From Bacteroidia bacterium (GTDB lineage: Bacteria; Bacteroidota; Bacteroidia; SpSt-205), in NCBI GenBank assembly GCA_025057135.1, contig JANWXY010000015.1, positions 1 through 34,827 of the forward strand: a stretch of DNA of 34,827 bases. Reading direction: 5' to 3'. Positions 1-34,827 of the stretch are shown piece after piece. Positions within the stretch are counted from its first letter, which is position 1. Every line of letters begins with the position of its first letter. The notes below the pieces were generated by a model that worked only from the letters and a program-made list of their open reading frames with translations, did not search any database and was not told the origin of the DNA. The translations under genes and the position numbers were made by a program.

Positions 1-30
1 CCCCCCCCCCCCCCCCCCCCCACACACACA
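1..30. repeat. C21 homopolymer followed by (AC)n at the window edge
   Basis: The window opens with 21 consecutive C residues followed by an ACACACACA run. It lies 58 bp beyond the anmK stop and contains no gene. A homopolymer this long next to a dinucleotide repeat, exactly at the sequence end, may be a contig end or an assembly or sequencing artefact. A genuine slippage-prone tract is the alternative. The 58 bp between it and anmK show no terminator hairpin. Confidence 0.8.
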
Positions 31-88
31 TAACCTTCCCCAGTAGCACGACAACACTCCCAAACATCCAAACCCCATCCCCTTCAAA

Positions 89-1162
89 TCATAGAGACAA
101 CGAGCCACTACTATGATGACGACTCGCCCCCGTCCATTCCCCTGCTGTGTTATCTAAACCTAAAAACCGCAAAAGGCCCAAAAGTCCGAACCCAATAGCC
201 TCCCGATAATCTACAAGGGCTGAAGGGGCTTCCACATATGATACACCTATTTTATCTGCGGCTGTCCTCAGATGCTCCATCAGAAAGGCATTTTTAGCCC
301 CTCCGCCCGTACAAGTATAAGTCCGAGCCGATGTGCCTACAAGAGCCTTGACGATTTGACGCACAATAGCGATGACAGCCGTGTGCAGTTTATCTTTTGG
401 GGGCGCAGAATGTCTTAGGAAGGGCGCCACAAAATCCCGCTGGACTGTTTCATTATCCAGAGCTTTGGGGGAAGGGGCACGAAAAAAGGCATGTCGCTCA
501 AACTGCTCTATCAACTCAGGTATGAAGATTCCTTCCCGAGCCAGCCTACCCTCAGGGTCATATGAGCAGTCGGGGTTTGCTTGAGTAGCTAATGCATCAA
601 GCAGTTGATTACAAGGAGAGATATCGTACCCCGAGCGGCTGGGTAAATGGGTGATGTTAGCGATGCCACCCAGATTAATCAGCGTCTCATATTCAGAAAA
701 TAGAAGCAAGTCTGCGTTGGGAATAAGGGGGGCACCAGTACCACCGCTGGCCACATCTCTGGCACGCATGTGAGCCACCACTGGTTTGCCGGATAAAACG
801 CGCAGACGCTCAGTGTCTCCCAATCCCCATGTGAGCCCCTTTTCGGGTTCATGAAAGACCGTATGCCCATGCCAAACAATCAGCTCATAAGCAAACTGAG
901 CAAAGTGTCTATTCACCGTCTGGGCGGTCCAGTCTGTATACTGCACACTCAAGCGGAGGAGCTCTTTCCCAGAGGCAGAAGCGCTCTGTCGCAGGAGAAA
1001 CCGCATATTCTGAGGATAGGCGAAGGTTTCAGCTTCAAGCAGAGTATATACCCATCCCGAAGCCCCCCGCCGATAGGAGACGAGAATGGCGGTAACCCCA
1101 TCCGCCGAACTGCCTGCCATTAGAGAAAGTACGCGCCAGCTACCGAAGGATGAGAGACTCAT
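89..1162 (-). CDS. anmK: Anhydro-N-acetylmuramic acid kinase
   Basis: AnmK phosphorylates and opens the 1,6-anhydro ring of anhydro-MurNAc to give MurNAc-6-phosphate, a cytoplasmic step of peptidoglycan recycling. Visible motifs are the N-terminal phosphate loop LMAGSSADGV, VASGGTGAPLIP, NLGGIANIT, the segment YDISPCN (the FDTGPGN position, with the catalytic Asp kept), TCTGGGAKN and the typical end TGASR. At about 357 aa it is full length. The ORF track starts at 1201. I prefer the ATG at 1162, because it leaves only a short lead before the first strand and has GAGG just upstream; it overlaps the glycosyltransferase end by 23 bp. Co-transcription with the upstream glycosyltransferase is likely. 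Confidence 0.9.
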   Translation of the reverse strand: MSLSSFGSWRVLSLMAGSSADGVTAILVSYRRGASGWVYTLLEAETFAYPQNMRFLLRQSASASGKELLRLSVQYTDWTAQTVNRHFAQFAYELIVWHGHTVFHEPEKGLTWGLGDTERLRVLSGKPVVAHMRARDVASGGTGAPLIPNADLLLFSEYETLINLGGIANITHLPSRSGYDISPCNQLLDALATQANPDCSYDPEGRLAREGIFIPELIEQFERHAFFRAPSPKALDNETVQRDFVAPFLRHSAPPKDKLHTAVIAIVRQIVKALVGTSARTYTCTGGGAKNAFLMEHLRTAADKIGVSYVEAPSALVDYREAIGFGLLGLLRFLGLDNTAGEWTGASRHHSSGSLSL

Positions 1163-2315
1163 AGAACCTCTGCAAGCGAGGCAGTAATACCTGACGATCA
1201 TATTGAGATTCAGCCAGCTGGCGGGCAGCTCGGCCCATCTGTTCTCGCAAAACTGGGTTATTGTAAAGCGCAGCTAATGCCTCTCTAAATCCTACCGCTG
1301 TCTCCGAGAGGAAAATATCCTGTCCCAACCGATAGGTAAGATTCTCGGCGGCAATGGGCGTGGCTACGATAGCTCGTCCTGTGGCAAAAGCTTCTATTAG
1401 CTTGATGCGAATGCCGCTTCCAGAAAAAAGCGGAGCGATAAATATCTCATGTTCGTGAAAAAATGCCTGTGCATCCTTGACTTCTCCAAGAATATGGGTC
1501 TGAGAGTCAGCGTATTTATAGAGCCAACGGGGCGTATTCCTACCTGCAATAGATAAGTGGGCGTCGGGATGCTGCCGACGAAAGTCTCGCCATACATTTT
1601 CTAAAAACCAAACGATTCCCTGCTGATTGGGAAGCCAGTCTAACCCTCCAATAAAGCCTATACGAGGCGGCTGCTGACCGAGCAGAGGCGCTGAGTATTT
1701 TTTCAAGTCAATGCCAAAAGGAAAAACCTCCACGGTGCCTTGATACCCACTTTGCCGGACAAAGTCCGCCTCCTTTTCTGATATAGGCAGAAGTCCATCG
1801 TATGTATGGAGTATCCGCCGTTCGTAAGCCTCTATACGATGCGCTTGAAGGTAAAAGTACGGACGGAGCATCCACCTTTGCTCAGCTGCGTGACGATACC
1901 AGATTTGTGACTCTATGTTGTGCAGACGATATACCTTGGGGAGCGAAAGCTTCTCTACATAAGGGGTAAGGTAAGGACTCTCCACTTGAATAAGGTTAGG
2001 CTGGAAGCGCTCTATGACTTCACAGAGGATAGCTCCGAATCTATCACTGCGAAACCGCGCCACATGGTACGGCTCCTGAGTAAAAAGGTTTCTGAGAGCC
2101 CCTAAAAGTGTAGGGCGGGTATCTACTTCAACGGCGGTTATGCTGACGGGAGCAGGATAGGTAGGATCATACGGGTGCTTGTATGTACTCATCACAAGCG
2201 CATGTGCCCTCCCTCCCATCGCTTGTACCATTTCCAAGAAGTAGGCATTGCCGATAGCTCCACCATCAGAAGGCGGATAGGGTGATTTAGGTGACAGCTG
2301 GAGGAAACGCAACAT
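1140..2315 (-). CDS. GT4-family glycosyltransferase
   Basis: This is a 391-aa cytoplasmic GT-B glycosyltransferase. The N-terminal acceptor half begins LQLSPKSPYPPSDGGAIGN, with the Gly-rich loop usual in GT4 enzymes. The C-terminal half has GFIGGLDWLPN and the nucleotide-sugar-binding stretch SGSGIRIKLIEAFATGR followed by AAE, which corresponds to the family E-x7-E region. The donor and acceptor cannot be deduced. Such enzymes usually build cell-surface glycans. It sits 65 bp downstream of tRNA-Thr, with no clear promoter between, and overlaps anmK, so both may be read from the tRNA promoter or from r-protein operon read-through. Confidence 0.85.
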   Translation of the reverse strand: MLRFLQLSPKSPYPPSDGGAIGNAYFLEMVQAMGGRAHALVMSTYKHPYDPTYPAPVSITAVEVDTRPTLLGALRNLFTQEPYHVARFRSDRFGAILCEVIERFQPNLIQVESPYLTPYVEKLSLPKVYRLHNIESQIWYRHAAEQRWMLRPYFYLQAHRIEAYERRILHTYDGLLPISEKEADFVRQSGYQGTVEVFPFGIDLKKYSAPLLGQQPPRIGFIGGLDWLPNQQGIVWFLENVWRDFRRQHPDAHLSIAGRNTPRWLYKYADSQTHILGEVKDAQAFFHEHEIFIAPLFSGSGIRIKLIEAFATGRAIVATPIAAENLTYRLGQDIFLSETAVGFREALAALYNNPVLREQMGRAARQLAESQYDRQVLLPRLQRFYESLILR

Positions 2316-2380
2316 GCACTTAAAAAAGAGATTGAACCGTTTTACCAGCTATGGGAGGCATTTTTTATGTAGCGAAATAG

Positions 2381-2452
2381 AGCCCCCTGACGGATTTGAA
2401 CCGCCGACCTACTGATTACAAATCAGTTGCTCTACCGCTGAGCTAAGGGGGC
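2381..2452 (-). tRNA. tRNA-Thr (anticodon UGU)
   Basis: On the minus strand a 72-nt cloverleaf folds with a 7-bp acceptor stem (GCCCCCT with AGGGGGC) and a D arm containing TTAGCTCAGCGGTAGAG. The anticodon arm is ACTGA-TTTGTAA-TCAGT, with TGT as anticodon, and the T arm contains GGTTCGAATCC. No CCA is encoded, so the tail must be added by the CCA enzyme. It begins 23 nt after the rplQ stop and has its own -7-like element. Confidence 0.96.
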
Positions 2453-2461
2453 GCGAGAGTG

Positions 2462-2469
2462 CAAAGCTA
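2462..2469 (-). promoter_or_regulatory. Putative -7 promoter element for tRNA-Thr
   Basis: TAGCTTTG on the minus strand matches the Bacteroidota -7 consensus TAnnTTTG. It lies between the rplQ stop and the tRNA, 9 nt before the tRNA 5' end, which places the start of transcription about 5 nt before the mature tRNA. No TTG is seen at the -33 position. The tRNA could also be released from the r-protein transcript. Confidence 0.5.
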
Positions 2470-2475
2470 AGTACT

Positions 2476-2898
2476 TCACTTCTGACGACGGCGACGGCGA
2501 GTGCCCTTGGTACGAGACAGAGACTCACCGGCCAGATAAGGATTGAAATCCACCAGCTCTATCATCGCCATCTCAGCACCATCGCCATGGCGCGGCCCCA
2601 ACTTGAGTATCCGAGTATAACCGCCAGGCCTCTGCATCACAGCCGGAGCGATAGTGCTATACAACTCTCGGATAGCACTTTTCTGCTGAAGATATTTGAA
2701 GAGGATTCGGCGATTATGCGTAGTATCTACTTTAGCCCGCGTGATAAGGGGTTCTATAAATCGACGCAGAGCCTTAGCTTTTGCAAGCGTAGTAATGAGC
2801 CGTTTATGCTGGATGAGAGAAAGGGATAGATTGCGCAAGAGAGCCTTGCGATGGGAGGCCTTTCGTCCAAGATTATTGATAGTATCTCCGTGACGCAT
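2476..2898 (-). CDS. rplQ: 50S ribosomal protein L17 (bL17)
   Basis: L17 is a large-subunit protein near the polypeptide exit region. The N-terminus [19 protein letters not shown] is the family signature; [21 protein letters not shown] is the conserved end of the core. The 140-aa chain finishes with a very basic tail (RRRRRQK) beyond the minimal bacterial core; C-terminal additions on L17 are common in this phylum. It is the last gene of the long r-protein operon, 3 nt after rpoA, and is followed by tRNA-Thr with no terminator hairpin between them. Confidence 0.97.
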
Positions 2899-2901
2899 AG
2901 A

Positions 2902-3909
2902 TTATTTCATTGAATGGGCTTTATAAGCTGAAACATCCATGCCGAGGCGCAAGTTCATCTTAGCGAGGTAGGTCTCTAACTTTTCTAAGCTTTCCCGCCC
3001 GATACCTCGGTAATGCTCTAAATCTTTGGGCTGAAGTTGAACAAGGTCTATTAGCCGAGTTATGCCTGCATTCTTCAGCGAGCTAAACCCCGTTGCAGTC
3101 AAACCCAACTCCACATCCTCTAACGGTGTAAGAAGCAAACGCAGCATCTCGGGATTAGGCTCTGTGGACTTAAAAGTAGAAGGAAGGGCAAAAGCCTTGC
3201 CCGCGCCACCTCTGAACAGCCGACTAAAGTGTTCCAGTAAGATATTCGTAGCTGACTCCAAGGCTTCTCTGGGCGTTACATTGCCCTTAGTTTCAATCTC
3301 TAAAATCAGCTGCTCATAGTCGGCCCGTTCTCGATAGAGGATAGTCTCCACCCGTGGTACAACCCGCAGTACAGGCGAAAAGCTCGTATCCAGAACGATT
3401 TCGTGCAAGTCTATTTTGCCACGCAAAAGGGCCTTATTCTCTTCCGCGAGACGATAGCCTCGTCCTTTGGCGATTCCGAGCTCCATCTGAACGACCGCCG
3501 ACTTATCTAAGTTCATGATGACCAGGTCTGGGTTGGCTATCTCGTAAGCAGGGGTTTGCTGCGCAATATCGCCTGCGGTAAAGACTTCTTTATTGCGGAT
3601 CTCCACGAAAATTCGCTCTGGTGCATCTTCTATGGTAGGACGGAGCGCTACTTTTTTGAGACTGAGGACAATATCTACCACATCTTCCATGACCCCCTCT
3701 ATAGCGCTAAACTCGTGAGGGATGCCGGGCACTTTGAGCGTCGCTATCGCATATCCCTCTATGGAAGAGAGTAGAACCCGACGGAGCGCATTTCCTATGG
3801 TGATTCCATATCCTGGCTCCAAGGGGCGGAATATGTATTTGCCGAAATAGCGATTTTCTTCCGCCACCTCAAATGTATCTGGTAAAACTAAAGGTGCCGT
3901 GAGCTGCAT
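2902..3909 (-). CDS. rpoA: RNA polymerase alpha subunit
   Basis: The alpha dimer scaffolds RNA polymerase assembly and contacts upstream DNA and activators. This 335-aa protein is full length. The N-terminal domain carries FRPLEPGYGITIGNALRRV, the dimer and beta/beta' contact segment. After a linker at about residues 240-260, the C-terminal domain has the helix-hairpin-helix sequence LKNAGITRLIDLV...YRGIGRESLEKLE. Its place between rpsD and rplQ is the standard alpha-operon order, so polymerase supply is tied to ribosomal protein synthesis. Confidence 0.98.
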   Translation of the reverse strand: MQLTAPLVLPDTFEVAEENRYFGKYIFRPLEPGYGITIGNALRRVLLSSIEGYAIATLKVPGIPHEFSAIEGVMEDVVDIVLSLKKVALRPTIEDAPERIFVEIRNKEVFTAGDIAQQTPAYEIANPDLVIMNLDKSAVVQMELGIAKGRGYRLAEENKALLRGKIDLHEIVLDTSFSPVLRVVPRVETILYRERADYEQLILEIETKGNVTPREALESATNILLEHFSRLFRGGAGKAFALPSTFKSTEPNPEMLRLLLTPLEDVELGLTATGFSSLKNAGITRLIDLVQLQPKDLEHYRGIGRESLEKLETYLAKMNLRLGMDVSAYKAHSMK

Positions 3910-3917
3910 ATGTCGGA

Positions 3918-4523
3918 TTATTTAGAGTATAGCTCAACTATGAGACGCTCTTGAATGTTTTCGGGTATCTCAGCCCGGGGAGGAACATAGAGGAAGGTGC
4001 CTGCATATTCGGACTTACGGACCTCTATCCACGGATACTTAGAACGGCTACTTTCTAAGGTTTTTTGGAAGGCTTGAACTTGCTGGGCTTTGGGGCTGAG
4101 AGATATGACATTCCCGGGGGATACTAAATAGGAAGGGATATTTACAGGGCGTCCATTGACGAGGATGTGGCCATGTGAGACGAGCTGGCGAGCAGCTGGG
4201 CGGGTGCGAGCGAAACCCATCCGATAAACCACATTATCCAGTCGGCGCTCTAAGAGCTGGAGGAGATTTTCGCCTGTATTTCCCTTCATTCGGGCAGCTT
4301 TCTCAAAGAAACGGCGAAACTGTCGCTCTAATAAGCCGTAAATAGCTTTGGCCTTTTGCTTCTCCATAAGCTGGCGCCCATATTCGCTGAGCTTACCTCC
4401 TCGCTTGAAGCGACCATGAATGCCGGGGGGATAACTTTTGCGACTAAGCGTTCGAGATGCCCCAAATATCGGCTCGCCGAAGCGCCGAGAAATACGAAGT
4501 CTAGGTCCTGTATAGCGTGCCAT
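3918..4523 (-). CDS. rpsD: 30S ribosomal protein S4 (uS4), zinc-free type
   Basis: S4 nucleates 16S rRNA 5'-domain assembly and lines the mRNA entry channel. The N-terminus [20 protein letters not shown] contains none of the four cysteines of the zinc-binding form. The S4 RNA-binding domain is clear ([18 protein letters not shown], then [20 protein letters not shown]). At 201 aa it is normal length. It lies between rpsK (2 nt) and rpoA (8 nt, the widest gap in the operon). In other bacteria S4 represses its own operon, but no separate operator has room here. Confidence 0.98.
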
Positions 4524-4525
4524 AC

Positions 4526-4918
4526 TTATACGCGTCTGGGTTTAGGAGGACGACACCCATTGTGTGGAATAGGCGTGATGTCTCTAATGGTGCGAACGTG
4601 GATACCACTCGCTTCTATCGCGAGCAGAGCGGCTTCACGTCCTGACCCTGTGCCCTTGAGAGAAGCATCCACCGTACGCAAACCTGCTTCATAAGCTACC
4701 TTTGCGGCATCCTGGGCTGCAATCTGGCCAGCATAGGGGGTATTCTTCTTAGAGCCACGAAAGCCGACTTTCCCAGCCGAACTCCAGGAAATAACATTCC
4801 CACTGGCATCAGTGAAGGTGATGATGATATTATTGAAAGTGGCCTGAATATAAACCCGCCCCTCCGGAGCGACCTTAATCTTTTTTCTGGCTCGTCCCTT
4901 TTTATCAGTAGAAGACAT
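4526..4918 (-). CDS. rpsK: 30S ribosomal protein S11 (uS11)
   Basis: S11 forms part of the 30S platform next to the mRNA exit and E site. The 130-aa sequence shows the family core in order: [54 protein letters not shown] and the end [18 protein letters not shown]. The basic N-terminal arm ([11 protein letters not shown]) is typical. It sits 6 nt after rpsM and 2 nt before rpsD with no Shine-Dalgarno sequence. Confidence 0.98.
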
Positions 4919-4924
4919 AGGCTA

Positions 4925-5305
4925 TTATTTCTTTGGTGCTTTCTTCTTTCCTGCGACGGTTTTACGCTTACCTTTTCGCGTACGAGCATTGGTACGAGTG
5001 CGCTGCCCTCTCACAGGCAAACCTGCTTTGTGTCGCATGCCTCTATAAGAGCCAATTTCCACCAGCCGACGAATATTCATCTGAATCTCCGCCCGCAGTT
5101 GCCCTTCTACTGTGTAGCCTTGTTCTATGACAGAGCGTACGCGGCTCACTTCTTCTTCGGTCCATTCAGAGACACGCTTCCGAGGGTCTATTTTAGCCTG
5201 AACCAGAACATCCCAAGCATTGCTGCGGCCAATACCATAGATATACCGCAGAGCTATAAATCCTGGTTTATTCCTCGGTAAATCTACTCCAGCAACACGA
5301 GCCAT
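4925..5305 (-). CDS. rpsM: 30S ribosomal protein S13 (uS13)
   Basis: S13 sits in the 30S head and makes intersubunit bridges and contacts with P-site tRNA. The N-terminus [14 protein letters not shown] and the helix-two-turn-helix with [14 protein letters not shown] are diagnostic. The [21 protein letters not shown] stretch precedes a lysine-rich tail (KKKAPKK) that would reach toward the tRNA. Length is 126 aa. Only 1 nt separates its ATG from the rpmJ stop. Confidence 0.98.
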
Positions 5306-5306
5306 A

Positions 5307-5423
5307 TTACCCTTGACGCTGTTTGAGCTTAGGGTTCTTCTTGTTGATGATATAAATGCGTCCCTTTCGGCGGACGACGATACATTCTGGACTGCGCTTG
5401 CGCACGGAAGCCTTCACTTTCAT
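5307..5423 (-). CDS. rpmJ: 50S ribosomal protein L36 (bL36), zinc-free type
   Basis: This 38-aa gene is missing from the ORF track because of its size. Translation gives [20 protein letters not shown], then [18 protein letters not shown] and TAA, an unmistakable L36. The zinc form has three Cys and one His as ligands; here only one Cys (in SPEC) remains, so zinc cannot be bound in the usual way. This matches the L36 type known in Bacteroidota. It lies 7 nt after infA and 1 nt before rpsM. Confidence 0.97.
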
Positions 5424-5430
5424 AAGCGTA

Positions 5431-5649
5431 TCATTTATATCTGTAAATAATGCGTCCTTTCGTGAGGTCATAAGGCGATATCTCCACAGTAACCTTATCC
5501 CCGGGAAAAATCCGGATAAAGTGCTTGCGCATTTTGCCTGAGATATGCGCCAAAATCAAATGACCATTTTCTAATCGTACCCGAAACATAGCGTTGGGGA
5601 GAGATTCTTCTATCGTCCCGTCCAATCTGATGAAATCTTCCTTAGACAT
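5431..5649 (-). CDS. infA: Translation initiation factor IF-1
   Basis: IF-1 occupies the 30S A site during initiation. The 72-aa product [20 protein letters not shown]... has the OB-fold segments [21 protein letters not shown] and [21 protein letters not shown]. The ORF track begins 9 codons earlier, but those codons are map sequence. The ATG at 5649 matches the family start and overlaps the map stop by 8 nt. Placement between map and rpmJ is the standard arrangement. Confidence 0.97.
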
Positions 5650-6451
5650 GGACCAAAGATTTTTTGATGGGTTCAAAGGAGGTCAGAATCTGAGCCTGTC
5701 CTCGGCGTACCACCACAGTGTGTTCGAAATGTGCCGCCAGGGAGCCATCTCTGGTGCATACAGCCCATCCGTCGGGGCCTCTACGAACTCGCCGAGACCC
5801 CATCTGTACCATGGGCTCAATCGCAATGACTAAGTTATCCGGAAGCCTAAATCCTTTACCCGGCTTCCCCACATTGGGTATATCTGGCGGCATGTGCATG
5901 GCTTCTCCCACTCCGTGTCCTGTAAGCTGTTCTGAAACCGCAAAATTATAGCTTTTTACGTACTCAAAGATGCTATGACCGATATCACCCGTGTAAGCAC
6001 CAACTTTGGCTTGGCTAATGCCTCGGTAAAGGGCTTCTTCAGTAACCTTCAAGAGCTTATAGGCCTGAGGGGAGATGTTGCCTACCGGAAAAGTATAAGC
6101 CATATCTGCATGAAAGCCTTTCAGTCGCACGCCACAGTCTATGCTGACAATTTGCCCTTCCTGTAAGTAGCGAGATGAAGAAGGCAGTCCATGAACAATC
6201 TCCTCATTTATAGACACACAGAGCGTATATGGATATGACGTATCCTCAAAAGGGGGCTGATATCCTTTGAATGCAGGCTCAGCACCTTCACGACGAATGA
6301 ACTCCTCAGCTATATCGTCTAACTCCGCCGTAGTAATACCTGGCACGATATACGAAGCTAAATACCCAAACATCCGACTCAGAATATCGGATGCTGCTGC
6401 GATGATTTTGATCTGCTCTTCAGAATATATCGGCCACCCCTCGTACTTCAT
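5642..6451 (-). CDS. map: Methionine aminopeptidase, type I
   Basis: This cytosolic enzyme removes the initiator Met from nascent proteins. The 269-aa pita-bread fold has all five metal ligands in context: SIDCGV (Asp), HADMAYTF (Asp), TGHGVG (His), IAIEPM (Glu) and HFEHTVV (Glu). The substrate His is in EEIVHGLPS. It has no N-terminal zinc-finger extension. The ATG overlaps the secY stop by 4 nt and the end overlaps infA. There is no adk between secY and map. Confidence 0.97.
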
Positions 6452-7788
6452 AGTGCTGGAGCTGTAACGCTACGCCCTCTAATACGGCCAGTTTTCATGA
6501 GCCCTTCGTAATGACGCATTAGCAGAAAGCTTTCTATCTGCTGGAGAGTGTCCAGCACTACACCTATCATGATGAGAATGGTCGTCCCTCCAAAAAACTG
6601 GGCAAACTGATTGGAGACCCCAGCCAATCGTACAAAAGCAGGCAAAATGGCCACACCAGCCAAGGCAAAAGCCCCAGGTAGAGTAATCCGAGTCAGAACC
6701 GCATCTATGTAGTCAGCTGTGGGTTTCCCTGGTTTGATGCCGGGAATATATCCCCCAGCCCTTTTGAGCTGCTCTGCAATGTCTCTCGGGTTGATAGCGA
6801 TAGCGGTGTAAAAGTAGGTGAAGAGTACGATAAGGATCACAAACAAAAAGTTATACGCAAAGCTGGTGTAATCGGCGAACCAGCTCCCAGTAGAGAGCCA
6901 GAAATCACTTTCGGGAAAGTACTGTGCGATCGTAGCAGGCAAAAACATGAGAGACTGGGCAAAAATTATTGGCATGACACCAGCCGAGGTCAGCTTTAGA
7001 GGGATATGACTCGTAGAAGATACGCCCCCCATTCCCATTGGATACCTTCCACCCGCCATCTGACGCGCATAATGGACCGGAATCTTCCGTACCGCCTGCT
7101 GAAGCAGGACCACCGCTCCAATCACTACCATCAAAGCCAGTACTTCTATGTAGAAAACCATCGGCGGATTAGATGTGGCCTCGTTGAGGAGCGCCGGCGG
7201 AAGCTCCGCCACTATGCCAATAGCAATAATCAGGGAGCTACCATTACCCAGCCCTTTGTCCGTGATCTTATCCGCCATCCAAACTAGAAACATCGTTCCC
7301 GCCAACATGCATAGCAGAGAGGTGATGGTAAAAGTCGTAGGCGACATAGTGATGGCAGAGGCGTACTGAGTGCGCAGATTGACCAGATAGCCCGTGCCTT
7401 GGACGAGAACGACGCCAACGGTCAGAAGTTTAGTGTATTGATTGAGTCGGCGAGTGCCACTTTCTCCCTCTTTTTGGAGCTTCTGTAAAGAAGGAACAGC
7501 TGTGGCTAAAAGCTGAATGATGATGGAAGCGGAGATATAGGGCATGATGCCCAGAGCCAAGATAGCACCCCGAGAAAAGGCCCCGCCAACAAAAGCATTT
7601 AGCATTCCCAATATACCTGTACCCTGCGTCCGAGCAAACTCTTCTGATAGTACCTGCGAGTCTATACCTGGCAGAACGATAAAAGAGGCAGCCCGATAAA
7701 TAGCCAAAAGAACCAGCGTGAATAAAATCCGCTCTCGGAGCTCTGGTACGCTAAATATATTGCGCAGGGTCTGTATGAGCCCTTTCAT
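6448..7788 (-). CDS. secY: Preprotein translocase subunit SecY
   Basis: SecY is the pore of the Sec translocon in the inner membrane. The 446-aa chain has about ten hydrophobic segments. It starts MKGLIQTLRNIFSVPELRER, followed by the first membrane helix, the plug region (GGAFSRGAILALGIMPYI) and SIIIQLL. The cytoplasmic loop between helices 8 and 9 contains NPRDIAEQLKRAGGYIPGIKPG, the ribosome- and SecA-binding loop. ATG overlaps the rplO stop, and the stop overlaps the map ATG, both by 4 nt. Confidence 0.98.
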   Translation of the reverse strand: MKGLIQTLRNIFSVPELRERILFTLVLLAIYRAASFIVLPGIDSQVLSEEFARTQGTGILGMLNAFVGGAFSRGAILALGIMPYISASIIIQLLATAVPSLQKLQKEGESGTRRLNQYTKLLTVGVVLVQGTGYLVNLRTQYASAITMSPTTFTITSLLCMLAGTMFLVWMADKITDKGLGNGSSLIIAIGIVAELPPALLNEATSNPPMVFYIEVLALMVVIGAVVLLQQAVRKIPVHYARQMAGGRYPMGMGGVSSTSHIPLKLTSAGVMPIIFAQSLMFLPATIAQYFPESDFWLSTGSWFADYTSFAYNFLFVILIVLFTYFYTAIAINPRDIAEQLKRAGGYIPGIKPGKPTADYIDAVLTRITLPGAFALAGVAILPAFVRLAGVSNQFAQFFGGTTILIMIGVVLDTLQQIESFLLMRHYEGLMKTGRIRGRSVTAPAL

Positions 7789-8246
7789 GAAGATAAAGAT
7801 ACGACCTTTCCGCCGACTTGCTCTATTGCAGCTTGGGCAGCAGCGCTAAACTTATGAGCTTTGATGGTAACTGCCCGAACAAGCTCGCCGCGAGCAAGGA
7901 TTTTGATAGGCATCCCTGCACGAACGACACCCTGCGCATAAAGCCATTCAGGCGTTATTTCATCTAAGTCAGGGTGGGCTTGCAGGATAGTAGATATCCG
8001 CTCCAAGTTCAAAGGAAAGTATGCCACTCGGAAGGGATTCTTGAAGCCAAACTTAGGGATGCGACGCTGATAGGGCATTTGTCCCCCTTCAAACCCTCGC
8101 TTGACGCGATAGCCAGAGCGAGATTGGTCCCCTTTGTGACCGCGAGTAGATGTGCCGCCATGACCACTGCCTTCACCGCGGCCGACACGCTTCTTCTTGT
8201 GCACAGCACCAGAGGCAGGACGTAAACTATGTAAGATGCTACTCAT
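7785..8246 (-). CDS. rplO: 50S ribosomal protein L15 (uL15)
   Basis: L15 is a late-assembling 50S protein that stabilises domain II and V rRNA. The Gly/Arg-rich N-terminal extension is typical (KKKRVGRGEGSGHGGTSTRG, then RGFEGGQMPYQRRIPKFGF). The globular end has VRAGMPIKILARGELVRAVT and KAHKFSAAAQAAIEQVGG. Length is 153 aa. It is linked by 4-nt ATGA-type overlaps to rpmD before it and secY after it. Confidence 0.98.
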   Translation of the reverse strand: MSSILHSLRPASGAVHKKKRVGRGEGSGHGGTSTRGHKGDQSRSGYRVKRGFEGGQMPYQRRIPKFGFKNPFRVAYFPLNLERISTILQAHPDLDEITPEWLYAQGVVRAGMPIKILARGELVRAVTIKAHKFSAAAQAAIEQVGGKVVSLSS

Positions 8247-8422
8247 GATACCAGTTCTATTTTGACAAGGTGGCTGACTTTGCGGAGCATACCGATAATA
8301 GCTGGATTGACTTCCTTTTCAACAGCGTGCATACGGCGGCGTAATCCAAGCGCCCGCAGCGTTTCTTTCTGCCTACGAGGACAATCTATACTACTGCGCA
8401 CCTGCGTTACTCGTACTCGCAT
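8243..8422 (-). CDS. rpmD: 50S ribosomal protein L30 (uL30)
   Basis: L30 is a small 50S protein. The sequence [15 protein letters not shown]...[20 protein letters not shown]...[16 protein letters not shown] aligns with the whole family. The ORF track starts four codons earlier (8434). The ATG at 8422 is preferred because it gives the usual 59-aa length and first strand. Either start lies inside the 3' end of rpsE (32 or 44 nt overlap), which suggests translational coupling. Confidence 0.94.
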
Positions 8423-8939
8423 CGCTGATTTCATAGGTTCCGTGAAAAACTTTTTGAAGTGATATGTTGCGTCTATGAGCTATGGAGGCCGCATCCTCCA
8501 GCTCCATAAGAGCTTTGAATGTAGCCCGGACGACATTGTGAGGATTAGAAGAGCCGATAACTTTAGCCAGAACATCCTGCACGCCCAGCACCTCCAAAAC
8601 GGCACGGACAGCCCCTCCCGCAATCAAACCTGTCCCAGGCGCCGCAGGTCGTAGAATAAGCCGTGTAGCTTCATACTTGACAGAGACGGTGTGGGGAATA
8701 GTCGTGCGTCGAAGAGGTATGCGGTAAAGATTCTTTTTCGCAGCCTCTATACCCTTAGCGATAGCGATATTAGCCTCAGCCGCCTTCCCCAAGCCGAAGC
8801 CAACGACGCCTTGCCTGTCGCCCACGACCACTAATGCAGCAAATCCAAACCGACGCCCCCCTTTGACCACTTTGGAGGTTCGGTTGAGCCAGACGAGGCG
8901 GTCTTCCAAAGCCTCTTTTGACATTACACGCTTAGCCAT
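8391..8939 (-). CDS. rpsE: 30S ribosomal protein S5 (uS5)
   Basis: S5 shapes the mRNA entry channel and affects decoding fidelity. The N-terminal double-stranded RNA-binding fold shows [21 protein letters not shown] and GFGLGKAAE. The C-terminal fold has [21 protein letters not shown] and [17 protein letters not shown]. The 182-aa length includes a short polar tail (STSNAGAQ), part of whose coding DNA also encodes the start of rpmD. It begins 3 nt after rplR. Confidence 0.98.
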
Positions 8940-8942
8940 AGA

Positions 8943-9302
8943 CTAAAAAATTAATCCTCCTTCTCTTGCGCCTTCTGCCAAGGCGCGAACGTTTCCATGA
9001 TACTGGTAACCATTTCGGTCAAAAACCACTTTTTGTATTCCCGCGGCTTTTGCCCGCTCTGCTAGCTTCTGTCCGACGATACGACTGCGCTCCAGAGGAC
9101 GAGCCCCAGCTGACTGAACCTCGGGCTCTCTGGAACTAGCTGAGACCAGCGTGCGTCCCTTGGTATCGTCTATAAGCTGAGCATAGATGTATTTATTGCT
9201 ACGAAACACGGAAAGCCGCGGACGCTCAGGCGTACCAAAGACCTTTTTGCGTATGCGGCGCTTAATCCGAAAGCGACGATATGCTTTGACTTCTACTTGC
9301 AT
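8943..9302 (-). CDS. rplR: 50S ribosomal protein L18 (uL18)
   Basis: L18 binds 5S rRNA with L5 and forms the central protuberance. The arginine-rich N-terminus ([20 protein letters not shown]) is followed by [19 protein letters not shown]. The conserved end is [20 protein letters not shown] with EGGLIF. Length is 119 aa, normal for bacteria. It starts 7 nt after rplF and ends 3 nt before rpsE. Confidence 0.98.
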
Positions 9303-9309
9303 GACTCAC

Positions 9310-9873
9310 CTATTTTTTGCCTTTACCTTTCGCTTTTCCAGCCTTGAGCTTGATCACTTCATCTGAATAACGAATCCCCTTGCCTTTGTAGGGGTCAGGG
9401 GGACGCAGACTGCGCAACATCGCTGCTACCTGCCCGATCAGCTGCTTATCTGTGCTTTCCAAAACAATGCGTAAGTTCTGACCCCGCTCTTGTACGATCT
9501 GAGCTTTTATACCTGCGGGCAAAACAAATGCGATATCGTGAGAATACCCCAAAGTCAGAATGAGCACATCACTCCCCTTAAGCTCCGCTTTGTAGCCGAT
9601 GCCCACGACCTCCAGTACCTTTTGGAAGCCCTGTGAAGCCCCTATAATAGCGTTCTGAATGAGTGCCCGATAGGTCCCATGAAGAGCGCGGTCACTCTTC
9701 TCATCGCTTGGACGCGTGAGGATGAGAAAGCCATTATCTTGACTCACCGAAAAACCCTCGGGAAGGCGTATGGAGTGAGTGCCTTTGGCCCCTTGAAGGG
9801 TGAGTAGAGGGGACTGCCAGCTTACCTTGACCCCAGCAGGAATGGGAATAGGTTTCTTTCCAACGCGAGACAT
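9310..9873 (-). CDS. rplF: 50S ribosomal protein L6 (uL6)
   Basis: L6 lies near the sarcin-ricin loop and the factor-binding site. Its two repeated domains are visible: MSRVGKKPIPIPAGVKVSW through the first, then FQKVLEVVGIGYKAELKGSD opening the second. The signature RPPDPYKGKGIRYSDEVIKLK lies near the end, followed by a Lys/Gly tail (KAKGKGKK). Length is 187 aa. It sits 3 nt after rpsH. Confidence 0.98.
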   Translation of the reverse strand: MSRVGKKPIPIPAGVKVSWQSPLLTLQGAKGTHSIRLPEGFSVSQDNGFLILTRPSDEKSDRALHGTYRALIQNAIIGASQGFQKVLEVVGIGYKAELKGSDVLILTLGYSHDIAFVLPAGIKAQIVQERGQNLRIVLESTDKQLIGQVAAMLRSLRPPDPYKGKGIRYSDEVIKLKAGKAKGKGKK

Positions 9874-9876
9874 AAG

Positions 9877-10266
9877 CTATCGAACGAAGCAGAGAATTTC
9901 GCCACCGACATTTTGACGGCGGGCTTCTTTGTCAGTCATGATACCTTTGGAGGTAGAAATAATGGCGATCCCGAGACCATTGGCTACTTCGGGTAGCTTC
10001 GCAGCGGAAGCGTATAAACGACGACCCGGCTTGCTCACTCGGGTCACCTCCCGAAGAGCGGGACTCTGACGCGGACCATACCTCAGGAGTACTCGTAAAA
10101 AGCGCTTTTGACCGTCTTCTACGACTTGGTAATCCTCAATGTAGCCCTGCTCCTTTAGGATACGGGCAATCTCTGTCCGAACAAAAGACGCCTGCACCTG
10201 TATCGTGGGATGATGCGCTTGATAGGCATTACGCAGGCGTGTCAAAAAATCTCCGATGGTATCCAT
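9877..10266 (-). CDS. rpsH: 30S ribosomal protein S8 (uS8)
   Basis: S8 binds helix 21 of 16S rRNA and organises the central domain. The 129-aa protein begins MDTIGDFLTRLRNAYQAHHP and ends with the family signature STSKGIMTDKEARRQNVGGE followed by ILCFVR. In E. coli S8 represses the spc operon by binding near the start of rplE; no comparable leader space exists here. It lies 2 nt after rpsN and 3 nt before rplF. Confidence 0.98.
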   Translation of the reverse strand: MDTIGDFLTRLRNAYQAHHPTIQVQASFVRTEIARILKEQGYIEDYQVVEDGQKRFLRVLLRYGPRQSPALREVTRVSKPGRRLYASAAKLPEVANGLGIAIISTSKGIMTDKEARRQNVGGEILCFVR

Positions 10267-10268
10267 AT

Positions 10269-10538
10269 CTACCAGCTTGCTTTGGTCATACCAGGGATTT
10301 TGCCTTCCAGGGCAAGCTCCCGAAGTTTCACTCTACACAGCCCGAAAGCTTTATAGTTCCCGCGAGGCCTTCCAGTGAGCTGGCACCGAAATCGCAGGCG
10401 CACAGGAGAAGAGTTTCGCGGTAATAGGGCCAGCTCCTCCCAGCGTCCTTCTTTTTTGAGAAGAGCGCGCTTGCGCGCGTACCGCTCATATAGCTTCCAA
10501 CGCTTGCGCTCGCGGGCTATTACTGCATCAGTCGCCAT
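10269..10538 (-). CDS. rpsN: 30S ribosomal protein S14 (uS14), zinc-free type
   Basis: S14 belongs to the 30S head. At 89 aa this is the long, zinc-independent form. The C-terminal core [20 protein letters not shown] keeps only isolated Cys residues instead of the two CxxC pairs of the short zinc-binding form. The usual ending [10 protein letters not shown] is intact. Together with the L36 and S4 in this operon, it shows a ribosome that saves zinc. It lies 3 nt after rplE. Confidence 0.97.
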
Positions 10539-10541
10539 AAA

Positions 10542-11114
10542 CTATGCTTTTTTCTTTGAGGGTTCTCCTTCTCGGAAGGGCATCCCAAGTGCCTTAAGCA
10601 GCTCAAACGCCTCTTGATCCGTCCGGGCGGTAGTGACGAAGGTGATATCCATACCGGCGATCTTGTAAACTTTATCTATGTCAATCTCTGGAAAAATGAG
10701 CTGCTCACGGACGCCGAGGGTATAGTTTCCCCGTCCATCAAAGCCTGTCGGGGAAATACCTCGGAAGTCTCTTGTACGCGGAAGGGCTGCGTGAATAAGC
10801 CGCTCCAAAAACTCATACATGCGCGCCCCCCGTAGGGTCACCTTCACACCAATCGGCATGCGTTTCCGCAGCTTGAAGCCAGCCACATCCTTGCGCGAAA
10901 GTGCTACCACAGGCTTCTGCCCTGTGATAAGAGCCAGCTCTTGTTGAGCCTGTTCTAAAAGCTTCTTATCAGATACAGCGGCTCCTACCCCTCTGGAAAC
11001 CACGATTTTTTCCAAACGGGGCACCTGCATGATGTTCTTGTACCCCAGCTTTTCCCTGAGCATGGGGACTACCTTCTCCTTGTAAAGGCGGTAAAGATTA
11101 GGAATGTAAGTCAT
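10542..11114 (-). CDS. rplE: 50S ribosomal protein L5 (uL5)
   Basis: L5 binds 5S rRNA and touches the P-site tRNA through its loop. The 190-aa chain shows [38 protein letters not shown] and [20 protein letters not shown], with [20 protein letters not shown] near the end. The C-terminal tail is basic (EPSKKKA). Its ATG overlaps the rplX stop by 4 nt, and rpsN follows after 3 nt. Confidence 0.98.
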
Positions 11115-11479
11115 AGGACTTTACCACTTTTTTTGGCATAGCGAACCCAACGGCCATTTTCCAAGCGGCGACCAACTCGGGTTGGCTTGCCCGTAGAAGG
11201 GTCTATCACTTGTAGCTTAGATACAGGAATAGGACGCTCTACTTCAACTACGCCGCCTTGGGGATAACGCTGACTTTTTCGGACGCGCTTCTTGATCAAA
11301 GCGACACCTTCAACGATAGCCAGACCTTTCTTGGGAAAAACCCGTACGACTCGTCCCGTTTTCCCCTTATCGTCTCCTGAAAGCACTTTGACAGTGTCTC
11401 CACGCTTTATATGGAGCTTGGGCACAAACCGAGGACGCCCCTGGAATCCTGCTGCGACTTGCGCTTTCTGATTACTCAT
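11111..11479 (-). CDS. rplX: 50S ribosomal protein L24 (uL24)
   Basis: L24 starts assembly of the 50S subunit by binding the 5' part of 23S rRNA. The KOW motif is clear near residues 23-50 ([20 protein letters not shown] and [12 protein letters not shown]). The downstream [20 protein letters not shown] is typical. The 122-aa length includes a modest N-terminal extension before the KOW domain. Four-nt overlaps join it to rplN and rplE. Confidence 0.98.
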
Positions 11480-11844
11480 AAAACTTCTGGCGCTAATGAA
11501 ACGATTTTCATGAAACCTTTGTCTCGGAGCTCACGAGCTACAGGGCCGAATATACGAGAGCCACGAGGCTCCCCGTCATTGTTGATGATGACGGCGGCAT
11601 TGTCTTCAAACCGAATGTACGTTCCATTCGGACGCCGATAGGCCCTACGCGTTCTTACAATGACGGCTTTGACCACATCGCCTTTTTTGACGAGGCCACT
11701 AGGAATGGCATCTTTGACCGAGGCAACGATGACATCGCCCAACCCGCCATATCGGCGGTGGCTCCCTCCCATCACGCGGATACATAGGAGCTCTCGTGCT
11801 CCCGTATTATCTGCCACATTCAAACGAGACTCCTGCTGAATCAT
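11476..11844 (-). CDS. rplN: 50S ribosomal protein L14 (uL14)
   Basis: L14 sits at the subunit interface, forms an intersubunit bridge and is the docking site for the silencing factor RsfS. The 122-aa protein begins [20 protein letters not shown] and shows [22 protein letters not shown] and [20 protein letters not shown], ending [12 protein letters not shown]. It is full length. It lies 2 nt after rpsQ and overlaps rplX by 4 nt. Confidence 0.98.
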
Positions 11845-11846
11845 AA

Positions 11847-12128
11847 CTATTTCGCTTTCTGTATAATCTCCACGAGGCGCCAGCGCTTAGTGCGGCTCAG
11901 TGGACGAGTCTCCATCAAACGGACGACATCTCCCACCTGTGCCTCCTGACGCTCATCGTGGGCGGCAAATTTACGGAATCTCTTGACAGGTTTGCGATAC
12001 AGAGGGTGAGGCTCATTCCGTACCACGCGGACAACGATTGTTTTCTGCATCTTGTTGCTGACGACTTCGCCGATGAGTTCTTTACGGCGGCCGCGTGATG
12101 GCTGCTTAGACTGACTTAGTTCGCTCAT
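11847..12128 (-). CDS. rpsQ: 30S ribosomal protein S17 (uS17)
   Basis: S17 is an OB-fold protein binding the 5' domain of 16S rRNA. Diagnostic segments are [39 protein letters not shown] and [20 protein letters not shown]. Two in-frame ATGs exist (12140 and 12128). I use the second, giving MSELSQSK..., because it is closer to family length. Either start lies inside the end of rpmC (23-35 nt overlap), so translation is probably coupled. Confidence 0.95.
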
Positions 12129-12315
12129 GACGTTTTTCATTTATGACGGTAATAATCCGAGCAATATCCTTTCTAAGCGCCGGTATCTTAGATGGCGCAT
12201 CAGATAATGGGCTCTGCGCGTTACGATAACGCATATCTGAGAGCTCCTTGCGTTTTTCTCTCAGAAGGGTGTGGAGTTCGTGCAAACTGTATCCTCTCAG
12301 TTCCTCAGCTTTCAT
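12106..12315 (-). CDS. rpmC: 50S ribosomal protein L29 (uL29)
   Basis: L29 is a small two-helix protein at the exit-tunnel rim next to L23, where the trigger factor and SRP dock. The 69-aa sequence [20 protein letters not shown]...[20 protein letters not shown]...[14 protein letters not shown] has the family helices and the central connection. It overlaps rplP by 11 nt at its start and rpsQ at its end. Confidence 0.96.
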
Positions 12316-12742
12316 AATCTACTCGGCGAATGAACTTTGTTTTGATAGGTAACTTGAAGGCTGCCAGGCGAAATGCCTCCCGAGCCGCATCCTCTGCGAC
12401 TCCTTCACACTCAAATAAAACTGTACCTGGCTTGACTACGGCAGCGTAGAACTCTACATTCCCTTTTCCTTTGCCCATCCGCACTTCCAGAGGTTTTCGG
12501 GTGATGGGCTTATGAGGGAAAATGCGAATCCACACTTTGCCTTCCCGTCGCAGAAAGCGAGTCAAAGCGACCCGAGCGGCCTCTATTTGTCGAGAGGTGA
12601 TCAGTCCCCCATCTATGGCTTTTAGCCCGAAAGAGCCAAACGCCAACTGATACCCCCGCGAAGCAATTCCACGAACGATACCCTTATTTAAGAGCTTCCC
12701 TTTCTGCTCTTTACGATATTTTGTGCGTTTCGGCTGGAGCAT
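12305..12742 (-). CDS. rplP: 50S ribosomal protein L16 (uL16)
   Basis: L16 helps shape the A-site tRNA path of the 50S subunit. The N-terminus [16 protein letters not shown], then GRIFPHK-type segment [20 protein letters not shown] with GKGNVEFY, is diagnostic; the RKPLEVRMG loop lies near the peptidyl-transferase centre. The end [12 protein letters not shown] is conserved. At 145 aa it is full length. It starts 3 nt after rpsC. Confidence 0.98.
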
Positions 12743-12745
12743 AGA

Positions 12746-13528
12746 CTATGATTTTTTGCGGTCTTTTCGCCCAGAGCGAGGCTGCTTGGCAGTTTCACTC
12801 ATCCAGGGGAAAAGGTCTACTTTACCGTAAAGCGTTCCTTTCAATATCCAAACCTTGACCCCTATGGCCCCATAGATAGTGTGGGCCGTAGCCGTAGCGT
12901 AGTCTAAATCTGAACGCAGCGTTTGGAGAGCGATATGTCCATCCTTATACTCCTCAGAGCGGGACATGTCAGAGCCTCCGAGTCGCCCCGTACAACGAAT
13001 CTTGATACCTTGTACGCCCGCCCGCATAGCCTGAGCAATAGCAGATTTCATTACCCGGCGATGCGACATCCGGGCTTGAAGCTGCTCGGCGATAGTCTTC
13101 GCCACAATCACTGCATCAGCTTCTGGCTGGGCAACTTCGCGAAGATTCACTTCTATATTTTCTGTGGCGACAAACTCAGGCTGTCCCCCTGTTTCAGCCC
13201 GCCTACCCAAGAGGAGATTTCGGTAGTCTTTATTGAAGCGGCGAGCGATACGCTGGAGCTCTTGTTGAAGCTTTTTGATGTTACTACCGTCTTTGCCGAT
13301 TAAGATGCCCGGGCGAGCAGCATGAATGACGATATTGGTCACGCGGAGTGAAGTGCGATTGATGTATATGCGTGAAATGTGCGCCTTTGGATATTCTCGC
13401 TCAATATGTTCTCGGAATAGCTGGTCTAAAATCAAGTAAGGCGCCAACTTACGCCCGGCGTACCAGTTAGAGTACCACCCCTTCGTGATACCGAGCCGAA
13501 AGCCTATCGGATGCGTTTTCTGACCCAT
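12746..13528 (-). CDS. rpsC: 30S ribosomal protein S3 (uS3)
   Basis: S3 lies at the mRNA entry tunnel and takes part in mRNA unwinding. The 260-aa protein begins MGQKTHPIGFRLGITKGWYS. It has a KH domain with the GxxG loop in RPGILIGKDGSNIKKLQ and the C-terminal S3 domain with GVQGIKIRCTGRLGGSDMSR and YGAIGVKVWILKGTLYG. The polar tail (QPRSGRKDRKKS) is longer than the E. coli end but ordinary for the family. It lies 2 nt after rplV. Confidence 0.98.
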   Translation of the reverse strand: MGQKTHPIGFRLGITKGWYSNWYAGRKLAPYLILDQLFREHIEREYPKAHISRIYINRTSLRVTNIVIHAARPGILIGKDGSNIKKLQQELQRIARRFNKDYRNLLLGRRAETGGQPEFVATENIEVNLREVAQPEADAVIVAKTIAEQLQARMSHRRVMKSAIAQAMRAGVQGIKIRCTGRLGGSDMSRSEEYKDGHIALQTLRSDLDYATATAHTIYGAIGVKVWILKGTLYGKVDLFPWMSETAKQPRSGRKDRKKS

Positions 13529-13530
13529 AG

Positions 13531-13965
13531 TTAGCTGAGATATAAGCGGATATGAGAGCTTCGTTTTCGGATGGGATGCGCGCGACCTTGCGGAGCGGGT
13601 TGAATCCTTTTGAGAAAAGGCCCTCCCGCCACTTCAATTCGGGCCACCTTGAGTGTCTCTAAATCACCTGCCCCACCTGTTTTCTGCTCCCAGTCGTTTA
13701 TAGCGCAGCGAAGGGCCTTGAGCACCTCCTTGGCTGCCCATCGGCGAGACAGCTTGAGGTAAGCCAAAGCTTTCTCCACAGACTGCCCACGAATGAGATC
13801 AGCTACCAGTCGCACCTTTCTCGGCGGATATGGACACCCCCGAAGTATAGCATAATACTGAGCCTTACGCTTTTCTCGGAGTGCAGCTGCTGCACGGGCC
13901 TTCCGATTGCCTTTGTAAGGCTTGGGAATGCCCTGAGCGATTTTTTCTCTGCGTGTGAGGGTCAT
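13531..13965 (-). CDS. rplV: 50S ribosomal protein L22 (uL22), N-terminally extended
   Basis: L22 contributes a hairpin to the wall of the nascent peptide tunnel. The core starts near residue 38 (AILRGCPYPPRKVRLVADLI) and continues to the tunnel hairpin (GGPFLKRIQPAPQGRAHPIR) and RSSHIRLYLS. About 30 mostly basic residues precede the usual start (KPYKGNRKARAAAALREKRK), so the 144-aa chain is longer than the roughly 110-aa norm. No alternative ATG lies nearer to the core. It is 3 nt after rpsS. Confidence 0.96.
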   Translation of the reverse strand: MTLTRREKIAQGIPKPYKGNRKARAAAALREKRKAQYYAILRGCPYPPRKVRLVADLIRGQSVEKALAYLKLSRRWAAKEVLKALRCAINDWEQKTGGAGDLETLKVARIEVAGGPFLKRIQPAPQGRAHPIRKRSSHIRLYLS

Positions 13966-13968
13966 AGG

Positions 13969-14247
13969 CTACTTCTTTTTATCAGACTTTTGACCAGGAT
14001 GCCCACGGAAAATACGGGTCGGCGCAAACTCGCCCAACTTATGCCCCACCATGTTTTCTGTAATATAGACGGGGATAAACTGTTTCCCATTATGCACAGC
14101 GATGGTGTGCCCTACGAAGTCAGGCGTAATCATAGATGCCCGAGACCACGTCTTGATGACCTTTCTTTCGCGAGTCTCGTTGAGCTTTTGGACTTTTTTC
14201 AATAGCTTGGGATAAACATAAGGACCCTTTTTGAGTGAGCGCGGCAT
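13969..14247 (-). CDS. rpsS: 30S ribosomal protein S19 (uS19)
   Basis: S19 forms a complex with S13 in the 30S head near the A site. The 92-aa protein has [11 protein letters not shown] at its start, [20 protein letters not shown] and the signature [20 protein letters not shown] with FAPTR. All conserved segments are present. It lies 2 nt after rplB and 3 nt before rplV. Confidence 0.98.
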
Positions 14248-14249
14248 GT

Positions 14250-15086
14250 TTATTTAGATTTTTTGGATTTTCGGCGAGAGATTATCAGCTTGGAACTGGG
14301 CTTTTTAGGATTACGAGTTTTCTTGCCCTTAGCATACAGGCCTTTGCGGGAGCGCGGATGCCCACCTGAGGCTTTCCCTTCACCCCCACCCATAGGGTGA
14401 TCTATCGGGTTCATAGCTACGCCCCGGGTACGAGGACGGCGACCCAACCATCGACTGCGCCCAGCTTTGCCAATAGTGATATTGATATGCTCTGGATTGC
14501 TAAGCGTACCCACTGTGGCATAGCAACCGAGAAGCACTCTGCGGATTTCTCCTGAGGGTAGCTTGAGGACGGCATACTTTTCCTCCTTACCGACAAGCTG
14601 AGCTCCCGTACCCGCCGCCCGAACGAGCTTTCCTCCTTGACCAGGTAGAAGCTCTATATTATGGACAAAAGTACCGAGAGGTATCTCGCTGAGGGGCAAG
14701 GCATTTCCTGGCTTGGGTTCTGCATTGGGCCCAGAGACGACGACATCACCCACCTTAAGCTCTACTGGCGCGAGGATATACCGCTTCTCACCATCTGCAT
14801 AATGCAGAAGGGCTATACGAGCGGTACGATTGGGGTCATACTCTATGGCGGCGACTTTGGCTGGAATGCCGTGTTTATTCCGATGAAAGTCTATAACACG
14901 ATAGCGCCTTTTATGACCGCCGCCAATATAGCGAGCACTACGGCGCCCTTGATTGTTTCGTCCGCCAGACTTTTTGTATGGAAGGAGCAGGCTCTTTTCT
15001 GGCTCAGTCTTCGTTATCTCTGAAAAATCAGACACCGACATCCATCGGCGTCCAGCGCTGGTAGGCTTGTACTTGCGAATGCCCAT
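14250..15086 (-). CDS. rplB: 50S ribosomal protein L2 (uL2)
   Basis: L2 is needed for subunit joining and peptidyl transfer. The 278-aa protein has the central segment [20 protein letters not shown], the SH3-like domain ([20 protein letters not shown]) and the highly conserved [20 protein letters not shown], which holds the His close to the peptidyl-transferase centre. The tail [15 protein letters not shown] is usual. It starts 5 nt after rplW. Confidence 0.98.
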
Positions 15087-15091
15087 AAGGA

Positions 15092-15400
15092 TTAGATGTT
15101 TTCGTAAAGGTTTATCTCAAAACCTGGCTTGAGCCGGACGTAAGCCTTCTTATATGAAGGGAGACGGCTCATTTGGATGCCCTTACGAGTGTAGCGATAC
15201 CGAACCCGCGCGGGCAAAAGAGCTGTACGCACTTCATCCACTTGGACGCCGTAGCGTTCAGCGACTGCGGCGGCGATTTCGGGTTTAGTTGCATCTCGTC
15301 CGACCTTGAAAGCATAAGTATATGCGCCGGTTTTACTTTTCTTCTTGGCAAGCGCAATAGCTTTTTCCGTAAAAAGGGGCTTGATAAGGATTTCTTTCAT
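15092..15400 (-). CDS. rplW: 50S ribosomal protein L23 (uL23)
   Basis: L23 sits at the tunnel exit and is the docking point for trigger factor and SRP. The 102-aa sequence shows [40 protein letters not shown] with [10 protein letters not shown], and the end [15 protein letters not shown]. These are the family strands and helices in order. Its ATG overlaps the rplD stop by 4 nt. Confidence 0.97.
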
Positions 15401-16026
15401 ACGCCGAGCTGTTGGAAGAGATTTTCCAGAGCGGCTCGCTCCCAGAGGAGATGATGAGCCTTAGTTATGTCATAAGTATTCCAGTTGCGCGCAGGCTGGA
15501 CGGATACTCGGGGAATATTCCGAGCAGCCAGATAGGCAATAGGATTATACTCGTGCGTATAAACCTGGAGGGGAGAGTTATCCCAGCCTAAGGCTTGAAG
15601 GGTACGCAGGAAAAGGCGAGTTTTAGGCTGCTCATAATTTAGAGACTCCACCACCCAAATAGTTTGCTGACGAAGGTGAAGTGCGAAAGCGCTCAACCGA
15701 GCCAATCGTTTCTCCTTGTCGTTCAGCTTTATGGCATAATCTCGGGGCACAGGACCATGAATAGTTCCACCGCCGCGACGGATCGGATTACGAATGGAGC
15801 CCATACGAGCGCGTCCTGTCCCTTTCTGACGATACAACTTTCGCTTACTACCTTGCACCTCCCCCCTGGTCTTGGTTTTATGAGTACCTTGACGAGCTTC
15901 GGCGAGGATACGCTTTACATCCAGATAGATGAGGTGCGTATTGGGCTCAAAGTTCAATAGCCCTTCTGGCACCGTCAAGTAAGAGTTTGTCGGCTGTCCA
16001 TCTATGGAAAAAATCGGTAACTGCAT
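15397..16026 (-). CDS. rplD: 50S ribosomal protein L4 (uL4)
   Basis: L4 inserts a long loop into the nascent peptide tunnel. The loop is visible as TKTRGEVQGSKRKLYRQKGT, GRARMGSIRNPIRRGGG and GPVPRDY at about residues 50-98. The C-terminal Rossmann-like part contains YLAARNIPRVSVQPARNWNT and the final helix. Length is 209 aa. In E. coli L4 represses the S10 operon through a long leader; only 4 nt separate this gene from rplC, and the operon 5' leader is almost absent. Confidence 0.97.
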   Translation of the reverse strand: MQLPIFSIDGQPTNSYLTVPEGLLNFEPNTHLIYLDVKRILAEARQGTHKTKTRGEVQGSKRKLYRQKGTGRARMGSIRNPIRRGGGTIHGPVPRDYAIKLNDKEKRLARLSAFALHLRQQTIWVVESLNYEQPKTRLFLRTLQALGWDNSPLQVYTHEYNPIAYLAARNIPRVSVQPARNWNTYDITKAHHLLWERAALENLFQQLGV

Positions 16027-16030
16027 AAGC

Positions 16031-16648
16031 TCACTTGTAGATTAGAAGTAATCCGCCGCGCGGCCCGGGCACGGCACCCGAGACGACGAGGATGTTTTTT
16101 TCTGGAATGACCTTCAGGACGGAAAGATTCTCAACGGTGACTCGCTCATTTCCATAGCGTCCAGCAAGACGCTTACCTTTCCATACGCGTCCTGGGAAAG
16201 TATTAGAGCCCATAGAGCCAGGGTGACGCTCTCGGTTGTGCTGACCATGGGTACGCCCTCCCACCCCTGCGAATCCGTGCCTTTTGACTACCCCCGCGAA
16301 GCCCCGGCCTTTTGTCCAGCCCGCTATGGAGACAACATCGCCCTCGCCAAAAAGCCTAACATCCAACACCTGCCCAATCTGAAAGTCTCCTGGTTCGGAA
16401 AGGCGAAACTCTTTCAGAAGGCGAACTGGTTCCACCCCTTGCTTTTTGAAGTAGCCAGACAGCGGTTTGCGAAGGTGTTTGGGTTTGACAGAGCCATACC
16501 CGAGCTGCAAGGCGATATATCCATCGCGCTCCTGTGTGCGGATATTGACTATCGGACAGGGACCCGCCTCTATAATCGTGCAAGCAATGTCCCCTTCCGG
16601 CGTAAAAAAGCTCGTCATTCCAACTTTCCGTCCAATCAGCCCCAACAT
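16031..16648 (-). CDS. rplC: 50S ribosomal protein L3 (uL3)
   Basis: L3 is an early assembly protein that reaches toward the peptidyl-transferase centre. The 205-aa chain begins MLGLIGRKVGMTSFFTPEGD. It shows GWTKGRGFAGVVKRHGF and GGRTHGQHNRERHPGSMGSN, the extension containing the Gln that is methylated in some bacteria. The end is PGPRGGLLLIYK. It is 4 nt after rpsJ. Confidence 0.98.
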   Translation of the reverse strand: MLGLIGRKVGMTSFFTPEGDIACTIIEAGPCPIVNIRTQERDGYIALQLGYGSVKPKHLRKPLSGYFKKQGVEPVRLLKEFRLSEPGDFQIGQVLDVRLFGEGDVVSIAGWTKGRGFAGVVKRHGFAGVGGRTHGQHNRERHPGSMGSNTFPGRVWKGKRLAGRYGNERVTVENLSVLKVIPEKNILVVSGAVPGPRGGLLLIYK

Positions 16649-16652
16649 AGCT

Positions 16653-16961
16653 TTACTTGATTTCTACCTCCACCCCTTCGGGCAGATCCACTTTGGAGAT
16701 TTCCTCTACGACTTCTTTGAGATTATTGTAAATGTCAATGAGGCGACGATGGTACTTGATTTGAAACTGCTCGCGCGACTCCTTATTAACATGCGGGGAA
16801 CGATTGACGGTCACGAGCATTTTTTCCGTAGGTAAAGGAATAGGCCCCTTGACAACAGCGCCAGCCTTCTTCACCGCTTGAACGATACGCTCAGCCGAAC
16901 GGTCTATGAGCGTATGATCATAGGACCTTAGCTTGATGCGAATTCTCTGCAGATTGGTCAT
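16653..16961 (-). CDS. rpsJ: 30S ribosomal protein S10 (uS10) / NusE
   Basis: S10 is a 30S head protein that also partners NusB and NusG in antitermination. The 102-aa protein has [20 protein letters not shown], the conserved [20 protein letters not shown] and the end [11 protein letters not shown]. It follows fusA directly (5 nt), without a tuf gene between them, as is usual in Bacteroidota. Confidence 0.98.
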
Positions 16962-16966
16962 AAGCG

Positions 16967-19084
16967 TTATGCGATTTCTTTTTCACGAACGCCCTTAGAT
17001 TGGGCGATGATTTGCTCCTGAATATGTGGCGGCACGGGTTGATAATGAGAAAACTCCATGACGGCATATGCACGCCCCGAAGAGAGGGTTCTCAACTGGG
17101 TGACATAGCCGAAAAGCTCCTTGAGAGGCACAAGCGCGGTAACAATCTGCATACCGCCGCGCGCCCCCATACCTGTGATTTGGCCTCGGCGACGATTAAG
17201 GTCTCCTACGATCCCCCCCATGTACTCTTCAGGCGTTTCCACCTCCACTTTCATGATGGGCTCTAAAATGATGGGAGAAGCCTTTCTACACCCTTCTCGA
17301 AAAGCATACCGCGCCGCAATCTCAAATGATAAGCTATCCGAGTCCACTTCATGGAAGCCACCATCATATAACCGAGCCCGAATACCCGTAGCTGGATACC
17401 CAGCGATGATACCGTCATTCATTGCTTGCTTGATGCCCTTCTCTACCGCCGGAATAAACTCCCGAGGAATAACACCACCCTTAATCTCGTTGATAAACTC
17501 AAAGTGGCCATTTTCCAGCGGCGAAAACTCAATAACAACATCGGCATATTTACCGCGACCGCCCGTCTGCTTTTTGTATAGCTCCCTGTGAGAGACAACA
17601 GACGTGATAGTCTCACGGTAGGCTACTTGAGGCTCACCTTCATTTACCTCTACCTTGAACTCACGACGGAGACGATCAACTATGATTTCCAAATGTAGCT
17701 CTCCCATGCCTGCGACGATAGTCTGGAGAGATTCCTCATCCACCCAATAGCGGAATGTAGGGTCCTCCTCGGACAGCTTAGAAAGGGCGTTAGAAAGCTT
17801 GTCAGAGTCAGCTTGGGTTTTTGGCTCAACAGCTTTCTGGATGACTGGTTCGGGAAAGGTCATCGCTTCCAGCGCAATAGGATGAGCTTCGTCACAGAGC
17901 GTATCCCCAGTGCGCACTTCGCGAATGCCCACGACAGCCGCAATATCTCCTGCGGAGACCTCCTCAATTAGGTTTTGCTTATTAGCATGCATTTGGATGA
18001 GGCGGCTCACACGCTCTTTCTGGCCTGTACGGGTATTTAGCACATAAGAGCCTGATTTGAGCGTGCCCGAATACACCCGAATGAACGTGAGCTTACCCAC
18101 AAAAGGGTCCGTTATAATCTTGAACGCTAGAGCAGCAAAAGGCGCCTTAGGGTCAACTGGGCGAGTTTCTTCTTCGCCTGTCTTAGGATTTGTTCCACGC
18201 ACTGCTTCTATATCAGTGGGCGATGGAAGAAACGCACAAACGGCATCTAAGAGAGCCTGTACCCCCTTATTCTTGAAGGCTGAACCGGCCAGAACAGGGA
18301 AAAGCTCCATCTTAAGCGTACCGCGCCGCAAAGCCGAGCGAATCTCATCTGGTGTAATAGAGTCGGGGTCAGAGAAATACTTCTCCATCAAAGCATCATC
18401 GTATTCTGCCACAGTCTCCAAGAGAAATCCACGCCACTTTTCTACCTCGGCTGCAAGCTCAGACGGAATAGGCACGACTTGATAAGTCATGCCGTAGTCT
18501 TCTTCATTCCAGATTTTTGCCTCCATTGTAATAAGGTCCACCACTCCCCGAAACTGATCCTCAGCTCCGATAGGCACTTGGATGGGCACGGCTTTAGCAC
18601 CGAGCCTTTCCCGGATTTGCTCTACTACATTGAAAAAGTTTGCCCCTGCACGGTCCATTTTATTGACAAAGCATATTCTCGGCACGCTGTAGCGGTTAGC
18701 CTGGCGCCAGACGGTTTCTGATTGGGGTTGGACACCTGCTACACCACAGAAAACTGCCACTGCCCCATCCAGAACCCGCATGGATCGTTCCACCTCCACG
18801 GTAAAGTCTACGTGTCCAGGGGTATCTATGATATTGACGCGGTACTTTTCGCCCTGCCAGTTCCAGTAAGTAGTCGTTGCAGCGGCGGTAATGGTAATCC
18901 CACGCTCACGCTCCTGAGGCATGTAGTCCATCGTAGCGGTACCCTCATGGACCTCACCGAGCTTATGCGTGAGTCCCGTGTAAAAGAGAATGCGTTCAGT
19001 AGTTGTAGTCTTCCCTGCGTCTATATGCGCTGCGATACCAATGTTTCGGCAGCGAGATAGGGGTATATTCGGGTCTATCGGCAT
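16967..19084 (-). CDS. fusA: Translation elongation factor G
   Basis: EF-G drives translocation and, with RRF, ribosome recycling. The 705-aa GTPase has G1 AHIDAGKTT, the switch region [14 protein letters not shown]3 DTPGH, G4 NKMDR and the G5-like GSAFKNKG. Domain IV is seen in [13 protein letters not shown] and domain V in [20 protein letters not shown]. It is full length. It sits 6 nt after rpsG and 5 nt before rpsJ. ATA encodes 4 of the first 10 Ile residues, which is high for such a heavily expressed gene. Confidence 0.98.
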
Positions 19085-19090
19085 AATCGT

Positions 19091-19558
19091 TTAGAATCGG
19101 AAGTGAGCGAAAGCTTTGTTAGCCTCTGCCATTTTATGGACTTCGTCGCGCTTTTTTATGGCGGCGCCTTCATTTTTAGAAGCGGCGATGAGCTCTCCTG
19201 CGAGGCGCTCTGCCATTGTTCGTTCGCTGCGTTTCCGCGCCGACTCAATGATCCAACGCATGGCGAGCGACAGTTTGCGCTCGGGACGCGGCTCCATGGG
19301 GATTTGCAGAGTTGCCCCGCCGACACGTCGTGGGCGCACTTCTAAATGCGGCATCGCATTATTCACTGCCGCTTGGAATATCTCCAGAGGATTTTGATTG
19401 GTCTTTTGCGCCACAATCTCTAACGCTCCGTAGAAAATCTTGTAAGCCTTACTCTTCTTACCCTCTAACATGACTTTATTCACGAAGCGAGCTACCAGCT
19501 CACTCTTATACTTCGGGTCAGGGGGGATGACCCGCGGTTCTGGATGTCCTTTTCTCAT
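19091..19558 (-). CDS. rpsG: 30S ribosomal protein S7 (uS7)
   Basis: S7 nucleates the 30S head and lines the E site. The 155-aa protein begins [20 protein letters not shown] and continues [20 protein letters not shown], the family signature. [20 protein letters not shown] and the end [11 protein letters not shown] are also typical. The ATG overlaps the rpsL stop by 4 nt. Just upstream, inside rpsL, is AAAGGAGGT with 5-nt spacing. It is the only strong, well-spaced Shine-Dalgarno match I noticed in the operon. Confidence 0.98.
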
Positions 19559-19980
19559 TTTTTACCTCCTTTTTGTGGGGCTCCTTTGCCAGCTGGAGCT
19601 GCAGCTCCCTTCTTGGGTCGCTTAGCCCCGTACAGCGAACGCCCTTGCCGACGCTTATCTACGCCTGCACATTCCAGAGCTCCGCGTACAATATGATAGC
19701 GCACACCCGGTAGGTCCTTCACCCGTCCACCCCGCACGAGAACAACAGAGTGTTCTTGAAGGTTATGCCCTTCCCCTGGAATGTAGGCGATAATCTCGTA
19801 TCCACTTGTCAGACGAACTTTAGCCACTTTCCGAAGAGCAGAGTTAGGCTTTTTCGGAGTGGTAGTATAGACTTTGGTACAGGTTCCACGACGCTGAGGA
19901 CAAGCCACCAACGCTGGGGACTTACTTTTATAGGGCTTGGGCTTGCGCCCATGCCGTATGAGCTGCTGTATCGTAGGCAT
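19555..19980 (-). CDS. rpsL: 30S ribosomal protein S12 (uS12)
   Basis: S12 is the decoding-centre protein. Both functional loops are intact: [20 protein letters not shown], with wild-type lysines at the streptomycin-linked positions, and [15 protein letters not shown], with the Asp that is methylthiolated in many bacteria. The 141-aa length includes a Gly/Lys/Ala-rich tail ([10 protein letters not shown]). It is the first gene of the 33-gene operon. Its ATG lies only 11 nt after a TACCTTTG promoter element, so the mRNA leader is a few nt long. Confidence 0.98.
19564..19572 (-). promoter_or_regulatory. Strong Shine-Dalgarno sequence of rpsG inside rpsL
   Basis: AAAGGAGGT on the minus strand is nearly a full complement of the 16S anti-Shine-Dalgarno and lies 5 nt before the rpsG ATG. 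It also encodes the K-G-G end of S12, so coincidence is possible. The starts of neighbouring r-protein genes show no such site, in line with the weak use of Shine-Dalgarno pairing in Bacteroidota. Confidence 0.6.
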
Positions 19981-19991
19981 ACGACGGCGGG

Positions 19992-19999
19992 CAAAGGTA
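19992..19999 (-). promoter_or_regulatory. -7 promoter element of the r-protein operon
   Basis: TACCTTTG (followed by C) on the minus strand is an exact TAnnTTTG element. A TTG lies 21 nt upstream, at the right distance for the -33 element, making this the most complete promoter in the window. The G is 11 nt from the rpsL ATG, so the predicted mRNA has a leader of about 5-8 nt. The remaining ~130 bp up to the divergent PAS-PP2C gene shows no other clear signal. Confidence 0.8.
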
Positions 20000-20127
20000 G
20001 AAAATCTTCTTCACATCATACAAGCCCAATACTCTTGAAAGCCTCCATGATGTCCCTTAGAAAGAGGGGATAGGATTTGCGTGAGAGTGGCATCCCCATG
20101 TAAGCCTCAGTTTTTGTTATATACGAC

Positions 20128-21762
20128 ATGCCGAATATCTGGAATCAAATTTGGTCGGCACGCCATAGCGAGAAAACTCAAAGTCAAAGCGATACTTTAT
20201 TCAGCAAAATTGCAAACTCTTTTCCCGCCCCCATTTTCGTCATTGATGGGAAGGAAGACAAGTTTATCTGGATAAGTCCAGGCGCATCTTGGCTTACAGG
20301 TTTATCCACTGATGAGATTGCTCTGATTAGAGCGACAGATTACTTAGAAGCCAAGTTTAGTCCCAAAGACACTCTGCTACAACTCATAAAAGAGCGGATC
20401 AAGCAAGCGGAGGTCAGCCTGAACTACGACGATCATATCAAAACCCTACATATGCTCGGTTACTGGATGGAGCTTGAACCGCACCTTTATGTTCTCATAT
20501 TGCAGGATGTAACCGAGCTCAGGGAGGCTCAAAATGAACTCGCTCAATACTCCGAAGAGCTTCGTCAGCAAGTAGATGCCCTAACAGAGCTCCAAGAGTC
20601 TCTCAAAATCACCAATCAGAAACTTGCCGAAAGTCAAGAGCGACTTCGTCTGTTAGCAGCCGTGGCCTCCTACACAGATAACGCTGTGATCATCACAGAC
20701 GCCCAAGGACGGGCCCTTTGGGTAAATCGCGGCTTTGAGCGCATCTCCGGATATACTTTAGACGATGTACGAGGTAAAATCCCTGGTCACCTTCTACAAG
20801 GACCCGATACTGACAAGGCTACTGTGGCACGCATCCGAGAAAAGCTTCGTCAGAAAACCCCTTTTGTTGAAGAAATACTCAACTACAGCAAAGATGGACG
20901 CCCTTACTGGATCCGACTTTACATAACCCCCCTGACGAATGAACTGAATGAAATAACAAACTTCGTCGCCATAGAGCTGGACATCACAGAAGAAAAAGCC
21001 CGGCTCCAAGCGATGGAACGTCAGTTAGAAGATATTCGTCAAGCTCAGCAGTATGCCGCTCGGATATTCAAGCGGTTTCTTCCCGATATACAAGGATTGC
21101 GGTCTTACTTCAAGGAAGTAGAAATGTGGAATGCGCCCATGCAGGGCCTGGGCGGAGACTTTTACTTTTTTGCCCCTCAAGAGGGACAAGTCATAATCGC
21201 CCTCGGAGATAGCACGGGACATGGCGCTGCCGCCGCCCTGATTAGCGCGTACGCACTTACTTCTCTATGGCGAAGTACCCGAAATCAAGTAAATGACCTA
21301 ATCAGCATGTATCATGACCTGATGGAGGGCATACTGCTTAGCTCGGAGCAGGAGGCATATACGGAGGGGTTTGAGCTCGCGCTCTTACGGTACGACATGA
21401 CTACTTCTCGCTTGGAGTATTTGGGAGCTAAACGACCTCTATGGATATTCCGAGCTGGACAACTGATTGAGCTACGAGGAGCTCGCAGTGATGTGAATGC
21501 CGGTAGCATCCACATGCAGCCAGAGGTCCAGACGCTTCATTTACAGCGCGGCGACAGGCTCTACCTTTTTTCAGACGGCATGACTAGCCAGCTCAATCAA
21601 GAAGGTAAAAAGTTCGGGGCCCAACGCCTGCGGAATTTCCTCCAAGTCAATCAATACCTTTCTATACCAGAGCAGATTGCCTTTCTAAAACAAGCTATTG
21701 AACAGTGGCGAGGAGGGACACCTCAGACTGATGATATCCTGATAGTGGGAATAGAGGCGTAG
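20128..21762 (+). CDS. PAS-PAS-PP2C (SpoIIE-type) sensor phosphatase
   Basis: This 544-aa protein is predicted to dephosphorylate a Ser/Thr-phosphorylated regulator, typically an anti-sigma antagonist. A first PAS domain covers about residues 28-120 (APIFVIDGKEDKFIWISPG). A coiled coil follows at about 125-172, then a second PAS at about 175-290 (ALWVNRGFERISGYTLDDV, then GHLLQGPDTD). The PP2C domain fills 300-544 with metal-binding motifs GGDFYFF, GDSTGHG, FSDGM and QTDDILIV, all acidic residues present. The second PAS resembles LOV but lacks the flavin-binding Cys. No membrane segment is seen. It is divergent from rpsL; no exact TAnnTTTG precedes it. No partner kinase is in the window. Confidence 0.88.
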   Translation: MPNIWNQIWSARHSEKTQSQSDTLFSKIANSFPAPIFVIDGKEDKFIWISPGASWLTGLSTDEIALIRATDYLEAKFSPKDTLLQLIKERIKQAEVSLNYDDHIKTLHMLGYWMELEPHLYVLILQDVTELREAQNELAQYSEELRQQVDALTELQESLKITNQKLAESQERLRLLAAVASYTDNAVIITDAQGRALWVNRGFERISGYTLDDVRGKIPGHLLQGPDTDKATVARIREKLRQKTPFVEEILNYSKDGRPYWIRLYITPLTNELNEITNFVAIELDITEEKARLQAMERQLEDIRQAQQYAARIFKRFLPDIQGLRSYFKEVEMWNAPMQGLGGDFYFFAPQEGQVIIALGDSTGHGAAAALISAYALTSLWRSTRNQVNDLISMYHDLMEGILLSSEQEAYTEGFELALLRYDMTTSRLEYLGAKRPLWIFRAGQLIELRGARSDVNAGSIHMQPEVQTLHLQRGDRLYLFSDGMTSQLNQEGKKFGAQRLRNFLQVNQYLSIPEQIAFLKQAIEQWRGGTPQTDDILIVGIEA

Positions 21763-21908
21763 GAAGTGTGCAAGATACATGCCTTGTGATTACTGGACCA
21801 AAACCTAACAGCCCTTGGACCTTAGCTATAAGGGAATGTAGGGCATAGTTGCTCTGACCTGCGATTTTGAGGCGACGGCAGAGAGCCTCCGAAGCAAGGT
21901 TTGAGGCA

Positions 21909-21916
21909 TATTTTTG
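21909..21916 (+). promoter_or_regulatory. -7 promoter element of the SulP transporter gene
   Basis: TATTTTTG matches TAnnTTTG and its last G lies 6 nt before the ATG at 21923. This predicts an almost leaderless mRNA and supports the ATG over the TTG at 21914, which lies inside the element. The GGAGG between them is too close to the ATG (2 nt) to act as a normal Shine-Dalgarno site. Confidence 0.65.
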
Positions 21917-21922
21917 GAGGAG

Positions 21923-23449
21923 ATGAAGCCTTCTCGTTTTAGCAAGGCTACTTTGCGTCGTTTGATTATACTGCGGCGAGATGCTACGGCCGGCCTGGTA
22001 GTTGCCTTGGTTGCCCTGCCGCTCTGCATCGGGATAGCGATTGCTTCTGACCTTCCACCCTCGGCTGGCTTACTCGGAGGAATTATTGGGGGTCTGGTCG
22101 TACCCATAGTGAGCCGCTCTCCTTTGGGGATTTCGGCACCCGCAGCAGGGCTGATCGTTTTAGTGAGCAATGCCGTCCATGAGCTTAGCCCGAGCGAGTT
22201 TACCCTTAGTGTAGTGATAGCTGGAGCGACTCAGCTCATACTGGGACTTCTACGGGGACACACCATAAGTCATTTCATTCCTACACCTGTGATATATGGC
22301 ATGCTTGCTGGTATCGGTGGGATAGTCCTTCTCAAGCAGGCTCCGCAGGTTCTCGGTGTTATTCAAACTTCTGTATCCGAGGGTCTCACAGCCCCCTTGC
22401 CTTTTGGAAAGGGTACTATATATATCGGCGCAGCCCTGATCGGTCTTTTTAGTTTAGCTGTTTTGATATGCTGGGAGACCTTCCCGCTTCTGAAAAAAAT
22501 AGGTAAATGGCTCCCGGGCCCCTTGATAGCTGTCTTACTGAGTGTGGGATTAGCTTTGGCGTTTTCGGTACTATTTCCGGCGCTGAACCTCCCTGCTTCT
22601 ATGAGTGTCTCTTTACCCGATGGTGGAATGCAGCTTCATTTCGCTCCGCTCAGGTGGGAAAGCAACATTCCTCTGGCATCATTCAAACACGGCGTCCTGA
22701 TAGGAATAGTCGCAGCTGTGGAAACGCTCCTCTCCGCAGAAGCCATCTCCAAGTTAGACCCGCTGGGACGACCAACTCCAAAACGCCGTGAGCTTTTTGC
22801 GCAAGGAGTGGGGAATATCACCGCTGGCCTCATAGGCGCCATGCCGATTGCTCAAGTTATAATCCGCAGCAGTACAGCCATACAAGCGGGGGGATATAGC
22901 CGCTTCACTGCTTTCTTTGACGGATTTTTCTTAAGCATTTTCTCTTTCCTCCTGGCATCTCAGCTGAAATACATTCCCTTGGCAAGCATCGGTGCTGTAC
23001 TCACATTTGTGGGCTATAAACTGATAAGGCCAGCTATTTTCCGACGATTTTATGAAAGGGGCTTCACTAGTCAGTTCCTTCCTTTTATCCTCACGCTTCT
23101 GGGTGTAGTATTTATAGACCTTCTCAGCGGAGTCCTCATGGGATTGGCTCTGAGTGTCTTCATCTCCCTCTGGAAAAGCTACGGTCATAAAAGCCTCCTT
23201 ACTCTGACGGGAGAAAATGATGGCAGATATATCCTCTACATCTCTGGCAACCTAACCTTTTTACACAAAGAGCAGCTCCTCAGACAGCTATCCCGAGTAC
23301 CTCCGCAAGCATACTTGAATATAGACCTGCGGGAGCTGAAGTACGCGGATGCCGATGTAAGCGATATACTCGCAGACTTTCAACGAGAGGCGGCACGCAA
23401 AAAGATCAGTATAACTATCCTACCGCCTCAGCAGAAAACTGACAAATGA
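21923..23449 (+). CDS. SulP/SLC26-family anion transporter with C-terminal STAS domain
   Basis: This inner-membrane transporter (about 508 aa) probably carries bicarbonate or sulfate; the substrate cannot be read from sequence. The family start of the transport core is clear: RRDATAGLVVALVALPLCIG, SDLPPSAGLLGGIIGGLVVP and SPLGISAPAAGLIVLVSNAV, followed by repeated hydrophobic segments up to about residue 415. A STAS domain occupies about 425-505 (LYISGNLTFLHKEQLLRQL, then NIDLRELKYADADVSDIL). The SpoIIAA phospho-Ser position appears replaced (YADADV). The start is set at the second in-frame codon candidate by the promoter. No carbonic anhydrase gene adjoins it. Confidence 0.9.
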   Translation: MKPSRFSKATLRRLIILRRDATAGLVVALVALPLCIGIAIASDLPPSAGLLGGIIGGLVVPIVSRSPLGISAPAAGLIVLVSNAVHELSPSEFTLSVVIAGATQLILGLLRGHTISHFIPTPVIYGMLAGIGGIVLLKQAPQVLGVIQTSVSEGLTAPLPFGKGTIYIGAALIGLFSLAVLICWETFPLLKKIGKWLPGPLIAVLLSVGLALAFSVLFPALNLPASMSVSLPDGGMQLHFAPLRWESNIPLASFKHGVLIGIVAAVETLLSAEAISKLDPLGRPTPKRRELFAQGVGNITAGLIGAMPIAQVIIRSSTAIQAGGYSRFTAFFDGFFLSIFSFLLASQLKYIPLASIGAVLTFVGYKLIRPAIFRRFYERGFTSQFLPFILTLLGVVFIDLLSGVLMGLALSVFISLWKSYGHKSLLTLTGENDGRYILYISGNLTFLHKEQLLRQLSRVPPQAYLNIDLRELKYADADVSDILADFQREAARKKISITILPPQQKTDK

Positions 23450-23558
23450 GAGGCTAATATACCCCCAAGAATCAGCCTACAAGCCCCAAGCAGTCAAACC
23501 GCTACTCAGGCGATCACTATAAAGTTGCGCATTCCGACGGGATACGCAGATTTTCCGC

Positions 23559-23566
23559 TAAGTTTG
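23559..23566 (+). promoter_or_regulatory. -7 promoter element of the ppiD-like gene
   Basis: TAAGTTTG (followed by C) is an exact TAnnTTTG match, with the final G 7 nt before the ATG at 23574. No TTG is found at the expected -33 distance. The rest of the 124-bp spacer after the SulP gene shows no terminator or other element. Confidence 0.65.
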
Positions 23567-23573
23567 CGCTGGC

Positions 23574-25655
23574 ATGGCTGGTGTCATACAAAAAATTCGG
23601 GATAAGGCAGGGTTGGCAGTCTTGCTGATCGGTGTCTCGCTGCTGATTTTCATTTTGACAGACCTGCTCCAGAGCAATGCCTTCATTCGAGAAGCGATAT
23701 GGGGAAGTAGCGATGTAGTGGCTCGTATCGGAAAGATGGAGATTCGGTACGCGGAGTACAATGAGCTATATGAGAGAGCCAAACGAAATCAAGGCGACAT
23801 CAACGACCCTTTTGCAGAAGAGCAGATTCGCAGCGCTGTGTGGCAACAGCTTTTGTCTGACAGACTATATGAACAAGAAGCCGAAATGGCTGGTCTTCAA
23901 GTCTCCAACGCAGAAGTCTATGATATGTTCGTCTCCGACAATCCCCATCCGCTGGTGATGCAAGTTTTTTCTCAAGGAGGACAGACTTATGACAAAGAAC
24001 GAGTGAAACAAATCCTGAGCCAGGCGGAGAGCAATCCCGAGATTGCCCGTCAAGTGCGAGAGTTTGAAGACTATCTCGTCCAGACCCGCCTAAGAGAAAA
24101 GTACGATGCCTTGCTGAAAGCTGCCGCATACGTACCCGTACCCCTGGCCACTTACCAAAATAGCCTGGAAAATACCACTTTGAACTTCTCTTACTTAGCT
24201 GTGAGCTACAGCGCAGTGGCTGACTCGCTATTCAGTGTTTCCGAAGGCGATATAAAGCGATACTACAATGAACACAAGGGGGAATACTTGATTCGGGAGC
24301 CTGAGCGTACCTTGCGTTACGTGGTCATCTTCAAAGAGCCCTCCAAATCCGATAGTGAAGCCGTATTTCAGCGCATTCTGGCTCTAAAAGAACCTTTTGA
24401 GAAGACGAAGGAAGACTCCATTTTCGCTGCGGGAAATAGCGATTTTCCCATAGACTACTCATACAAGCGCTGGCCTGACCTTCCTAATGAACTGCGCGAC
24501 TCTATAAGGTTCGCTGGGCAAGTCATCGGTCCTTACATGACGGATCAAGGATACGCTTTAGCCAAAGTAGATACTATCGTCAAAGACACTCAGCCAGTGT
24601 ATCGCCTGCGCCATATTATGATAGGCAAAGGGCTTGACAGTGTCGCAGCACGCAAACGGGCAGACAGTCTGTACAGAGCCTTGCGTCCTGAGAAGTTTGC
24701 TGAGGCTGCCAATCAGTTTTCCGAAGACTGGCAAACTAAGTTTTCCAGTGGAGAGCTCGGCTGGTATACGGCTACGGGACGGTTTGGCAGTGGATTTTAT
24801 GAGGCTTTATCTAAAGCTCCTGTTGGACGGATTTATGGAGTGATAGCTTCTGACCAAGGCTACCACATCGTAGAAGTCCAGGAAAAAGAAGACAGGAAAG
24901 CCCGTATAGCCGTGATAGTGAAAGAAATCATCCCCAGTAGTCAAACTATATCTCAGTTACGGCAAAAAGCCCAGCAAGTCGCACGCGAGGCGAAAACTAG
25001 CTTAGATGATGCTGCTCAAAAAGTAGGCTTAAGCCCGCGAGTCAGTCCTACCATTCGTCCATCATCCCCCACGATTCCAGCTCTGGCGGGCGCACGAGAA
25101 GTGATTCAATGGGCATTTGAGCATGAAGCCGGCGAAATATCTGGTGTCTTAGAGACCTCTAATGCCTTCGTGATAGCCCAGATATTGTCTGCTGCAGAAC
25201 CGCCTTACCGAAGTTGGGAATCTGTTCGCGACCAAATAGAGCCTAAAGCACGAAATCAACTCAAAGCAGAATACATCCGCCGACGCATAGAAAATCAAAT
25301 CAGCTCCTTAGAACAGGCACGACAGGCTTATGGACCAGGAGCATATGTGAATAAAGCCGAAAATACATTGTACGGCGGCATGGCTGTGCCTGGTATGGGC
25401 ATGGAGCCGAAAGTGCTCGGCGTTGCCGCCGGGCTCCAACCTAATCAGCTCAGCTCAATCATAGAGGGAACTAATGGCGTGTATGTACTTCAGCTTGTGG
25501 AGAAAAAGTCCCCAGACCCCGTCACCGAAGAGGCAGCCCGTTCGTATGCAACTGGTCAGACCAATACCCAAGCTAACCTCCTCAGCGGCCGCTTCATAGA
25601 AGCCCAGAAAGAACGATTGGGTATAGAAGATAGACGGTATCGGTTCGGCTTTTGA
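23574..25655 (+). CDS. PpiD/SurA-like periplasmic peptidyl-prolyl isomerase, membrane-anchored
   Basis: This 693-aa foldase is anchored by one N-terminal helix (about residues 13-31, AGLAVLLIGVSLLIFILTD) preceded by MAGVIQKIRDK, the usual Bacteroidota PpiD start. A SurA-N-like chaperone region follows (EEQIRSAVWQQLLSDRLYEQ). A parvulin domain lies at about 343-442 (YRLRHIMIGKGLDSVAARKR, then SGELGWYTATGRFG and DQGYHIVEVQEKED). A second, poorly conserved rotamase-like region is possible near 500-640. It probably helps outer-membrane and secreted proteins fold after Sec export. The next gene's TTG overlaps its stop. Confidence 0.87.
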   Translation: MAGVIQKIRDKAGLAVLLIGVSLLIFILTDLLQSNAFIREAIWGSSDVVARIGKMEIRYAEYNELYERAKRNQGDINDPFAEEQIRSAVWQQLLSDRLYEQEAEMAGLQVSNAEVYDMFVSDNPHPLVMQVFSQGGQTYDKERVKQILSQAESNPEIARQVREFEDYLVQTRLREKYDALLKAAAYVPVPLATYQNSLENTTLNFSYLAVSYSAVADSLFSVSEGDIKRYYNEHKGEYLIREPERTLRYVVIFKEPSKSDSEAVFQRILALKEPFEKTKEDSIFAAGNSDFPIDYSYKRWPDLPNELRDSIRFAGQVIGPYMTDQGYALAKVDTIVKDTQPVYRLRHIMIGKGLDSVAARKRADSLYRALRPEKFAEAANQFSEDWQTKFSSGELGWYTATGRFGSGFYEALSKAPVGRIYGVIASDQGYHIVEVQEKEDRKARIAVIVKEIIPSSQTISQLRQKAQQVAREAKTSLDDAAQKVGLSPRVSPTIRPSSPTIPALAGAREVIQWAFEHEAGEISGVLETSNAFVIAQILSAAEPPYRSWESVRDQIEPKARNQLKAEYIRRRIENQISSLEQARQAYGPGAYVNKAENTLYGGMAVPGMGMEPKVLGVAAGLQPNQLSSIIEGTNGVYVLQLVEKKSPDPVTEEAARSYATGQTNTQANLLSGRFIEAQKERLGIEDRRYRFGF

Positions 25656-26860
25656 GGATAGTCAGCGGGGTCATTATAGGCGCAGCTCTCATAGGGATAC
25701 TATTTCTCCCAGCCGGCACGCCGGCTCTGGAAGCCTCTTATACTCTGACCGCTGATCGGCTGTCGCAAGGCTATAAGTTATACGCTGAACTGCAGGTCCC
25801 TCTGGACGTTGGCTTTACTTACCTGTACAAAGCCCTAAATGAAGGGGGCACCTTCGCTCTCCGTATATGGAAGCTTTTTGGGGGGATAGCTCTACTACTT
25901 TTTCTTATACAGAGCCGCTCGCGTCTGTTGGACACGCCATATACTTTCCTCTTGCAAGCCATCGCCGTAGCTTTATATCTACTCTACCCCTGGCAGAATA
26001 GCTTTTCTGTGGGCGAACCGCTCCTCTGGATGCTCATCCTGCTAAACTATCAGGCATCCTATCCTTTTGAACGGGGAGCGCTCACAGGTCTCGGCATAAT
26101 CTTATTTCCCGCAGGGGCTCTGGCAGGGGTATGGACAATGTATCGCCGATTAGAGGAAAAAAATCTGCGTGCTCTGCTTATATGGGGTTTAGGCGTAGCA
26201 TGGAGCATACTCGGCGGAGTAGCATTCCTTAGGCTTCAAGGACAGCTTCATGCGTATGCGCTTGATTTCTGGCTATCCAGCTGGCAAGATACCGGCCCTC
26301 CGAAGAAGTGGGAATGGCTCCTGCGGGGCACCGCAGTTTTCCTTCTTATTCTCATCGGTCAAGCTTATTTTCGGAGTCCTTATGCGGAAAGGCGCCTTTT
26401 TCGTGACCGACTATGGGCAGGCATCGTAGCTGTACCCAGTCCAGCCGCAATACCCTTATGGACAGCGCTCTTAGCAGAGCTTAGGACGCATGATCTGCCG
26501 CGATATATAGGGGTTACGCTATGTATGACCCAGATCATCCAGTGGACCGATGCAGTGCGCCATCGCTCGCTCTGCCAAATGACCCTACCATCTCAGAGCT
26601 GCTTATGGGGCGAACCGCCATGTTATATTCGGCTGATATCCCCTTATAGTTGTGACTGGAGCGTGCCCTTTCGCTGGAAAAAGCACCTCCAAAAGCCACA
26701 ATGGGAAATGTTTTACGAAAAATGGGGAACGCCTAAATACATACTTGATGCGAGCGGACTCTGGGCTGAGGCGCTTTATTACCTCCCGCACCTGAGCAGC
26801 CAATACGTTCTCCGAGACACCACAGGCTCATCGAACCTTCGCCTGTATCAGCGCCGATAG
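25652..26860 (+). CDS. Multi-pass membrane protein, possibly a degenerate GT-C glycosyltransferase
   Basis: I do not recognise this 402-aa protein with certainty. About eight hydrophobic segments lie between residues 4 and 280, followed by a soluble C-terminus of about 110 aa. The early stretch ASYTLTADRLSQGYKLYAEL resembles the first loop of GT39/ArnT-like enzymes, and the end (GTPKYILDA...LPHLSSQYVLRD) resembles their C-terminal domain. The catalytic D-E pair would align with L-E, so activity is doubtful. The TTG start overlaps the ppiD-like stop (TTGA), which suggests coupling. The 3' end overlaps the opposite-strand gene by 13 bp. Confidence 0.6.
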   Translation: MRIVSGVIIGAALIGILFLPAGTPALEASYTLTADRLSQGYKLYAELQVPLDVGFTYLYKALNEGGTFALRIWKLFGGIALLLFLIQSRSRLLDTPYTFLLQAIAVALYLLYPWQNSFSVGEPLLWMLILLNYQASYPFERGALTGLGIILFPAGALAGVWTMYRRLEEKNLRALLIWGLGVAWSILGGVAFLRLQGQLHAYALDFWLSSWQDTGPPKKWEWLLRGTAVFLLILIGQAYFRSPYAERRLFRDRLWAGIVAVPSPAAIPLWTALLAELRTHDLPRYIGVTLCMTQIIQWTDAVRHRSLCQMTLPSQSCLWGEPPCYIRLISPYSCDWSVPFRWKKHLQKPQWEMFYEKWGTPKYILDASGLWAEALYYLPHLSSQYVLRDTTGSSNLRLYQRR

Positions 26861-27498
26861 TCGTATCCCAAGATTTCATAGCCCTTAGGTATCTTGAGGC
26901 TCTCAGGGTCCAATCGCAGATGCTTTACCTTTGCAGCGGTAACCTCTATTACCATACCCTCCTGTTTGCGAATCATTTTGAGCGGAATAGCCCCATATAA
27001 TCCTTCATTTAGGAAAAAGGCCTGGGCACGCTTCTTTCCTGCGAAGAGACCGAGATCAACTCTGTACTTTGGACTGACGTAGTAAGTAATCTCTTCCTCT
27101 GGCTTTTTGACATAGAAAGCGTAGCACCATTCCCCCAAGATTTGCAGACTATCTCCTGCGTAAGTTGCTGGATAGTTGCGGGCTTTTCTTCGGTATTTTT
27201 CGTATTTGAAGACCCGCTTATTTGGGGGGTCGATAATATACACCCAATCAGAGTCGGGCTCATACAGCCGACTGATGGGAAAAGCTCCGCCTGTTTCATT
27301 GACCAGGAAACGATTCCGGTGGATATATAAATGCATTTCTGTGGGCGGCTCATTTTCTTTGAGAAGCTCAGCCTTGTCTCCCCGTACTTTTACTTTATAG
27401 ATGATGACCCCTTCAAACGGGGGCACAGGCGCCCGGAATGCTTCCCCCTGCGCCCAGAGCAGACTATTCCACAATGCGAATGCCCACCAGCGTCGCAT
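26848..27498 (-). CDS. Small secreted protein, DUF4412-like
   Basis: This 216-aa protein starts with a likely signal peptide (MRRWWAFALWNSLLWAQGEA). The mature part is rich in beta-strand-like sequence: FEGVIIYKVKVRGDKAELL, HLYIHRNRFLVNETGG, VYIIDPPNKRVFKYEKY and GYEILGYDYRR. The F-x-G-x-I-x-Y-K opening and the later strands recall the DUF4412 family of Bacteroidota periplasmic or surface proteins, an inference from memory. The ORF track extends 84 codons further, but that part lies in the phosphatase gene; the ATG at 27498 fits the signal peptide. It overlaps the phosphatase gene by 35 bp, so co-expression is likely. Confidence 0.65.
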   Translation of the reverse strand: MRRWWAFALWNSLLWAQGEAFRAPVPPFEGVIIYKVKVRGDKAELLKENEPPTEMHLYIHRNRFLVNETGGAFPISRLYEPDSDWVYIIDPPNKRVFKYEKYRRKARNYPATYAGDSLQILGEWCYAFYVKKPEEEITYYVSPKYRVDLGLFAGKKRAQAFFLNEGLYGAIPLKMIRKQEGMVIEVTAAKVKHLRLDPESLKIPKGYEILGYDYRR

Positions 27499-28738
27499 CG
27501 TCAGTCGGAGGAGTATCGCCCATCCATTCTCTTTTCCAGATATTGTTGAAGAGAGCACGCTGCCGAGCCATGCTTGGCTCATTCCATATCTGTAAAATCG
27601 TCTGTCGCAAGCGCGGCGTACCAAATCGCTTGTCGTTTGGCCCGCCAAACTGATCCGTGATTCCATCCGTGAAAAGGTACAATCTATCCTCCGCCTCAAG
27701 CTCCAGAGTAAAAACCTGAAACTCCACATCCTCGGCGAGCCTTTCGCCACCTATCGGTTGCTTATCGGTTTTGAACTCCTGAAGCTCACCGTTGCGCACG
27801 AGCCAAAGAGGACGATTGGCTCCAGCAAATTGCACTTCTGTCATGCCGTAGTCAAAACTACACAGGATGATATCCATCCCATCTTTGACCAAACGCCCCT
27901 CCTCAGCCTCTTCTTGGAGGAAGTATTCCCTCAGGCCCTTGTGCATTTCCATCAGTATCTGATGGGGAACTGTAATGCCTCGGTAAAGCACTATTTGATT
28001 GAGAAGGTTATAGCCGATGACGGTCAAAAGCCCGCCCGGAATGCCATGCCCTGTACAATCGGCCACAGCTAAAAAGGTTCGGTTCCCCATCGGAGACCGA
28101 GCGGTCCAGCAGAAGTCTCCACTGACGATGTCGCGCCCATTCGCCAGGAGAAAACTTTCAGGAAAAAACTTCCGCAGGGCATCTACACGGGTGGGAAATA
28201 TCGCCCGCTGAATGCGCCTCGCATACCGCAAGCCCTCCTCAAAGTCAGTTCTAAGTTGAATAAGCTGCTTTTCTGTCTCTAGTCTGTGAGTCGTGTCGTA
28301 GGCAAAGGCTAAGTACCGCTGAATACTTCCAGTAGCATCTGCAATAGGCAAGATGACCATATCTATCTCATACAGCTCGTAGTCCTTGCTACGATTCTTG
28401 ATACGCCCCCGCCATGGATTGCCCGAGGTGATGGTATTCCACAAATCTCGGAAGTATCCGGTTTCGTTGGCATCACTGCGAAGTATATTGATATTTTGCC
28501 CTAAAAGCTCGGCGGGTGTATATCCACCAAGCTGGGCGAAATCTTCATTGGTATAGGTGATGATACCCTGAGGGTCTGTCTCCACGATTAGGAGCTTGGG
28601 GTGGTAATCACGATGGAATTTATCCAAAGCTTCTATGAGGCGAAGCTGGGCTGGTGTAGGGGCAAGGTTAGGATATAAGCGTTGTACCTGCTCCCATAGG
28701 GGTGTAGGGAAGGTCACAGTATCAGAGGGCATACCCAT
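27464..28738 (-). CDS. PAS-PP2C (SpoIIE-type) sensor phosphatase
   Basis: This is a second predicted Ser/Thr phosphatase of about 424 aa. One PAS domain lies at about residues 48-160 (LIVETDPQGIITYTNEDFAQ, GYTPAELLGQNINILRSD). A short helix leads to the PP2C domain with IVSGDFCW, VADCTGHGIPGG, LFTDGITDQFGG and TPPTDDATLVGIRI, so the metal-binding Asp residues are present. It is soluble. The ORF track starts at 28804, but those codons are pheS; the ATG at 28738 (or 28732) overlaps the pheS end by 11-17 nt. Target and signal are unknown. Being in an operon with a tRNA synthetase gene is unusual. Confidence 0.87.
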   Translation of the reverse strand: MGMPSDTVTFPTPLWEQVQRLYPNLAPTPAQLRLIEALDKFHRDYHPKLLIVETDPQGIITYTNEDFAQLGGYTPAELLGQNINILRSDANETGYFRDLWNTITSGNPWRGRIKNRSKDYELYEIDMVILPIADATGSIQRYLAFAYDTTHRLETEKQLIQLRTDFEEGLRYARRIQRAIFPTRVDALRKFFPESFLLANGRDIVSGDFCWTARSPMGNRTFLAVADCTGHGIPGGLLTVIGYNLLNQIVLYRGITVPHQILMEMHKGLREYFLQEEAEEGRLVKDGMDIILCSFDYGMTEVQFAGANRPLWLVRNGELQEFKTDKQPIGGERLAEDVEFQVFTLELEAEDRLYLFTDGITDQFGGPNDKRFGTPRLRQTILQIWNEPSMARQRALFNNIWKREWMGDTPPTDDATLVGIRIVE

Positions 28739-29741
28739 AACCGCGAAAACTTTCCAGAAAAGAGATATTATTCTGACCGAAAAGGCGCAAGTCTGGAATG
28801 CCAAAAAGTAGCTGAGTGATGCGTTCTACGCCTAAGCCAAATGCAAATCCTCGGTACGCTTCTGGACTTATGCCGCAAGCAGTGAGCACATTAGGGTCCA
28901 CCATGCCACACCCGAGTACTTCTACCCAACCTGAGTACTTACACACCGGACATCCTTCTCCACCACATATGAGACAGCCGATATCTACCTCGGCACTCAT
29001 TTCAGTGAAAGGAAAATACGAAGCTCTCCAGCGCGTTCGAGTCTTTTCACCGAAAAAACTACGGATAAAGTACTCCAAAGTGGCTCGCAAATCAGCGGCA
29101 CTGACATGAGTATCTATGTACAGACCCTCTATCTGGTGAAAATACACATGAGCCCGCGCAGAAATAGTCTCGTGCCGATAAACACGCCCTGGCGCTAAAA
29201 TCCGTATAGGAGGACGCATAGCCTCCATTACCCTTACCTGCACCGTAGAGGTATGCGTACGCAGGAGACGACCCGCACTGGGATTGATGAAGAACGTATC
29301 CTGCATGTCCCGTGCGGGGTGATCTGGCTCAAAGTTTAGAGCGGTGAAGTTATGCCAATCATCTTCTATCTCTGGACCGTCAGCCAGCGAATAGCCCAAC
29401 CGCTGGAACAAACGAATAACCCGCTCCTCTACAATAGACAGAGGGTGGCGCCCTCCTGAACTTAGAGTTAGCCGAGGAAAAGTCGCATCGGTTGAAAGTG
29501 CCGTTGAGGGAGAGTTTTCCACAGAGCCAGCGACTTCTACGCGACCTTGAGCCAAGGCGCGTAAGCGATTAAGCTGAGTACCAAGCTCTTTTCGCTGCTC
29601 TTGGGGCAGACTGCGCAACTTCGCAAAGAGCTCATCCAGCACCCCGCCTTTTTTCAAGAACTTTTGCCGAAAACGCTGCTGAGCCTCAGGAGAGGAGAGA
29701 TCAGCCTCTACAATCTCGCGTTCAAGGGCGCTAATGTCCAT
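28722..29741 (-). CDS. pheS: Phenylalanyl-tRNA synthetase alpha subunit
   Basis: PheS forms, with PheT, the enzyme that charges tRNA-Phe. The 339-aa chain has an N-terminal coiled coil (about 1-85) and a class II catalytic core: FEPDHPARDMQDTFF, RTHTSTVQVRVME, GRVYRHETISARAHVYFHQI (motif 2) and FGLGVERITQLLFGIPDLR (motif 3). A Cys-rich insertion, CLICGGEGCPVCKYSGW, occurs in many bacterial PheS proteins and may bind zinc. pheT is not adjacent. The ATG lies 6 nt after a TATTTTTG element, so the transcript should be nearly leaderless. Confidence 0.97.
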   Translation of the reverse strand: MDISALEREIVEADLSSPEAQQRFRQKFLKKGGVLDELFAKLRSLPQEQRKELGTQLNRLRALAQGRVEVAGSVENSPSTALSTDATFPRLTLSSGGRHPLSIVEERVIRLFQRLGYSLADGPEIEDDWHNFTALNFEPDHPARDMQDTFFINPSAGRLLRTHTSTVQVRVMEAMRPPIRILAPGRVYRHETISARAHVYFHQIEGLYIDTHVSAADLRATLEYFIRSFFGEKTRTRWRASYFPFTEMSAEVDIGCLICGGEGCPVCKYSGWVEVLGCGMVDPNVLTACGISPEAYRGFAFGLGVERITQLLFGIPDLRLFGQNNISFLESFRGYGYAL

Positions 29742-29747
29742 TTAGAG

Positions 29748-29755
29748 CAAAAATA
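29748..29755 (-). promoter_or_regulatory. -7 promoter element of the pheS operon
   Basis: TATTTTTG (followed by C) on the minus strand is an exact TAnnTTTG match with its G 6 nt before the pheS ATG. It fills most of the 28-bp gap between pheS and the divergent dehydrogenase gene, so any -33 element must lie inside the dehydrogenase coding sequence. Confidence 0.65.
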
Positions 29756-29769
29756 CCAACTTGCGCCCT

Positions 29770-30807
29770 ATGCTGGCATGGAAACTGTACGAGCCGCTAC
29801 CACGCAATACTCAGCCTGGGGAAAACGTGTGGGAAAAAGTACTTAAGCTTGAAGAAGTAGAGCTACCTCCACTACCGCCAAACTATGCTCGTGTGAGACT
29901 GTATGCCGCCGCTCTCAATCGGAGAGACTTGTGGATAACTTTAGGGTTGTATCCAAATATCAAATGCCCTGCGGTGTTGGGGTCTGATGGTTGTGGAGAA
30001 GTAGTACAAGTCAGTACCCCCTCGCATAGAGAGGCATGGCTCGGAAAACGCGTCCTCATCAACCCCAGCCTCAACTGGGGTAGCAGCGAGCAGGTTCAAA
30101 GTGAGAACTATGAGATTCTTGGGATGCCTTCGTGGGGCACCATGGCAGAATATGTAGATGTACCAGTAGAAAACCTTCACCCGATACCTGAGCATTTATC
30201 GGTCGTAGAAGCAGCAGCGGTCCCCCTCGCTGGCTTAACCGCATATAGAGCTGTCTTTGTTCAGGGACAGCTGCAAGCTGGCGAAAAAGTACTCATTCCA
30301 GGCATCGGTGGGGGGGTAGCCCTCTGGGCATTACAGTTGGCTGTAGCTGCGGGAGCTGAGGTCTGGGTTACTTCCAGCTCCGAAAATAAGTTACAGACCG
30401 CTAAGCGTTTAGGAGCAGCCGGAGGGGTACTTTATACCCAGTCGGACTGGGCTGAGTATCTGTACCGAGAAACAGGTGGCTTCCATCTCATAGTAGATGG
30501 CGTTGGAGGCGATGTTTTTCCAGCATATCTGACCATATCACGGCCAGGGGCTCGTATCGTCGTGTACGGAGCGACTCGCGGCAATCCACCCAACATAGAC
30601 CTACGCCGCCTTTTTTGGAAACAACTCCACCTGATCGGCTCTACCATGGGAAGCCCTGCTAACTTCGCCGCGCTACTACAGTTTATCTCAGCCAACCGCA
30701 TACATCCTCTGGTAGAAACTATTCTCCCTTTCTCCGACCTACCAAAGGCCCTTTATCTACTCTGGACTGGACAACAGATAGGAAAGATTGTACTGAAATC
30801 GGAATAG
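29770..30807 (+). CDS. MDR-family dehydrogenase, quinone-reductase-like
   Basis: This 345-aa cytosolic oxidoreductase belongs to the medium-chain dehydrogenase/reductase superfamily. The N-terminal GroES-like domain has AALNRRDLWITLGLYPNIKC, LGSDGCGEVV and INPSLNWG. The nucleotide-binding Rossmann part has IPGIGGGVALWALQLAVAAG followed by GAEVWVTSSS, which favours NADPH. The catalytic-zinc GHE motif reads GSDGCGE and the structural-zinc Cys cluster is absent, so it is closer to zinc-free quinone or enone reductases than to true alcohol dehydrogenases. The ATG at 29770 is preferred to the TTG at 29761. Substrate unknown. Confidence 0.85.
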   Translation: MLAWKLYEPLPRNTQPGENVWEKVLKLEEVELPPLPPNYARVRLYAAALNRRDLWITLGLYPNIKCPAVLGSDGCGEVVQVSTPSHREAWLGKRVLINPSLNWGSSEQVQSENYEILGMPSWGTMAEYVDVPVENLHPIPEHLSVVEAAAVPLAGLTAYRAVFVQGQLQAGEKVLIPGIGGGVALWALQLAVAAGAEVWVTSSSENKLQTAKRLGAAGGVLYTQSDWAEYLYRETGGFHLIVDGVGGDVFPAYLTISRPGARIVVYGATRGNPPNIDLRRLFWKQLHLIGSTMGSPANFAALLQFISANRIHPLVETILPFSDLPKALYLLWTGQQIGKIVLKSE

Positions 30808-30833
30808 GCACCGCCTAATGCCCAAAAAACCTA

Positions 30834-30841
30834 TACCTTTG
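30834..30841 (+). promoter_or_regulatory. -7 promoter element of the T9SS cargo gene
   Basis: TACCTTTG matches TAnnTTTG exactly, with the G 6 nt before the ATG at 30848. The 40-bp spacer after the dehydrogenase gene holds no terminator. There is no TTG at the -33 distance. Confidence 0.65.
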
Positions 30842-30847
30842 TGAGGT

Positions 30848-31810
30848 ATGATTACACGGCTATTGGTTATCGGACTATTCGCAGGAGCTATCCTGCGAGC
30901 CCAGTGTGGCCTGTGCACAGTAAACAACACACTGCCACCACGCACATTTGATCCTCCCTTTCTCACTATTCAGGTCGGACAGGATACTGAAGTGGTAGTG
31001 CAGTTTGCGCTGCCAGAAACGGTTATGCAAGCAGGAGCGGCTCTATATCCCAATTACGCTATTTTCGTAGACAGCTTGTACATGATGGGAGGAAATACCT
31101 ATGTTTCTCTAAAAGGGCAACCCACCGTAGCTCCCGCCTACAACTCAGGCAATCCCGCCAATGGAGCTTTGCGATTTCATGAAGGGCATAGATATAAACA
31201 AGTCAAGGATAGCCCGCCGACTCACGCAAATGTAATAGTTTATCAAAACCCGGGAGGAAGCAGTCCTTCTAATCCTACTCCTCCACGCGGATGTGTGCGC
31301 GCCTGCATACGCGGTATAGCTCCTACCCCTACAGCTGACACTCTACGCATACTGATTAGAGGATTTATAGACCCTAATAGCATTAGTGCCACGTGGGTTC
31401 CGACTCCATCTATCACAGGGAATGATATCAACAATAAAGACACCTCCAATCTAATGCCCACATTGACTACTCCATTAGGTAATGTCGAATTATGGGCAGA
31501 TTCTTGGACAGAGTATGCTGTGCGTGTTGTAAATCCTGCAGCTACTGTGCAAGTAAGTGCTATTTCAGATTTGTTCATAGCTCCTAATCCTACACAAGGT
31601 GCCGCCGAGATACGCTACACTTTATCTCGTCCTGCGCATGCCTCTCTGCGCATATTCTCCGTAACTGGAGCTGAGATACTACAGCAATCCTTTGGAGTGC
31701 GTCCCGCAGGTGAGTCAAGTTATACTGCTATCCTTCCCGCAGGCGCTTATATTGTAGAGCTAAAAGCGGGGGATTCAGTTCTCCGTCAGCGACTTATAGT
31801 TTTACGCTGA
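30848..31810 (+). CDS. Secreted protein with C-terminal T9SS type A sorting domain
   Basis: This 320-aa protein has a signal peptide (MITRLLVIGLFAGAILRAQ) and a C-terminal type IX sorting domain at about 245-320: LFIAPNPTQGAAEIRYTLSR, then LRIFSVTGAEIL, LPAGAYIVELKAG and LRQRLIVLR. It is therefore predicted to cross the outer membrane through T9SS and be surface-anchored or released. The central 220 residues, with Cys pairs CGLC and CVRAC that could form disulfides, match no family I recognise and include a Pro/Ser/Asn-rich stretch near 130-145. It converges on pyrH, with a hairpin terminator between them. Confidence 0.88.
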   Translation: MITRLLVIGLFAGAILRAQCGLCTVNNTLPPRTFDPPFLTIQVGQDTEVVVQFALPETVMQAGAALYPNYAIFVDSLYMMGGNTYVSLKGQPTVAPAYNSGNPANGALRFHEGHRYKQVKDSPPTHANVIVYQNPGGSSPSNPTPPRGCVRACIRGIAPTPTADTLRILIRGFIDPNSISATWVPTPSITGNDINNKDTSNLMPTLTTPLGNVELWADSWTEYAVRVVNPAATVQVSAISDLFIAPNPTQGAAEIRYTLSRPAHASLRIFSVTGAEILQQSFGVRPAGESSYTAILPAGAYIVELKAGDSVLRQRLIVLR

Positions 31811-31837
31811 GCGAGGCTTGCTCTTCAAAAATAACCG

Positions 31838-31870
31838 AGTGCCTCCTGATACAGGAGGCACTTTTTATTT
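31838..31870. terminator. Strong intrinsic terminator, probably bidirectional
   Basis: An 11-bp stem (AGTGCCTCCTG with CAGGAGGCACT) and a 3-nt ATA loop are followed by TTTTATTTT on the plus strand. On the minus strand the same hairpin is followed by CGGTTATTTTT. It lies between the convergent T9SS cargo gene and pyrH and can end both transcripts. It is the only strong intrinsic terminator I found in the window. Confidence 0.93.
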
Positions 31871-31883
31871 TCCGACTTTACCC

Positions 31884-32591
31884 CTATGAAGTTACGAGAG
31901 TGCCGACACTTTCCCCTGCAACTATGCGATAGAGCGCATCCTCTTCGTTGATATTGAAGATAGCCATGGGGAGGTTATGCTCCTGAGAAAGTGTAAAAGC
32001 AGTCAGGTCCATCACTTCCAGTCGCCGGTCCAAAACTTCCTGATGAGATATACGCGTGAAGCGCTGCGCAGTAGCATCTTTCATAGGGTCTGCGGTATAG
32101 ATGCCATCCACTTTGGTACCCTTGAGAAGGAGCTCAGCCCCTATCTCTATAGCCCGAAGTGTCGCAGCCGTATCTGTGGTGAAAAAAGGATTCCCTGTAC
32201 CTGCGGCAAAGATCACCACTCGTCCTTTCTCCAAATGGCGTATAGCTCGCCGCCGAATGAACGGCTCACAGATTCGCTGCATCTCTATGGCAGATTGTAC
32301 TCGGGTAGGAACGCCTATCTGTTCCAGAGCGTTCTGGAGAGCAAGAGCATTGATGACAGTGGCTAACATCCCCATGTAATGGGCTTGTGCTTCATCTAAT
32401 CCCTGTTCTTTACCCTCAATTCCTCGGAAAATGTTTCCCCCGCCAATTACCACAGCTGTCTGCACACCAGCTCGGACGACCTTAGATATTTCCTCCGCAT
32501 AATAGCGCAGTTGAGCAGCATCTATGCCATACGGCTTATCGCCCATGAGAGCTTCTCCACTCAGCTTGAGGAGAATGCGCCGGTATCGCAT
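31884..32591 (-). CDS. pyrH: UMP kinase
   Basis: PyrH phosphorylates UMP to UDP in pyrimidine nucleotide synthesis and belongs to the amino-acid-kinase fold. The 235-aa protein begins [17 protein letters not shown] and shows [53 protein letters not shown] and [18 protein letters not shown], all typical. The ORF track starts with a GTG one codon earlier; the ATG shares one base with the tsf stop (TGATG), so the two genes are coupled. frr does not follow; the gene ends at the terminator. Confidence 0.97.
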
Positions 32592-33433
32592 CACTTCCCA
32601 CCGACTTGAATGCGGACAAAACCCAAAACGCTCAGCTTAGGCGATATGGATTTCAGGTACTGACCGACGCTTTTTTGACTATCCTTGAAGTACTCCTGCT
32701 CTAGAAGGACTACCTCCTTGAAAAACTTTTCCAGCTTGCCGACCGCAATCTTCTCTAAAATGGCTTCGGGTTTTCCTTCTGCGCGAGCCTGTTCGCGGGC
32801 GATTTCTTTCTCCTTCTCCAAGAGCTCATGAGGTACACTCTGGCGATCCACGCTTACAGGACGCAGTGCAGCAATCTGCATGGCGATATTCTGACCGACC
32901 TCTTCTAATACATCAGAAGAGACCCCTTCGGTACCTCCAAGCGCGACGAGCACACCTATTCTACCACCCAAATGAATATAAGCGGTCACATACTCCCCCT
33001 CTATGCGAGCCCAGCGGCTCACCTCCATCTTCTCGCCAATCTTAGCGGTCAGGTCAGCGAGGGAGTCTTTCAAAGAGACTCCATCTATGGATAGGGAAGG
33101 TAGCTCTTCGGCGCCACTGATGTGATTATGTAAAGCAGCATTGGCTATTTTTTGCCCAAATGCTTTGAACTCCTCATTTTTCGCTACAAAGTCAGTCTCA
33201 CAAGAAAGTAAAACAAGATGACCTTCGCCGCTTTGAACAGCGGCAAATACCGCTCCTTCCTTGGCGTCCCGCTCCTGACGGGCGGCAGCCATTTTATGTC
33301 CTTTTTTACGAAGGATTTCTATCGCAGTTTCAAAGTTTCCTTGGGCTTCTTCCAGTGCTTTTTTACAGTCCATGATACCTGCCCCCGTTGTTTCTCGGAG
33401 CTTTTTGACTTGATCTGCGGTGATAGCCGTCAT
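32591..33433 (-). CDS. tsf: Translation elongation factor Ts
   Basis: EF-Ts is the nucleotide exchange factor of EF-Tu. The 280-aa protein starts [20 protein letters not shown] followed by [19 protein letters not shown] (UBA-like domain). It contains the EF-Tu-contact motif [13 protein letters not shown] and ends with a core of two related halves. The ORF track starts 48 codons earlier; the ATG at 33433 is set by the family N-terminus and by a TAACTTTG promoter 5 nt upstream. rpsB, the usual upstream neighbour, is not here. Confidence 0.97.
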
Positions 33434-33438
33434 GCCTG

Positions 33439-33446
33439 CAAAGTTA
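33439..33446 (-). promoter_or_regulatory. -7 promoter element of the tsf-pyrH operon
   Basis: TAACTTTG (followed by C) on the minus strand is an exact TAnnTTTG match with the G 5 nt before the tsf ATG. It gives tsf its own promoter and explains its separation from rpsB. No TTG is seen at the -33 distance. Confidence 0.68.
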
Positions 33447-33581
33447 GCTCTTTGACTGAACGGCTCCGAGGTAGTTCTAAGAAAAGCCCTGAGGTGTCTA
33501 TCAGAGCGATTCGGAAGATTCTGAAAGGAGTTATAAATATGACTTTTCAAAGAAGCACGGCAGAAGCTTGCAGACATATTT

Positions 33582-33589
33582 TACATTTG
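33582..33589 (+). promoter_or_regulatory. -7 promoter element of the zinc-ribbon protein gene
   Basis: TACATTTG (followed by C) matches TAnnTTTG, with the G 6 nt before the ATG at 33596. This favours that start over the ATG at 33539, which has a good Shine-Dalgarno-like AAAGGAG but would put this element inside the gene. Confidence 0.6.
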
Positions 33590-33595
33590 CACCAG

Positions 33596-34672
33596 ATGAC
33601 TGACCTATTCACTATTCGCTGTGGAGGCTGCGGTGCTTCCGTAGTGTATGAGGCAGGGAGTGAAAAGCTTCGCTGCCCCTACTGCGGACACCAACAAGAA
33701 ATTCCCCTATCATATGAAGGTATAGAAGAAATAGACTTAGAGCATGCTCTCAAAGCCGCAGAGGCCCAAAGAGAAGCCATACCAGAACATCAGATACTAA
33801 GCTGTCGCAGCTGCGGCGCACAAATCGCCTATAAAGAAGGGCGAGCCAAGTGTGACTTTTGTGGAGCCGAAGCGGTAAGTGAAGGCACTCTTCAGAATCA
33901 GCCTATTCGTCCTCAGGGTGTGCTACCCTTTGGTATAGATGCTCGCGCTGCTCAAGAGACATTTACTCGATGGGTAAAAAATCTGTGGTTTGCCCCCTCT
34001 GACCTTAGCCATCGCACACGCCTTGAAGACTTACGGGGGATATATCTACCAAGCTGGACCTTTGACGCAAGGGTATGGGCACACTGGACAGCTACACCTG
34101 GCTATTACCGTACTCGTACAGAGCCATTTTTTGACCAGCAAACCCGTACATGGAAAACCCGTACGGTAACCTACACAGAATGGGGAGCTCCCATCTCTGG
34201 ACATCATCAAGATTTTTTTGACGATGTGCTTATTTCCGGGCTAAATAGCTTGCCTAACCGCTATTTAGAGGAGATTGGCAGCTTCGCTACGACCACAGAC
34301 CTGAGGACATATAATCCCTCATACTTTCTGGGGTGGGACGTAGCTCTGCCAGACAAACCGCTTCCAGAAGCATGGAAAGAGGGCTACGAATACATTCACG
34401 CTAAAACGGCCGAGGCTTGCAAAAAAGCTATCCCTGGGGATACTTACAAAGACTTTCGGATGCAGATTCAGCTTTCAGGTCTCACAACTAAGCTCGTGTA
34501 TGTTCCAATATACATCTTGGCTTACCGATACGGTGACAAGCCGTATCGTGTCGTTATACATGGCCGCACTGGCGCAGTCACAGGAGATCGTCCGATAAGC
34601 TGGGTCAAAGTAGGACTTGCAGTGCTACTGATAGCAGCTATTATAGGCTTACTGGCTTATCTCGCAAAGTAA
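33596..34672 (+). CDS. Two-zinc-ribbon protein with C-terminal membrane anchor
   Basis: This 358-aa protein starts with two zinc ribbons: IRCGGCGASVVYEAG with CPYCG (about residues 8-35), and LSCRSCGAQIAYKEG with CDFCG (about 65-90). A conserved region follows, with LPFGIDARAAQETFTRWVKN, LRGIYLPSWTFDARVWAHW, DDVLISGLNSLP and LVYVPIYILAYRYGDKPYRV. A single C-terminal helix (VGLAVLLIAAIIGLLAYLAK) ends the chain. Related proteins are widespread in bacteria and often mislabelled as helicase or PriA-like because of the ribbons; no helicase motif exists here. The bulk should face the cytoplasm. Function is unknown. Confidence 0.8.
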   Translation: MTDLFTIRCGGCGASVVYEAGSEKLRCPYCGHQQEIPLSYEGIEEIDLEHALKAAEAQREAIPEHQILSCRSCGAQIAYKEGRAKCDFCGAEAVSEGTLQNQPIRPQGVLPFGIDARAAQETFTRWVKNLWFAPSDLSHRTRLEDLRGIYLPSWTFDARVWAHWTATPGYYRTRTEPFFDQQTRTWKTRTVTYTEWGAPISGHHQDFFDDVLISGLNSLPNRYLEEIGSFATTTDLRTYNPSYFLGWDVALPDKPLPEAWKEGYEYIHAKTAEACKKAIPGDTYKDFRMQIQLSGLTTKLVYVPIYILAYRYGDKPYRVVIHGRTGAVTGDRPISWVKVGLAVLLIAAIIGLLAYLAK

Positions 34673-34689
34673 GCTAACCTGAAAAACTT

Positions 34690-34827
34690 TTACGAAGTTG
34701 AGGCCATAGCCTGTGAAATCTGGGAAGGGGTTTTAGCTTGCTCTTTCACCACCTCAAACTCAAAGTAAATCTCTTCAAACCCTCCTACCCAAAAGCACCA
34801 TAGGCGTGAAGCCAAAAAAGGAGATAG
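34690..34827 (-). CDS. 3' end of an unidentified gene (runs off the window)
   Basis: On the minus strand the frame entering at the window edge stays open for 45 codons and stops with TAA at 34690, while the other two frames close early. The partial product ends FWVGGFEEIYFEFEVVKEQA and then KTPSQISQAMASTS. The mix of aromatic and acidic residues looks like real protein, but I recognise no family. It converges on the zinc-ribbon gene with a 17-bp gap and no terminator. Confidence 0.55.
   Translation of the reverse strand, partial: LSPFLASRLWCFWVGGFEEIYFEFEVVKEQAKTPSQISQAMASTS

Follow-up and report, generated by a model that had tools for sequence, protein, structure and literature searches.

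Introduction

Leaderless initiation is known from Deinococcus, actinobacteria and archaea. In the Bacteroidota, translation does not rely on Shine-Dalgarno pairing. Mycobacteria retain genes with Shine-Dalgarno sequences beside their leaderless ones, a kind of gene not seen in the lineage studied here. The nearest analogue to the promoters described below is found in Deinococcus-Thermus, where a core promoter box likewise stands directly before the start codon in many genes, the -10 motif adjoining about 30% of open reading frames, and where GTG starts are used too (PMC12340547). That box, however, is of the sigma-70 type and coexists with a class of genes having a ribosome-binding site, whereas here we find the Bacteroidota -7 box and no Shine-Dalgarno signal. 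Mycobacteria and other actinobacteria likewise make many leaderless mRNAs, and a leaderless GUG start is accepted in M. smegmatis and Streptomyces (PMC4633059, PMC3898074, PMC9031893), but they belong to another phylum and use another promoter type.

In Bacteroidota, TAnnTTTG is the known -7 element of sigma-A (sigma-ABfr) promoters (PMC6847099, PMC7366714), and the distance measured from this element to the transcription start in F. johnsoniae is 4-5 nt (PMC6847099). The promoters of F. johnsoniae, B. thetaiotaomicron and F. psychrophilum share with those analysed here the same TAnnTTTG, the avoidance of G at its middle positions and the predicted 4-5 nt to the start (PMC6847099, PMC7366714, PMC9723704). 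In these species, however, most leaders measure at least 10 nt, with averages of 33-65 nt, and only a small fraction of mRNAs is leaderless, whereas in the lineage studied here leadered promoters are not detectable. Of the 5' UTRs of B. thetaiotaomicron, 3.7% are under 10 nt (PMC7366714), and the leaderless share in F. psychrophilum is 5.5% (PMC9723704). In F. johnsoniae, where 13% have leaders of at most 10 nt, leaderless mRNA was tested as an explanation for the lack of Shine-Dalgarno use and rejected (PMC6847099). In a survey of leaderless genes that considered Pribnow-like boxes only, a single one of 37 Bacteroidetes/Chlorobi genomes was positive, at 2.4% (PMC3160421).

Here we analyse a stretch of 34,827 nt, referred to as the window, from a Bacteroidia bacterium (SpSt-205; assembly GCA_025057135.1, contig JANWXY010000015.1, positions 1-34,827, forward strand). 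An earlier sequence-only reading had noticed TAnnTTTG close to seven of its start codons and had proposed that these are promoters giving nearly leaderless mRNAs.

Materials and methods

Distance histograms were made from stretches of the window's genome, first 269 kb and then 613 kb of 2.08 Mb, and counted TAnnTTTG followed by an ATG opening at least 80 codons. Spacings of 4, 5 and 20 nt were also counted as patterns over the whole 2.08-Mb genome. Gene calls were home-made, with starts taken from coding potential alone and blind to the motif, and a gene was classed as operon-internal when the gap before it was 15 nt or less. The wider comparison set comprised 73 other Bacteroidia genomes from about 54 families.

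Results

The seven elements in the window

All seven exact TAnnTTTG elements were found upstream of the ATGs, at the spacings given by the sequence-only reading (11, 6, 7, 6, 6, 5 and 6 nt). On the minus strand, TACCTTTG (19992..19999) lies 11 nt from the ATG at 19980 of rpsL, the head of the str/S10 operon; TATTTTTG (29748..29755) lies 6 nt from the ATG of pheS at 29741, and TAACTTTG (33439..33446) 5 nt from the ATG of tsf at 33433. On the plus strand, TATTTTTG (21909..21916) precedes a SulP transporter gene by 6 nt (ATG 21923), TAAGTTTG (23559..23566) a ppiD/SurA-like gene by 7 nt (ATG 23574), TACCTTTG (30834..30841) a T9SS cargo gene by 6 nt (ATG 30848) and TACATTTG (33582..33589) the gene of a putative zinc-binding protein by 6 nt (ATG 33596). 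A non-coding gene has the same architecture: for tRNA-Thr (2380-2452, minus strand), TAGCTTTG (2462..2469, minus strand) is placed 9 nt upstream of the mature 5' end.

Most of the gene identities proposed earlier held. Pfam recognised S12, SulP/STAS, SurA_N/rotamase and EF-Ts, and PheS was identified by homology, its closest named relative being 55% identical in a search from which very near records may be left out. The other two identities are weaker: the T9SS cargo gene encodes a Por secretion tail that scored just under the Pfam cut-off, and a Pfam search with the 'zinc-ribbon' gene gave no match, a cysteine pattern being the sole hint that suggests its product binds zinc.

The clustering of the seven elements had been attributed to something other than chance because such an 8-mer should occur about once per 4,096 positions. 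This argument is not itself the evidence, since the window holds no unusual number of motifs (22, against 17.2 +/- 4.2 in shuffles; 13 of 100 shuffles reached 22). What is non-random is the placement: seven elements lie 3-11 nt before an ORF start, where about 0.77 were expected at the genome background (Poisson P = 1.6e-5). A fixed composite, TTG-19-TAnnTTTG-6-ATG, gave a single match and was dropped.

The window also holds two PAS-SpoIIE phosphatase genes recognised by Pfam, at 20128-21762 (plus strand) and 27464-28732 (minus strand). Near the start of the one at 20128-21762, which diverges from rpsL, no perfect element is present. Within the second gene, a perfect TAGTTTTG (27853-27860, minus strand) stands 8 nt before an in-frame ATG; it is either background or an internal leaderless start with a 126-aa product.

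Distance to start codons across the genome

The genome-wide histogram of the distance from TAnnTTTG to start codons, which the sequence-only reading had named beforehand as a check, has a sharp peak that is strongest at 4-5 nt. In 613 kb, the counts before ATG at 4, 5, 6, 7, 8 and 9 nt were 46, 19, 12, 16, 9 and 6, against 1.7 per nt elsewhere, and nothing rose clearly above background at 13-60 nt upstream, where no leadered hump was seen. GTG starts showed a peak at exactly 4 nt (16 sites in 613 kb), and no comparable peak was found for TTG starts in the same stretches (1 at 4 nt, 4 at 5 nt). In 269 kb, none of seven rearranged motifs gave a distance peak. Over the whole 2.08-Mb genome, TAnnTTTG-N4-ATG occurs 187 times versus 23 times for the N20 spacing, and the 5-nt spacing 92 times versus 14 times for the reversed pattern. 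About two thirds of the genome's TAnnTTTG sites are not at starts, and forms such as TACCTTTG are favoured at those that are.

The commonest one-mismatch form in this genome is TAnnTTCG. It was noticed in several divergent gaps, among them one at another locus (L113, 3625-3655), and includes a near-palindromic divergent pair, CGAAGGTA...TACCTTCG.

Transcription units, tRNA genes and anatomy of the box

Among 122 divergently oriented first genes, 34 had a perfect element at 3-9 nt and a further 35 matched five of the six fixed positions, versus 10 and 9, respectively, of 141 operon-internal genes, most of which are without the element. When nearby alternative starts were allowed, the element was found in 66% of the divergent first genes here and in 76% of those in a family genome, G008, against 12-16% in the null; co-directional genes with gaps of 16-60 nt had it in 52-57%. 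By these counts, at least half of the divergent first genes have the element, which marks transcription units and not start codons as such. About one third of the divergent first genes have no recognisable element; these may depend on other sigma factors, have weak boxes or be leadered.

Similarly, a perfect element was present 6-11 nt before the mature 5' end in seven of eight sampled tRNA genes, including the tRNA-Thr of the window, and in four of five tRNA genes of G008. A tRNA transcript must contain its own 5' end, so transcription has to start at most about 6 nt after the G of the element; an element at 6-11 nt before tRNA genes is thus a promoter starting within about 6 nt. In addition, at mRNA sites with a spacing of 6-9 nt, the fifth nucleotide after the G, the position of the transcription start in F. 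johnsoniae (PMC6847099), was a purine in 53 of 76 (baseline 0.47, P = 7e-5).

As in the known -7 element, G is avoided between the TA and the TTTG. Of the 203 leaderless sites, 12 have G at the second middle position, where it is rare, and 23 at the first, where it is uncommon. The known element has H at both positions, and all seven window elements are exact. The -33 element TTG/TTTG gave no peak at any offset in the 203 leaderless sites; it is likewise not evident in F. johnsoniae (PMC6847099), so that this box is weak as a criterion. No -33 box was thus found by which the sites at starts could be told from the others, and no AT-rich upstream region was detectable in the 203 sites.

Compact divergent gene pairs

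Of 61 divergent gene pairs here, 21 have less than 60 bp between their start codons; the share in other Bacteroidota is 6% (P = 3e-7). In 12 of 20 such tight pairs an element of five-of-six or better stands on both sides. An example of the back-to-back arrangement is CAT-gcct-CAAAGATA-gcggattatttt-TACCTTTG-gatga-GTG. Perfect back-to-back pairs were found 6 times in 613 kb here and 9 times in 220 kb of G008, with none in 1.33 Mb of other Bacteroidota. In the window, the start codons of pheS (minus strand) and of a zinc dehydrogenase gene (29770-30807, plus strand; Pfam) are separated by an intergenic region of 28 bp (29742..29769).

Conservation among relatives

The flanking DNA has diverged across the family, yet the elements of rpsL, tsf and pheS are kept. 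Several of the family genomes compared are incomplete; TACCTTTG was found at exactly 11 nt before rpsL in 11 of 11 genus genomes, and the element stands at 4-5 nt before tsf and at 5-8 nt before pheS in 12 of 12 family genomes each. The ppiD/SurA-like gene has an identical box and spacing in G008, and most orthologues of the T9SS cargo gene have a similar box near the start.

We also noticed that the spacer of rpsL (19981-19999; L194-L203) contains a conserved CCGTYRT-like sequence in 11 of 11 genus genomes, while the spacings of other genes vary. The predicted fixed mini-leader of 6-7 nt may have a role. Before pheS, a block, TTGGTATTTTTG (29742-29769; L175-L186), hardly varies among 12 genomes, and the TTGG half of this block may be part of a weak -7 box that faces the other way and serves the divergent dehydrogenase gene.

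In the sister family, represented by one genome, G001, the tsf element is placed at 21 nt and rpsL has no element; a 5-nt peak is nonetheless present in the sampled stretches. From this one sister genome, the shift to leaderless dominance seems to have taken place at or near the base of the window's family.

Comparison with other Bacteroidota

The ratio of 4-nt to 20-nt spacings is 8.1 here and 9.4 in G010, against a median of 1.31 and a maximum of 3.6 in the 73 other Bacteroidia. It stays below 2 in G020 and G064, two genomes with a low motif background, so low background alone is not the source of a high ratio. In the pooled named Bacteroidota, whose loci all flank pheS and come mostly from metagenome assemblies of lower GC, a sharp 4-nt peak stands beside a leadered hump; leaderless promoters thus occur widely as a minor class, and here they have become the main one that can be detected. 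The distribution between leaderless and leadered positions differs between this genome and the other Bacteroidota (Fisher P = 9e-7).

Family f41, genus g42 (G051, G090, G123), is another Bacteroidia lineage in which the element-to-ATG peak is very strong, and leadered promoters are kept there. The enrichment is less exclusive (in G051, 356 sites have the 4-nt spacing and 125 the 20-nt spacing), and the elements of family f41 tRNA genes are 22-25 nt upstream.

Translation signals

Shine-Dalgarno-like motifs occurred before 1-2% of genes versus 5% in a coding control, at or below background for first and internal genes. A Kozak-like A-rich start with A at -3, as in leadered Bacteroidota, was not found in the divergent first genes: the A fraction is 0.21 in -15..-1 and 0.22 at -3, against 0.36 and 0.38 in other Bacteroidota, a difference to which base composition contributes. 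A loss of S1 or bS21 can be dismissed as the cause, bS21 and an S1-like rpsA each being present in 12 of 13 genomes of the order. A search for the 3' end of 16S rRNA gave no SSU match in eight genomes, in which the SSU is presumably masked or missing.

Discussion

We interpret TAnnTTTG in these genomes as the -7 element of the housekeeping sigma factor, placed so that transcription would start on, or a few nucleotides before, the start codon. With 5' ends predicted from the position of the element, we put the probability of this interpretation at roughly 0.88. A promoter followed by a nearly leaderless mRNA, as the sequence-only reading had it, is supported by the peak at 4-7 nt with none at 13-60 nt, the tRNA genes, the scarcity of the element inside operons, its conservation and the purine at the predicted +1.

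Another possibility is the ordinary Bacteroidota mixture, in which leaderless genes are a minor class over-sampled by a strict consensus and most genes are leadered from weaker boxes. A sharp 4-nt peak does occur in other Bacteroidota and some first genes here are without the element. The leadered hump seen elsewhere is missing here, however (P = 9e-7), and the 4-nt/20-nt ratio is 8-9, whereas the 73 other genomes have a median of 1.3 and do not go above 3.6. The same compaction is apparent from signs that are motif-independent or non-coding, namely the closeness of divergent genes and the shortness of tRNA leaders. It seems very unlikely, then, that such a mixture accounts for the data.

An mRNA-borne ribosome-binding site of a non-Shine-Dalgarno kind, with transcription starting farther upstream, would fit the distance of the element from start codons, but we give it a slightly smaller chance still. 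tRNA genes have the element at a comparable distance, operon-internal genes need ribosomes equally and yet mostly do not have it, and its sequence matches the known sigma-A -7 element (PMC6847099, PMC7366714). The promoter might also be real and the start codons miscalled, true starts further downstream giving normal leaders; starts were called from sequence and some open reading frames offer several candidates. This we find the most improbable, because the N-termini of rpsL, tsf and pheS are conserved across the family right at the elements, the peak appears also in start calls blind to the motif, and tRNA genes, whose 5' ends are fixed, have the same architecture.

Under the preferred interpretation, that of a -7 element adjoining the start codon, most detectable promoters here should yield mRNAs predicted to have no or almost no leader, and the lineage reads as one with predominantly leaderless sigma-A promoters, transcript ends being deduced from the DNA. 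The interpretation proposed earlier needs some qualification. The spread of spacings from 4 to 9 nt, with 11 nt at rpsL, means that some predicted leaders are 1-7 nt long, that of rpsL being 6-7 nt. As to a distinct mode of initiation, leaderless initiation is already known, and it is its dominance in this lineage that is unusual.

RNA polymerase would start 4-5 nt after the G of the element, in most cases at the A or G that opens an ATG or GTG codon. The purine there would then be both the first transcribed nucleotide (+1) and the initial base of the start codon. This coincidence at the 4-nt spacing could explain the disuse of TTG. Ribosomes would begin at the leaderless 5' end, presumably as 70S or via IF2 and initiator tRNA, and operon-internal genes, mostly without the element, would presumably be reached by translational coupling.

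More tentatively, and at somewhat under even odds, the family could have nearly given up leadered mRNA altogether, its promoters shrunk to an 8-bp box fused to the start codon, divergent genes sharing about 30 bp, and ribosomes defaulting to a 5'-terminal AUG or GUG despite the presence of bS21 and an S1-like protein.

The effect of antibiotics that block leadered initiation may be different in such bacteria, as has been stated for leaderless mRNAs generally (PMC9581028). In such genomes the -7 box can be used to locate true start codons and transcription units exactly, and G001, in which the tsf element stands at 21 nt, allows the two sides of the transition to be compared. A lineage in which leaderless promoters are the main detectable class would change the generalisation, drawn from Bacteroidota transcript maps, that leaderless mRNAs are few in this phylum, and it would provide a natural system for what a ribosome needs to live on leaderless messages.
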